Shown: positions 1 through 43,924 of the stretch, one piece after another
Position numbering within the stretch: the first letter of the stretch is position 1
Layout: the number at the start of each line of letters is the position of its first letter
Origin: a virus
Direction: 5' to 3' (one strand)
Virus record (IMG/VR): IMGVR_UViG_3300035689_000031
Span: 1 to 43,924 of that record
DNA: 43,924 bases
Program-made: the position numbers and the translations under genes
The notes under the pieces: generated by a model
Database searches by the model: none
What the model was told of the DNA's origin: nothing
Seen by the model: only the letters and a program-made list of their open reading frames with translations

Positions 1-63
1 CCTCAGATTTTAGTTTCTTTTGTTTGCAGGGCAGGCTGAATTCTTCGGGGGTTTGGGGGCAAC

Positions 64-618
64 ATGGGACGCAACACACCATCACCAGAGGCTCAGGCAG
101 GCCCGCAGATCGAATTCGTCGCGACAGCCGACCTTATCCCCTACGTTCGCAACGCACGCACGCACAGCGAATCCCAGGTGGCTCAAATTGCCGGCAGCAT
201 TCAGGAGTTCGGGTTCACGAATCCGGTCCTGATCGACTCCGCAAACGGTATCATCGCCGGGCACGGCCGCGTGATGGCGGCGCAAAAGTTGGGGCTGCAG
301 TCCGTGCCGTGCATTCGCCTTGGGCATCTCAGCGACGTTCAGAAGCGTGCCTACATTCTGGCAGACAACCGGATTGCCCTGAACAGCGGGTGGGATGACG
401 CGATGCTGGAGGTGGAGTTGGCGGAGTTGCACGCCGACGAGTATGACTTGGGACTGCTGGGTTTCGACGCGGACGAGTTGGCTAAACTAATGGGATTCAG
501 TGGCAGCCTTGAAGGCGGTGAACCACCAGAAAGCAGCGCGGAAGAAATCAACACAGACGACTTTCAAATGCAATGCAAGTGCCCGAGGTGTGGATTTGAA
601 TTCGATAACAAAACCTGA
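64..618 (+). CDS. ParB/sulfiredoxin-fold protein with C-terminal zinc ribbon
   Basis: 184 aa. Residues about 15-105 match the ParB N-terminal fold: a short segment with NARTHS, a region ending in GFTNPVLID, the GIIAGHGRVMAA motif typical of this fold, and a LADNRIAL segment. The C-terminus carries CKCPRCGFEF, a small zinc-ribbon-like CxCxxC. Phages often place such proteins beside a DNA methyltransferase and the terminase, as here, where they may act in DNA modification or packaging rather than partition. The ATG at 64 follows a G-rich stretch. The fold call is firm; the biological role is inferred from neighbours. Confidence 0.85.
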   Translation: MGRNTPSPEAQAGPQIEFVATADLIPYVRNARTHSESQVAQIAGSIQEFGFTNPVLIDSANGIIAGHGRVMAAQKLGLQSVPCIRLGHLSDVQKRAYILADNRIALNSGWDDAMLEVELAELHADEYDLGLLGFDADELAKLMGFSGSLEGGEPPESSAEEINTDDFQMQCKCPRCGFEFDNKT

Positions 619-673
619 TTGCGCCTGGCTGTTGTCTGATCTCAAGACGGTCCCGCAAAACGGGCTGCGGGTC

Positions 674-1342
674 ATGTCTACGTTTGCTTGTGGCGGTGGC
701 TCTTCAATGGGCTACAAGCGAGCCGGCTGCACTATCGTTGCGGCGAATGACATTGACCCAGAGATGGCATGGCACTACCGAACAAACCTCGCTCCGCCAA
801 GTTATTACCTTTGTCCGATCGGCGACCTTCTCAAGAAAGACCTGCCGCGAGAATTGTACGAATTAGATATCCTTGACGGATCGCCGCCGTGTTCAACCTT
901 CAGCATGGCCGGCAGTCGTGAAAAGTCATGGGGAAAGAAAAAGCACTTTCGCGAAGGACAGGCAGAGCAGGTTTTGAGCGACCTGTTTTTTGACTACTTG
1001 AATTTGGTTGAACGACTGAAGCCACGCGTGGCGATCGCAGAGAACGTCAAAGGAATGATTCTCGGCAACGCCAAAGGCTATACCAAAATCGTGATGGCAA
1101 GGTTCCGGGAAATCGGCTACCGTGTTCAGTTGTTTCTGCTGAATGCTGCAGACTGCGGAGTGCCGCAGCGCAGGGAGAGAGTTTTCTTTTGTGCATTGCG
1201 GAATGACCTGCAAAGTGGCGAATTGAAACTGAAGCCGCAGCACAAGTGGATAAGTGCTGGTGAGGCAACTGTGGATTTACAAGAGTTGACAGCAGAAGAG
1301 AAATTAGACACAAAGCCGCGACCATTAGATTTGAAGTGGTAG
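674..1342 (+). CDS. C5 cytosine DNA methyltransferase, N-terminal catalytic part (ends at in-frame TAG)
   Basis: The catalytic half of a Dcm-type enzyme that would methylate cytosine C5. Motif I is FACGGGSSMGYKRAG, motif IV is GSPPCSTFSMAG with the catalytic Cys, motif VI is ENVKGM and motif VIII is QRRERVF. The frame is open from a GTG at 500, inside the ParB-fold gene, but the ATG at 674 just before motif I is the simplest start; a TTG at 632 is also possible. A TAG at 1340-1342 ends the frame before target recognition and motifs IX-X, which continue in the same frame to 1663. As written the enzyme lacks its C-terminal third and is probably inactive unless the stop is read through. Confidence 0.8.
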   Translation: MSTFACGGGSSMGYKRAGCTIVAANDIDPEMAWHYRTNLAPPSYYLCPIGDLLKKDLPRELYELDILDGSPPCSTFSMAGSREKSWGKKKHFREGQAEQVLSDLFFDYLNLVERLKPRVAIAENVKGMILGNAKGYTKIVMARFREIGYRVQLFLLNAADCGVPQRRERVFFCALRNDLQSGELKLKPQHKWISAGEATVDLQELTAEEKLDTKPRPLDLKW

Positions 1343-1663
1343 CACACAACAAAACCAGGCGATGGTTCGGGATACGCAACAGCAAGAGAAAGCGAAGAAG
1401 GCAAGCGATGCGGATTTAATCATATACGACTTAGCAGAATCGCACCAGCAAACACACTAGCAGCGCAAGATAACTTCACGCACTGGACAGAATGCCGATC
1501 ACTTACTTTCCGTGAATGGAAACGACTCGGCTCTTTTCCAGACGACTACCACGCAAAAACAGACAAGATCGGAAAGTACATGATTGGAATGAGTGTCCCG
1601 CCTAAAATGACAGAAGCAGTCGCAAGGGCGGTGATTGACCAGTGGCTACTGCCAGCGAGGTGA
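1343..1663 (+). pseudogene. C-terminal part of the C5 methyltransferase, in frame after an amber codon
   Basis: 106 codons without a stop, directly in frame with the upstream methyltransferase. The translation has the expected C-terminal landmarks: TKPGD just after the stop, a PANTL segment, LTFREWKRLGSFPDDY and YMIGMSVPPKMTEAVA (motif X region, usually GNAVPP). No good start codon or ribosome binding site would allow separate translation of the whole segment. It ends 3 nt before the next gene, so spacing looks like that of an intact operon. A single-base change of TAG, for example to TGG, would restore a protein of about 329 aa. Confidence 0.8.
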
Positions 1664-1666
1664 CAA

Positions 1667-2023
1667 ATGATCCAACCAACTGAATCCACACTCCTCACGC
1701 AACCGCTTTCCCGCTCCGACATGCAACTGATCGGGCAGGCAGTCCGCAAGGGATGGAACATTCCTGATTCAATTCTTCAGCGTCTACCGCAGGCGCTGGC
1801 AAAGATCGTTGTAGAAGGCAAACCCCGCGACAAGATCGGCGCCGCCCGTGTTCTGATACAAATGCACGACAGCAACAACAGGCCCGCTGGAAGAGGCACC
1901 GGCGGCCCTGTGGTAAACGTAGGAGTGCAAGTGAATGGCAATCCTCAAGCCGGAAGAACTCTCGCAACTCAGATCGCTCAGCGAATCCGAACTGAGCGAC
2001 TTTCTCAACACGCTCCCGAGTGA
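1667..2023 (+). CDS. Putative small terminase subunit
   Basis: 118 aa, not recognised directly. It lies just upstream of and overlaps the large terminase gene, the usual place of the DNA-recognition subunit of the packaging motor. The N-terminal half is helical and charged (RSDMQLIGQAVRKGWNIPD), and the C-terminus is a Gly/Pro/Gln-rich tail. The function is inferred only from position and size. It starts at an ATG 3 nt after the methyltransferase remnant, and its 3' end overlaps the terminase start by 89 nt. Confidence 0.5.
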   Translation: MIQPTESTLLTQPLSRSDMQLIGQAVRKGWNIPDSILQRLPQALAKIVVEGKPRDKIGAARVLIQMHDSNNRPAGRGTGGPVVNVGVQVNGNPQAGRTLATQIAQRIRTERLSQHAPE

Positions 2024-4085
2024 CATCCTCGACGACGTCGCAGCCGAGATTGACGGCCTCGAATTCGGTGACAACTACGCCAGCGACCGCTCTCGCCGCA
2101 ACGCCCAGGCAATCAACGCCAAAACCGCAGCCGCTCAGGAAATCGGACCACTTGCAACAGTCCGCGACCCAGCCCGCCGGCAACGCTGCAAAACCGACCT
2201 TCTCGACTTCGCTCTGACCTATTTCGAAAAAACCTTCTACATCTCCCTCGCCCCGTATCAGGTGGCAATGCTGGAGCGGTTTCAAAGCGTCATCCTGTCT
2301 GGCGGCCGCGAAGCCCACGCAGTCCGCCGCGGTGGCCTTAAATCAACCTGCGCCCGCGTGGCAGCAATCTGGGCAGCAGTCTACGGACATCGTCGATTCA
2401 TCGTCCTCGTAGGCGCAACTGACGACAAAGGCACAGAACACAGAGACAACTTTTTCGCCCTGATGGCCAGCAGCCAATCACTCGCCGATGACTTCCCAGA
2501 GATCAGCCCGCTTGTCCTGAAATGGAAACAGCCCAAACGCCAATTCCGTCTCAATGGCCGACTCCTCACGCTGCACCCCAAAGACAGCCGCGGCTGCATC
2601 GTGTTTCCCGACATTGCCGGCACCGACTGCGACCAGATTCGCATCGCCCCCTATTCACTGATGTCTACTGACGTTTCCGGCTTGTCATATGTCAACACCG
2701 CTGGTGTATCGGTTCGCCCTGACCTACTTGTATTCGACGACGTGCAAACCCCACAATCCGCACAGAGCCCACTCCAAACCGACGAACGCGAAGAACTCAT
2801 TACAAAGACCTTTATGGGCTTGGCCGGCCTGGGGAAGGAAATGGCCTCCATCATGGTCTGCACAGTCCGGCAGCATCAGGACCTCACCGAACGATTCATG
2901 GACAGAAAGAGGCATCCAGACTGGCACGGCAAAATCTGGAAATCCGTCCTGCGAATGCCCGACCGATCCGACCTGTGGGACAGATACGCAGCACTCCTCG
3001 GCACAGGCGACACACCAAAGGACGGCAAGCGAGCCGCTCAGGCGTTCTACGCCAGCAACCGCGACGAAATGGACGCCGGCGGAAAAGTTGCGTGGGAGCA
3101 TGACAAGCTACCAGACGAAATCTCAGCCCTGCAATCACTTCTCACAGTCCGCGCCCTGGATCCAGAATTCTTTCGCCGCGAGATCCAGCAGGAAGGCGGA
3201 GCCCCTGCAGACAGCAGCGGAATGCGGCTCGACAGTCAGCAAATTATCACCCGCATAAGCCGCGTTCCTCGTGGCGTCGTACCGTCGCAAGCAAACTACC
3301 TCACAGCATTCATCGACTCATCCGATCAAGTCCTTTGGTGGATGGTTTGCGGCTGGCAGAAGGACTTCAGCGGAATCATCATCGACTACGGCACATGGCC
3401 AGATCAGCAGCGACCAGTATTCTACAAGTCCGACCTCGCCGCGAAGATAAGTCAACAACTCCCGAACGCATCGTGGGAAGAGGCGTTCACTCACGCGCAC
3501 AACCAACTCGAAGCCTATTTGCTCACGACGTTCCCAGGTCTCGACATCATCCTCAAAGACTGGGCAGACGGGCAGCAAAAGCCACGCATCGAATCACAGG
3601 TGATGGTATCGACAAACCGAAACCGTATTCGTCCATCGAAAGGATTTGCGCCAAAGCCCGGCCGCAAGCCGGTGCACTTATGGGGCGATCAACACAGGGA
3701 TCGCCACAACAATCAATACTGGATCGAGAAACGCAGCGAGACGCCGGCACACGTGCAATATGACGCGAACATCTGGAAGAGCCACGCAGTCCGCAGACTG
3801 CAGACAACCATCGGCGCCCCGTCTGCCGTCCTGCTTCCGGGCACAGAAGATCGGGCAAACCGCTTGTTAGTTGAGCATCTGACTGCAGAAAACCCAAAGC
3901 AGATCAGTTATGATGGAGCGGCGGGTGTTGTTTGGGAGGCGATTCCGGGGAGGGATAATGACTGGTTTGACTGCTACGTCGGCTGCTGTGTTGGGGCATC
4001 AATCGTCGGAGTGGGGATGGCAGGGGAGCGACCAGCCAAACCAGAACGCCGGACCTTCGCTTTACCGGGAGCCGTCCGTGCATGA
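1935..4085 (+). CDS. Phage terminase large subunit
   Basis: 716 aa packaging motor: an N-terminal ATPase drives DNA into the prohead and a C-terminal RNase H-like nuclease cuts concatemers. A Walker A-like RRGGLKST is at residues 131-138 and Walker B LLVFDD at 264-269. Acidic residues of the nuclease domain are visible at AFIDSSDQ (Asp461) and IIIDYG (Asp484). The first 90 residues are an extra helical extension. The ATG at 1935 has AGGAG about ten bases upstream. The length is within the range for large terminases of siphoviruses. Confidence 0.9.
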   Translation: MAILKPEELSQLRSLSESELSDFLNTLPSDILDDVAAEIDGLEFGDNYASDRSRRNAQAINAKTAAAQEIGPLATVRDPARRQRCKTDLLDFALTYFEKTFYISLAPYQVAMLERFQSVILSGGREAHAVRRGGLKSTCARVAAIWAAVYGHRRFIVLVGATDDKGTEHRDNFFALMASSQSLADDFPEISPLVLKWKQPKRQFRLNGRLLTLHPKDSRGCIVFPDIAGTDCDQIRIAPYSLMSTDVSGLSYVNTAGVSVRPDLLVFDDVQTPQSAQSPLQTDEREELITKTFMGLAGLGKEMASIMVCTVRQHQDLTERFMDRKRHPDWHGKIWKSVLRMPDRSDLWDRYAALLGTGDTPKDGKRAAQAFYASNRDEMDAGGKVAWEHDKLPDEISALQSLLTVRALDPEFFRREIQQEGGAPADSSGMRLDSQQIITRISRVPRGVVPSQANYLTAFIDSSDQVLWWMVCGWQKDFSGIIIDYGTWPDQQRPVFYKSDLAAKISQQLPNASWEEAFTHAHNQLEAYLLTTFPGLDIILKDWADGQQKPRIESQVMVSTNRNRIRPSKGFAPKPGRKPVHLWGDQHRDRHNNQYWIEKRSETPAHVQYDANIWKSHAVRRLQTTIGAPSAVLLPGTEDRANRLLVEHLTAENPKQISYDGAAGVVWEAIPGRDNDWFDCYVGCCVGASIVGVGMAGERPAKPERRTFALPGAVRA

Positions 4086-4302
4086 CGATCGGCGACAATT
4101 CCAGCTCCCGCACTCCGGGCTGTCATGTCAGCACTGCGGGGAGCATCTGCCGCGCGTCAGTCACACCCGCACAACGCCGGGGTTCATTCTCCGCGAGCGA
4201 CACTGCACAAAGTGCGGTCGCATCAATACGACTTCAGAGCGAATCGTCGGCACACGCGAGCGAATCGGTAAACGATCATTCTCTGATCCATGCCGCGAGT
4301 AG
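4078..4302 (+). CDS. Small zinc-ribbon protein
   Basis: 74 aa from a GTG at 4078 that overlaps the terminase stop by 8 nt. It has two CxxC pairs, CQHC and CTKC, separated by about 25 residues, followed by TTSERIVGTRERI. The pattern resembles Ogr/NrdR-like zinc ribbons that touch nucleic acid. An overlapping frame from the ATG at 4082 is also open but gives a low-complexity Ser/Ala product, so I prefer this one. The role is unknown; a transcriptional or packaging accessory is possible. Confidence 0.65.
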   Translation: MHDDRRQFQLPHSGLSCQHCGEHLPRVSHTRTTPGFILRERHCTKCGRINTTSERIVGTRERIGKRSFSDPCRE

Positions 4303-4360
4303 TTGGCACTAATGCCACAGCGCTATTCACAGTCGCACACCATGCCGCAAATATGCGGGC

Positions 4361-4561
4361 ATGAGCACTCCTGCCGAAATCCTCGCCGATGAAGCCGCAA
4401 AGGCTGCCAGCGTCAGCAATGACGGTGTCAGTGTCGCACGCCGATCACTGACCGAGCTGATGGAGTATGAAAAGCATCTGGCAAGCAAAACAGCAACGAC
4501 AGATCCAGCCGCCGGCCTTCGGGCAATGATCACGCGCATCGTCCCGCCGGGAGGGCACTAA
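4361..4561 (+). CDS. gpW-like head-tail joining protein
   Basis: 66 aa, close to the 68 aa of lambda gpW and in the same place, between large terminase and portal. The protein is two helices with a short central hairpin: an Ala-rich N-terminal helix, then a VSVARRSLTELMEYEK segment like the conserved SVT/SL..L region of gpW-type proteins. It would plug the connector after DNA packaging. A small hairpin (CCGCA/TGCGG) lies just upstream of the start. The last base of its stop is the first base of the portal start. Confidence 0.65.
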   Translation: MSTPAEILADEAAKAASVSNDGVSVARRSLTELMEYEKHLASKTATTDPAAGLRAMITRIVPPGGH

Positions 4562-6603
4562 TGGGACGCCGACGCAGTGGACGATCAGCGGCAGTCATTA
4601 CGCAACGCACGCCAGAGCGACCGCGTGAAGTCCGCGCGAAGTTTGACTTGGCTCAGACGACGCCAGAAAACCGCAGGCACTGGACGCACGCCGACGGCCT
4701 CGCAGCCCGCGCCGCACTGTCGCCTGCAGTCCGTCGTGTTGTTCGCATCCGCAGCCGATACGAGTCTGAAAACAACTCGTGGTATGCTGGCATCCTGCGG
4801 ACCGCGGTGAATCACATTGTCGGCAGTGGCCCGCGATTGCAAGTCCTCACGCCAGATCCCGCAGCCAATCAGCGGCTTGAATTAGCCTGGAGACAGTGGA
4901 CCGCCCGCGTGGATTTCGCAGACATCCTGCGGACCGCTGTGGAAGCATACTGGCGAGATGGCGAAGTTTTCGTCATGAGATCGGACCGCCCAAAGTGGTA
5001 TCCACTGAGCCTTGACCTGCTGCCACTCGAAGCCGATCAGATTGCAATGCCATGGCAGCAGTCGCAGTTGCAAGATCCATTTGTGGACGACGGTGTTCGG
5101 TTTGACCAGTCACTCAACGAACTCGAATTCTACGTCTACGACAGCCACCCGGGCTCGACGGCCCCCGTCAGCCTCCTCAGTGGCAACTGGTATCCTGCCA
5201 GTGAAGTCCTGCATCTCTTCCGAGCTGAGCGCCCTGGACAAACCAGAGGCATCCCGCGGGCAACGCCGGCACTGCAAACCCTGCCAATTATGCGACGGCA
5301 GGAGCTTGCAACGCTGTACAGTGCAGAAACCGCCGCAAACTTCGCAATGTACCTCAAGAGCACATCGCCAGCCGCAACACCAGCCGCCAGCCCTGCAGAC
5401 TTCGCTGAGATCGAGTTGACGCGCAACATGCTCACGACCCTGCCAGAGGGCTGGGAGATCGGACAAGTTGAACCAAAGCAGCCCGGCCCGCTTTACGAAA
5501 TGTTCCAGCGGCAGGCTCTGATGTCGTTCTGTCGCTGCACCAACATGCCGTACACGCTCGCAGCAGGCACAGGAAAAGACGCGAATTTCAGCTCGTTCAA
5601 AGGCGACATGGCGAACGTCTGGGCGCCCGAAGTCCACGTCGAACGCGACCGCATCACATGGGCGATTGTCGATCGTGTTTGGCTGTGGTTTCTAGAATCT
5701 GCTGTATTTGTCCCCGGGCTACTCGCAGGCCTTCCGAGCATCGCCGAAATAGCCCACCAATGGACATGGCCGCCGCTGCCGGAACTCGATGCAACGGAAG
5801 CCGCAAGCGCGGCAGCCACCCGCTTGTCTACCGGTCAATCAACGCTCTCAGAAGAGCACGCACGACGCGGCAAAGACTGGGAAATGGAAGCCGCCCGCGC
5901 CGCTGCTGACTTTGGCGTTAGTGTTGAGGAATACAAACGCGCCGTGTTCGTAAAGACGTTTGGAATTCAACAGCCGGCGACGCCTGCGGCAGCGTCCCAA
6001 GCACCCCCAGCGCCTGCACAGGCCGCCGGCGAATACACAACCATCGGACAGCGGGCATTCAGCAACAATCAAAAACGCATCCGCCGCGCACTCGATGAAT
6101 TGACTGAAGGCACGGCATCACGGGCATTCACAGAGCAGACACTTGCAAGTATCGGCCTCAGTGCCGAACGCATCACAGCCCTGATCGACGACGCCCTCGA
6201 AGACGAGGTCACTGACGATGAACTCAGTGACATCGAAGCCGCCGCCGACCTGAAAGCCGCCGGCAAATACGACGACATCGACTTCACCCCGCCCGCAGGT
6301 GTTCGCGAGGAGGCCGCGAAGGGGCTGGAGTGGCGCCGTGAATACAACCGCGGTGGAACTGCTGTAGGTGTTGCAAGGGCTCGCAATCTAAGCAACGGCG
6401 ACGCTATGAGCCCCGAGACAATCGGCCGCATGGTTTCCTACTTCGCCCGCCACGAAGTGGACAAGAAGGGGCAAGGCTGGAGCCCCGGCGAAGACGGCTT
6501 TCCGTCTGCCGGCCGCATCGCGTGGGCTCTGTGGGGTGGAGATGCAGGTGCAGCATGGGCTGGCAAAGTTAGTCGGCAAATGGACGCGAGGGATGAAGAA
6601 TGA
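4561..6603 (+). CDS. Phage portal protein (lambda type)
   Basis: 680 aa dodecameric portal through which DNA enters the head. Residues about 40-470 follow the lambda-type portal pattern, including SENNSWYAGILRTAVNHIVG near the N-terminus and a WRDGEVFV segment. The length exceeds the usual 500-550 aa. The extra C-terminal part (about residues 600-680) is a separate conserved-looking module with VGVARARNLSNGDAMSPETI and WALWGGDAGAAWAGKV, a pattern seen attached to phage head proteins. The gene starts in the TAATG of the gpW-like gene and ends overlapping the capsid gene. Confidence 0.9.
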   Translation: MGRRRSGRSAAVITQRTPERPREVRAKFDLAQTTPENRRHWTHADGLAARAALSPAVRRVVRIRSRYESENNSWYAGILRTAVNHIVGSGPRLQVLTPDPAANQRLELAWRQWTARVDFADILRTAVEAYWRDGEVFVMRSDRPKWYPLSLDLLPLEADQIAMPWQQSQLQDPFVDDGVRFDQSLNELEFYVYDSHPGSTAPVSLLSGNWYPASEVLHLFRAERPGQTRGIPRATPALQTLPIMRRQELATLYSAETAANFAMYLKSTSPAATPAASPADFAEIELTRNMLTTLPEGWEIGQVEPKQPGPLYEMFQRQALMSFCRCTNMPYTLAAGTGKDANFSSFKGDMANVWAPEVHVERDRITWAIVDRVWLWFLESAVFVPGLLAGLPSIAEIAHQWTWPPLPELDATEAASAAATRLSTGQSTLSEEHARRGKDWEMEAARAAADFGVSVEEYKRAVFVKTFGIQQPATPAAASQAPPAPAQAAGEYTTIGQRAFSNNQKRIRRALDELTEGTASRAFTEQTLASIGLSAERITALIDDALEDEVTDDELSDIEAAADLKAAGKYDDIDFTPPAGVREEAAKGLEWRREYNRGGTAVGVARARNLSNGDAMSPETIGRMVSYFARHEVDKKGQGWSPGEDGFPSAGRIAWALWGGDAGAAWAGKVSRQMDARDEE

Positions 6604-8702
6604 AGCCAATCGCACTGACCGCACCGCTCACACTCAAGGCCGCCGAAGGCACAAAGCCCCGCCGCTTTTCCATTCTTGCCTACACCGGCGGACCGCTGCC
6701 GGTAAGTGGGTTTGACCTGCCTGTCGTCGTTGACCTCGCAGGCCTCGAAGCCCCGGGCAATGTTCCAATCCTACTCGACCACCAAAACACCGTCGAAGCC
6801 ACACTGGGCGTCACAGACACAATCACAAACGATGGCCAGAGCCTGATGCTTGCCGGCCCGGTGACTGGCGTCTCAGACAAAGTGCAAGGCGTCCTGCAGC
6901 AAGGCGCCGCGGGGCATCAGTGGCAAGCGTCAATAGGCGCCCGAATCATCGAAGAAATTGAAATCAAAGCCGGTGAGTCTGTTGAGGTGAACGGCCGCAT
7001 CCAAAACGGCCCGTTTATCCTCGCTCGTCGTGCAGTCCTCCGCGAAACGTCAGTGCTTCCCATGGGAGCAGATGGCGCTACCGCGGTAAACCTGGCAGCC
7101 GCGGCTGCCGCAATGCTAAGAGGTGCAGCCGTGTCGTTTGAAGATTGGTTGAAGGAATTGGGGTTGAGTCTTGACAACATGACCCCGGAAAACAAAGCCA
7201 CCCTGATGAAGGCGTGGGAAATGAAGTCAGCCCCGCCCGTGCAGGCTGAAGAACACACTGACCCCGAAAAGAAAGCGATGGCAGCCATGCCGACAGATCC
7301 ACAGAAAACCGCTGCAGCAGGCGCCACGCTCGACCTGACCGCAGCCGCAGAACTCCGCAAGCAGATCGCTGGTATTCATCGCCAGCACGCTGAGATCCAA
7401 GCAAAGGCTGCCGGGCATCCCGACGTGATTGCAGCCGCTCTCGAAAACAACTGGTCCGCTGAAAAAGTGGAGTTGGAAATCCTGAAGCGGCAAGTGTCCA
7501 GCGGCCGCACTCGGCCGACCTCATTCGTCTCCGCGCAGAATGGCGGTGATCCTTCTCGCATCCTTCAGGCCGGCCTTTCCATGGCCCGTGGTCACAAGAA
7601 CACGGAGAAGGAGTACACGGACGCCGAACTTCAGGCCGCACAGACCCAGTTCCGTGGACGCATTGGGCTGCAGCAGGTGATGCTGATGGCTGCCGCCGCA
7701 AACGGCATGTCTGTCATGCCTGGAACCAAACTGCATGACGGCAACCTCCGCGAGGTGATGACCTGGGCATTCGGCCGAAACATTCAGGCCGGATTCTCAA
7801 CCGTCAGCCTTCCGGGCATTTTCAGCAACCTTGCCAACAAAGAGCTGCTGCAGGGCTTTGAAGAAGTCGCCAACAACTGGACTGAGATTGCAGAAATCAA
7901 GTCCGTCAGCGACTTCAAGACCCACACCAGCTACCGCCTCCTCGACGACATGGAATATGAGGAACTCGGCCCCGGCGGAGTCATCAAGCACGGCAAGATC
8001 AGCGAAGAGTCCTACACTCGCAGCGCTGATACCTATGCGAAAATGTTTTCGCTCACCCGCCGCGACATCATCAACGACGACCTTGGTGCATTCGACGATC
8101 TTCGCACCCGCCTCGGCCGCGGTGCTGCTCGTCGCCTGAATCGCCTTGTGTGGACCACCTTCCTCAGTAACCACACGACGTTCTGGACGACCGCCAGAAC
8201 CAATTACATCGAAGGCGCAACCACCAACCTCGGCACCGACGGCGTTGGCCTGACTGCAGGCGTGAAAGCCTTCCGCCAGCGTCTCAGTCCTCTCGTGACT
8301 GGCGCTGAATCAACCAGCCGCATGACACTCGGCGGACAGCCCACAAAGCTCCTCGTTCCACCGGAACTTGAAGCCATCGCGGACGCCTTGTATGTGGCTC
8401 GCAACCTGACCGCCGTGAAGGTGTCCGACGTGAACATTCACGCTGGCAAGTACCGCCCCGTGGTTGCGACCGAACTGTCTGACAGTGCCTATGGTGGCGG
8501 CTACTCTTCCACTGCCTGGTACCTGTTCGACGACATCCTGAAGCCTGTTGTTGTATCGTTCCTCAACGGACAGCGAAGCCCAACCGTTGAATCCGCAGAC
8601 GCCGACTTCAACACCTTGGGCATTCAACTCCGCGGCTACCACGACTTCGGATGCTCGCAGTCTGAATACCTCGCCGGTGTTAAGTCCAAAGGCGCTGCAT
8701 AA
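6600..8702 (+). CDS. Fused prohead protease and major capsid protein
   Basis: 700 aa single polypeptide. Residues 1-200 resemble HK97/Mu-type prohead proteases, with His61 in PILLDHQ and Ser111 in QASIGA as the likely catalytic pair. Residues 200-330 are Ala/Glu/Lys-rich and helical, like a scaffold or delta domain. Residues 330-700 look like an HK97-fold major head protein; FEEVANNWTEIAEIKSVSDF and FSLTRRDIINDDLGAFDD are typical core elements. Self-cleavage would release mature capsid subunits. No separate protease or scaffold gene is present nearby, which supports the fusion. Confidence 0.85.
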   Translation: MKPIALTAPLTLKAAEGTKPRRFSILAYTGGPLPVSGFDLPVVVDLAGLEAPGNVPILLDHQNTVEATLGVTDTITNDGQSLMLAGPVTGVSDKVQGVLQQGAAGHQWQASIGARIIEEIEIKAGESVEVNGRIQNGPFILARRAVLRETSVLPMGADGATAVNLAAAAAAMLRGAAVSFEDWLKELGLSLDNMTPENKATLMKAWEMKSAPPVQAEEHTDPEKKAMAAMPTDPQKTAAAGATLDLTAAAELRKQIAGIHRQHAEIQAKAAGHPDVIAAALENNWSAEKVELEILKRQVSSGRTRPTSFVSAQNGGDPSRILQAGLSMARGHKNTEKEYTDAELQAAQTQFRGRIGLQQVMLMAAAANGMSVMPGTKLHDGNLREVMTWAFGRNIQAGFSTVSLPGIFSNLANKELLQGFEEVANNWTEIAEIKSVSDFKTHTSYRLLDDMEYEELGPGGVIKHGKISEESYTRSADTYAKMFSLTRRDIINDDLGAFDDLRTRLGRGAARRLNRLVWTTFLSNHTTFWTTARTNYIEGATTNLGTDGVGLTAGVKAFRQRLSPLVTGAESTSRMTLGGQPTKLLVPPELEAIADALYVARNLTAVKVSDVNIHAGKYRPVVATELSDSAYGGGYSSTAWYLFDDILKPVVVSFLNGQRSPTVESADADFNTLGIQLRGYHDFGCSQSEYLAGVKSKGAA

Positions 8703-8723
8703 CGCCGCCTGATCGCACGCAAA

Positions 8724-8753
8724 GCCCGGTGGCGAGTGCTGCCGGGCATTTCT
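8724..8753 (+). terminator. GC-rich hairpin between capsid and cement genes
   Basis: A ten-pair stem, GCCCGGTGGC at 8724-8733 with GCTGCCGGGC at 8738-8747, closes a GAGT loop; two central pairs are G-T wobbles. It is followed by ATTTCTC, a weak T run. It could be a partial terminator or an RNA stability element setting the ratio of capsid to downstream mRNA. The 79-nt gap around it is the largest in the head block. Confidence 0.5.
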
Positions 8754-8781
8754 CGGAATCATCCTCTCAGGAGTTTATACA

Positions 8782-9495
8782 ATGGCTCAGAGTCCAGCAT
8801 TCCTCTACAGCTCAAACGATGCTGTAGACTACACGCCCGCAGCCGCCGTGACTGGTGGCGACGTGGTCGTTTCCGGCGGTATTGTCGGCATCGTCCCAAC
8901 TGACCTCGCAGCCAGCGAAAAAGGCGCCCTGCAGATTGAAGGCGTTTATCAGGTGCCGAAATCAACCGGCGCCATCGTTGCAGGCCAGCCGATTTACTGG
9001 AACCCAGCTGGCAGCCCTGACAGCGGCGACGCAAGCAGCGGCGCAGCAAATCAGACCGGAAACGGGACATACATGGGAATCGCCGTGCAGGCTCAGGCAA
9101 GCGGAGACAATACCTGTCTCGTAATCCTGAACGCCGGCCTTCCGCCAAAGCAGTCCGCTGTCACTGCAACCGCAGACGGCCTTACCACTGGCCTCATTCC
9201 TGCCGGCACCTCGTTTGCTACCGTCACCAGCACGGACGCGAATCACCAGATCAGTTTACCGGCCGGATTCATTGGCCAGGTGCTTCGAATTCTCGTCGGC
9301 ACCACAGCCTGCGAACTGGTGTCTGCAGTCGCTGCCGACAAAGTGAACGAAGTGACCGTCGGTGCAACAAACGAACTGGCGCTGACTGCAGAAGCCCTTT
9401 ACACCTGCGTTTACACGAAGAGCGGTTTCTGGATTGTTACCGGCCTCACGAAGCTGGGCGCCGCTCAGGCCGCTCTCGTTCCTGACGCTCGATAA
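8782..9495 (+). CDS. DUF2190-type capsid decoration protein
   Basis: 237 aa. The first 120 residues match the small beta-rich DUF2190 family (ASEKGALQIEGVYQVPKSTG, AGQPIYWN, GTYMGIAVQAQASGD), which often follows the capsid gene and decorates or stabilises the head. The remaining residues form a second beta-rich Thr/Ala/Val-rich region, so the protein is about twice the usual length and may bear an exposed extra domain. It has a good ribosome binding site (TCAGGAG) before the ATG. Confidence 0.75.
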   Translation: MAQSPAFLYSSNDAVDYTPAAAVTGGDVVVSGGIVGIVPTDLAASEKGALQIEGVYQVPKSTGAIVAGQPIYWNPAGSPDSGDASSGAANQTGNGTYMGIAVQAQASGDNTCLVILNAGLPPKQSAVTATADGLTTGLIPAGTSFATVTSTDANHQISLPAGFIGQVLRILVGTTACELVSAVAADKVNEVTVGATNELALTAEALYTCVYTKSGFWIVTGLTKLGAAQAALVPDAR

Positions 9496-9508
9496 CCTGA
9501 GGTGGTCC

Positions 9509-9850
9509 GTGAGCGACTTCGACGACGCGATTGGAGACATGACAGACGACCTGCTTACCGAAGCGGGTGAGTCCTGCATTTACATTCGCGGCACGGAGTC
9601 AACCACGATCACGCTTCGACGCAGTCCAGGGCGTTCACAATTCATCGACAACGGCAACGGCGGAGTAATTGAGATCCGGCCAACTGACTGGATCGCAAGA
9701 ACCTCTGCCCTGCCGTATGCGATACCGCAAGCCGGCGACATCATCACAGTGGCTGGCAAGCGATACGAACTTCAGCCCTTCGGCGGGGAAAAGGTGTTCC
9801 GTGTCACATCGCCGCAAATGACCCGCCTTCACTCTAAGCAGGTGCAATAA
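9509..9850 (+). CDS. Head-tail connector protein (gpFII-like position)
   Basis: 113 aa from a GTG at 9509 with GAGGTGG just upstream; the frame is open farther 5' inside the preceding gene, but without a comparable start. An N-terminal helix (SDFDDAIGDMTDDLLTEAG) is followed by beta-rich sequence ending KRYELQPFGGEKVFRVTS. The position after capsid and cement genes, and the helix-plus-barrel look, suggest a head completion or stopper protein. The stop overlaps the next start as TAATG. Confidence 0.6.
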   Translation: MSDFDDAIGDMTDDLLTEAGESCIYIRGTESTTITLRRSPGRSQFIDNGNGGVIEIRPTDWIARTSALPYAIPQAGDIITVAGKRYELQPFGGEKVFRVTSPQMTRLHSKQVQ

Positions 9851-10302
9851 TGCCGGTCACAATTGCGCCATCAACAGAAGCCTGTCAGGCAATCGTAGAC
9901 CGCATTAACTCCGGCACGGCTTACGAGTTGGAATTGAAGGCCACCTACTCTGATTTGCTCGTGGACCCGCTCGAAGAAGTCGCTGAGCTTCGCGTGGATG
10001 TTTGCCACGAATCAGAAGAACAACTGACAGAAACCTGTGACCTCGAAGACAACACCCGGCACATTATCCGTGTGTGGGTTCGCAAGAAACTACAGACCCT
10101 GACGCCCGACGAAATCGACCCACTCAAACTACTGACCCGCAGGATATTTCAGCGACTGAACAACTTCCGCTCCGCAGATGGCCGCGTGATGGTGTTTGAG
10201 ATCGACGACACGGCAAAGGCACAGCCCGATAAAAACGCACTCAGTCAGCAGCGGATGTTCGTGGCAAATATCCAGATGGCTGTGGAAGTGGAGGCGTCCT
10301 AA
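9850..10302 (+). CDS. Probable tail terminator or minor tail protein
   Basis: 150 aa, mixed alpha/beta with no motif I recognise. The size, the position between a head-completion protein and a gp10-like protein, and the alternating strand pattern (LRVDVCHESE, IIRVWVRKKLQ, MFVANIQMAVEVEAS) fit tail terminator or neck proteins, which cap the tail tube at the head. The stop overlaps the next start. The role is inferred from gene order. Confidence 0.5.
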   Translation: MPVTIAPSTEACQAIVDRINSGTAYELELKATYSDLLVDPLEEVAELRVDVCHESEEQLTETCDLEDNTRHIIRVWVRKKLQTLTPDEIDPLKLLTRRIFQRLNNFRSADGRVMVFEIDDTAKAQPDKNALSQQRMFVANIQMAVEVEAS

Positions 10303-10832
10303 TGCAATTCACACTCAAGGTTGACGGCATCAAAGAACTCGCGGCCGCATTTAATGGGCTGGATCGCGACGCGCAGCAGATCGCCTCCGCTGCTTTACGA
10401 GCCGGCCTCAACGTGATCGCCAACCAGATCAAAGCAGACATCGACCCCAAAGTCCGGCACGTTCGGAAGACCGTCGGAGTCGCATTCAAACGCTCGACAC
10501 GCAAAGGGCTGCGGCAAGCAAAAGTCGGTTTCCGCGTCGGCAAGAAAGTAGACCTCAAAGCAGTCCGCAGCGGACGCAGCCGCGGAGGCTCTGGAATTAG
10601 TGGCCAGAACGTACACTGGTGGATTCTCGGAGCAGGACAAAAGGCACCGCCGCGCCGCCGCACATCGCTTGCAGATAAACCGCCAACAGGCGTAATGCCA
10701 CCGCAGCAAAAGACACTCGTGCCAGATGCGTACACACGCTCACAAAAAACCGCGTATCTCGCGATGGTGCGAGCGGGCGGAAAGCGATTGCAGCAGATGG
10801 CTCGCAAGTTAGACCGAAAGGCGTCAAAGTGA
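10302..10832 (+). CDS. HK97 gp10-like head-tail/neck protein
   Basis: 176 aa. It opens MQFTLKVDGIKELAAAFNGL, typical of the HK97 gp10 family, in which a strand is followed by an amphipathic helix and a long basic region. The basic segment (VRKTVGVAFKRSTRKGLRQA) fits this family. These proteins work at the head-tail interface. It sits upstream of the tail tube gene, as in related phages, but with one unusual gene in between. The stop overlaps the GTG start of that gene. Confidence 0.7.
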   Translation: MQFTLKVDGIKELAAAFNGLDRDAQQIASAALRAGLNVIANQIKADIDPKVRHVRKTVGVAFKRSTRKGLRQAKVGFRVGKKVDLKAVRSGRSRGGSGISGQNVHWWILGAGQKAPPRRRTSLADKPPTGVMPPQQKTLVPDAYTRSQKTAYLAMVRAGGKRLQQMARKLDRKASK

Positions 10833-11479
10833 CCACCGCGAGCGTACGACTGATTGCCGTGATGACCCTCCCGCGCTGGGAGTGCACGGCCGCGCGTACG
10901 CAGATCGAGTCGGCACTTAGGCAAATCGGCATTCCGTTGATGACCGCTCAGGGCGTGTTCTATGGCCAGTGCATGACTCGCCTGATGGAGTCCGCGATAG
11001 AGCAAGACGCAGAATGGATACTGACTATCGACGGTGATTCATGGTTTACTCCCAACCAACTCCGCCATCTGATGACCGCGTTCCATGGCCGCACTGACAT
11101 CGACGCACTCGCAGCCCTGCAGGCACGACGCGGTGCACGCCTGCCGCTGCTCACGGTCGGCAGCGATGAGGATGGATTTGTTGAGATTGACCAGAATCCT
11201 CTGCAAGTCGCAACAGCTCACTTCGGCCTCACATTGCTTCGCGTGTCAGCACTGAAGCAAGTCAACCGCCCGTGGTTCCACTCACAGCCGGACGACGCCG
11301 GCGGATGGGGCGAGGGCAGGACCGACGAGGACATCCATTTCTGGCGAGAGTGGAACGCAGCAAACAACACCGTGTACATCCTGCCGACATGCCGCATTGG
11401 ACACCTCGAAGAGATGATTTCCGTGATCGGCAGCGACGGCAAAACAACCCACGTTTATCCCTCCGACTTTCCAGCATAA
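10829..11479 (+). CDS. Glycosyltransferase-like protein inside the tail block
   Basis: 216 aa with GT-A features: an N-terminal strand region, a DxD-like WILTIDGDSWF (DGD at 68-70) that would bind metal and nucleotide sugar, a central ARRGARLPLLTVG, then GGWGEGRTDEDIHFWREW and TCRIGHLE, like the catalytic end of small glycosyltransferases. It could glycosylate a virion protein or host glycan. The GTG start overlaps the previous gene by 4 nt, so it belongs to the structural operon. Substrate and acceptor are unknown. Confidence 0.65.
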   Translation: MTTASVRLIAVMTLPRWECTAARTQIESALRQIGIPLMTAQGVFYGQCMTRLMESAIEQDAEWILTIDGDSWFTPNQLRHLMTAFHGRTDIDALAALQARRGARLPLLTVGSDEDGFVEIDQNPLQVATAHFGLTLLRVSALKQVNRPWFHSQPDDAGGWGEGRTDEDIHFWREWNAANNTVYILPTCRIGHLEEMISVIGSDGKTTHVYPSDFPA

Positions 11480-11491
11480 GGACACAGAGAA

Positions 11492-11929
11492 ATGGCAAAG
11501 ACAAAAGTCAAAGGCACCGTGCTCGAAATCGGCTCGGGAACCAACTATACCGCAGTCGCGCAGGTGACAAACTTTGCGGTGACCGGCGGGCAGACCGAAA
11601 ACGTCGAAACCCGAACGCTCGACGGCCCTGTTGGCATTGAGTACAGCCCGACCGGCTACACCGAAACAGGCAGCGTGACGTTCTCGCTTATTCACGACCT
11701 CGCGCTCGCTGGACATCAGGCGCTGACGGACATTCTTGTCTCTGGGCACCTCGCCACAACTGGCGCCGCTCTTGAGATCCCGTGGAGGATTAAAGCCGCG
11801 GACACATCGACCAGCACGATTTCATTCAACAGCGTTGCCCTTGGGCTCGACCTGACCGGCGACGCCGCAGACGTGCTCCGCTCAGATGTTACGCTGAAAG
11901 TCTCTGGCAACGTCACATGGCCCACCTGA
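11492..11929 (+). CDS. Major tail tube protein
   Basis: 145 aa, almost entirely beta. It starts MAKTKVKGTVLEIGSG, a common opening for siphovirus tail tube proteins, and has VTNFAVTGGQTENVETRTLDG and GYTETGSVTFSLIHD, typical of the gpV/HK97-type tube fold. It would form stacked hexameric rings. Position just before the tail-assembly chaperones and tape measure supports the call. The start has AAGGACACAGAGAA upstream. Confidence 0.75.
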   Translation: MAKTKVKGTVLEIGSGTNYTAVAQVTNFAVTGGQTENVETRTLDGPVGIEYSPTGYTETGSVTFSLIHDLALAGHQALTDILVSGHLATTGAALEIPWRIKAADTSTSTISFNSVALGLDLTGDAADVLRSDVTLKVSGNVTWPT

Positions 11930-11941
11930 TGAGGATTAGCA

Positions 11942-12232
11942 ATGCGCTGCAAATACACACGAGACGTTGACGCCGGCGACAAGTGCGACCCCGCGCTGGT
12001 CACGGTCAAAAACGGACGCCGCGTAATTGCGGCAGGCACGATTGTTGATGCGGCTGTGCACGCCTTGTCACGACCCGCTGTTGATGTCCGGGCAGGCATC
12101 GCAGTTCCCGATGACGACGAGTGCCGCGAAGCCTGCGGAATGACTCCGCAGCAAATCGCAGCCGCGCAGAAAGTGATTCAAAAATGGTATACACCACCAA
12201 CGGAGGAGGCAGAGGAAGATGACGACGAGTAG
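11942..12232 (+). CDS. Small acidic protein before the tail chaperones
   Basis: 96 aa, unrecognised. The first 60 residues are beta-rich with three Cys (residues 3, 15 and later ones in DDDECREACG), and the C-terminus is strongly acidic, ending in a run of Glu and Asp. It ends with TAG and overlaps the next gene by 14 nt. Its place between tail tube and chaperone suggests a tail accessory role, but no motif supports a specific one. Confidence 0.55.
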   Translation: MRCKYTRDVDAGDKCDPALVTVKNGRRVIAAGTIVDAAVHALSRPAVDVRAGIAVPDDDECREACGMTPQQIAAAQKVIQKWYTPPTEEAEEDDDE

Positions 12233-12614
12233 AACCATAATCAGCCGGGAGCAGTTCCTGCAGCCCGTCAAAGCGAAACCGCTCGATGTTCCTGTGCCAG
12301 AATTTGGCCCGGGTTGTGTCGTGCCGGTCTGGCCGCTCAGTGCGAAAGAGTGGACGCAGTTTCAGTCCGAACAGCAGGGCAAAGACGGCAAGCCGAACGC
12401 AAAAGCAAAACGAGTACGCGAGCGGCTTGTGGTTGCGTGCTGTCGTGACGACAACGGCGTCCCGCTATTCACAAACGACGACATCGCACAAATTGGCGAG
12501 CAAAACTGCGGCATCGTCGAGCGCCTCGTGAACGCAGCCCTGCAAGTCTCTGGCATCACATCGCAAGACGTGGAGGAACTCGCAAAAAACTCCGACGCGA
12601 CACAGCCCGCCTGA
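12219..12614 (+). CDS. Tail assembly chaperone, upstream part (gpG-like)
   Basis: 131 aa in the gpG position before the tape measure. The sequence has PVWPLSAKEWTQFQSEQQG, then a region with RERLVVACCRDDNGVPLFT and an Ala/Leu-rich helix, a layout common to siphovirus tail-assembly chaperones. Near its 3' end lies A AAA AAC at 12584-12590, correctly phased for -1 slippage into the downstream frame. Most ribosomes would end at the TGA at 12612-12614 and give this short form, which binds the tape measure during tail assembly. Confidence 0.75.
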   Translation: MTTSRTIISREQFLQPVKAKPLDVPVPEFGPGCVVPVWPLSAKEWTQFQSEQQGKDGKPNAKAKRVRERLVVACCRDDNGVPLFTNDDIAQIGEQNCGIVERLVNAALQVSGITSQDVEELAKNSDATQPA

Positions 12615-12632
12615 CGGCCCTGCGGCTGGCGG
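12584..12632 (+). promoter_or_regulatory. Programmed -1 frameshift signal A AAA AAC with downstream structure
   Basis: The heptamer A AAA AAC spans 12584-12590, read in frame as GCA AAA AAC, a strong X XXY YYZ slippery site. Downstream, CAGCC at 12603-12607 can pair with GGCTG at 12624-12628, and CCGCC at 12607-12611 with GGCGG at 12628-12632. The order of these arms would allow a stem-loop or a compact pseudoknot 12 nt or more beyond the slip site. The slippery site is certain; the stimulator is an inference. Confidence 0.75.
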
Positions 12633-12919
12633 AGCATGTCGCACACACCACAGACGTTGATGGGATGCTGGAACAAATGACACCCCAGCAGTTCATTGAA
12701 TGGCAGGCAAAAGACCTGGCGGAACCGATCGGGCACGCAGGGACACACGAGATACTCGCACAGATCGCAGCACTCATTACCAACTACATGACAGGCGGAC
12801 GCGGTGATCCTGTAGATCCATGGAACTTCCACTGGTGGCGGCAACGACCACCAGAACCAGAGGCATCAGTGGACACAATGTTTGCAGCCCTCGAAATGCT
12901 GGGAGCAAGGCGTGGCTAA
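12590..12919 (+). CDS. Tail assembly chaperone, -1 frameshift extension (gpT-like)
   Basis: An open -1 frame running from the slippery site to the TAA at 12917-12919, 109 codons. Read after the shift, it joins the upstream chaperone into a protein of about 233 aa, as in lambda gpG-gpT. It includes VDGMLEQMTPQQFIEWQAKD and ends ASVDTMFAALEMLGARRG just before the tape measure. An internal ATG at 12665 exists, but the open frame continues upstream of it to the slippery site without a stop, which favours frameshift expression. The -1 phase was checked by coordinates. Confidence 0.75.
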   Translation, partial: LRRDTARLTALRLAEHVAHTTDVDGMLEQMTPQQFIEWQAKDLAEPIGHAGTHEILAQIAALITNYMTGGRGDPVDPWNFHWWRQRPPEPEASVDTMFAALEMLGARRG

Positions 12920-14531
12920 CATCGGCGAATTGGTTGTAAACCTCACGGCAAACTCCACAAAGTTGCAGTCCGCCCTGAAGTCCGCACAAAAACAGGTTGA
13001 GGTGTTTTCGGTGGCTGCCGGTGCTGCCGCTGTTGGTGCTGTGGCTCGCTTTATGCAAGTGGGCTCGGCACTAGATGATATGTCTCAGCGAACAGGCGTG
13101 GCTGCCAGCGAACTCTCAACGCTTGGATTCGCCGCAAAGATGACCGACACATCGCTTGAGGCCGTGCAAGGATCGCTGGTGAAGATGCAGCGATTCATGG
13201 GCGACGTGAGCGATGGTGGTGCCGCTGCTGTTGCGACACTCAGCCGGCTCGGCATGACCACCGAACAACTCAACGGCCTGACACCAGATCAGCAGTTCAA
13301 AGCCTTCGCTGAGGCTATCTCAAAAGTCGAAGATCCGACGTTAAAAATGAATTTGGCGATGGGTGTATTCGGCAAGTCCGCCGCTGAAATTCTGCCGCTG
13401 CTGAACGAAGGGGCCGACGGCATCGAGAAGTTTCAGAAAGAAGCGGAGAGGCTCGGGCTCGTCATGTCAGATGACATGGCAGCGTCAGCAGCAGCCGCAG
13501 GCGACGCGATTGATACGGTAATGATGGCGGCGAGCGCTGCAGCGGTGAAATTTGGTGCGGCCCTCGCCCCTGCCGTTACGATAGTCGCAAAGGTGCTGTC
13601 TGAGATCGTCGCATCAAGCCCGGGGTTGATTCAGGCATTTGCTGGAGGTGCTGTAGCGCTGGCCGCATTCGTGGGCGCTATGAAAGTCCTCAACGTCGCC
13701 ATGGACCTCTACGCGAAGCGGCAGGTGATCGTCTTGGCGCTCAGCGGCCCCAAAGGCTGGATCGCTCTCGCAGGTGCCGCAGTAATCGCAGGCGGGGCAA
13801 TCGCGGCGCTGACTAGTCAATTCGGCAGCTACAACACCGAACTTGCACAGGCCCAAAAAAGCCAGAAGGCGCTGGCTGAAGGCAACATGGGAGCCGCAGG
13901 CCCGGCCGCTGGCAGCACAGAGGCACAGAGTCGCCTTGTGTCCATGCAAGACGAACTCAGAGTCCTTCGCGGCGAACTCACGCAGTTCGATTTGCAGATG
14001 GAAAAACTGGCGCAGGCCGGCGCAACCGAACGCGAGATTAAGCAATTGCGATTTCTCGAAATGAACCGCAACCGAGTGCTTCGCCTGCAAGACGAGGAGC
14101 GCAAGAAGCAGGCCCTCATTGCCGACGAAATCGAACGCGCCGCGGCAGCCGCTGAACAGCAACAAAAGGCGATGCAGTCACGCGCTGAGTCCATCATCGA
14201 ATCCCTCAAAACGCCTGCCGATAAATTTCTTGACCGCCAATCGGAAATTCAGCAGCTGCAAGCAAAAGGCCTCCTGACAGACTCACAGGCAAGCCGTGCA
14301 ATCGACATGGCCCGCAAAGACATTCTCGGCGCCGGCGAGCAAGTGGCTGAAACGCAGCGACCGCAGGCAATGCAGGCCGGCTCACAGGAGGCATTCCGCG
14401 CAATCCTGCAGGCGATGGGCAAACAAGATCCGCAGGTGCAGGCTGTGAACAAGATGAACCAAAACATCGCAAAGAAACTCGACAGCGTTACCGACGCTAT
14501 CCTCACAATTCAAACGGCAGGTATCGCATGA
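12912..14531 (+). CDS. Tail tape measure protein
   Basis: 539 aa from the GTG at 12912, MANIGELVVNLTANSTKLQSAL, the usual start of phage tape measure proteins; a TTG at 12882 is the 5' limit of the frame. Central hydrophobic segments (about residues 235-320) could form the membrane-active region, and the C-terminal half is a long coiled coil rich in Glu, Gln and Arg. For a tape measure this is short, implying a tail of roughly 80 nm if about 1.5 angstrom per residue holds. It overlaps the chaperone frame and the next gene. Confidence 0.85.
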   Translation: MANIGELVVNLTANSTKLQSALKSAQKQVEVFSVAAGAAAVGAVARFMQVGSALDDMSQRTGVAASELSTLGFAAKMTDTSLEAVQGSLVKMQRFMGDVSDGGAAAVATLSRLGMTTEQLNGLTPDQQFKAFAEAISKVEDPTLKMNLAMGVFGKSAAEILPLLNEGADGIEKFQKEAERLGLVMSDDMAASAAAAGDAIDTVMMAASAAAVKFGAALAPAVTIVAKVLSEIVASSPGLIQAFAGGAVALAAFVGAMKVLNVAMDLYAKRQVIVLALSGPKGWIALAGAAVIAGGAIAALTSQFGSYNTELAQAQKSQKALAEGNMGAAGPAAGSTEAQSRLVSMQDELRVLRGELTQFDLQMEKLAQAGATEREIKQLRFLEMNRNRVLRLQDEERKKQALIADEIERAAAAAEQQQKAMQSRAESIIESLKTPADKFLDRQSEIQQLQAKGLLTDSQASRAIDMARKDILGAGEQVAETQRPQAMQAGSQEAFRAILQAMGKQDPQVQAVNKMNQNIAKKLDSVTDAILTIQTAGIA

Positions 14532-15373
14532 CCGCCACAGTAATTGACGAAGACCCGCTAGGCAGGACAGCAACCAACGACCGCGGCAACCGGTCCTACA
14601 CTCGCTCTTGGACCGTGGAGACGACCGCGAAAAGCGACAATTCCTACATCGTAGGCAGTGCATCTGGCCTGCCGGTGATCGGCAACACACATCCCAGCGA
14701 CGGACAGGCATTCTGCCACAGGCTGGACGTGAAATGCACAGGCGGCTGGAAGATTTGGACGGTCACAGCCCACTATTCGACAGAGCGCGAATTAAACACC
14801 ACCGCCACGAGTGACCCTGCCCGCATCACGTGGGAAACAGAGCAGTTTCAGCGCGTAGCGTTTGAGGACAAGGACGGCAACGCGATTACCAATTCATCGG
14901 GCGAATACTTCGACCCTATGCCCACAATCGACGATTCGCGGCGCGTGGTCACTGTTGAAAAGAACTTGGCTGTGGTGCCGTCGTGGATTCTCGATTATCA
15001 GGACGCAGTGAACAGTGACACTTTCACCGTCGACGGAATCTCAATCGGAGTTGGTAAAGCAAAGATGCAGCGCGTCAGCGTCGGCCCTGAAGAGATCCGC
15101 AGCAGCACGACATTCAGGACGGTACGCTTCACGATCGCCCTCCAGCGAGACGGCTGGGCGCTCAGGCTGCTGGATGTTGGGTACACTCAGAAGAATGCGA
15201 CCACGCCAACCTATCGCGAACAGTTGACAATGGACGACGGAACCGACCCGAAGTTGCCGATGCTGCTTGACGGAAACGGCCGCAAACTAGAAAATCCATC
15301 ACCGTCAACGGCGGTATTCCGCACGTTCAACGTGTTCAAAACGCGAGCCTTCAGCAGTCTGCCTCTCACATGA
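14528..15373 (+). CDS. Putative distal tail protein
   Basis: 281 aa, beta-rich, not recognised as a named family. Its position directly after the tape measure is where the distal tail or tail-tip hub protein lies. It opens ATVIDEDPLGRTATNDRGNR and contains long Thr/Val/Asp strands. The start overlaps the tape measure stop (ATGA), and its stop overlaps the next start, so translation is coupled. The tail-tip role is inferred from gene order only. Confidence 0.55.
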   Translation: MTATVIDEDPLGRTATNDRGNRSYTRSWTVETTAKSDNSYIVGSASGLPVIGNTHPSDGQAFCHRLDVKCTGGWKIWTVTAHYSTERELNTTATSDPARITWETEQFQRVAFEDKDGNAITNSSGEYFDPMPTIDDSRRVVTVEKNLAVVPSWILDYQDAVNSDTFTVDGISIGVGKAKMQRVSVGPEEIRSSTTFRTVRFTIALQRDGWALRLLDVGYTQKNATTPTYREQLTMDDGTDPKLPMLLDGNGRKLENPSPSTAVFRTFNVFKTRAFSSLPLT

Positions 15374-15810
15374 GCGGTTATCTACTCAGCGGCGAATTCA
15401 TCGCGATCATCCGGCGAGTCGTTCGAGACTACGCCGCGGACATCACCAATACTATTGGCAGTCGGACTCGTGGCATCATTGGCCAACGCAACCGACAAGC
15501 CTACTTGCTGCAGGACCTCTACGCAGCCGAGGACACACTCGCCGACCCATCAACCGCCCGCGCTCGTCTACTACGCAAAAACGCAGCCGGCAACCTGGAA
15601 CTCACAAACGTCGAAGTGACCGTCTACAACCGCTTTCAGAACATCTCAATCGATGCGGACACCTATATCAAGATCGAATGGATAGACGGCGAATGGCAGC
15701 CCTACGCTTCGGACTGTGCTCCGGACTCGCAGAGCATTTCATCAGCAGGCAGTGACCCGAGTATTCCGCCCGCGTCGGATTCCATTGGCGTCGATCCGGG
15801 GAGCGTGTAA
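15370..15810 (+). CDS. Unknown tail-region protein
   Basis: 146 aa. A helical N-terminus (SGEFIAIIRRVVRDYAADI) precedes a mixed region with YLLQDLYAAEDTL, and VYNRFQNISIDADTYIKIEW looks like a beta strand pair. The last 35 residues are Ser/Pro/Asp-rich and likely disordered. It is translationally coupled to both neighbours (ATGA and TAATG). A tail-tip or baseplate accessory is plausible; no domain supports it. Confidence 0.55.
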   Translation: MSGYLLSGEFIAIIRRVVRDYAADITNTIGSRTRGIIGQRNRQAYLLQDLYAAEDTLADPSTARARLLRKNAAGNLELTNVEVTVYNRFQNISIDADTYIKIEWIDGEWQPYASDCAPDSQSISSAGSDPSIPPASDSIGVDPGSV

Positions 15811-16538
15811 TGTTCGTGGGCTGCGGCTGTCAGTGCACTGGAGACAGTAACGACACACCAAGCCAGTCAGAACCACCGTCTGCGATAGCGAGCGGCTCGG
15901 GAAGCAATCCGCCTGTTATTGAGAGCAGCGGCTGCCTGTCTTGCGTTGCTGGGGTTGGGCCGACTGTTTATCAGTGCACATGGGCATATGGCGGCACCAC
16001 ACAGGGCGGCGTTTTTCCGTGTTGCGGTTTGTATTCCGGGCAATCGTCCTTTCGGCTGTATCGCAGGCTAAATCTGCCACCGTACACAAGCGATTGTTGT
16101 ATTTGGGGCAGTAATGAGCAATCAGGCCGCGGGGCAACGGTGAACGGCCAGCCTGTGTGTCTGTTGACGCCAGCCGCGCCACCGTTCTACGCATCGCGCG
16201 TTGTTCTGTATATGGGCAACATCGCAACATGCATACCCTCCGGCGGGGTGGCTACTAATCTGAAACTGCGCGTTTACTACGAGTTTCGTGTAAACCAGTT
16301 TACGTGGGTAGAGTATGTTTTGCCGATAGCGCAGAGGACTCCGCCCTACAATTGCCTCGGCTCGATGACTCTGGATGTCGTGAAGGTGCCGCACAAGATT
16401 TTTGGGGCGCCTTTAGTTAAAATGTGGTCCGCGTCGAACTCCCGCGATTATGGCATTGGCCCGTGTTGGAGCAATCCTTTTAGTGGAGAGGATCCGGGCA
16501 TTCCCGACACAGTCACGCTAACTCCGGTGTCGCTATGA
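15810..16538 (+). CDS. Cysteine-rich tail-tip-region protein
   Basis: 242 aa with about 15 cysteines, many paired (CGCQC near the N-terminus, CLSC, FPCC, SDCC). The first 45 residues are Ser/Pro/Gly-rich and look like a linker; the rest is Tyr-, Gly- and Pro-rich with beta character (FRLYRRLNLPPYTSD, LKLRVYYEFRVNQFTW). So many Cys suggest disulphides or metal sites in an extracellular, virion-exposed protein. There is no clear signal peptide. The function is unknown; the position suggests adsorption or a tail-tip role. Confidence 0.55.
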   Translation: MFVGCGCQCTGDSNDTPSQSEPPSAIASGSGSNPPVIESSGCLSCVAGVGPTVYQCTWAYGGTTQGGVFPCCGLYSGQSSFRLYRRLNLPPYTSDCCIWGSNEQSGRGATVNGQPVCLLTPAAPPFYASRVVLYMGNIATCIPSGGVATNLKLRVYYEFRVNQFTWVEYVLPIAQRTPPYNCLGSMTLDVVKVPHKIFGAPLVKMWSASNSRDYGIGPCWSNPFSGEDPGIPDTVTLTPVSL

Positions 16539-17602
16539 AGGGCTGTGTGTATCGTGGGCAGACAACGGGCGAAAGTTGCGTGTGTCATAATCGCAGAGAC
16601 CTCTGCCACAGCGGCACAGTGCCTTTGGCGATTTGCCAGATTTGCCCCTTTCGTCGCGAGCCGGATTTTTTCGCGCAAACCGAGCGGCTGCAGGTGGTCA
16701 AATATCATCGCGGTGAATACACCCCGCAGCCCCGCGCCTGTGGCGGGTGCGGCACATTCAAGGCCCGGGAATCCGCCGTCCAGTTTGTCTGGCCGTACTG
16801 GCATGCCGGAGCCTCAGGCGATGAACTGCGATTCTCAATTCGGTCAGTCGAAACCAACTACCGCGGCACGGCGAAAATCACGATCGTCGGGGACCGCCCG
16901 GACTGGTTCCGTGGCCACGTTATCAGCTGCCCGCGAATCGGCCCGAATCACAGCAATCGTCCTTACCGCGACATGCTGAACAAAATGTGGGTGATGGCGA
17001 CTCATCCGCAGATCGACAGCGAATTCGTCTGGATGATGGATGACGTGTATTTGTTGCGACCAGTGACGTGGGACGACCTCGACACGCCGCGAGCGTGGCG
17101 GTGGCACGAGTCCCGTGGCAACTCATGGCAGCGCCGGAAAACGAACACAATGCGAGCGCTGGCAGGCCGCAACAAAACGCAATACGACTTCGCCACGCAT
17201 CTGCCGCACACGGTCGAAAAACAAAAACTCCGCGAGTTGTTCGGCACGTATAACCTGCACGCAAACACAATGCTCTGGGAGGTGCTCTACGGCAACGAAT
17301 ACAGATCGAAGCCTTGGGGCACGCGGCCTTTCTTTGCCCGGCTGAGCGACGCTCGAAACCCTCAGGACATTGAGCGAGCGACCGCAGGGGCATCGGTGAT
17401 GAATCACATCGCGCAGGCGTGGACACCGGCGATGCGGCGATTCCTTGAAGACCGCTTGCCGAACGCTGCGAGCGGCGAGACAATCACCAGCGGCTACCGA
17501 CCGCAATTCAAGCGAGTGGCTAGGGGCAATCCGGGGCGAGTGGTGAAGCGCAGACCGAAGCACACACACCGGGCAGTAGTGGAGGCTCAGGGCAAGCGAT
17601 GA
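16535..17602 (+). CDS. Stealth-like sugar-phosphate or glycosyl transferase with Cys-rich N-terminus
   Basis: 355 aa. Residues 90-175 resemble the Stealth CR1/CR2 pattern of capsule phosphotransferases and related transferases: GDELRFSIRSVETNYRG, KITIVGDRPDWF, then EFVWMMDDVYLL with the paired Asp at 169-170. The N-terminus has eight cysteines (4, 15, 17, 24, 34, 37, 69, 72), probably binding metal. The C-terminus is basic. It could modify a surface glycan of host or virion. It is coupled to the neighbouring transferase genes. The family assignment is moderate and the substrate unknown. Confidence 0.6.
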   Translation: MKGCVYRGQTTGESCVCHNRRDLCHSGTVPLAICQICPFRREPDFFAQTERLQVVKYHRGEYTPQPRACGGCGTFKARESAVQFVWPYWHAGASGDELRFSIRSVETNYRGTAKITIVGDRPDWFRGHVISCPRIGPNHSNRPYRDMLNKMWVMATHPQIDSEFVWMMDDVYLLRPVTWDDLDTPRAWRWHESRGNSWQRRKTNTMRALAGRNKTQYDFATHLPHTVEKQKLRELFGTYNLHANTMLWEVLYGNEYRSKPWGTRPFFARLSDARNPQDIERATAGASVMNHIAQAWTPAMRRFLEDRLPNAASGETITSGYRPQFKRVARGNPGRVVKRRPKHTHRAVVEAQGKR

Positions 17603-18345
17603 GACATATCATGATCATTCAATCCGCATACCCGCCAGACCGGGCAGAACTGTCGGCAAGGCGGCTGGAGATCACGCGGCACACATCAATCGTCGCGCTG
17701 GCATCACAGAGGCAAAAGCCAACGGTGCACGTGGCAATCCATCCTGAGGACGTTCATGGCAAAGCACGGCGGGAAGCGTTTCTCTCGACAGGCTGTGACG
17801 TGCGATTTCTCGAACGGCCGGAGTGGCGGTTGTACCACGAGAATTGGGAGTTACCGACGGGCTGGAAACTCGTTTCCAGAATGGACGACGATGACGTGAT
17901 TGCCCGCGACTTCTGCGAGGTGCTGCAGGGCACCTTTCGACAACAGCGGGAAGCCCTGCTCTGGCCTACGGGATACGTCTTCTGGCGGCAGCAGATTTTT
18001 CGTTTGACGCACAGGGGCAATCAGTTCCCCACGCTGAGCACTGACGGCAACGAAGACCCACACGCTGAGCCTCACTGGGAGATACCGAGCCGCTGGCCGT
18101 CGCGGGCTGTTAGCCATTCGCCAGGCTGGATATGGGTTCGGCACGGCGACGCGGCGACGTCCACACTGCAGCGTTACAGACAGCGACAGGTGGGACGGAT
18201 TGACGCAGATAGACTGCCTGTCAACCTTCGGGCTATCGTGCGAGCCTGTGAAGCCTCAGGCGTTCCCAGTGGCAACTACCGCGAGCACCGAAGCCCGCAC
18301 ATCGACTATGTATTGCAGGAGAACGCGCGTGCACGCCGAAGCTGA
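17599..18345 (+). CDS. Putative rhamnosyltransferase-family glycosyltransferase
   Basis: 248 aa. The signature is WKLVSRMDDDDVIARDF, with four Asp at 96-99, typical of the putative rhamnosyl transferase family, where the acidic cluster binds metal and the sugar nucleotide. Further on, WPTGYVFWRQQIFRLTHRGN and a later GWIWVRHGDA fit such small GT-A enzymes. No signal peptide is evident, so it would act in the cytoplasm. It is coupled to the Stealth-like gene upstream and overlaps the methyltransferase downstream. Confidence 0.65.
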   Translation: MRHIMIIQSAYPPDRAELSARRLEITRHTSIVALASQRQKPTVHVAIHPEDVHGKARREAFLSTGCDVRFLERPEWRLYHENWELPTGWKLVSRMDDDDVIARDFCEVLQGTFRQQREALLWPTGYVFWRQQIFRLTHRGNQFPTLSTDGNEDPHAEPHWEIPSRWPSRAVSHSPGWIWVRHGDAATSTLQRYRQRQVGRIDADRLPVNLRAIVRACEASGVPSGNYREHRSPHIDYVLQENARARRS

Positions 18346-18808
18346 CCAGTGGGTGTCGAAATACGGTTCCACACTTCCCCTGCAGGTGCTTGAGATCGGC
18401 TCACTGAACATCAACGGCACCGCCCGTGTGCACTTCCCGAACGCTCGATGGCTTGGTATCGACCGGCAACGCGGACCGGGTGTTGACGTCGTCTGTGATT
18501 TCCTCGACTGGGAAGCAAACGCAGCGTTTGATGTTGTGGTATGCTGTGAGGTTCTGGAACACTCAAGCGTGTGGCGCGACATTGTCGGCAGGGTTAAGCC
18601 GCTATTGATGACTGGCGGGATATTTATCGGCACCTGCGCGGGACCGCTCAGACAGCCGCACAGTGCGATTGACGGTGGACCCCTGCGGCAGGGCGAGTAT
18701 TACAGCAACCTGACGGCCGGTGACCTGCTCGGTGAACTCCAAGCGGCTGGGTTCTGGCGAGTGCTGGTGCACGATACTGGGCACGATCTGCGATGGTGGG
18801 CGGCGTGA
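18329..18808 (+). CDS. SAM-dependent methyltransferase (class I)
   Basis: 159 aa from the GTG at 18329, with CAGGAGA upstream; earlier starts in the frame lie well inside the previous gene. The SAM-binding strand-loop is VLEIGSLNIN (20-29), the acidic ribose-binding end of strand 2 is LGIDRQRGPG, and a post-motif is FDVVVCCEVLEHSS. The C-terminus has a GGIFIGTCAGP strand. Coming after two sugar transferases, it may methylate a glycan. It ends in a GTGA overlap with the next frame. Confidence 0.75.
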   Translation: MHAEADQWVSKYGSTLPLQVLEIGSLNINGTARVHFPNARWLGIDRQRGPGVDVVCDFLDWEANAAFDVVVCCEVLEHSSVWRDIVGRVKPLLMTGGIFIGTCAGPLRQPHSAIDGGPLRQGEYYSNLTAGDLLGELQAAGFWRVLVHDTGHDLRWWAA

Positions 18809-19137
18809 GACTTGTAATCGCCGTGATCGTCTCTGCCTGTGCAATCGCAGTCCTGATCGACAGCCCCCGTCGCGAGCTGGACGCACAATTGCGTGCTGAC
18901 TGGCTGGAGTACCGGGAGCACGTCGGAAACCCAGCATTTCCCGCGACTTCTGAAAATTTTTCAGAATTCTTTTCAGACCACACTGGACACAAAACGATAA
19001 GGTGCTATACTTCACCTGTCGGACGCAAGGTGCGGAAGACAGCACAACTAAGCAAGGGGCTGAGAGATGAAGACTGTTACCGAAGCACAGGTTGGCGACG
19101 CTTTGTTTTGCACGCGATGCGTGGAAGACCACATTGA
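18805..19137 (+). CDS. Possible small membrane protein
   Basis: 110 aa from the GTG coupled to the methyltransferase stop. Residues 2-18 form a hydrophobic segment (LVIAVIVSACAIAVLI), followed by a charged region (SPRRELDAQLRADWLEYREH). The 3' third runs through the promoter at 18984-19011 and overlaps the next gene by 71 nt, so either the frame is overextended there or the gene and promoter overlap. A membrane-anchored accessory is possible. Moderate to low support. Confidence 0.4.
   Translation: MRLVIAVIVSACAIAVLIDSPRRELDAQLRADWLEYREHVGNPAFPATSENFSEFFSDHTGHKTIRCYTSPVGRKVRKTAQLSKGLRDEDCYRSTGWRRFVLHAMRGRPH
18984..19066 (+). promoter_or_regulatory. Promoter and shared leader, copy A
   Basis: -35 TGGACA (18984-18989), 16-nt spacer, -10 TATACT (19006-19011), then 13 nt to GCAAGGTGC (19025-19033). 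A second CAAGG lies in AGCAAGGGGC (19051-19060), the ribosome binding site of the ATG at 19067. The same layout recurs at 19432 and 34078. About 40 nt upstream of the -35 also resemble copy C, including an ATTCTTT segment. Confidence 0.75.
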
Positions 19138-19366
19138 CTTCGTTCTGGATGTTATGGCAGCGACGGACAAGGCAATCAAGGTTCACAACGCTGAGCGAAA
19201 CCTGACAGTGTGGATTCCGCGAAGCGCCCTGCAGGTGAACACTGCATTCAATCGGACGGCAAAGGACAGCCACAGCGTGAACTGCTGTTGGCACTGTGTG
19301 GCTGGCTGGTTCTGGACTAAAGCGAACCGCCAGCAGAAACTGGCACTGCATCTGATTTGTGGATGA
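19067..19366 (+). CDS. Small two-CxxC protein from leader copy A
   Basis: 99 aa. It has two CxxC pairs, CTRC at residues 15-18 and CWHC near residue 75, so it may bind zinc or undergo disulphide exchange. Between them lies a beta-rich, charged segment (DKAIKVHNAERNLTVWIPRS). No family is recognised. It has its own promoter and strong ribosome binding site and a GC-rich hairpin downstream, so it is a self-contained unit within an otherwise coupled genome, as seen for phage accessory (moron-type) genes. Confidence 0.65.
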   Translation: MKTVTEAQVGDALFCTRCVEDHIDFVLDVMAATDKAIKVHNAERNLTVWIPRSALQVNTAFNRTAKDSHSVNCCWHCVAGWFWTKANRQQKLALHLICG

Positions 19367-19385
19367 CAAGCCCCGGTAAGGCCAC

Positions 19386-19411
19386 CCCGGGAGACCGGCC
19401 CGGGCAATTTC
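19386..19411 (+). terminator. Possible terminator after the copy A gene
   Basis: CCCGGG at 19386-19391 and CCCGGG at 19399-19404 form a six-pair stem with a 7-nt loop, followed by CAATTTC. The T run is poor, so termination strength is uncertain, but it separates the copy A unit from promoter copy B. Confidence 0.4.
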
Positions 19412-19431
19412 AAAAATCCGAAACATCCCTC

Positions 19432-19511
19432 TTGACTTCGCCCGTCGTCCGCGGGTATCGTCTGACATCGGCCCGCAAGGTGCAGGCCAGTAACCAGCAA
19501 GGAGGCGACAA
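19432..19511 (+). promoter_or_regulatory. Promoter and shared leader, copy B
   Basis: -35 TTGACT (19432-19437), 18-nt spacer, -10 TATCGT (19456-19461), 13 nt to GCAAGGTGC (19475-19483), then AGCAAGGAGGC (19496-19506) as the ribosome binding site for the ATG at 19512. The two CAAGG cores are 22 nt apart (27 in copy A, 24 in copy C). Confidence 0.75.
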
Positions 19512-19580
19512 ATGGACCCAGCAGCAGCGGCAGCTCTGATAATCGTTATCCTCGGCGTTCTCGGCTACTTCGCACAATGA
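19512..19580 (+). CDS. 22-residue hydrophobic micropeptide
   Basis: A tiny gene with an excellent ribosome binding site (AAGGAGG, 7 nt before ATG) and the copy B promoter. The product is MDP, five Ala, then ALIIVILGVLGYFAQ: one short membrane-spanning helix with no other domain. Single-helix phage peptides can be holin-like, toxic or inhibitors of membrane complexes; which applies here cannot be told. Directly after its TGA the +1 frame stays open to 19959 and reads like protein, so a longer frameshifted form or a decayed larger gene is also conceivable. Confidence 0.55.
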   Translation: MDPAAAAALIIVILGVLGYFAQ

Positions 19581-19638
19581 ATCGTTCGTCGGGCTGGTCA
19601 CTCCCGGCAGCAGTCACCCGGTTGACTACACGTGGCCT

Positions 19639-19959
19639 TTGCAGATCGGCACTGCTGCAGAGATTCCTGATCCGGAGGCAAACCGTCAGAGCCTCGGCAG
19701 GCTAAACATGACGCCATCGACCACGTTTCCCCTGTGCGTGGCGTCAATCGACGGGAACAGGGATTTACTCGAACAACAAAACCCCCGCAGCACAGGGACC
19801 GCGTGCAATGATCGGCTGAGCTGGTCTGAATGGCTGATCCCCATTGCAGATGATTGCCGGGGGTGGTTTTTGATAAATGAAGCCTCGCAAGGTGCGGGGC
19901 GGTTTTGGCAAGGTGCTTTCGAGGAATATTGCAATGGCATTCGAGTGGAATCAGTTTGA
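19639..19959 (+). CDS. Uncertain ORF, possibly noncoding structured region
   Basis: 106 aa if started at TTG 19639; the frame is open from 19543 but has no ATG or GTG. The peptide looks plausible late on (LSWSEWLIPIADDC, GRFWQGAFEEYCNG) and its stop overlaps the next gene by 26 nt, which favours coding. Against it, there is no ribosome binding site and the region holds several complementary segments and terminator-like hairpins. It may be a decayed gene, the continuation of the micropeptide through a +1 shift, or leader RNA. I list it so the 350-nt stretch is not read as empty. Confidence 0.3.
   Translation: MQIGTAAEIPDPEANRQSLGRLNMTPSTTFPLCVASIDGNRDLLEQQNPRSTGTACNDRLSWSEWLIPIADDCRGWFLINEASQGAGRFWQGAFEEYCNGIRVESV
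19781..19871 (+). other. Nested inverted repeats ending in a T run
   Basis: ACCCCCG (19781-19787) pairs with CGGGGGT (19858-19864), enclosing TGCAATG (19804-19810) with CATTGCA (19842-19848), and T5 follows at 19867-19871. The nesting is consistent with a folded RNA and a terminator. Farther upstream GCAGCAGT (about 19604) can pair with ACTGCTGC (about 19650), and TGACGCCA (about 19708) with TGGCGTCA (about 19738). This overlaps the uncertain ORF. Confidence 0.35.
19882..19906 (+). terminator. Hairpin GCCTCGC/GCGGGGC with short T run
   Basis: GCCTCGC (19882-19888), loop AAGGT, GCGGGGC (19894-19900), then GGTTTT. One pair is a T-G wobble. It lies 28 nt before the next gene start and could be a weak terminator closing the copy B unit, or a structure in the leader of the next gene. 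Its loop includes another GCAAGGTGC. Confidence 0.45.
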
Positions 19960-20359
19960 GAAGCGACGCAAAAGCATTGTTGGCGAGCCTCAAAAACCTG
20001 CAGTCGCAGTGAGGATTCACAAAAACCGCAAAACAAAAGCCGGGGAGTCTGAGCGGGTGTGCCTACTGCTGAGCCGATCGTTCGTTGATGCAGCCCGATT
20101 GCGAAAAGGTGACAAGCTGGAAGCGTGCGTCGATGGCAGTAAACTGGGGTTGCGGTTGCATCCAGAAAACGGGCAGGCAATCAGCGGAGCCGAATTTACT
20201 AGTCGGCGACAATCGTCACGGTCAGGGAAAGCCAAGGCAACTCCATACGTGGCGTTTATGGTTGTTACGTGGAAAAAACTGGCGGCGTGGGCTGAGGCTC
20301 GCGACGGTAAGTGGGTCACGCTGCAGGACAAAGGCACGCACTGGGAATCAACTGAATGA
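19934..20359 (+). CDS. Unknown basic protein upstream of CsrA-1
   Basis: 141 aa from the ATG at 19934, with GAGGAAT upstream; earlier starts run through the terminator-like hairpin. The protein is Lys/Arg-rich, with AVAVRIHKNRKTKAGESERVCLLLSRSFVDAARLRKG and VAFMVVTWKKLAAWAE as strand-like segments. The RLRKGDKLEACVDG segment resembles the small beta-barrel DNA-binding fold of AbrB-type proteins, but I cannot confirm that. It is coupled to the CsrA-like gene by ATGA. Confidence 0.6.
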   Translation: MAFEWNQFEKRRKSIVGEPQKPAVAVRIHKNRKTKAGESERVCLLLSRSFVDAARLRKGDKLEACVDGSKLGLRLHPENGQAISGAEFTSRRQSSRSGKAKATPYVAFMVVTWKKLAAWAEARDGKWVTLQDKGTHWESTE

Positions 20360-20547
20360 GAATCACCCGCAAAGTAGGTGACGGAGTCGAGCTGTTCCGC
20401 GGCTCCGAGACCGTGGCTAAAATCACAATCCGCGAAATCAGCCCGGGGCGTGTGTCAATCGACATCGTCGCCCCGCTGAGCGTGGAAATTCTTCGATCTG
20501 AACTCATTGACAGGGAGACCAGTAAAGATGCAATACCCGTGGATTAG
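20356..20547 (+). CDS. csrA: CsrA-like RNA-binding regulator, paralogue 1
   Basis: 63 aa, the size of CsrA. The five-strand pattern is clear: ITRKVGDGVEL for strand 1 (Arg5 in the RNA-contacting TRK), KITIREISPGRVSIDIVAP for strands 2-4, then VEILRSEL, where Arg47 is the equivalent of the second RNA-binding Arg. CsrA dimers bind A(N)GGA-type motifs in mRNA leaders and block or stabilise translation. A phage copy could reprogram host or phage mRNAs. It overlaps the upstream gene by ATGA and ends in TAG. Similarity is visible by eye across almost the whole protein. Confidence 0.75.
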   Translation: MRITRKVGDGVELFRGSETVAKITIREISPGRVSIDIVAPLSVEILRSELIDRETSKDAIPVD

Positions 20548-20725
20548 ACCGCTGCCAGAACTGCCCTACGGCGGCGACAGGAAGCCCGGAGATCCAACGC
20601 CGGAGAAGATCGCAGAAGCCTGCCGCAACATGGCGGGCATTCCGGCAAGCAGCGCCAAAGACGGCCAGCGGCGGGCACGCGTGCAGACCTACGGCAGCAG
20701 CTACAGGACGCATCGCGATGGCTAA
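20528..20725 (+). CDS. Small unknown protein
   Basis: 65 aa from the ATG at 20528, with AGGGAG upstream, overlapping the CsrA-1 3' end by 20 nt. It is Pro- and Arg-rich (WIRPLPELPYGGDRKPGDPTPEKI) with one likely helix (EKIAEACRNMAG) and a basic tail. No domain is recognised. It sits between CsrA-1 and a VRR-NUC gene and overlaps the latter by 8 nt. Confidence 0.55.
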   Translation: MQYPWIRPLPELPYGGDRKPGDPTPEKIAEACRNMAGIPASSAKDGQRRARVQTYGSSYRTHRDG

Positions 20726-21044
20726 GCGTGGGCTTCCGCGACTGACAGAATCGCAGTTCAGGGGACAGGTTATTTCGCTGGCCATGCTCTACGGCTGGCA
20801 GGTGTGTCACTTTCGGCCAGCGCGAACCGCCAGAGGCTGGCGGACTGCAATACAGGGGCACGCTGGGGCGCCTGACATCATCGCAGCCCGCAACGGCCGC
20901 GTGATCGGGGCTGAACTGAAGGTCGGCAACAACAAGCCGACCGAAGATCAGTTGCTTTGGCTACACCACTGGGGCAAAGAGGCTTACTTGTGGTACCCCA
21001 GCGATTGGAAGCAAATTGAGGACGTCTTTTCAGGGAGAATATGA
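20718..21044 (+). CDS. VRR-NUC domain nuclease
   Basis: 108 aa, the normal size of stand-alone phage VRR-NUC proteins. The PD-(D/E)xK core shows as GHAGAPDIIAARNGRVIGAELKVG, with Asp in APD and the ELK pair, then a conserved Gln in PTEDQLLWL. Such nucleases cut structured or replication-intermediate DNA. It is close to a possible annealing protein and an ERCC4 nuclease. It starts inside the preceding small gene and is followed at once by the next start. Confidence 0.85.
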   Translation: MAKRGLPRLTESQFRGQVISLAMLYGWQVCHFRPARTARGWRTAIQGHAGAPDIIAARNGRVIGAELKVGNNKPTEDQLLWLHHWGKEAYLWYPSDWKQIEDVFSGRI

Positions 21045-21377
21045 GTGGCAATTGAATGGATAGACCGACCCCGCGGAACCACCCCAGTCGATGCGTGGAC
21101 ATACCGAGCTGACCTCGGCAGCGGCTGGGAAATTTACGGTAACATCGAGCCGTTTTCGGCGTCGGGCTTGTTCGGCTGGGTGGTCCTTTGGAGGCCGGAC
21201 GAATTCCGTGCAACCAATGATGATGCGGTGCACGTCGAGCTACGGATGGAGGGGTTTTGCAACTTGCCATGGCAGGCAAAGGCCGAAGCCGCGCAGGCAA
21301 TCGGGCGACTGCAGACAATGGCGAACGCAGATCCGCAGATGCTGATCAGACTGCAGACGACAACAGGAGGTGTGTAA
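21045..21377 (+). CDS. Unknown protein between VRR-NUC and CsrA-2
   Basis: 110 aa from the GTG at 21045, one base after the nuclease stop. The N-terminal half has beta strands (DAWTYRADLGSGWEIYG, LFGWVVLW), and the C-terminal half is an Ala/Gln-rich helix. No family is recognised. Compact packing on both sides implies one transcript with the nuclease and CsrA-2. Confidence 0.55.
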   Translation: MAIEWIDRPRGTTPVDAWTYRADLGSGWEIYGNIEPFSASGLFGWVVLWRPDEFRATNDDAVHVELRMEGFCNLPWQAKAEAAQAIGRLQTMANADPQMLIRLQTTTGGV

Positions 21378-21584
21378 GTGGCTTTCACACTCAGGCGCAA
21401 ACGCGGCGAAGCGATCAAAATCGGCGATAACATTATAATCACAATCAGCGACACGCGGGACAGCCACGCACAAATACGCGTGGAAGCACCGCGGGAAATT
21501 CCAATTCAACGAATTCAAGGAGAGGCAGGCAATGGCAACGCGAACAATACAGGTGCAGCATCTCGGAAGCGACGACGTCACTGA
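21378..21584 (+). CDS. csrA: CsrA-like RNA-binding regulator, paralogue 2
   Basis: 68 aa from the GTG at 21378, with AGGAGGTG upstream. TLRRKRGEAIKIGDNIIITI matches CsrA strands 1-2 (Arg6/Arg7 in the RNA-contact position), and RVEAPREIPIQRI matches VxAPxxVxxxR, with Arg45 as the second RNA contact. The last 20 residues are a basic tail that overlaps the next gene by 53 nt. It is clearly diverged from paralogue 1, so target preferences may differ, or the two could form heterodimers. Confidence 0.75.
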   Translation: MAFTLRRKRGEAIKIGDNIIITISDTRDSHAQIRVEAPREIPIQRIQGEAGNGNANNTGAASRKRRRH

Positions 21585-21795
21585 CTGGTACAGTGATGTC
21601 ATTCCGCAAATCGGCGAAACGGTGCGGCTCGATGCGTGTTCTGGACTCAACTTAACCTGCAGTATCGATCAGCACGGCAAGCGATACCGCGTTGTGAATG
21701 TCATGCACTGTCTGTGGCAAGAACCGCTTCGCGCTGAGTCAATCCCGACTATCGTGGTAACTGAGATCGCAAGCGAGGTGGTGGATGCCGCTTAA
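21532..21795 (+). CDS. Unknown protein
   Basis: 87 aa from an ATG with a strong AAGGAGAGG upstream, placed inside the CsrA-2 tail. The sequence is beta-rich with DVIPQIGETVRLDACSGLNL and KRYRVVNVMHCLW, resembling a small barrel. No family is recognised. The strong ribosome binding site supports translation from here. Confidence 0.6.
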   Translation: MATRTIQVQHLGSDDVTDWYSDVIPQIGETVRLDACSGLNLTCSIDQHGKRYRVVNVMHCLWQEPLRAESIPTIVVTEIASEVVDAA

Positions 21796-22156
21796 GACGA
21801 ATGACCTGATTTTCCTTGCGATGGACTCGCCAGACTACGCAGTTCTGCCATCGGACCCTATGCGGCCAGGCGTTCGGCTTGACTATTCGCAACCGATTCA
21901 GTCCCCGTGGATGCGAAGTGTGGGGCAGCCGCTGGCCTCAGCGAATCCATCGACACGCCCAACGTCAATGGTGGAGTTGCAGAAGCTGTGGCGCGAGGAA
22001 CGCAACCTGATGAGCAATGAAGCCTATGACGCGATGCTGGAAACCGCAGCGAGTCAGCGGGCAGCAGTAGAGGCGGCGGCCGCGTTGGCTCCGCTTGTAA
22101 GTGATGGTGATTTGAAAACGATTTTGGAGGAAATCGAACTATGTCAACAGCAGTAA
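21785..22156 (+). CDS. Unknown protein upstream of the possible annealing protein
   Basis: 123 aa. The N-terminal 60 residues are Pro/Ser-rich; the C-terminal half is helical (ELQKLWREERNLMSNEAYDAM, then an Ala-rich helix ending EEIELCQQQ). It overlaps the previous gene by 11 nt and the next by 16 nt. No domain is recognised. Confidence 0.55.
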   Translation: MPLKTNDLIFLAMDSPDYAVLPSDPMRPGVRLDYSQPIQSPWMRSVGQPLASANPSTRPTSMVELQKLWREERNLMSNEAYDAMLETAASQRAAVEAAAALAPLVSDGDLKTILEEIELCQQQ

Positions 22157-23118
22157 TTAAAACCCCAGTGATGGAACTTGTGAATCTTTGCAAAGTCGGA
22201 CGCAGCGCATACCTCGAAGCCATTCAGCGACGCGACGAAATGCAGGCTGCGATGGTGCGGGCTGACGGGCTCTTACAGGCAATTGACGCGGCACGGACTG
22301 AGCAGGTCGCGGCGGTGCTACTGAGGATGGCGCACCCAGACGCTGGCCTTGTGGAGATAGTCGGCGAGGGCACTAATAACGAAACCGTGCGAGTCATGGC
22401 GATGGCGTTGTTCTGCGGGTTCACGCCAGGCAAAGGCGAGTTTGCCATCTTTCACGGGCGAGCAAAATCGTCTCTGTACCTTAAGGACGCGGGCATCCGG
22501 AAACTGCTGGTCCAACAGGGATGCGAGCCTCCGCAGGTGTCAGCACACTTTCCGGTTCAGGCACAATTGAAATCGGGGCTGACGGTGTGGGCAGTCGAGG
22601 GCGAAGCGTCTACGGTCTACGACGGCAAAACTTATCGCGTTCAGTTCAGTGGGCCGGGCAGTGTGAAGTTGCCGTGCAAATTTTTTAAGAACTCCAGCGA
22701 TAGCAGCGACAACATCGACGGCATCATCGCGAAGGCAAGGCGGCGAATGTTGCTGGAGCTGATGCGAGTGGTTCAGAGCGCTGCTGGCATGGTGGCTGAG
22801 GACTCCAACGAAGGCGACGAAACAGCCATTGAGGGTAAGGTACAGATTATCAACGCTGGGCCGCAGGCCGTTCAGGCAGCCCCCGCATTCGATTTCCTTG
22901 ACGAGGTCGCGGCACTGCAGGTTAAGTTGAGTCCAGAACACGCAAGGTTGCTCGGTGACGGTCACGAGGACATTGCGGAAGCGATGTCGGAGGTACGATT
23001 GCAAGATGTCTGGAAGAAGATCAATGAAAAGATAAAGGAGCACCGACTGGACACGCGAGCGGTCGAACTGCTGACGCGCATCAAGGACGCTCGCAAAGGA
23101 GAGCTGGCCGGTGAGTGA
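22141..23118 (+). CDS. Possible single-strand annealing (RecT/Bet-like) protein
   Basis: 325 aa. The central part has the order of elements seen in phage annealing proteins: LFCGFTPGKGEFAIFHG, then SLYLKDAGIRKLLVQQG, then a beta region (GLTVWAVEGEASTVYDG), then DNIDGIIAKARRRMLLELM, similar to the late KAR segment of RecT/Bet. Similarity is by pattern, not by a diagnostic motif. Neighbouring VRR-NUC and ERCC4 nucleases make a recombination role reasonable. The C-terminus is helical and charged. It could instead be an unrelated early protein. Confidence 0.4.
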   Translation: MSTAVIKTPVMELVNLCKVGRSAYLEAIQRRDEMQAAMVRADGLLQAIDAARTEQVAAVLLRMAHPDAGLVEIVGEGTNNETVRVMAMALFCGFTPGKGEFAIFHGRAKSSLYLKDAGIRKLLVQQGCEPPQVSAHFPVQAQLKSGLTVWAVEGEASTVYDGKTYRVQFSGPGSVKLPCKFFKNSSDSSDNIDGIIAKARRRMLLELMRVVQSAAGMVAEDSNEGDETAIEGKVQIINAGPQAVQAAPAFDFLDEVAALQVKLSPEHARLLGDGHEDIAEAMSEVRLQDVWKKINEKIKEHRLDTRAVELLTRIKDARKGELAGE

Positions 23119-23362
23119 CACAAACACCCCGTTTGAATGGCGACACATCGAACAGCACCACTACGAGTGCAACTGGCACGGCTACAGGCTGACAGCAAAT
23201 CAGGACATTTGGAAGGTTGAACACGGTGGACTCGAACGACGTGGCACTCCGCGACTTGCCAGAATCGCTCGCGTGTCAGCAGCCCGACGGGCAGAGATCG
23301 CACGCAGTAACGCTGAGGGATACGCATTCAGACATTTCCATGAAAGGCAGAGCGATGAGTGA
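23111..23362 (+). CDS. Small unknown protein
   Basis: 83 aa from a GTG overlapping the preceding stop. The N-terminal half has EWRHIEQHHYECNWHGYRL and ANQDIWKVEHGG, a Trp-marked strand pattern shared loosely with other small genes in this genome; the C-terminal half is an Arg/Ala-rich helix. No known family is evident. Confidence 0.5.
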   Translation: MSDTNTPFEWRHIEQHHYECNWHGYRLTANQDIWKVEHGGLERRGTPRLARIARVSAARRAEIARSNAEGYAFRHFHERQSDE

Positions 23363-23945
23363 GCAACCAATGGCATACGAGGAAGTCTTCGGCAGCCGCA
23401 CATTGCAGCAGGCTGTTGAGCAGCCGCAGCGAGAGCGATGGGCCTACGAGGAACTGCGGCCAGGCGACGTGATTCAGGAGGGCGACGAGTGGCAGAACCC
23501 AGACGGCCGCTGGCATCCGCTCGTGTTGACGCCGGAAGCGTCTATGGAAGTGCGCACAGCCTGCTGCGACGTCCTGAGGGCACGCCGTCCATACAAGATT
23601 AGCACCATACTCGAAATCGGCAACGCGCTCGCCAATGCACAGAAGGCCGCAACGCAACTGCAGGACGAGCGTGACAATGCGCTGGCCGCTCTGAAATCCG
23701 CACAGCGTACACGCGATGAACTGCAAATGCAGGTGGATGAGTTGCGGGCTGATCGCAGAGACGAGCCGACGGCCCGACAGGTGCAGGAGGTTCTGCGGCG
23801 ATGGGCAACCGAGCTAGACTGGTCAGCAGACTGTTTCGGCAGTGCTGGACGCGAGCAGGTGCACGGCGTGCAGAATACGCTGATCGCGGTCATGCAGCGA
23901 ATTGAATCAATGATCGACACGGAGGGCAGCCGTGCAAACGATTAA
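23355..23945 (+). CDS. Coiled-coil protein
   Basis: 196 aa from the ATG at 23355; earlier in-frame starts lie inside the preceding gene. Residues about 65-135 are a long helix with heptad-like spacing (NALANAQKAATQLQDERDN, KSAQRTRDELQMQVDELRAD), consistent with a coiled coil. The N-terminus has WAYEELRPGDVIQEGDEWQN. Oligomerisation or scaffolding is likely; the function is unknown. Confidence 0.6.
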   Translation: MSEQPMAYEEVFGSRTLQQAVEQPQRERWAYEELRPGDVIQEGDEWQNPDGRWHPLVLTPEASMEVRTACCDVLRARRPYKISTILEIGNALANAQKAATQLQDERDNALAALKSAQRTRDELQMQVDELRADRRDEPTARQVQEVLRRWATELDWSADCFGSAGREQVHGVQNTLIAVMQRIESMIDTEGSRAND

Positions 23946-24216
23946 CCAATCCCCATTATCCACCTACCAACGCGCCACACGACTGACCGCAGAAGCTCAG
24001 GACGCTGTGCGAAATCTGCGGCTGTCACTGCGAATGATGTTGTTGCAACTGCGGCAGCGGGGCGTCACACAAAAGGCTCTGGCGGACCGCGTAGGCGTCT
24101 CACAATCACGACTGAGTCAGTGGATCGGACGCGAGGCACAGACGCTTGACGCGAGGGCTGTGATGCGGTCGTTTCCGTTGATTGAGCAGGTATGGAGGGA
24201 GGTGTGCGGTGAGTAA
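23932..24216 (+). CDS. Helix-turn-helix DNA-binding protein (Cro/XRE-like)
   Basis: 94 aa from a GTG overlapping the previous stop by 14 nt. The HTH is TQKALADRVGVSQSRLSQWI, with the expected Ala and Gly-Val positions of XRE-type repressors. An N-terminal helix (LRLSLRMMLLQLRQRG) leads into it. As the only classical HTH of this type here, it is a candidate transcriptional switch protein, with the palindromes at 27786-27904 as possible operators. No pairing between protein and sites can be shown from sequence alone. Confidence 0.7.
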   Translation: MQTINQSPLSTYQRATRLTAEAQDAVRNLRLSLRMMLLQLRQRGVTQKALADRVGVSQSRLSQWIGREAQTLDARAVMRSFPLIEQVWREVCGE

Positions 24217-24397
24217 AACACACGACGCGGCCAAAGCCTTGGTGGCATCCGCAGAGTCGCTCAAATCGATGCTGGATCCAGAAGAAGACGGCACGCACGC
24301 GATGCGGCTGGCTGAGTTTATTATCGTCAACGCGAGGGCGTTGGAAGTGCTGACACGGCCGGAGATCGCTGGCGATGATGAAGGAGGTGAAACATGA
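24209..24397 (+). CDS. Small helical protein
   Basis: 62 aa from the GTG at 24209, overlapping the HTH gene stop. Almost all helix (DAAKALVASAESLKSMLD, EFIIVNARALEVLT) with an acidic C-terminus. No family is recognised. It overlaps the next gene by 4 nt. It could be a partner of the HTH protein by position, which is only a guess. Confidence 0.5.
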   Translation: MSKTHDAAKALVASAESLKSMLDPEEDGTHAMRLAEFIIVNARALEVLTRPEIAGDDEGGET

Positions 24398-24615
24398 GCA
24401 TTGAAGTGAAGCCCGGGCGATGGCGGATGCGCGGCGGACAAATCGCAATTGTCGAAGACCGCGACGGTCATCGGCTGCATCCGTGGATCGGCCGCGACAG
24501 CAGCGGAGTGAGGTGCAGTTGGGGAGATCGCGGTGAGTGGTTCCTTCTCAGCACTCGGAGCGCATTTGACCTCGTCGAATACCTTGGGCCGGAACAACCA
24601 CAAGCAGCGTCTTGA
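24394..24615 (+). CDS. Small beta-rich protein, paralogue of the 25588 product
   Basis: 73 aa. It begins with a GRWRMRGGQIAIVEDRDG strand pair and ends AFDLVEYLGPEQ. The protein at 25588 shows the same outline, with GVYRRRNGKEALVW and LDIVAYIGPL, so the two look like paralogues. It ends at the -35 of the first pseudoknot-type RNA element. Function unknown. Confidence 0.6.
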   Translation: MSIEVKPGRWRMRGGQIAIVEDRDGHRLHPWIGRDSSGVRCSWGDRGEWFLLSTRSAFDLVEYLGPEQPQAAS

Positions 24616-24746
24616 CAATCCAAACTAACCTGCTACCCTGACCCCGTCGGCTAATGCGAGCGGCTGACGCAATATCAGAACTATCAGGCTAACGCCTGTT
24701 CAACCCGCCGGGGTGTGCTCGCATCACACTTCGAGCGGGTTTTTTC
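24612..24746 (+). ncRNA. Pseudoknot-terminator RNA element, copy 1
   Basis: Promoter TTGACA (24612-24617), 16 nt, TACCCT (24634-24639). After 14 nt, ATGCGAGC (24654-24661) pairs with GCTCGCAT (24717-24724). CAGGC/GCCTG (24685-24689, 24694-24698) forms a tetraloop hairpin. AACCCGC (24702-24708) pairs with GCGGGTT (24735-24741) and runs into six T. The first helix's 3' arm is inside the terminator loop, so the helices interleave. Copy 2 at 29177 has the same order and spacing with different paired bases. The predicted RNA is about 100 nt. It may act as an sRNA, or as an attenuator of the gene starting at 24760. Confidence 0.7.
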
Positions 24747-24759
24747 ATGGACGCATGGG

Positions 24760-24978
24760 ATGCGAAGACTCGATTGGAAACTGGTCTCTGCGATTACGAT
24801 TGACGCAATACATGATGGGTGGTCTTACACGATCACGAAGCAGCCTGACAAATGGACACTTTGCGTGCAGCCAATACCGGACCGCGGACCGGACTGGCGG
24901 AAGTGGTTCGAGACACGGTACCTGCAAGACGCAATGGCAATTGCGCAGGCGATGGCTGCTGGCGTGGATTTGATCTGA
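24760..24978 (+). CDS. Small Trp-containing protein after RNA element copy 1
   Basis: 72 aa from the ATG at 24760, 14 nt after the terminator T run. The pattern DGWSYTITKQPDKWTLCVQP followed by a helix (LQDAMAIAQAMAAG) recurs in the products at 35113, 34883 and 28863: two Trp-marked strands, then an Ala-rich helix. There is no strong ribosome binding site. Transcription would have to read through the terminator, so the RNA element may control it. Confidence 0.55.
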   Translation: MRRLDWKLVSAITIDAIHDGWSYTITKQPDKWTLCVQPIPDRGPDWRKWFETRYLQDAMAIAQAMAAGVDLI

Positions 24979-25105
24979 CAGCCCGGAGAGACGGGCGATT
25001 GATCGAACTCGGCAAGTCACGAGCTTTTGTGCCGCTTTGCGGGGACTGAGGTCCCTGGAGTAGCGAAGGCGAATTGCGGCGACTTGACAGCCCGGAGAGA
25101 CGGGC
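24976..25105 (+). repeat. Duplicated 21-nt hairpin with GGA near the loop
   Basis: A TGACAGCCCGGAGAGACGGG segment is present at 24976 and again at 25085, each ending in a further C. In each, GCCCG pairs with CGGGC around GAGAGA, leaving GGA at the loop edge. GGA in hairpin loops is a known CsrA-type recognition feature, and this phage has two CsrA-like proteins, but the functional link is inference. Between the copies, CCGC/GCGG (25032-25042) and GGGAC/GTCCC (25042-25055) form further small hairpins. Confidence 0.55.
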
Positions 25106-25130
25106 AATCTGACATCCCGCGGCGGAGATT

Positions 25131-25216
25131 GGGACCGCACGCGGAAGGCTCGCTGGTGGCGGCTGAGAGGCTGGATCTGGGGCGAGGGTAAACAACGCCA
25201 AAGACAACGGTGAGAG
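25131..25216 (+). repeat. Dispersed repeat R, copy 1
   Basis: An approximately 85-nt segment alignable with 29336-29426. Shared blocks include TCGCTGGTGG, AAACAACGC and GACAACGG followed by GAGAG; I estimate about three quarters identity by eye. It lies before the ERCC4 nuclease. It could be a decayed coding fragment or an intergenic repeat acquired from a host. Confidence 0.5.
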
Positions 25217-25232
25217 CGTCTGCCCGTTCACT

Positions 25233-25568
25233 GTGGTGATCGACACAAACGAACAGTATCCGTTTGCCTTCACGTCGATCCGCAACCGCGGCGGCGACGC
25301 TGTGCACGTGCCGACCATCACCCGCCCGCTCTACACCGTCGGCGGCGGAGACTACACGATTGACGGGATGGAGGATCTGATTCAACTGGAGCGCAAAGGA
25401 GACGACCTGCCGAGCAGTCTGGCACAAAGACGCGAGGCGTTCGAGGGCGAGATCCGGCGACTGTCTGAGGCGTGCGAATTTGCTGCGGTGATTGTGGAGC
25501 ATCCGTGGTCGTTCTTTTTGAGAGACGAACACGGGTACGGGATGAGCGGTAAAGCGATATTCATTTGA
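25233..25568 (+). CDS. ERCC4-type nuclease
   Basis: 111 aa. The XPF/ERCC4 core is clear: VIDTNEQYPF (Asp4, Glu7), YTVGGGDYTIDG (Gly-Asp-Tyr at 39-41) and LIQLERKGDDLPSSL (Glu53-Arg54-Lys55), the metal-binding set of this endonuclease fold. It ends shortly after the core, without a helix-hairpin-helix domain. GTG 25233 is the only usable start, although the frame is open 170 nt farther upstream and the residues PFTV before it look coding, so the true N-terminus may be a little longer via a rarer start. Likely role: cutting recombination or replication intermediates. Confidence 0.8.
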   Translation: MVIDTNEQYPFAFTSIRNRGGDAVHVPTITRPLYTVGGGDYTIDGMEDLIQLERKGDDLPSSLAQRREAFEGEIRRLSEACEFAAVIVEHPWSFFLRDEHGYGMSGKAIFI

Positions 25569-25587
25569 AAGAGGAGGACTGGCAATA

Positions 25588-25860
25588 ATGACAACCGAAT
25601 TCCGAATCGACAGGCCGGGCGTGTATCGACGACGCAATGGCAAAGAGGCTCTGGTTTGGCCGCGCCTATGCACCAGCGAATGGTGGAATGGAGAGGACGC
25701 AAACGAGCCGGCGGCGGGTGACACCTACCGCACTGATGGCCGACTAATTCATAGCCACAAGACACACTTAGACATCGTCGCCTACATTGGCCCGCTCCCC
25801 GCGGACATCATTCAGCGAATGCGTGAGGCGCTGGCGTTGGCAGAGGAGCCGCAACAATGA
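25588..25860 (+). CDS. Small beta-rich protein, paralogue of the 24394 product
   Basis: 90 aa. It shares with the 24394 product an opening strand pair (PGVYRRRNGKEALVWPRL) and the closing LDIVAYIGPL, with an inserted EWWNGEDANEP loop and a C-terminal helix (IIQRMREALALAEE). It has an AGAGGAGG-type ribosome binding site. Function unknown. It overlaps the next gene by ATGA. Confidence 0.6.
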   Translation: MTTEFRIDRPGVYRRRNGKEALVWPRLCTSEWWNGEDANEPAAGDTYRTDGRLIHSHKTHLDIVAYIGPLPADIIQRMREALALAEEPQQ

Positions 25861-26177
25861 CCTTTTCCAGTCACACACACGTCAAACGCACGCGCAAACC
25901 CTTCCGCTGCGTATGGTGTGGCGAGCAAATTGAGGCCGGCCAGTCCTGCGACATTCTCAGCGGCAAAACCGAATACGGCGACATGGGCACCGACAGGTAT
26001 CATCCCGAGTGCTTTGCGGCCCTGCGCACGTTAACCTATGACGAATGTGATTCATGGGAGTTTGGCGACTTCCTTCGCGGCTGCAAATGCGAGGCTGGGA
26101 CGGAGTGCAGATGCAAAACACGGGACACCGAAACAGCAATGAGGCATTTTGTTGCGGGTGATTTGGATTTGGCTTGA
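25857..26177 (+). CDS. Zinc-binding protein
   Basis: 106 aa. CVWC at residues 18-21 pairs with YHPECF, giving a C2HC-like site in a small treble-clef fold (RKPFRCVWCGEQIEAGQSC). A second Cys cluster, CKCEAGTECRCK, may bind another metal. The C-terminus is short and acidic. It could bind nucleic acid or a host protein. It is coupled to both neighbours. Confidence 0.6.
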   Translation: MTFSSHTHVKRTRKPFRCVWCGEQIEAGQSCDILSGKTEYGDMGTDRYHPECFAALRTLTYDECDSWEFGDFLRGCKCEAGTECRCKTRDTETAMRHFVAGDLDLA

Positions 26178-26206
26178 ACAATGAGCGAAACGCAGGAGTA
26201 CATGAG

Positions 26207-26464
26207 ATGACCCCGCCAAACGGACCACCGCCACCAATCCCAGACTGGGCACAAGACGCCCCGCGGCCTACGTCACCGCCACCGCCGAGACGCACAGACC
26301 GCCCGCGAGTGATTCGCAGCGTACAGCAGGCCGTCGCTATCCATGAGGCGCTGTGTGGTCTCGCAAACGCAGTCCGCCGGCTGAAGGAAGCAGGGTTGTC
26401 ACGCGAGGAAATCGACGAGGCGTATCAGGCTGAGATGCAGGCGAGTTGGGACTATCAACCATGA
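26207..26464 (+). CDS. Pro-rich small protein
   Basis: 85 aa from the ATG at 26207, with GCAGGAG upstream; the TTG at 26174 is less likely. The first 35 residues are mostly proline and look disordered, followed by two helices (AVAIHEALCGLANAVRRLKE, EEIDEAYQAEMQ). It overlaps the methyltransferase by 4 nt. Function unknown. Confidence 0.55.
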   Translation: MTPPNGPPPPIPDWAQDAPRPTSPPPPRRTDRPRVIRSVQQAVAIHEALCGLANAVRRLKEAGLSREEIDEAYQAEMQASWDYQP

Positions 26465-27660
26465 AAACCATCGAAGCAAACAAATGCAAAATCTTCATCG
26501 GCGACTGCGTTGAAGCGATGTCCGCCCTACCTGCGGACTCCATCGACAGCATCGTCACAGACCCGCCTTACGGTCTGTCATTCATGGGCAAGGCATGGGA
26601 TAAGGGAGTCCCTGCTGTCGAAGTCTGGCAGGAGTGCTTACGAGTCCTGAAGCCCGGCGGGCATTTGCTCGCATTCGCTGGCACTCGCACGCAACACCGA
26701 ATGGCGGTGAGGATTGAGGATGCGGGGTTTGAGATCCGGGATATGATCGCGTGGGTGTACGGCTCGGGGTTTAGCAAGTCGATGGACGTAACGAAAGCGA
26801 TTGACGCGCAGGACGCAGTACAGGAACAGCAGGCGAGGCGTTACCGATTCACGGCGTGGGTTCGGTCTACTGGCGTTACATCGAAGCAAATCGACGAGGC
26901 CACGCAAACCAATATGGGCGGGCATTACACGACAGCAGCGAGCCAGCCTGCAATAATGACCCGCGAGCATCTGGAAGCCTGCCGGCATTTATTGGGCGAG
27001 ATTCCGGAATGGGTGGAGCAGGAATGCGACATTCGGAGTGTTGAAAGTCATGCGCTTAAAAGCCGCGATGTAATCAGTAAAGTATATAAAGGCTCCTCTC
27101 CGCTTCCTAATAACCATGCGGGTCACTGGAAAGACAAACAAGAAGATGGTGAATTTAACATCACTGCCCCTGCAACCGAAGCCGCGAAGCAGTGGCAAGG
27201 CTGGGGCACATCTGTCCGCCCAGCACTTGAACCGATCACTTGGGCACGAAAACCACTGATTGGAACAGTTGCCGAAAACCTACTGCAACACCGTACCGGC
27301 GCCGTGAATGTTGATGGCTGCAAAGTGGACGGCCTACGCTTGCCGGCAAACTTCATCCACGATGGCTCAGAGGAAGCCCGCGACCTGCTCGGCTCAGCGG
27401 ACCGCTATTTCTACTGCGCCAAAGCCGACGCCTCCGAACGCCGCAACAGCAAACACCCTACGGTCAAACCGCTTGCCCTGATGCGTTACCTGTGCCGTTT
27501 AGTCTGTCCACCCGGTGGAATTGTCTTGGATCCGTTCTGCGGCTCGGGAACGACGCTGGAGGCCGCGAGGCTTGAAGGATTCCAGGCCATTGGGTGCGAG
27601 TTAAACGCGGAGTACATTCAGGACTGCAAAGAACGACTGGCGCAGGGGGTGTTGTTTTGA
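26461..27660 (+). CDS. DNA N6-adenine/N4-cytosine methyltransferase (DPPY type)
   Basis: 399 aa. The catalytic DPPY is at 34-37, and the SAM-binding DPFCGSGTT near the C-terminus (FCGSGTT at 359-365); this order, catalytic motif first, is the beta-class arrangement. DPPY usually goes with N6-adenine methylation. A roughly 200-residue insert between the motifs would hold the target recognition domain. It could protect phage DNA from host restriction. The ATG at 26461 overlaps the upstream stop. This is the second DNA methyltransferase in the window and, unlike the C5 enzyme, it is intact. Confidence 0.85.
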   Translation: MKTIEANKCKIFIGDCVEAMSALPADSIDSIVTDPPYGLSFMGKAWDKGVPAVEVWQECLRVLKPGGHLLAFAGTRTQHRMAVRIEDAGFEIRDMIAWVYGSGFSKSMDVTKAIDAQDAVQEQQARRYRFTAWVRSTGVTSKQIDEATQTNMGGHYTTAASQPAIMTREHLEACRHLLGEIPEWVEQECDIRSVESHALKSRDVISKVYKGSSPLPNNHAGHWKDKQEDGEFNITAPATEAAKQWQGWGTSVRPALEPITWARKPLIGTVAENLLQHRTGAVNVDGCKVDGLRLPANFIHDGSEEARDLLGSADRYFYCAKADASERRNSKHPTVKPLALMRYLCRLVCPPGGIVLDPFCGSGTTLEAARLEGFQAIGCELNAEYIQDCKERLAQGVLF

Positions 27661-27748
27661 ACTGTCACGAAATCCTTGACGACTGCCCAAAAATACCAAA
27701 ATCTTTCGTCACTTGGTTCGCGATCCGGGTAGTTCTCCAGATAGAGCC

Positions 27749-27802
27749 GCTGACAAATCGCTGACAAATCGCTGAAACGGTGCTGAAACGGTGCAACCGT
27801 TT
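27749..27802 (+). repeat. Tandem 11-mers ending in a palindrome
   Basis: Two exact copies of GCTGACAAATC are followed by two exact copies of GCTGAAACGGT, all sharing GCTGA, at an 11-nt period, i.e. about one helical turn. The last copy forms one arm of AAACGGT-GCA-ACCGTTT. Helical phasing suggests binding of a protein on one DNA face. Confidence 0.8.
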
Positions 27803-27868
27803 TCGGGAATTCGAATCAATCCATCGTCACTTTGCAGGTGTTTCGCGTAGCTCTCCAGATAGGCGGCG

Positions 27869-27905
27869 CACAAATCTTGTGGCAATGCCACAAATCTTGT
27901 GGCAA
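27869..27905 (+). repeat. Two tandem operator-like palindromes
   Basis: CACAAATCTTGTGGCAA occurs at 27869-27885 and again at 27889-27905 (20-nt period). The second copy is a perfect inverted repeat, TGCCACAA and TTGTGGCA around ATC (27886-27904); the first lacks the outermost pairs. Two adjacent dyads resemble repressor operators. Confidence 0.8.
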
Positions 27906-27975
27906 CCGCGCGCATTGGCGTTGATTCGCAGCATAAGTAACAACGGGACGGGCCTTTCTTTTCAAGGAGACCAAC

Positions 27976-28299
27976 ATGGTAGCAATCGCGCATCATCTGG
28001 AAGCCCACAGGGCACGCTGCGCAGCTCTGCAGGAACTCTTCGAGCGGCAGTCAAAGCACGTCGAAAAGCACTTCCGTGAGCAGGGGCTGGATTATTTCGA
28101 CAAGGTGGCGGCAGCCGCTGAACATCTCGGGAAAGCAGCAGAAGGCCGTGAGCCGGACGATGTTTCCGAGGCGGTGCTGGTGGCCTTCGGCGTCAGTCTA
28201 CTCGCTGAGATCGGCGGCATCGCCTGTAGTCTGGCGTGGGCGGGCTACGAAATGACATCACCCGAGGAACAGGGAGGCAACAATGGGGCAGAAGTATGA
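27976..28299 (+). CDS. Helical protein downstream of the repeat region
   Basis: 107 aa from an ATG with CAAGGAGA upstream. Nearly all helical: HHLEAHRARCAALQELFERQ, then AAAAEHLGKAAEG, then a less polar stretch (VLVAFGVSLLAEIGGIACSL) that might touch membrane or pack in a bundle. No family is recognised. Its position right behind the operator-like region makes it the gene most likely controlled by those sites. Confidence 0.6.
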   Translation: MVAIAHHLEAHRARCAALQELFERQSKHVEKHFREQGLDYFDKVAAAAEHLGKAAEGREPDDVSEAVLVAFGVSLLAEIGGIACSLAWAGYEMTSPEEQGGNNGAEV

Positions 28300-28480
28300 C
28301 ATGGGCACTTGCCTTTCCTGTGGCACGATCCGCAAGGTTTTGCACCGCGAATGGATCAGGGCAGCCCGCCCGCGATGCCTGGCCTGTGGTGGGGCTCTGG
28401 AAGCGTCACACAGGGCATCTGGCGAGCACGCGAAGCATGAAGCCGGCAAGGCGGAACGGCAGCAGTCAAGAAATCGGTGA
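28283..28480 (+). CDS. Small zinc-ribbon protein
   Basis: 65 aa. CLSC (residues 10-13) and CLAC about 20 residues later form a C4 zinc ribbon; the C-terminal 25 residues are basic and Ala/Glu-rich. A strong GGGAGG precedes the ATG, which lies 17 nt inside the previous gene. A nucleic-acid-binding role is plausible. Confidence 0.6.
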   Translation: MGQKYDMGTCLSCGTIRKVLHREWIRAARPRCLACGGALEASHRASGEHAKHEAGKAERQQSRNR

Positions 28481-28489
28481 CGACTGCTC

Positions 28490-28575
28490 TTGACAATCCA
28501 CACCAACCGTCCCTGATTATTTTCAGAACAAATTCCATTCAGCCTGTTGACACGTCGTCCGCCCGCCGACACACT
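28490..28575 (+). promoter_or_regulatory. Promoter region upstream of the 28636 gene
   Basis: Two -35-like TTGACA hexamers lie at 28490-28495 and 28547-28552. The second has CACACT at 28570-28575 after 17 nt. The first is followed by ATCCACACCAACC, similar to the promoter of RNA element copy 1, but lacks a clear -10. The rest of the 155-nt gap shows nothing else. Confidence 0.5.
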
Positions 28576-28635
28576 AAGGCACCGCAGGGCAACATTTTCG
28601 GCTTAACACCACGAAACTCAGGCTCAGGAAAAAAC

Positions 28636-28779
28636 ATGAACTACGTTGTCACTCGCTTCGGCCAGATAATGAGCAACAGTTTGGCTGTGGAGCAGGAAGA
28701 ATTAGCAGCCGCAAAGCCACAAGGTGATGCTGAATGGGCTGAGTGGTACGAGCGTTTGGCTGCCTTCTGGAGCAAATAG
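28636..28779 (+). CDS. Small 47-residue protein
   Basis: From the ATG at 28636, preceded by CAGGAAAAAAC. The product has a short strand start (NYVVTRFGQIMSNSLAVEQE) and a helix with WAEWYERLAAFW. It is too short for family assignment. The promoter at 28547 and the start context support translation. An overlapping frame is open but looks like a shadow. Confidence 0.45.
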   Translation: MNYVVTRFGQIMSNSLAVEQEELAAAKPQGDAEWAEWYERLAAFWSK

Positions 28780-28862
28780 ACCAGAGATGGTTGGGGCGAT
28801 GGGTCTGGAAGCGCTCGGCACGCTGCAGAAAAGGCACGGCAATACAGAAGGGGGATTTCGTG

Positions 28863-29180
28863 ATGCAATGGCACTACGAATCTGTTGGTGTTTGGGTGGC
28901 GAAATCAGGGATTACTGCAGACGATGCCCTGCTGTTCTGGCGCGTAAAAATCCAAAAAACCGGCCTTTTTTCTTGCAGTCAATCTGACAATGAATTGGAT
29001 GCCAGTGAAGCACAATTTGCCACCGCGCAGGAGGCGATGGACGCATGTGCAACAAAAGAGAGTTTTTTAATGAACGCACACAACAGATGCGCTTGCGGGA
29101 ATGACTTGCACCCCGGAGTTGACGATAGACTTTGCCGGATTTGCTACTCAAAACAGCGCGCATCCGTAGACTGCTCTTGA
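28863..29180 (+). CDS. Two-part small protein with C-terminal zinc ribbon
   Basis: 105 aa from the ATG at 28863 (GGGGG upstream). The first half matches the Trp-marked strand plus helix pattern of the 24760 and 35113 products (WHYESVGVWVAK, FWRVKIQKTGLFSC, FATAQEAMDACA). The second half holds RCACGNDLHPG and CRIC, a C4 zinc ribbon. It looks like a fusion of two small domains. It ends at the promoter of RNA element copy 2. Confidence 0.55.
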   Translation: MQWHYESVGVWVAKSGITADDALLFWRVKIQKTGLFSCSQSDNELDASEAQFATAQEAMDACATKESFLMNAHNRCACGNDLHPGVDDRLCRICYSKQRASVDCS

Positions 29181-29318
29181 CATCCAGCGAAAACTATCTA
29201 CTCTGACACTGCCGACGGGAAGAGAGACCGCTGGCAACCTACAATCAGACTCGTCGGGCTCTTGCCCGTCTCAACCCGCCTTCGGTTGCTCTCTTCAGCC
29301 GCAGGCGGGTTTTTTTTG
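29177..29318 (+). ncRNA. Pseudoknot-terminator RNA element, copy 2
   Basis: Promoter TTGACA (29177-29182), 16 nt, TACTCT (29199-29204). After 14 nt, GAAGAGAG (29219-29226) pairs with CTCTCTTC (29289-29296). CGGGC/GCCCG (29255-29259, 29264-29268) makes a tetraloop hairpin. AACCCGCC (29273-29280) pairs with GGCGGGTT (29304-29311), leading into eight T. The interval between the second helix's 5' arm and the first helix's 3' arm is 8 nt, as in copy 1. The first and hairpin stems differ in sequence from copy 1 but remain paired, evidence that the structure is selected. No gene starts within 300 nt downstream, so here the element behaves like a free-standing RNA. Confidence 0.75.
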
Positions 29319-29335
29319 CGCCTGCTGCCGGCCTA

Positions 29336-29426
29336 GGGATCGGTAGCAGAGGCGTCGCTGGTGGGGCTCGCAAGGCTCGATGGTGGGCGACGAAAAACAA
29401 CGCACCTGACAACGGCGAGAGGCCCC
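29336..29426 (+). repeat. Dispersed repeat R, copy 2
   Basis: Counterpart of 25131-25216; begins GGGATCGG and contains TCGCTGGTGG, AAACAACGC and GACAACGGCGAGAG. It lies 18 nt after the terminator of RNA element copy 2. Frames through it are open in places but without ribosome binding sites. Confidence 0.5.
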
Positions 29427-29513
29427 GGGATGACGGCGGCAGATTCGCCTGCTACCTTCTGCTTCCTCTCTGGAGGGGGTAGGGGGTGGCATGGCTCCAG
29501 ACCCGCGAACAAC

Positions 29514-29576
29514 AGCAGCAGTATGCTGCTAAGGACAAAGACAGGGCGCAGCCTGTCATATCTAAGAGCAACTCTT
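29514..29576 (+). other. Three consecutive short hairpins
   Basis: AGCAGCA/TGCTGCT (29514-29530, loop GTA), GACAGG/CCTGTC (29540-29557) and AAGAG/CTCTT (29564-29576, loop CAA) follow each other in the leader of the gene at 29619. The whole stretch 29319-29618 has no convincing gene. The hairpins may shape an mRNA leader. Confidence 0.45.
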
Positions 29577-29618
29577 CGGAAGTCCTGAATAGTTCATCGA
29601 CAAAACGAAAGGCAAAAA

Positions 29619-29897
29619 ATGAGCGCATATGCAAAGTTCGTACTGGTCAAAAGCGGCGGCAAAGAGCTGCTGATCAATGTTTCACAAATCGAATCAATCC
29701 GAGCAATCGACGATCCGACCCTGTGCGAAATCCACATGATCGGCGACGATGAAGAGTCCTTTTTCTTCGCAAATCACACAATGCAGGACCTCGTTGCTGT
29801 CCTCGATGAAGCAGCCGACGTGTTCATCGCCGAAGTCGGGGCTCAGCCCGAAGGTACTACAGAAATCGCATCCATTGCCACAAAGGAAAACACATGA
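29619..29897 (+). CDS. Small acidic unknown protein
   Basis: 92 aa from an ATG with GAAAGGC upstream. Beta-rich start (YAKFVLVKSGGKELLINVSQ), then DDPTLCEIHMIGDDEESFFF and a helix (MQDLVAVLDEAADVFIAEVG). It resembles small phage proteins of unknown role. It overlaps the DUF3102 gene by ATGA. Confidence 0.6.
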   Translation: MSAYAKFVLVKSGGKELLINVSQIESIRAIDDPTLCEIHMIGDDEESFFFANHTMQDLVAVLDEAADVFIAEVGAQPEGTTEIASIATKENT

Positions 29898-30565
29898 GCG
29901 AAATGATCCTGACAAACCTGCCGACCGAAACACTGGCTGACATGGCCGCAGAAAAGGCCGAACTGGTTGAGCAGCACGGCCGCAAGACCGTCCAAGCTGC
30001 AATCGACTGCGGACGGTATCTGATCGAGATCAAGAGCCGTCTCGGGCATGGGGAGTGGCTGCCGTGGCTGGAGGAGAATTGGCGACTTCATCAGGCGTGG
30101 GCGTCACAGTTCATGAAGATGGCAAATTATGCGCGTGCGCATAATTTGGAGCAGGCTGGAAGCATCCGCGAAGCCCTGCGCATGATCGGCGAGGTCGAGG
30201 AAGCCGCAGGCACCAAACGCACTCGCAAGCCGGCAGAGCCACCCGCAGCCCCGCCCGCACTTCCCGCAGTCGAAGTCATCGACAACCGCCCGCCGAAGCC
30301 CGCACCACAGCCGGCCCGGGCAATGTTCGATGAATCGGACGACCTGCCGCAACTCCCAAAAACCAACACCCACCACACATCCGCAAACCGACGCACGCCA
30401 GACGCACGGGAGACCGATCGGGCTGGCATCGTCTGTCCGGACGACCCGCGAGGGCTAACAGACGGCGGCTGGTACGTGTGGAGCGAAGAGTGCAACAGGC
30501 TGCTTCCGGTGACGGATGAGGAAATCCTCAGGCGTGCAGATCAGATCCGCGACAACGACCTGTAA
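29894..30565 (+). CDS. DUF3102-family protein
   Basis: 223 aa. Residues 20-110 match DUF3102: an N-terminal helix, CGRYLIEIKSRLGHGEWLPW, then WASQFMKMANYARAHNL, and a final SIREALRMIGEVEEA. These proteins occur in phages and mobile elements and are thought to bind DNA, but the role is not settled. The rest is a Pro/Ala-rich linker and a short C-terminal domain with GLTDGGWYVWSEECN. The codons for residues 77-85 contain a perfect 26-nt palindrome. Last gene before the terminator at 30592. Confidence 0.75.
   Translation: MSEMILTNLPTETLADMAAEKAELVEQHGRKTVQAAIDCGRYLIEIKSRLGHGEWLPWLEENWRLHQAWASQFMKMANYARAHNLEQAGSIREALRMIGEVEEAAGTKRTRKPAEPPAAPPALPAVEVIDNRPPKPAPQPARAMFDESDDLPQLPKTNTHHTSANRRTPDARETDRAGIVCPDDPRGLTDGGWYVWSEECNRLLPVTDEEILRRADQIRDNDL
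30123..30148 (+). repeat. Perfect 26-nt palindrome inside the DUF3102 gene
   Basis: Arms CAAATTATGCGC (30123-30134) and GCGCATAATTTG (30137-30148) are exact reverse complements separated by GT. Twelve perfect pairs within a coding region is unlikely by chance. It could be a protein-binding site, perhaps for the encoded protein, or an RNA hairpin. Confidence 0.85.
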
Positions 30566-30591
30566 CGACTTGTAACGGCGTGCAACGCAGC

Positions 30592-30620
30592 CCGCAGGAA
30601 ATTGCCCTGCGGATTTTTTT
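30592..30620 (+). terminator. Rho-independent terminator
   Basis: CCGCAGG (30592-30598), loop AAATTGC, CCTGCGG (30606-30612), then A and seven T. A clear intrinsic terminator separating the DUF3102 transcript from the replication operon. Confidence 0.85.
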
Positions 30621-30629
30621 GGCGCTTTG

Positions 30630-30695
30630 TTGACGTGTAAACAATCCGTGTTTACAGTAAACCCAGTAAACAGGATGTTAGCAGTGGTAAGCCGC
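30630..30695 (+). promoter_or_regulatory. Replication-operon promoter overlapped by GTAAAC sites
   Basis: -35 TTGACG (30630-30635), 17 nt, -10 TACAGT (30653-30658). GTAAAC sites lie at 30637, 30657 and 30666, with an inverted copy at 30650-30655; the first and inverted copies make the dyad TGTAAACA/TGTTTACA in the spacer. GTTAGC (30677) and GTAAGC (30687) continue the phase. Segment 30657-30695 is 34/39 identical to 31090-31128 inside the gene. Binding by the encoded initiator would repress this promoter. Confidence 0.75.
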
Positions 30696-30713
30696 GATAA
30701 AGGAGGTGTGAAC

Positions 30714-31724
30714 GTGTTTGCGAAATTGTTTGCGTCGATAACGGAAAGCTCCCTCTGGTCAGAGCCGAAGGAGGTTCGGCTGCTTTTCGTTTCTATGCTG
30801 GCTCGCGCCGATCAAACCGGTTTTGTTGAGGCTGCAATTCCAGGGCTTGCGCGGTTGGCAAACCTGTCGATTGAAGAGACAGAGGCCGCGCTTGAGTGCC
30901 TGATGTCACCTGACAAATACTCGAAAAACACAGACTTTGAGGGCCGTCGAATCGCACCAGTTGCTGGCGGCTACCTGCTGCTGAATTACGAAACGTACCG
31001 GTCGAAGCGGGATGAAGAGCAGCGACGCGAGTACATGCGGGAATACATGGCGCAGTACCGTAAAAGCGGTAAACAGCCAGTAAACTCCGGTAAACAAAGT
31101 AAACCAGATGTTAGCAGCGGTAAGCCGCCGTTAGCCCAAGCAGAAGCAGAGGCAGAAGCAGATAAAAGAAAGAATGGAGAAGGCGAGTCGCCGAAACGCA
31201 AGCGCAAAGCCGCAACCTCGGAAATCGTGATTCCACCAAAAGCGAACACGGAGGCCGTGCACGCGGCCCTTGACCGGTGGCGCAGGCATCTGGACAGCAT
31301 CGCGGTCAGTCATGCGATGCACTACGACAACTCCCCGCAGTTGGAGGCCATGTTTCAGCAGGCAGCCCGCATGGGCGAAGCCAAGTTTGTTGAGTCAATT
31401 GATTGGAACATTGCGAACGGTCGGCACCAGTTTTTAGAGAAGTGGGATAGCCCGCACGGCAAGCGAGCGGCGAAGTCAGACACGGGCACCGATCCTGTCT
31501 GGATGCACGTTCAACACGTCCTAACCAGCACGGACGATACACCTTCCGGTTTTGCTGAAAGAGAACGACTGTTGACGCCAGAGCAGCGCGAGGCAGTAAA
31601 GCGATCCAAGACCCGAACGCGGCTGGCAAACGCCACGCATGAACTGGACCGAAGGCAGATTGGGGAAGAGTTTCTGCAGACACTGAAGGCAGTACAGTTT
31701 GAACGAAACGGGGTGGCGCAGTGA
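30714..31724 (+). CDS. Replication initiator / replisome organiser (lambda O-like)
   Basis: 336 aa from the GTG at 30714 with AAAGGAGG upstream. The N-terminal 100 residues have the winged-helix look of phage replication organisers (ITESSLWSEPKEVRLLFVSM, LANLSIEETEAALECL). A disordered linker (about 115-170) with SGK repeats follows, then basic KRKRKAA and a helical C-terminal part that would contact the helicase. The linker codons 31060-31135 carry iterons, as lambda O carries the lambda origin. It overlaps the DnaB-like gene by GTGA. Confidence 0.7.
   Translation: MFAKLFASITESSLWSEPKEVRLLFVSMLARADQTGFVEAAIPGLARLANLSIEETEAALECLMSPDKYSKNTDFEGRRIAPVAGGYLLLNYETYRSKRDEEQRREYMREYMAQYRKSGKQPVNSGKQSKPDVSSGKPPLAQAEAEAEADKRKNGEGESPKRKRKAATSEIVIPPKANTEAVHAALDRWRRHLDSIAVSHAMHYDNSPQLEAMFQQAARMGEAKFVESIDWNIANGRHQFLEKWDSPHGKRAAKSDTGTDPVWMHVQHVLTSTDDTPSGFAERERLLTPEQREAVKRSKTRTRLANATHELDRRQIGEEFLQTLKAVQFERNGVAQ
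31060..31135 (+). repeat. Iteron array, likely replication origin
   Basis: Eight GTWAR-type hexamers in one orientation: GTAAAA 31060, GTAAAC 31069, 31080, 31090 and 31099, GTTAGC 31110, GTAAGC 31120, GTTAGC 31130. Intervals are 9, 11, 10, 9, 11, 10 and 10 nt, one helical turn each, so all face one side of the DNA. The array lies within the initiator gene. Confidence 0.75.
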
Positions 31725-32911
31725 ATTCACAGCTGGGGCGAATTGAGATCGAGCGGGCGTTGATGTCCGCGGCCGTGGTCAGCCTAGACACTTTCGCCGA
31801 AGTGGAATTGGCGTTGCAGGGGGCGACGCTGCGAAGTCCAGAGGCCCGCAGCCTGTGGCCTGTGATTTGCTCGCACGCCAACACTGGGCACGAGTTTGAT
31901 TTCGTCGAAGTGGTCGGCGAGGCTGTTGTGAAAGATCCAGCCTTGCGCGATTTGGTTACCGACATTTTCCATATGAAATGGGAAGCCGCACACATACCAT
32001 TCTACGCGGCCAAACTTCGAGCGATGAACGTGGCGGACGATCTTCGCAGCCTGGGGGAGGAACTTCGTCGGGACGACATGCCAGACATCGACGAATACCT
32101 GACGCGACTGGACAGCCTGCGACCAAACACGCCAGACGAGATTTGCACAGCGGCTGAAGCCATTGCGGCGTATCGGTTGCAAAAGGCAAACCCAGCACAG
32201 ACGCACAGCACAGGAATCGACGGGCTGAATCGAGTGCTGAAAGGTGGCTGCAGAGATGGGCAGTTAGTGGTAATCGGCGGGCGACCAGGCACTGGCAAAT
32301 CGGTGCTGATGCTGCAATTTGCCGTAGCGGCAGCAACCGCGGACAAGCCTGCGTTAGTCGTTTCTCTGGAAATGCCGCGGCAGGAGATTGCAGGGCGACT
32401 GGCCGCACGGTTTGGGGAAAGCCGCGTGGCTGAACTGCCGGTGAATTTCCTCGACACCACAAGCAACCTCGACGCTATTGCCGCACTGGTGAAGGTGCAG
32501 CACAGACGGAAGCCACTAGGGATGCTGGTGATTGATTATCTGCAGTTGCTCGACGTCCGAGGCAATCGGCAGGATACGCGGCAAGACCGGATCGCGGCAG
32601 CATCTCGCACCCTGAAGCGGCTGGCAATGGATTTACAGATCCCGGTGGTTGCGGGCAGCCAGCTCAACCGCGATTCAGAGAAGCGAGGCAAGCCAACAAT
32701 GGCTGACCTGCGAGAGTCGGGCGCAATCGAACAGGATGCGGACGTGGTGGTTTTGATTTCGGTTGACCGCGACAGCGGAGAGAGTGAATTGGACGTCTGT
32801 AAACATCGCGGCGGAGCGACCGGCAGAGTGTCGGTTGAACTTGACGGACCGCATTTCCAGTTTTCCGAAAAGATCCCAACTTGGGTAGGAGCGGAGGAGA
32901 AATGGGGCTGA
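31721..32911 (+). CDS. dnaB: DnaB-like replicative helicase
   Basis: 396 aa RecA-fold helicase that would unwind DNA ahead of the host polymerase. Walker A is GGRPGTGKS (186-194), Walker B is IDYLQLL (271-277), sensor region GSQLNR (312-317) and DLRESGAIEQDAD after it. The N-terminal domain (1-130) is shorter and diverged compared with bacterial DnaB. The GTG start is coupled to the initiator stop, as expected for a loader/helicase pair. No phage DNA polymerase or primase is seen, so host enzymes are likely used. Confidence 0.9.
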   Translation: MNSQLGRIEIERALMSAAVVSLDTFAEVELALQGATLRSPEARSLWPVICSHANTGHEFDFVEVVGEAVVKDPALRDLVTDIFHMKWEAAHIPFYAAKLRAMNVADDLRSLGEELRRDDMPDIDEYLTRLDSLRPNTPDEICTAAEAIAAYRLQKANPAQTHSTGIDGLNRVLKGGCRDGQLVVIGGRPGTGKSVLMLQFAVAAATADKPALVVSLEMPRQEIAGRLAARFGESRVAELPVNFLDTTSNLDAIAALVKVQHRRKPLGMLVIDYLQLLDVRGNRQDTRQDRIAAASRTLKRLAMDLQIPVVAGSQLNRDSEKRGKPTMADLRESGAIEQDADVVVLISVDRDSGESELDVCKHRGGATGRVSVELDGPHFQFSEKIPTWVGAEEKWG

Positions 32912-33081
32912 CAGAGATTGAGCGTGAGATGTTGCGAAATGTGCACGAGTTGGCGTCGATGAAAGAGCAGATGCGGCAGAAGGCGGAGTCAATCATTCGG
33001 CTGCAGCAGGAAATTCGGAGAATGGAAAAACGCGTGGCATTTAATAAAGAGCAATGTCAAATGAAAGGTGAAGCGAAATGA
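32902..33081 (+). CDS. Small coiled-coil protein
   Basis: 59 aa from the ATG at 32902, overlapping the helicase end. Almost wholly helical with heptad-like Leu/Met/Ile spacing (EMLRNVHELASMKEQMRQKA, IIRLQQEIRRMEKR). Probably an oligomer. Function unknown; co-transcribed with the helicase. Confidence 0.55.
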   Translation: MGLTEIEREMLRNVHELASMKEQMRQKAESIIRLQQEIRRMEKRVAFNKEQCQMKGEAK

Positions 33082-33539
33082 CCACAACAGCCGCACAAAA
33101 ACACACAGCCTACGAAACCTATTGGCAGGAGGTTGTCACAATTCTGTCCTATGGGGAGCCCGTAATCATTCGCGGCTATAAGCGGATGAGCCTCACAAAA
33201 GGCCTAAATGACGCAAAGCTAGCTCTATCTGCAGAAGGAAAGCGCAGTTACGAAAACGGCATCAACACCAAAACGCTCGACGACGGAGCAATCAAAGTTT
33301 GGCCGCGCAAATGGCCATTCCGCGAGGTGACTAACGAGCAGCGGCAGGCGCTGGAGCAGTTCGCAGCGTCTGATATGCCTGAGATATTCATGCCTGGGCT
33401 GGCTGTTGTGGACGTCGAAAAGATTCTGCAGGAGCTGTCCACCCAGTACGGCGTTGAACTGCGCGGCGAATACGCTATCCACCATCTGCCAGGTGGTCTG
33501 ACAGATCGGGCGTGTTGGGTTACGAAAGGGGGTGTGTGA
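33078..33539 (+). CDS. Unknown protein after the helicase
   Basis: 153 aa. It has a helical middle (LTKGLNDAKLALSAEGKRS) and AIKVWPRKWPFREVTNEQRQ. No known family is recognised. It is coupled to both neighbours through ATGA-type overlaps. Confidence 0.55.
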   Translation: MTTTAAQKHTAYETYWQEVVTILSYGEPVIIRGYKRMSLTKGLNDAKLALSAEGKRSYENGINTKTLDDGAIKVWPRKWPFREVTNEQRQALEQFAASDMPEIFMPGLAVVDVEKILQELSTQYGVELRGEYAIHHLPGGLTDRACWVTKGGV

Positions 33540-34021
33540 TGACTGCAGGTGGCGATGAATGGATCACTGACCCGACCGTAATAATCCAGCCCGGCGACCT
33601 GTATCGCGTAAGAGAGGATAGCCACAGCGACTACTGTGACTGGAGGCCGGCAGACCTCTACGAGGGTACAGAGGTTGGCTATTTTGATGCGTGGCACAGG
33701 CGAGATGTTCAGTTCTGCCGACCGGCACGGCCAGCCGCCAAATCAGCCGCAGAACAACCGCCAGCCCCCATTCCCGACCGCGGCAGCAAATACCACCGCA
33801 CCATCACGCAGACGCTCCCGGGTGACACGCACGGTCTGAGTGTGACCGTCGATGTCTACGATGTTCTGCGAGCGTTCGGCGTCGATTGTCCAGCCCTGCA
33901 ACACGCCGTGAAAAAACTGTTGTGTGCAGGTCTGAGGGGGAGCAAGACGGCAGAGCAGGACATCGAAGAGGCCGCAAATTCCTGCCGTCGGGCGATTGAG
34001 CTGCTGGAGTTTGACCTGTGA
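33539..34021 (+). CDS. Unknown two-domain protein
   Basis: 160 aa from the ATG at 33539. The first 65 residues are beta-rich (IIQPGDLYRVREDSHSDYCD, EVGYFDAWHRRDVQF). After a Pro/Ala linker, the C-terminal 75 residues (VDVYDVLRAFGVDCPALQHA, KKLLCAGLRGSKTAEQDIEE) form a compact helical domain that looks like a conserved phage module of unknown role. It is the last gene before promoter copy C. Confidence 0.55.
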   Translation: MTAGGDEWITDPTVIIQPGDLYRVREDSHSDYCDWRPADLYEGTEVGYFDAWHRRDVQFCRPARPAAKSAAEQPPAPIPDRGSKYHRTITQTLPGDTHGLSVTVDVYDVLRAFGVDCPALQHAVKKLLCAGLRGSKTAEQDIEEAANSCRRAIELLEFDL

Positions 34022-34077
34022 TTTTCCTAGCCTGGACACAATTCGGGAAAAATCTCAAAATTCTTTCCGACTCAGTG

Positions 34078-34159
34078 TAGACACAGATTGCAGCGGTCGA
34101 TACACTGTGCACACCGGCAGCAAGGTGCAGCCGACAATAATCAGCAAGGGGCTAAGACG
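34078..34159 (+). promoter_or_regulatory. Promoter and shared leader, copy C
   Basis: -35 TAGACA (34078-34083), 17 nt, -10 TACACT (34101-34106), 13 nt to GCAAGGTGC (34120-34128), then AGCAAGGGGC (34143-34152) as ribosome binding site of the ATG at 34160. The two CAAGG cores are 24 nt apart. Upstream sequence, including ATTCTTT, resembles copy A. Confidence 0.75.
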
Positions 34160-34378
34160 ATGACAACAGCAGAGGCAGCAGTGGTTGACGCAGACGGAAC
34201 ATACGACACACACGCGACCGTGTGGTTTGCTGGGTCGCTTGCCGACTGCAAGGCATACGCAAAACGCAGCCGCTCGGTGGTCGTGGTGTACGGCTGCAGC
34301 AGGCCGGTCGGCTCAAAGATCACGCAGCACACGATAAGGACGCTGACGCAGGGCGGACTGTGGAAAATTATGCGGTAG
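34160..34378 (+). CDS. Small protein from leader copy C
   Basis: 72 aa. Strand-helix pattern with HATVWFAGSLADCKAYAKR and SVVVVYGCSRPVG, possibly a small alpha/beta fold. It ends in TAG and is followed at once by an intrinsic terminator, so promoter, gene and terminator form a self-contained unit. No family is recognised. Confidence 0.6.
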   Translation: MTTAEAAVVDADGTYDTHATVWFAGSLADCKAYAKRSRSVVVVYGCSRPVGSKITQHTIRTLTQGGLWKIMR

Positions 34379-34398
34379 TCGCCGCAGGCAGATCCTAT

Positions 34399-34425
34399 CC
34401 CCGGCAGCGTTTGCCGGGGGTTTCT
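34399..34425 (+). terminator. Rho-independent terminator after the copy C gene
   Basis: CCCCGGC (34399-34405), loop AGCGTTT, GCCGGGG (34413-34419), then GTTTCTTC. A strong stem with a moderate T run. Confidence 0.75.
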
Positions 34426-34453
34426 TCGAGGCAATCAATCTGGAGTACATGCG

Positions 34454-34633
34454 ATGTTTCGTGTCATTATCACCACCGGCTCTTTCCTCACCGACGGCAC
34501 ACCAGAGACTCAGCGCATCATCAGCCGACATCGCACACAGCAGGCGGCAGAACGAGCACTGGCGGCGTATCGTCGCGACTGTCCGCTGAGCGGATTGCAA
34601 GCAATCGTAGCTAGCGAGGTGGCCCATGCCTAA
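34454..34633 (+). CDS. Small 59-residue protein
   Basis: From the ATG at 34454 (GGAG 9 nt upstream) to TAA 34631-34633. The product starts FRVIITTGSFLTDGTPETQR, continues with a basic, Ala-rich helix (QQAAERALAAYRRDC) and ends ASEVAHA. The 3' end overlaps the next start by 8 nt, in keeping with the coupled style of the region. Function unknown. Confidence 0.55.
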   Translation: MFRVIITTGSFLTDGTPETQRIISRHRTQQAAERALAAYRRDCPLSGLQAIVASEVAHA

Positions 34634-34886
34634 GCCACGCACCCCACTATCCGAGACCGTCAGTGGCCTACGCTGCATTGAGATTACCCTCAGAACAGCA
34701 GGCAGCGACGGCCGCACGATGTCCGACCTGACCGCTGCCACCGGCCTCGTTCGTCGCACAATCGATCGCAACTTGCGGGCGTTGATCGAACTCGGCTGCG
34801 AGATTACACACGACGACGCAACCGGCAGCACCCCGCGCACGTGGCGGCTGACGGGGCGGTCTGTTTTCAGCGGAGGTGGCAAGTGA
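34626..34886 (+). CDS. Winged-helix DNA-binding protein
   Basis: 86 aa. An HTH/winged-helix pattern: LRCIEITLRTAGSDGRTMSD, then LTAATGLVRRTIDRNLRALI as the recognition helix pair, and a wing with STPRTWRLTG. It resembles IclR- or MarR-type N-terminal domains and could regulate phage transcription. It is coupled to the genes on both sides. Confidence 0.65.
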   Translation: MPKPRTPLSETVSGLRCIEITLRTAGSDGRTMSDLTAATGLVRRTIDRNLRALIELGCEITHDDATGSTPRTWRLTGRSVFSGGGK

Positions 34887-35116
34887 GTGAGCCAAAATGG
34901 GCCCGGGACCGCACGTACCATCGCTGCGAGTATCGCACGTGGACGCTGCAGGTGTGGCCGGTCGGAGACGGTCGATTCTGCTGGGTGGCTGGACTGGTTT
35001 GGATCGACGGCAATGAGTCTGAAACATTGGCAGTCCGCGGCGTGAGGGCGTCCTGCAAATTGGCAAAAGCGGCCGCGATTGCGGCGGTCCATCATCGCGG
35101 AGGTGAAAGACAATGA
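34883..35116 (+). CDS. Small Trp-marked protein (paralogue family)
   Basis: 77 aa from the GTG at 34883. YRTWTLQVWPVGDGRFCWVA followed by an Ala-rich helix (KLAKAAAIAAVHH) repeats the plan of the 35113 product. Several such small genes occur in this genome, perhaps by duplication. Function unknown. Confidence 0.55.
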   Translation: MSEPKWARDRTYHRCEYRTWTLQVWPVGDGRFCWVAGLVWIDGNESETLAVRGVRASCKLAKAAAIAAVHHRGGERQ

Positions 35117-35325
35117 CACAATGGCAATACATACCAGACCAGCACTGCTACAGTGCACTCCGCGGCCAGTTCGGTTTACGTGTCCAGAAACGCGACGGCG
35201 TGTGGCAGTGGTTCGCGGAGAGGCTGGAGCCGGACGGCTGCCGGATCATTTCAGGGACCTGCGACACGCGGGCGGCGGCGCTGCTGGCAGCAATTGACGC
35301 AGCAGACAGATCGGGGGAAACATGA
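35113..35325 (+). CDS. Small Trp-marked protein (paralogue family)
   Basis: 70 aa. FGLRVQKRDGVWQWFAERLE, then GTCDTRAAALLAAIDAADR: same strand-strand-helix plan as the preceding gene and the 24760 product. It is coupled to both neighbours by ATGA. Function unknown. Confidence 0.55.
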   Translation: MTQWQYIPDQHCYSALRGQFGLRVQKRDGVWQWFAERLEPDGCRIISGTCDTRAAALLAAIDAADRSGET

Positions 35326-35567
35326 GCCTGAGAACCATCGGCCCGACGTCGGGAAAATGGTCGAAGATTAAGCTGGGCAAGCGCTCTGAAGCCAGTTATC
35401 GCATCGATACGCAGAAATCCGGTGGATTCCTGCCAGTCATCCACTGGCGGCACGAGCAGCACGCAGAGCAGCAGAGTTTTCTGCTGTCATGCGATACGCA
35501 ACAGGAAGCAGCAGCAGCGGCAGAGCGGATTCTGGCACAATTGGGATACAAACCGGAAGGGCAGTAA
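35322..35567 (+). CDS. Small unknown protein
   Basis: 81 aa. A beta-rich N-terminus (WSKIKLGKRSEASYRIDTQ) and a C-terminal Ala/Gln/Glu-rich helix (TQQEAAAAAERILAQLGY), again close to the plan of the two preceding genes. It overlaps the preceding gene by ATGA; the next gene starts one base after its stop. Confidence 0.55.
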   Translation: MSLRTIGPTSGKWSKIKLGKRSEASYRIDTQKSGGFLPVIHWRHEQHAEQQSFLLSCDTQQEAAAAAERILAQLGYKPEGQ

Positions 35568-35568
35568 C

Positions 35569-35760
35569 ATGACAAGACAAGCAACACGGGCGCACGCATT
35601 GCGTGAGTTGTTTTTAATCCGTGAGCAGTTGCAGCGGCTCAAAGAGCAGTGCGAGCCGCTCAGTTACGGTCTGGCACAGCAGCTCAATATCTGTCTGCAT
35701 TCCGTGCGGACGGCTGAAGGTGATTTTGGGCGAAACTATATTCCGGAGGATACACAGTGA
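35569..35760 (+). CDS. Small helical protein
   Basis: 63 aa from the ATG at 35569. The main helix contains ALRELFLIREQLQRLKEQCE, which may form a coiled coil; a second helix follows (GLAQQLNICLHSVRTA). Function unknown. The stop overlaps the next GTG. Confidence 0.5.
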   Translation: MTRQATRAHALRELFLIREQLQRLKEQCEPLSYGLAQQLNICLHSVRTAEGDFGRNYIPEDTQ

Positions 35761-36059
35761 GTGAAAAACTGATCGTATTTTTTCATGACGCAAACGACCG
35801 ATTCGGGCTGGAAGACGGTTTCGTTTTGCACGCACGGGGCGAGTATTTTGAAGAGTTGTCCGATCGATACGAAGGGCACGCGGCAAGGTACCCAGTACAA
35901 GAAAGCGTCCCCGCTGGCTGTCCGATTATGGTGTGGGAAGGCGAGCGGTGCCACGGTGACAAATGGGACGCGGACGACGACCCGTTTTACCGCGGCGCGT
36001 GGCGTGCGGCGACTGCCGATGACTTGATCAAGGCTGGTTTGCTGGAGGGCACCACGTGA
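35757..36059 (+). CDS. Unknown acidic protein
   Basis: 100 aa from a GTG. KLIVFFHDANDRFGLEDGFV begins as a strand-turn region; PIMVWEGERCHGDKWDADDD is very acidic, and the C-terminus is a short helix. No family is recognised. It is coupled on both sides. Confidence 0.5.
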   Translation: MSEKLIVFFHDANDRFGLEDGFVLHARGEYFEELSDRYEGHAARYPVQESVPAGCPIMVWEGERCHGDKWDADDDPFYRGAWRAATADDLIKAGLLEGTT

Positions 36060-36271
36060 GTGCATCTCAAATGTTCATCAAACTGCTGGCCGCACATGCT
36101 CAGAAGCAATTGCCCGCAGGCTATTCAATCGCCCTGTGGTTCGACTCCGAGGGCATCAGCACGCAACTGCTTGATCCGGACGAAACACGCATCGACCGTG
36201 AAAGCCCGTTGGATTTCGCGACGCTGTGCGAGATTGCGCAAACGGACGCAAAGCGGAGGGCAAGCGAATGA
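36056..36271 (+). CDS. Small unknown protein
   Basis: 71 aa from a GTG. A helix (FIKLLAAHAQKQL), then GYSIALWFDSEGISTQLLD as strands, then a basic helix. No family is recognised. Confidence 0.5.
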   Translation: MSASQMFIKLLAAHAQKQLPAGYSIALWFDSEGISTQLLDPDETRIDRESPLDFATLCEIAQTDAKRRASE

Positions 36272-36459
36272 CCCCAAAGCCCCCAAAAATCGGCGCGACG
36301 ATATTAACAATTTCGCGTGTCGATGGCTGCGGCGTCTGGCGAAGACTCCGGCCGCGCAATCGAACGATCGATCGACTGCTGAGAGTCCTGCGATACGGTG
36401 TACAGCGTGGCCACTGGCTTGACTGGCGGATTGTGCTTTTTGACGAGGTGAAGAGATGA
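36268..36459 (+). CDS. Small basic protein
   Basis: 63 aa from the ATG at 36268. Strongly basic (VWRRLRPRNRTIDRLLRVLR), so nucleic-acid contact is possible. No family is recognised. It is coupled to both neighbours by ATGA. Confidence 0.5.
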   Translation: MTPKPPKIGATILTISRVDGCGVWRRLRPRNRTIDRLLRVLRYGVQRGHWLDWRIVLFDEVKR

Positions 36460-36692
36460 CCCCCGACGAAATCGAAGGCTTGCGGCTAATTCTCGACACG
36501 TACCCGGAGGAAGAGCGGATGATCTTCGCCCGTGCAGCCGCGGAATACCTGCGCCTTCACGATGCAATCCGGCGACTGTACGACGTCACGGCGGACGACG
36601 TGAGACATGAGGCCGATCAGTTTGATTGCGACGTCCATGCCGGGACGATCGCCGATATCGTTGAGCGGACGGCGCGGAGGTTTTTGGAATGA
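36456..36692 (+). CDS. Small helical protein
   Basis: 78 aa. Helices include EIEGLRLILDTYPEEERMIF and EYLRLHDAIRRLYD, ending with GTIADIVERTARRFLE. No family is recognised. It is coupled on both sides. Confidence 0.5.
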   Translation: MTPDEIEGLRLILDTYPEEERMIFARAAAEYLRLHDAIRRLYDVTADDVRHEADQFDCDVHAGTIADIVERTARRFLE

Positions 36693-36889
36693 CACCCTAC
36701 CACGAATCCGAATATCACGACGCTATGCTCTGGGCATTTAATCTGGCGGCAGACTCCGTCGATGAGGCGGAATACATGGGCGCTGAAACTCGCGCCGAAG
36801 TCGCACTGCATCGCAAGGCCGCAATGGACGTAGCACATCGAATCCAACGAATGGCATATCGGTATATGCGGAAGCATTTGCGAAAATAA
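36689..36889 (+). CDS. Small helical protein
   Basis: 66 aa, helical, with a basic C-terminus (AHRIQRMAYRYMRKHLRK). Last gene of the coupled block before the promoter at 36949. In the next 50 nt a short alternative frame reads IPEDEPAEDLPGQRLLF to a stop, perhaps a remnant of a longer end. Function unknown. Confidence 0.5.
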   Translation: MTPYHESEYHDAMLWAFNLAADSVDEAEYMGAETRAEVALHRKAAMDVAHRIQRMAYRYMRKHLRK

Positions 36890-36948
36890 TACCAGAAGAC
36901 GAGCCGGCGGAAGACTTGCCGGGACAGCGGTTGTTGTTCTGATTCCTC

Positions 36949-36977
36949 TTGACATCCCGCCCGCGCCCTGCTATCAC
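36949..36977 (+). promoter_or_regulatory. Sigma70-type promoter
   Basis: -35 TTGACA (36949-36954), 17-nt spacer, -10 TATCAC (36972-36977). The ribosome binding site GGAGG (36985-36989) lies 8 nt before the ATG at 36998. It would drive the block of nuclease-fold, membrane and thioredoxin-like genes. Confidence 0.75.
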
Positions 36978-36997
36978 AACCCCCGGAGGTGGCGAAA

Positions 36998-37405
36998 ATG
37001 GGCGAAAAGGCACCAGACCCCAGCTGGACAACGCGGGGCGTAATCACGCGAGTAATTGACGGCGGCACAGTCGAGGTTGAGATCACGCGCAAAATCGTCG
37101 TGATGCTCCGCAATTGTTGGGCACCGGAAAAGCGGCTGGACCCCAGCCTTCCGGAAATTGACCGCAACGCGGCAAAACTCCGCGGTGTGGCGTCCGCTGT
37201 TCACTTGCAGCAACTGGCCGAAGGCCAGCCGTGTACTGTGAGCATCCCAACCCACACAGAAGACGACGGCGTGACGCAGGACATCGCAGACAGCCTCACG
37301 ATGGGTAGAGTTGTTGGTGATGTCTGGATTCACGGCGGGCTCAATCTTGCAGCCGTCCAGGTTGCCCGTGGCTACGCCACCCGCACGAAAGGCGGTGGAA
37401 AGTGA
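36998..37405 (+). CDS. SNase-like (thermonuclease-fold) protein
   Basis: 135 aa. The barrel pattern of staphylococcal nuclease is recognisable: GVITRVIDGGTVEVEIT, VVMLRNCWAPE, then SAVHLQQLAEGQPCTVSIPT and SLTMGRVVGDVWI, ending with NLAAVQVARGYA. Catalytic Arg/Glu positions are not all clear, so it may be an inactive fold or a nucleic-acid-binding form. The ATG at 36998 fits the ribosome binding site better than the GTG at 36989. Confidence 0.65.
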   Translation: MGEKAPDPSWTTRGVITRVIDGGTVEVEITRKIVVMLRNCWAPEKRLDPSLPEIDRNAAKLRGVASAVHLQQLAEGQPCTVSIPTHTEDDGVTQDIADSLTMGRVVGDVWIHGGLNLAAVQVARGYATRTKGGGK

Positions 37406-37623
37406 GCTGGCAAGAGGCGATCGGCGGGCTGATGATTCTTCTCGGCACTGGCGGCGCTCTGATTATCATCGCTGAACTGCTGTGCGGAATGGTGGACCTG
37501 CCGAGACGCACGCCAGACGCAGAGACGAGCGAATCCGAGGCAGACGCTGAGTTTCGGCGGATCTGTAAAGAAGTCGAGGCGGAAGCCCGAGAGGCGGCTA
37601 AGCGGTGCGAGGTGCGGCGATGA
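37402..37623 (+). CDS. Small membrane protein with charged tail
   Basis: 73 aa from a GTG. One hydrophobic helix (AIGGLMILLGTGGALIIIAE, residues 6-25), then a charged, Glu/Arg-rich coiled-coil-like tail (FRRICKEVEAEAREAAK). The layout suits a spanin-like or holin-associated protein, but no motif proves it. It is coupled to both neighbours. Confidence 0.55.
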   Translation: MSWQEAIGGLMILLGTGGALIIIAELLCGMVDLPRRTPDAETSESEADAEFRRICKEVEAEAREAAKRCEVRR

Positions 37624-38036
37624 GCGAGCGCATCGGCGGCGACTGGCCTCTGATTATCAGCCCCGTGGCCATGCCGGTGTGCCTGCGCGGGGATCGGCTC
37701 GAGTTCCAGACGCCGTGCCACTTGCATGACGAGCTGATGGATATCATCAGCCTCGACTGGTCAGAGACCGAAGGCGAATCCTGGGACGGGGCGACAATTC
37801 CCCGGCTGTTGTGGCGAATCATTGGCAAGCCACTGAGTCAGGAATTCCGGTGGCCGAGTTACTGGCACGATCGAATGTGCGAGAATTCCCGCACGTGGTC
37901 AGAGCGTCGCTTAGCTGACGCGGTGCTGCTGGTGCTGCTCGAAAAAGAGCGGGTTGCATACTGGCGGCGGACAGCAATGTGGATCGCGGTGAGAGCCTAC
38001 GCGTGGTTGTGGTGGAGCTGGCGGAGGTGGTTTTGA
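37620..38036 (+). CDS. DUF1353-family protein
   Basis: 138 aa from the ATG at 37620. It has the family landmarks GESWDGATIPRLLWRIIG, a central FRWPSYWHDRMCEN with the conserved His-Asp, and a hydrophobic C-terminal helix rich in Trp. DUF1353 proteins are common near phage lysis and late genes; their activity is unknown. It overlaps the next gene by ATGA. Confidence 0.75.
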   Translation: MSERIGGDWPLIISPVAMPVCLRGDRLEFQTPCHLHDELMDIISLDWSETEGESWDGATIPRLLWRIIGKPLSQEFRWPSYWHDRMCENSRTWSERRLADAVLLVLLEKERVAYWRRTAMWIAVRAYAWLWWSWRRWF

Positions 38037-39052
38037 TGAAAGCTGCACTGGCATGGATGCTGCTGTGTTCTGCCGCACTCGCACAGCGACCGGAACCCGG
38101 AGTCCCGCCGGGGTGGGCCGTCTATGTCGTCCATGCTCCATGGTGCGCACCATGCCAGCGTTTTCGCACCGATTACCACACCATCGATCGATTCCGCAAT
38201 CAGCTGGAGTCGTCATTCGCGGTGAAATCAGTGGAGTGGGACAAGCCATCGGAGCAGCGGTTTGCTAGACGGTTTGCAATCGCGTCATTACCCGGATTTA
38301 TTGTGTTCCGGGACGGCATTCATCAGCAGAGTTTCACGGGCTATAACGGCAACTGGCGCGGGTTTCTTGAACGGCTTAATCTGGATGTTGACAGGGCGGG
38401 GCAGACTCCCGGCGGTGGGACCAAGGGATCTGCCCGCCCCGTCACGCCAACAGAACAAGCACTGCCAGAAATCACAGACCTGAGACTGCAGATTGACAGG
38501 CTCCGCGAACAACTGAAACAACAAGCTGCGAGCGCCGCGTCGGCCCTCAAGGCCCCTGCCGCGACTGACATCCCGCGGCAGGTGGAAACACCCGAAGCCC
38601 CTCCGCTGCCAACGCTGGCGATACCTGCTGTCGGGCACTCAGCAGGCGCTGGCGTCGGCGCGGATTGGGCTAAGCTCGGGGCCGCTGCATTGACTTTGCT
38701 CGCCCCGCAATTTGCCATTCCGGCTGGAGCAATCGGAGTTGCTGGCACGGTGTTCCAAATGCTTCGCAAACGTCGTCAAACAATGGCACAGCAACCGCGG
38801 CAGACATCGCCAACAATCATTGAGCGACCGGTACCAGTACCGATTCCGCAACCACCGCCGGCGGCTCAAGTCGTGACACAAAATCAGTACGTTCCGATCG
38901 ACACAGATACAACCGCGGACGCCTTGGCATGGGCGACCGCACAACTTGTGAAACAGTACCCCGGGGCAGAGGGCACCGTGGCAATGCTGGGCAGTTTGAT
39001 TGAGCAGCACAAAGCGGCTCAGAGTGGAGGGCGAAGCAGTGGTAACAAGTGA
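38036..39052 (+). CDS. Exported thioredoxin-like protein with membrane segment
   Basis: 338 aa. A signal peptide (ALAWMLLCSAALA) precedes a thioredoxin fold with VVHAPWCAPCQRF (active-site CAPC at 37-40) and a cis-Pro-like IASLPGFIVFRDG. A coiled-coil stretch follows (LRLQIDRLREQLKQQAA), then a hydrophobic segment (AALTLLAPQFAIPAGAIGVA) and a Pro-rich tail. It probably acts outside the cytoplasmic membrane on disulphides. It sits among candidate lysis genes. Confidence 0.75.
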   Translation: MKAALAWMLLCSAALAQRPEPGVPPGWAVYVVHAPWCAPCQRFRTDYHTIDRFRNQLESSFAVKSVEWDKPSEQRFARRFAIASLPGFIVFRDGIHQQSFTGYNGNWRGFLERLNLDVDRAGQTPGGGTKGSARPVTPTEQALPEITDLRLQIDRLREQLKQQAASAASALKAPAATDIPRQVETPEAPPLPTLAIPAVGHSAGAGVGADWAKLGAAALTLLAPQFAIPAGAIGVAGTVFQMLRKRRQTMAQQPRQTSPTIIERPVPVPIPQPPPAAQVVTQNQYVPIDTDTTADALAWATAQLVKQYPGAEGTVAMLGSLIEQHKAAQSGGRSSGNK

Positions 39053-39851
39053 TACAGTGCGCTGGTATAACGTGGGGAAATTCGGGGAGGCTGGATACGC
39101 TGTTCCAGCGTGGGGTGATGACATCTCCACGCTCAATCCGAACATCGCAGAACTCACTGACCTGATCGGGCAAAACCTGTTTGCCTTGATGCATCAAGAG
39201 GACGTTGACATGAAGACGCCTCCGAGTATCAACAGCCTGCGAGCAATCCATAATCTCTACGTGCGAGCAGGGCAGATCCTGACAGCACGGGCAGTGCCGT
39301 CCGGCCAGACGGAATTCCGGACAACGCACGTTTCCCCAGCCGCAACGGTTTTCAAGGCGTATCCAATCCCGTTTTTCAAGGTGCGCAATCCGCACTTAAA
39401 GCGGTGGGCGGGGTTCGGCCTGATGTTGCTTTCTGAGATGTTTCAGCACACGGAAAACCGCAAGACAATGGAGATCACCACGGTCTTCGCGGGTGACGTT
39501 GGCAAGTACCTGCAGCGAATTTACCGCAACATGGCAACCGAGCTGTTCGGTAAGACCTCGGCCGACGTTGATAAGCCCGGGTTTCTTCTGACTGATGCTG
39601 ATTTCACAGCCTACAACCCCGCGGCGTTTTTCACTCGCACGGAATTGGTGGACACGGTTCCGCCGTTTGAAATGGTGTTTACTGAAGACCAACTGCAGGT
39701 GTTGCGTGCGGGAATTCCGGTGACTATGCTCCCACAGCTCCCGACGTGGCCTGGATTGCTTATTCCGGGAGACTTCAGCGGCTCGACTGGCAGCACGGTG
39801 GGCGGTGCCGCAACTGGTCCTGTGTTCCCAGCGCCGACCGTCGGGGTATAG
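39039..39851 (+). CDS. Unknown large protein
   Basis: 270 aa from the GTG at 39039 with GGAGGGCG upstream. Contains NPNIAELTDLIGQNLFALM, a helical middle (KYLQRIYRNMATELFGK) and a Gly/Ser/Thr-rich tail. No catalytic motif is visible, nor anything typical of an endolysin. The position suggests a late function, possibly virion-associated. Confidence 0.55.
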   Translation: MVTSDTVRWYNVGKFGEAGYAVPAWGDDISTLNPNIAELTDLIGQNLFALMHQEDVDMKTPPSINSLRAIHNLYVRAGQILTARAVPSGQTEFRTTHVSPAATVFKAYPIPFFKVRNPHLKRWAGFGLMLLSEMFQHTENRKTMEITTVFAGDVGKYLQRIYRNMATELFGKTSADVDKPGFLLTDADFTAYNPAAFFTRTELVDTVPPFEMVFTEDQLQVLRAGIPVTMLPQLPTWPGLLIPGDFSGSTGSTVGGAATGPVFPAPTVGV

Positions 39852-39857
39852 TCTGTA

Positions 39858-39886
39858 TTGACAACGGGCAACCGTGACGCTTAACA
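39858..39886 (+). promoter_or_regulatory. Sigma70-type promoter
   Basis: -35 TTGACA (39858-39863), 17 nt, -10 TTAACA (39881-39886), in the 103-nt gap before the small membrane protein at 39955. The gap also holds a short GCGG/CCGC hairpin next to the start. Confidence 0.6.
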
Positions 39887-39954
39887 CCAACGAAAGCGGG
39901 AAACCCCGTCTCTGACCAAAAACACCAAAGACTGAGGCGGCGGAGTCCCGCGGC

Positions 39955-40164
39955 ATGAGCGATGATGAGCAGCACGACAAACCAGACGACGATCGGCCCG
40001 GCGGCATCGAAGTGCAATCGGGCAATCGTCGTTTACGGATCGGATCGGACGAGAGTAAAACAATCCTGGGCTATACGGGCAGCGCATGGCGTGCAGTGGT
40101 GTACGCAATCGCATTCGCAATCACATTTCTCGCAATCTGTTATGGTGTGAGTATTTTACAATGA
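39955..40164 (+). CDS. C-terminally anchored small membrane protein
   Basis: 69 aa. An acidic N-terminus (SDDEQHDKPDDDRPGG) and one transmembrane helix near the C-terminus (AVVYAIAFAITFLAICYGVS). It could be an accessory of the holin candidate that follows or an antiholin. It is coupled to the next gene by overlap. Confidence 0.55.
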   Translation: MSDDEQHDKPDDDRPGGIEVQSGNRRLRIGSDESKTILGYTGSAWRAVVYAIAFAITFLAICYGVSILQ

Positions 40165-40694
40165 GCAGTATCCTCACGATGGAACTCGGTGCCGAATTTC
40201 TTAGGGCCGCGGGAATCGCGTGGCTCTGCTTTCTCTGGGGTGTTGTCGCGCTGCGAAGCATCGGTGACACGAAGCACGGCGAGCGACTCGGCAAGGGTTT
40301 AATCCTGCTGGCTCCGGTGGTTCTCACAATGTTCGGGCAATGGTCAGTAAGGCAGTACAATGTGGTTTTGGCACAAAATCGTATCCCTTTTTCAGAGGTG
40401 GCAGACAATGGCGGACGAACAGTTTTGGTCGGAATCGACAGCATTGACATCCCAGACGTCGGGCGAGTCGAGTGGCATCGAGTCGTCAGACCCGGACAGC
40501 CGACCAGTTGGGCGGTGCTATCCCGAGGCTCAGGAAGTCAAACGGCTCATCGAGCAACTCAGGAAGGTTCATGCCGCCTTGGGCGATGCAGTTGCGAGGC
40601 TGGGGGATTGCCGTGCGGCTGCGCAGATGCCGGGAGCGGCTGCGGATGCGAGTGTGACCGGAGCGCTGATTGGAGCGTTGGGCAACGTTATTGA
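40161..40694 (+). CDS. Holin-like two-helix membrane protein, long 3' overlap
   Basis: 177 aa as an open frame. Two membrane helices, IAWLCFLWGVVAL and GLILLAPVVLTMFG, sit within the first 60 residues with charged residues between them, a holin-like plan. From 40408 on it overlaps another gene in a different frame for 287 nt; its product there becomes Cys/Gly-rich and unnatural, so the functional protein may need only the first 95 or so residues, or the overlap is genuine. Confidence 0.5.
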   Translation: MSSILTMELGAEFLRAAGIAWLCFLWGVVALRSIGDTKHGERLGKGLILLAPVVLTMFGQWSVRQYNVVLAQNRIPFSEVADNGGRTVLVGIDSIDIPDVGRVEWHRVVRPGQPTSWAVLSRGSGSQTAHRATQEGSCRLGRCSCEAGGLPCGCADAGSGCGCECDRSADWSVGQRY

Positions 40695-40770
40695 CGGATT
40701 TGATGAGGACCTCGCAGCCCTGACAGACTGCCCCGCGTGTAAACAACCTGACGAAACGAAAGCTGAATAA
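40408..40770 (+). CDS. Unknown protein overlapping the holin candidate
   Basis: 120 aa from the ATG at 40408 with AGAGGTGG upstream. A Ser-rich start, then a helix (EVKRLIEQLRKVHAALGDAV), then a second Ala-rich helix and a CPAC motif near the end. Helix content and a good ribosome binding site favour this frame over the overlapping one. It ends directly before the next ATG. Confidence 0.6.
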   Translation: MADEQFWSESTALTSQTSGESSGIESSDPDSRPVGRCYPEAQEVKRLIEQLRKVHAALGDAVARLGDCRAAAQMPGAAADASVTGALIGALGNVIDGFDEDLAALTDCPACKQPDETKAE

Positions 40771-41214
40771 ATGACCCCAACAGAACTCCTCGCCCTGATC
40801 CAATCTGACCCGCAGGCTCGCGATTTATTCGCAGCGGGCAATGACACCGACTGTGCAACGCGGTGCGGTGTAATCGCCCCGCCAATACGTCAACGAGTCG
40901 CTGCCGATAAGGTGCAGGAAATTTCGTCATTGAATGGTTTGTGGGGTACGCTGAAAATCGCGGCCCTGAACACGTCGCTGTCCGATCCACCGCGAGGGGC
41001 TGCAATCGCATTTATCGACTGGGTTGAGGCTGGGCGGGCGCTCGATATGGACAACCCTGCAGTGCAAGGAATGGCCGCAACCTTGGTCAGTTATTCCCTG
41101 GCAACCGCCGCACAGGTGGCTCAGTTGTCCGCCGCTGCAAACACGCCGCAGACATTCACGGCCGCTGAAGTTGGAGCCGCAAGGCAGGAGGGAGTAATCA
41201 ATGGCGTTACCTGA
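40771..41214 (+). CDS. Unknown protein at the start of the tail-fibre block
   Basis: 147 aa starting right after the previous stop. Helical, with LLALIQSDPQARDLFAAGND at the N-terminus and SYSLATAAQVAQLSAAAN later. It resembles small proteins found near tail-fibre genes, but no domain is certain. It overlaps the next gene by 14 nt. Confidence 0.5.
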   Translation: MTPTELLALIQSDPQARDLFAAGNDTDCATRCGVIAPPIRQRVAADKVQEISSLNGLWGTLKIAALNTSLSDPPRGAAIAFIDWVEAGRALDMDNPAVQGMAATLVSYSLATAAQVAQLSAAANTPQTFTAAEVGAARQEGVINGVT

Positions 41215-41758
41215 TTTTGCCGGCACAGTTCAAGGCAGTGCAATTATTTGGGGTCAGTCCGGAGCCTCTGGTGTTACTCGCGAATTGTCGTTCAACAATT
41301 TGGCAAATGGATCAGCTCAACAGGGAGCATCAGCAGACCTCGCTCTCAGCGTCGGCGGCATTCAGTTGCTGCCGGAATTTTGCTGGGTTTATTTGTCGGT
41401 TGAGACAGGAACCGCACCGACTGCCGCGTTGACGTTCGAGGCGTATCTGGTGAGCAGTTACGATAACACCCTGTGGCCGGCAAAAGTCACTGGCTCAAAC
41501 GGCTCCTACACGCTCGGGACCAGCGACGCGAATTTGCGGCAAGCCGGTCCGCCTGCGGTGTCACTCGTGGCCACAAACGACGGCAATACAGTGCTGACGC
41601 AATCCCCTTCCGTTTGGTATCCACGAGGCCGATACGTTGCACCGATCTGCGACAACAACCTCGGTCAGGCAGTCCGCAACGAAACCACACCCGCGGACAA
41701 CGGCTCCCGCCTGATCGTCGTTCCAGTCTACCCCGTAATCGTCGAGGCTCTGTCATGA
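41201..41758 (+). CDS. Putative tail fibre / receptor-binding structural protein
   Basis: 185 aa, beta-rich with Ser/Thr/Gly/Asn repeats (SFNNLANGSAQQGASADLAL, LTFEAYLVSSYDNTLW). The composition and the gene order beside a LamG protein fit a virion surface component. Its stop overlaps the next start as ATGA. Confidence 0.55.
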   Translation: MALPDFAGTVQGSAIIWGQSGASGVTRELSFNNLANGSAQQGASADLALSVGGIQLLPEFCWVYLSVETGTAPTAALTFEAYLVSSYDNTLWPAKVTGSNGSYTLGTSDANLRQAGPPAVSLVATNDGNTVLTQSPSVWYPRGRYVAPICDNNLGQAVRNETTPADNGSRLIVVPVYPVIVEALS

Positions 41759-42549
41759 AGCCAGACTGGGGTTACTACGGCACCTACGACGAATCAGCCT
41801 ATCCGGATCTCTGGAGCGGCGTCGTCGGCTACTGGGCACCATGTCTCGGCCCGACTGGATTGCGTTTGCATGACGTGAGCCGGTGGAACAACTGGGGCAC
41901 ACTCATCAACATGGACGCGGCGACAGATTGGGTGGTCAGCGATGGGCGTTACGCTTTGGATTTTGATGGCAGCAATGATTATGTGCGAATGCCAAGGCCA
42001 TCGCAAATACCACAATCAAATGCCGATAAATTCACTATTGCAACATGGGTGCTTTTGCGTCAAGGTTATGGCAAGTTACTCGACGTAAATTCCACTACAG
42101 GAATTATTGTGTATGCATCGACTGTAGGTAATCTTTCAGGCGGAATTCAGATGGGTGTTGGCACAACCTATCCGATAACCAGTGCAACGCAGTTGACAGC
42201 CAATACGTGGACGTTGTTGACAATTGTTTTTAATGACAAAAACGTGCAGTTGTATTTCAACGGCCGAAGTGACGGTTCGGGAACATCGGCGCAGCGACCT
42301 GATTTCAGCACTGCGTCGTTTGATCTAGGCGGTACAGGTGGTGTTGAAACAGCGAATGGTCAAATCGACGATTTTGTGGTGTGGAACAGGGATTTGAGTG
42401 CTGGAGAAGTTGCAGCATTGCATAGACTCGGCCGCGGCGGCATGTTGCAACGCAGGCCACGCAGGCGAGTCTATACAGAGCCGGCTGGATTCCGAGCACA
42501 CTACGCAACACAACGCAACGCACAACTGATCGGCGGAGGGCTGAGATAA
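41755..42549 (+). CDS. LamG/concanavalin-like receptor-binding protein
   Basis: 264 aa from the ATG at 41755. Residues 60-230 follow the LamG jelly-roll: YALDFDGSNDYVRMPRPSQI, FTIATWVLL, NTWTLLTIVFNDKNVQLYFN, then IDDFVVWNRDLSAGEVAAL. These domains bind carbohydrate, so this is a good candidate for host recognition. The C-terminus is basic. It is coupled to the next gene by TAATG. Confidence 0.75.
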   Translation: MKPDWGYYGTYDESAYPDLWSGVVGYWAPCLGPTGLRLHDVSRWNNWGTLINMDAATDWVVSDGRYALDFDGSNDYVRMPRPSQIPQSNADKFTIATWVLLRQGYGKLLDVNSTTGIIVYASTVGNLSGGIQMGVGTTYPITSATQLTANTWTLLTIVFNDKNVQLYFNGRSDGSGTSAQRPDFSTASFDLGGTGGVETANGQIDDFVVWNRDLSAGEVAALHRLGRGGMLQRRPRRRVYTEPAGFRAHYATQRNAQLIGGGLR

Positions 42550-43217
42550 TGTATCCTCGGAACGCAGCAAGCCCGGAACGAATCAGCATTGGTGCTGTTG
42601 TGCAGATTAGCGACGGCGCTGTGCAAACGTCTGGTGTGGCTGTTAAGGTGATTCCGTTTGGCGGCAGTGAGGCCAGCGGTGCCGGGACTGTTACCTACTC
42701 TGCTGATGGCGTGGTGCTCTACACGCCGACGCAAGGGGAAACGAACTACACGTCATTCATTCTGGTGGCCAGTAAGACGGGCTGCATTCCGGCGACTGTC
42801 ACGGTTGTCACGTCAGCGGCTGGAATCGCGTCGATCGTCACCAGCGTCTACGCCGCACTGCCTGCAGACCACACAGTCAACGGATCGTATGGAGCGAGGT
42901 TGCTGCTGGCAATGAACACTCCTCGCGAAGTCAAGGTGACGGGCGGCGGAAGTGGGCATGTCGCAGCGGACGTGCACGCGTTTCAGCCGGACGTGATTGA
43001 TGCGGCAGCAATCGCTGCAGACGCAGTGACGGAGATACAAGGCGTAATGCCAGACAGGCTCGGGTATCTGCTGTCGATACTTGCGGGCGCAATCAGCGAC
43101 GCAGGCACAGCGGCAGAGACCTATCAAATCACGCTTAATAGCAGTACGTTTACGGTGGACTTTAGTGGGCTCGACGCAACCGGAAATAGGACGGGGGCAA
43201 CCCTGACGAAGACATGA
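42549..43217 (+). CDS. Putative tail-fibre/baseplate protein
   Basis: 222 aa. Beta-rich N-terminus (RISIGAVVQISDGAVQTSGV, VTYSADGVVLYTPTQGETNY), then an Ala-rich helical part (DVIDAAAIAADAVTEI). This strand-then-Ala-helix pattern is common in fibre proteins from phages and prophages. No family is certain. Confidence 0.55.
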   Translation: MYPRNAASPERISIGAVVQISDGAVQTSGVAVKVIPFGGSEASGAGTVTYSADGVVLYTPTQGETNYTSFILVASKTGCIPATVTVVTSAAGIASIVTSVYAALPADHTVNGSYGARLLLAMNTPREVKVTGGGSGHVAADVHAFQPDVIDAAAIAADAVTEIQGVMPDRLGYLLSILAGAISDAGTAAETYQITLNSSTFTVDFSGLDATGNRTGATLTKT

Positions 43218-43447
43218 GCAGCGGCCGATTTATAATGCGGGCCCGCGTGTTTCAGGGGCGGGCGTTTGCGGGCTGGGCGTTAGCCAACTCTGGTATCCCT
43301 GTTTCGGTGGCAATCGTCACAACACGGCTCAGCCTGATTGGTACATCGCAGCGGCGGCTGGCAATGGAAGGCACATCACAGGAGAGGCTCAATACAGTCG
43401 GCACATCAGGCCGGCGGTTGGGCGTGATTGGGAGCAGTGAGATATGA
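43214..43447 (+). CDS. Small protein with four 10-residue GTS repeats
   Basis: 77 aa. The C-terminal half is a tandem repeat: LSLIGTSQRR, LAMEGTSQER, LNTVGTSGRR, LGVIGSSEI. Such regular short repeats suggest a beta-solenoid or shaft-like segment of a fibre. It is coupled on both sides, so it belongs to the tail-fibre operon. Confidence 0.6.
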   Translation: MSSGRFIMRARVFQGRAFAGWALANSGIPVSVAIVTTRLSLIGTSQRRLAMEGTSQERLNTVGTSGRRLGVIGSSEI

Positions 43448-43833
43448 GCCAGGTAATTCATCAACGCAGAGTGGGCGACACGCGGACCGTGTTGCCGGTG
43501 ACACTGCAGCAGCCTGATAGTACGGGCACATTGCAGCCGGTGAATCTGAGTGGACTTACTGTTGAGTTTTCAATGGTTAATGCAGCGACCGGTGCAACGA
43601 AGATCGCGAAGACCGCGACGGGAATCAGCGTCGTTTCAGCCGCAGCCGGCACAGTGAACTATGACTTTTCCGCGGGTGGCGTGGATGAAGCTGGCATCTT
43701 TTACGGCACGTTTACAGTCACCCAGAGTGGCGAAACGGACGCGTTCCCAGTGAAGCAGCCCGACCTCAAGATCCTGTTTGACTCCGCGACGCAGACGGCC
43801 TTGCAGGCGTACAACGCAGCGGTGGCGGCATGA
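43444..43833 (+). CDS. BppU N-terminal-like baseplate/fibre protein
   Basis: 129 aa. The pattern fits the N-terminal domain of phage baseplate upper proteins: RRVGDTRTVLPVTLQ, PVNLSGLTVEFSMVN, GTVNYDFSAGGVDEAGIFYG and a closing FPVKQPDLKILFD. This domain attaches receptor-binding proteins to the tail tip. Its stop overlaps the last gene in the window. Confidence 0.65.
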   Translation: MSQVIHQRRVGDTRTVLPVTLQQPDSTGTLQPVNLSGLTVEFSMVNAATGATKIAKTATGISVVSAAAGTVNYDFSAGGVDEAGIFYGTFTVTQSGETDAFPVKQPDLKILFDSATQTALQAYNAAVAA

Positions 43834-43924
43834 GCGGACCATCTCCCGCTGGTGGATTTTCAGCACGATGTGGAGCATGGTGGGAGATTTCCTCGGGTCC
43901 TTCCAGCCGCGGTTGGCTAGATAC
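43830..43924 (+). CDS. Partial ORF at the window end
   Basis: Open from the ATG at 43830 to the end of the window (31 codons), starting SGPSPAGGFSARCGAWWEIS. If the window ends are joined, the frame continues with TLRF and stops at base 9 of the window, giving a 35-residue product. It is coupled to the preceding stop by ATGA. Function unknown. Confidence 0.45.
   Translation, partial: MSGPSPAGGFSARCGAWWEISSGPSSRGWLD

Follow-up and report, generated by a model that had tools for sequence, protein, structure and literature searches.

Two copies of an RNA element in a phage genome

The analysed stretch of DNA (hereafter the window) comprises positions 1–43,924 of the virus record IMGVR_UViG_3300035689_000031 and carries two copies of an RNA element, both on the plus strand. 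In each copy, a predicted promoter is followed by a hairpin (H1), a small hairpin (H2) and an intrinsic-terminator hairpin (H3), and the loops of H1 and H3 contain complementary arms (Table 1).

Table 1. Features of the two element copies and of the gene behind copy 1 (A4, alignment of the window subgroup).
Feature	Position	Strand	Basis
Copy 1 promoter: TTGACA (24612–24617), 16-nt spacer, TACCCT (24634–24639)	24612–24639	+	sequence
Copy 1 H1: 8 bp, 9-nt loop AATGCGAGC (24653–24661)	24645–24669	+	fold; relatives
Copy 1 putative kissing arm in H1 loop: ATGCGAG, partner 24718–24724	24654–24660	+	alignment A4
Copy 1 H2: CAGGC-TAAC-GCCTG	24685–24698	+	inner four pairs in MFE; invariant in A4
Copy 1 terminator hairpin H3: 16 bp, one bulge, AACCCGC...GCGGGTT	24702–24741	+	fold; A4
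Copy 1 putative kissing arm: CTCGCAT, entire 7-nt H3 loop	24718–24724	+	fold; A4
Copy 1 intrinsic-terminator T run	24740–24745	+	sequence
72-aa early-region gene, MRRLDWKLVSA..., start 18 nt past copy 1 H3	24760–24978	+	
Copy 2 promoter: TTGACA (29177–29182), 16-nt spacer, TACTCT (29199–29204)	29177–29204	+	sequence
Copy 2 H1: 8 bp with 1x1 mismatch, loop GAAGAGAGA (29219–29227)	29210–29236	+	fold
Copy 2 putative kissing arm in H1 loop: AAGAGAG, partner 29289–29295	29220–29226	+	fold; pairing energy
Copy 2 H2: CGGGC-TCTT-GCCCG	29255–29268	+	fold
Copy 2 terminator hairpin H3: 15 bp, AACCCGC...GCGGGTT	29273–29311	+	fold
Copy 2 putative kissing arm: CTCTCTT, entire 7-nt H3 loop	29289–29295	+	fold
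Copy 2 T run	29310–29317	+	sequence

A sequence-only reading of the same DNA had proposed a two-copy pseudoknot-terminator RNA, and the series of parts it listed can be read directly in both copies: the promoter with its 16-nt spacer, 14 nt from the −10 box to the first complementary arm, a 5-bp tetraloop hairpin, AACCCGC, the second arm and GCGGGTT with a T run. The gap of 8 nt which it gave after AACCCGC holds for copy 1, while copy 2 has 9 nt. Its “first helix” does consist of complementary arms, but these are predicted to form a 7-bp loop–loop pairing (ATGCGAG/CTCGCAT and AAGAGAG/CTCTCTT) rather than a helix of 8 bp; an eighth pair would form at the expense of the one that closes H3. Two parts had been overlooked, namely H1, whose loop holds the first arm, and the stem which, according to the fold, presents the second arm in the 7-nt H3 loop. 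The interleaving of the arms was confirmed in the form of a loop–loop pseudoknot, and since the pairing would join two closed hairpin loops, the terminator stem may remain intact while it forms.

Both window copies end as intrinsic terminators do, in a G+C-rich hairpin (stem of 15–16 bp) directly before a run of 6–8 T, and the catalogued elements from other phages share this terminator layout. The minimum free energies are −42.8 kcal/mol for copy 1 and −47.4 kcal/mol for copy 2 (z −3.2 and −4.0), with no shuffled sequence folding as well. In a kissing-hairpin scan of the window, both copies scored 36.3, and none of 80 block-shuffled window strands contained a structure scoring 36 or more.

Relatives in other phages

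Patterns which do not require kissing, together with neighbouring-protein anchors, showed that about 25 distinct phages have this layout. Among them are the cultured Aeromonas phages vB_AsaM-56, 2_D05, 4_D05, 4_4512, phiA005, 4_L372X and Avpd1, which were reached via Aeromonas records and HNH proteins. vB_AsaM-56 carries more than one element, with element 1 at 13357–13457. The loop sequences diverge among relatives while their complementarity is kept, and homologues with conserved pairing, which the sequence-only reading had called for, bear out its view that compensatory changes reflect selection on structure. The terminator stem itself can also differ: the kiss is present in protein-anchored relatives with the stem changed to AACCCAC/GTGGGTT (L179) or AAGCCC/GGGCTT (phiA005 and 4_L372X), as well as in Avpd1, found via DNA similarity, with AACCACC/GGTGGTT.

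Other searches delimit the family. A blastn search of INPHARED with window copy 1 and an L034-type element returned no real homologue, and a scan of genome contigs gave 22 matches with no clear host signal and one plausible member (L058, in a Polaromonas MAG). No element lies upstream of the phrog_4652 relatives in Medea1, LESphi2 and wV8 or of phrog_5931 in phiAH14a. Matches to the pattern GAAACCCGC..GCGGGTTTTTT are mostly ordinary terminators without a kiss, which served as controls, and matches to GTTAGGTG..TTTTTTATTG outside Aeromonas phages proved to be unrelated structures. At the gathering threshold, Rfam 15 yielded no family match, including C4 antisense RNA, pRNA and riboswitches, in the window, in vB_AsaM-56 or in the phiA005 stretch; at relaxed thresholds only ssnA appeared, away from the elements and as a chance match (E=3). 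As neither an Rfam family nor a paper describing such a layout was found, the element appears to be a previously undescribed phage RNA, in line with the earlier statement that no named RNA has this layout. The family is widely scattered, shows unusually clean covariation and occurs in cultured Aeromonas phages, and is hence directly testable.

Placement before genes

In 20 of 28 elements, a ribosome site and a gene start follow the T run within 25 nt, as opposed to 7 of 113 other terminators at the same loci (p=1.8e-12). It is therefore well supported that the element, with a gene's ribosome site immediately behind it, is a leader and more than a free RNA of ~100 nt. In window copy 1, the terminator is located between promoter and ribosome site, the placement of an attenuator leader; copy 2 does not show this placement, and there, as in L058, L037, L166 and L151, no gene begins in the 25 nt next to the T run. 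Relatives of the 72-aa gene are located behind an element in three further loci (L011, L014 and L031); the relative in a fourth locus (L171) lacks one.

With a gene just behind it, the terminator must be conditional. Since the gene start lies about 17–19 nt behind H3, there is no space for a promoter between the two, and the anatomy therefore implies that any mRNA of the gene would include H3 and come from polymerases that read through the terminator. Leader-peptide attenuation was rejected as an explanation, there being no consistent short ORF across the elements. Copy 1, by reading, contains one short ATG frame with no ribosome site; this ATG falls within the variable loop, and relatives such as L011 lack it.

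Covariation of the loop–loop pairing

Because MAFFT misaligns the loops when all subtypes are pooled, and also for the Aeromonas subtype, subtypes A3 and A4 were counted separately. The kissing helix is 100% paired in both alignments. In A3 (13 sequences), 18 pairs overall are doubly changed, and the covariation of the kissing pairs amounts to 0.428, compared with 0.042–0.103 when the pairing is slid. In A4, double changes affect six of the seven kissing pairs and none in H2 or H3, stems which hardly change at all in the window subgroup, while three of the eight H1 pairs are changed on both sides among the A4 relatives. The pairing thus joins two closed hairpin loops through 6–7 contiguous Watson–Crick pairs kept by covariation, and formation of a kissing complex between the H1 and H3 loops (6–7 nt each) is well supported by comparison of the sequences.

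Terminators of the AACCCGC...GCGGGTT type are common and many pattern matches lack a kiss, as would be expected if ordinary terminators with fortuitous complementarity, or a phylogenetic artefact, had produced the pattern. Against this stand the complementary loops in 13 of 30 distinct candidates chosen without regard to kissing, where 0.35 were expected (off-diagonal loop pairs, 10 of 870), and the kissing-hairpin scan, which at the same score gave 92 real matches, none in block-shuffled and 13 in reversed sequences (a redundant set). As between the loops and the H2 and H3 stems, the double changes in A4 are furthermore restricted to the loops, and the probability of such an artefact is negligible.

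In phages with several elements, the loops do not match one another. Computed pairing energies within one phage range from −4.4 to −8.9 kcal/mol for cognate loops and are no better than −2.9 kcal/mol for non-cognate loops; the copy 2 loop pairs with its own partner at −7.4 and with the copy 1 loop at −2.9 kcal/mol. Such differences inside one phage could be due in part to drift.

Proposed mechanism and comparison with known systems

The best reading, on which our judgement is evenly balanced, is a new family of phage leader or attenuator RNAs in which the H1–H3 kiss acts in cis to set the terminator. Transcription would begin at the predicted sigma-70-type promoter a few nucleotides upstream of H1, and RNA polymerase would next make H2 and then H3, whose T run ends just upstream of the first gene's ribosome site. 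The 6–7 nt of the H1 loop would pair with the entire H3 loop (6–7 nt), as the covariation indicates, and in the same nascent RNA this could happen from the moment the H3 loop is clear of the polymerase, while the base of H3 is still open. The kiss may in turn determine the frequency of termination and, through it, the amount of operon made. All of these steps, from the start site to termination, read-through and kissing, are predictions, and the effect of the kiss on termination could be small or, as kissing does not oblige H3 to open, of either sign. The variable loops might serve as private addresses by which neighbouring elements avoid cross-pairing, as the computed energies would allow. 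A more far-reaching version is offered tentatively, being on balance doubtful: an RNA-only conditional terminator in which a private key in the loop of the 5′ hairpin kisses the terminator loop while this is emerging from RNA polymerase. Such terminators, placed before several early genes and mobile HNH endonuclease cassettes, would give mutually insulated, protein-free control, either in cis or, as a dose sensor, in trans. If loop–loop contact sets termination, genes would be gated without protein by interchangeable keys of 6–7 nt, which would constitute a new control principle and a natural supply of orthogonal genetic parts. The family further suggests that terminators just upstream of phage genes may conceal RNA switches.

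Several known systems share single traits with the element. Attenuators of the pT181 type have an intrinsic terminator in the leader before the ribosome site, and RNA–RNA pairing of hairpin loops sets read-through. The phage element resembles these and the sRNA-releasing 5′-UTR attenuators in the position of its terminator; in pT181, however, a separate antisense RNA is made from the opposite strand, whereas both loops of the phage element lie on one transcript and must covary. In the kissing complexes TAR/TAR* and ColE1 RNAI/RNAII, loops of 6–7 nt are fully paired with both stems closed, and diverging loops set specificity, yet the partners are separate molecules, while here the partner is the terminator hairpin on the same RNA. 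The CI RNA of phage P4 and the C4 antisense RNA of P1/P7 are leader RNAs in which complementary hairpin segments govern premature termination; the phage element differs in having no Rfam match, many copies before many different genes and freely varying loops. The phi29 packaging pRNA bears two mutually complementary loops on one RNA, but is a single-copy part of the packaging motor with neither terminator nor leader position, and the phage element has no Rfam match to it. Orthogonal variants of antisense-controlled attenuators have been described (PMC3753616).

Alternative readings

A folded nascent RNA could also stay on RNA polymerase and confer resistance to downstream terminators. The HK022 putRNA is likewise a structured leader RNA located right behind phage early promoters, affects termination and contacts the beta′ zinc-binding domain of the polymerase (PMC9378689), and the present elements, too, are early-promoter leaders in phage operons. 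However, put consists of two stem-loops of ~70 nt, is not described with a terminator at its end and is presented with no mention of kissing (PMC9378689), whereas a terminator is integral to every copy here and no fixed polymerase-contact sequence is seen, which makes a put-like action very improbable. Somewhat less improbable, though still distinctly unlikely, is a stable stand-alone sRNA with host targets: the kiss would shield its 5′ and 3′ ends from RNases, while the proximity to genes would reflect no more than phage compactness. Its merits are an H1 that begins a few nucleotides past the predicted start site, an H3 that forms the RNA end, strong predicted folding and the lack of an adjacent gene start at window copy 2; yet placement before a ribosome site and start far exceeds that of other terminators at the same loci, and the would-be target-binding loops are engaged with one another and vary freely.

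The strongest competitor, albeit one we consider unlikely, is a kiss between molecules, by which the terminated short RNA would pair with later nascent leaders or, as a dimer, with itself, giving dose-dependent feedback on the same promoter; the diverse loops would then define incompatibility groups, comparable to those of plasmid copy control or RNA immunity of the P4/P1 type. The loop pair is self-complementary yet mutually non-matching within a phage, and promoter and terminator together would yield an abundant short RNA. At normal concentrations, however, a tethered partner would win over a free one in any element whose linker permits it, which favours the cis-acting attenuator: among the long-linker elements measured, all except L019 have a linker able to span the coaxial stack. 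For the short linkers of the Aeromonas elements, a kiss within one molecule would be demanding, and a straight cis kiss is disfavoured. These short-linker elements carry a bulge of 3–4 nt in H1, which could act as a hinge.

Two predicted kissing elements in the window

In the window, a 43.9-kb virus record, both copies of the element carry TTGACA, a 16-nt spacer and a -10 box, with the first complementary arm 14 nt further on. Folding yields three hairpins in each, and none of the dinucleotide shuffles folds as well as the real copies. The sequence-only reading had described this promoter, spacer, gap and pair of arms, all of which hold, together with a "first helix" interleaved with the terminator. 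In the predicted fold, the arms are instead the loops of H1 and H3 (ATGCGAG/CTCGCAT in copy 1, AAGAGAG/CTCTCTT in copy 2), and their pairing is modeled as a kissing-loop interaction rather than an additional open helix.

Elements of the window and their predicted hairpins
Feature	Position in window	Structure	Basis
Copy 1 element	24612-24745		
Copy 2 element	29177-29317		
H1 (both copies)		8 bp, 9-nt loop	folding
H2 (both copies)		tetraloop hairpin	folding
H3 (both copies)		15-16 bp, 7-nt loop, then T run	folding

A scan for hairpin loops complementary to the loop of a terminator hairpin 3' of them returned, within the window, copies 1 and 2 alone at a score of 36.3 and one weak match; 80 block-shuffled window strands gave none at 36 or above. 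Across all DNA examined, 92 real matches scored at least 28.5 (redundant copies counted); block-shuffled sequence reached that score 0 times and reversed sequence 13 times. The kissing layout of the two copies is not due to chance.

Homologues and covariation

The IMG/VR pattern TTGACA..AACCCGC..GCGGGTTTT, which does not require kissing, matched 42 contigs. With near-duplicates removed, H1 and H3 loops (as predicted, plus one flanking base) share at least six complementary bases in 13 of 30 candidates, compared with 10 of 870 off-diagonal combinations. Further members came from a second pattern, covering the region 3' of the terminator, and from reading whole contigs. Among isolates, the element occurs in Aeromonas phages vB_AsaM-56 (two), 2_D05, 4_D05 (two), 4_4512 and Avpd1. 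A protein-based search that made no use of the leader recovered the viral stretch L179 (terminator base AACCCAC/GTGGGTT) as well as phiA005 and 4_L372X (AAGCCC/GGGCTT), while Avpd1, reached via DNA similarity, has AACCACC/GGTGGTT. Because these altered bases remain paired, the terminator stem too changes compensatorily, and the stem sequence of the first scan was partly set by the pattern itself. The element thus reaches well outside the window, and the original finding stands.

Likely further members, missed in the strict scan, lie in other viral stretches at L010 1689-1818 (loops CGGTAA/TTACCG), L012 1696-1833 (TGTCGGG/CCCGACA) and L021 6575-6709 (CGGACA/TGTCCG); each is positive in the less strict loop comparison behind the 13/30 count. 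Promoter-terminator units at L023 206-327 and L040 1262-1397 have no small H1 loop and show 10-12 nt of perfect complementarity between their 5' part and the terminator-hairpin interior, perhaps a related terminator/antiterminator design.

Two subtype alignments were assessed with the kissing pairs treated as a pseudoknot. In A3 (13 sequences, 6-nt loops), 95.5% of cells are paired, double changes occur at 18 pairs, and covariation is 0.428 versus no more than 0.103 after sliding; pairing in the kissing helix is complete (100%), its loops (GGNNAG/CTNNCC) varying only in the two central pairs. A4, the window subtype (5 sequences, 7-nt loops), is 99.4% paired, with double changes at six of the seven kissing pairs, an invariant H2 and an H3 that changes at one pair, on one side only; all four A4 relatives are pattern matches obtained without the kissing requirement. 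Furthermore, upstream of related genes (MSKHTP...) in neighboring Aeromonas phages, GTAGAG/CTCTAC in 2_D05 becomes GTGGAG/CTCCAC in 4_D05. The selection on structure proposed earlier is borne out by these compensatory changes in homologues: the sequence statistics show selection acting on H1, H3 and the kissing pairs.

Position relative to genes

At 20 of 28 distinct kissing terminators, the 25 nt that follow the T run include a ribosome site and an ORF start (ORFs of at least 45 codons), as opposed to 7 of 113 other terminators from the same DNA (p = 1.8e-12). Where measured, the first gene starts ~17-19 nt after H3; as this leaves no room for another promoter, the gene's mRNA, if expressed, has passed H3. 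By its sequence context, the element is a leader, its predicted terminator lying between promoter and gene. Downstream genes are diverse and mostly of early type, including HNH endonucleases, a ParB-like protein, a primosomal-type protein (in the stretch L042) and the families of unknown function phrog_4652, phrog_5931 and phrog_1376. Copy 1 precedes a gene of 72 aa with no family match; copy 2, an exception to tight adjacency, lies ~300 nt upstream of a cluster whose genes include DUF3102 and one for a DnaB-like helicase. This interval (29318-29618) has no convincing gene and contains a possible further hairpin, GCCTGCTGCCGG...GGTAGCAGAGGC.

Upstream of the phrog_4652 relatives in LESphi2 (OQ594955; L183 2528-3000) and wV8 (NC_012749; L184 1680-2000), no kissing element is present; long non-coding tandem NNGG(C/T) pentamers interrupted by hairpins are found instead, with the annotated repeat DR_4 in the wV8 stretch.

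Geometry, mechanism and known systems

By crude estimates, the H1-H3 linker of nearly all long-linker elements is long enough to bridge a coaxial H1-kiss-H3 stack, reaching ~108-186 Å versus 74-99 Å for the stack; L019, with no predicted H2, is borderline (102 versus 116 Å). Aeromonas elements have short linkers and a 3-4 nt bulge in H1, which could act as a hinge. The modeled geometry is read as compatible with kissing in cis; pairing in trans, between separate RNA molecules, is a less probable alternative. The terminator would be conditional: the kiss, possible once the H3 loop emerges, may set its efficiency, with the H1 and H3 loops serving as private keys.

Two elements each are present in the window, vB_AsaM-56, 4_D05 and the stretch L075, and three in G004. 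Within such phages, cognate loop duplexes range from -4.4 to -8.9 kcal/mol, and non-cognate ones are no better than -2.9. These non-matching loops are suggestive of mutual insulation, a reading kept at that strength because drift could contribute to the loop differences.

Rfam gave no match, and no description was found in a literature search that covered few subscription journals. The layout of HK022 put is different. The nearest known principle joins RNA-controlled attenuation to loop kissing of the RNAI/RNAII kind; new in comparison is that both loops lie on one transcript, one of them capping the terminator. We call the element a new RNA class among phage leader and attenuator RNAs; a categorically new type of conditional terminator that works without protein is possible but less likely.

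Apparent mobility

Compared with 2_D05, 4_D05 contains an extra stretch (~18391-19225) that opens with element 2 and also includes the associated HNH gene and a tRNA-like sequence. In vB_AsaM-56, the HNH gene and its element are flanked by terminase and portal; at this place, 2_D05 and 4_D05 have another small gene. Based on these two placements, leader and endonuclease appear to travel together as a cassette. The tRNA-like sequence forms the end of the 4_D05 insertion (L119 ~19120-19230). The window itself also encodes an N6/N4-type DNA methyltransferase (Pfam PF01555; 26446-27660) and, by motif only, a C5 DNA methylase-like ORF (500-1342).
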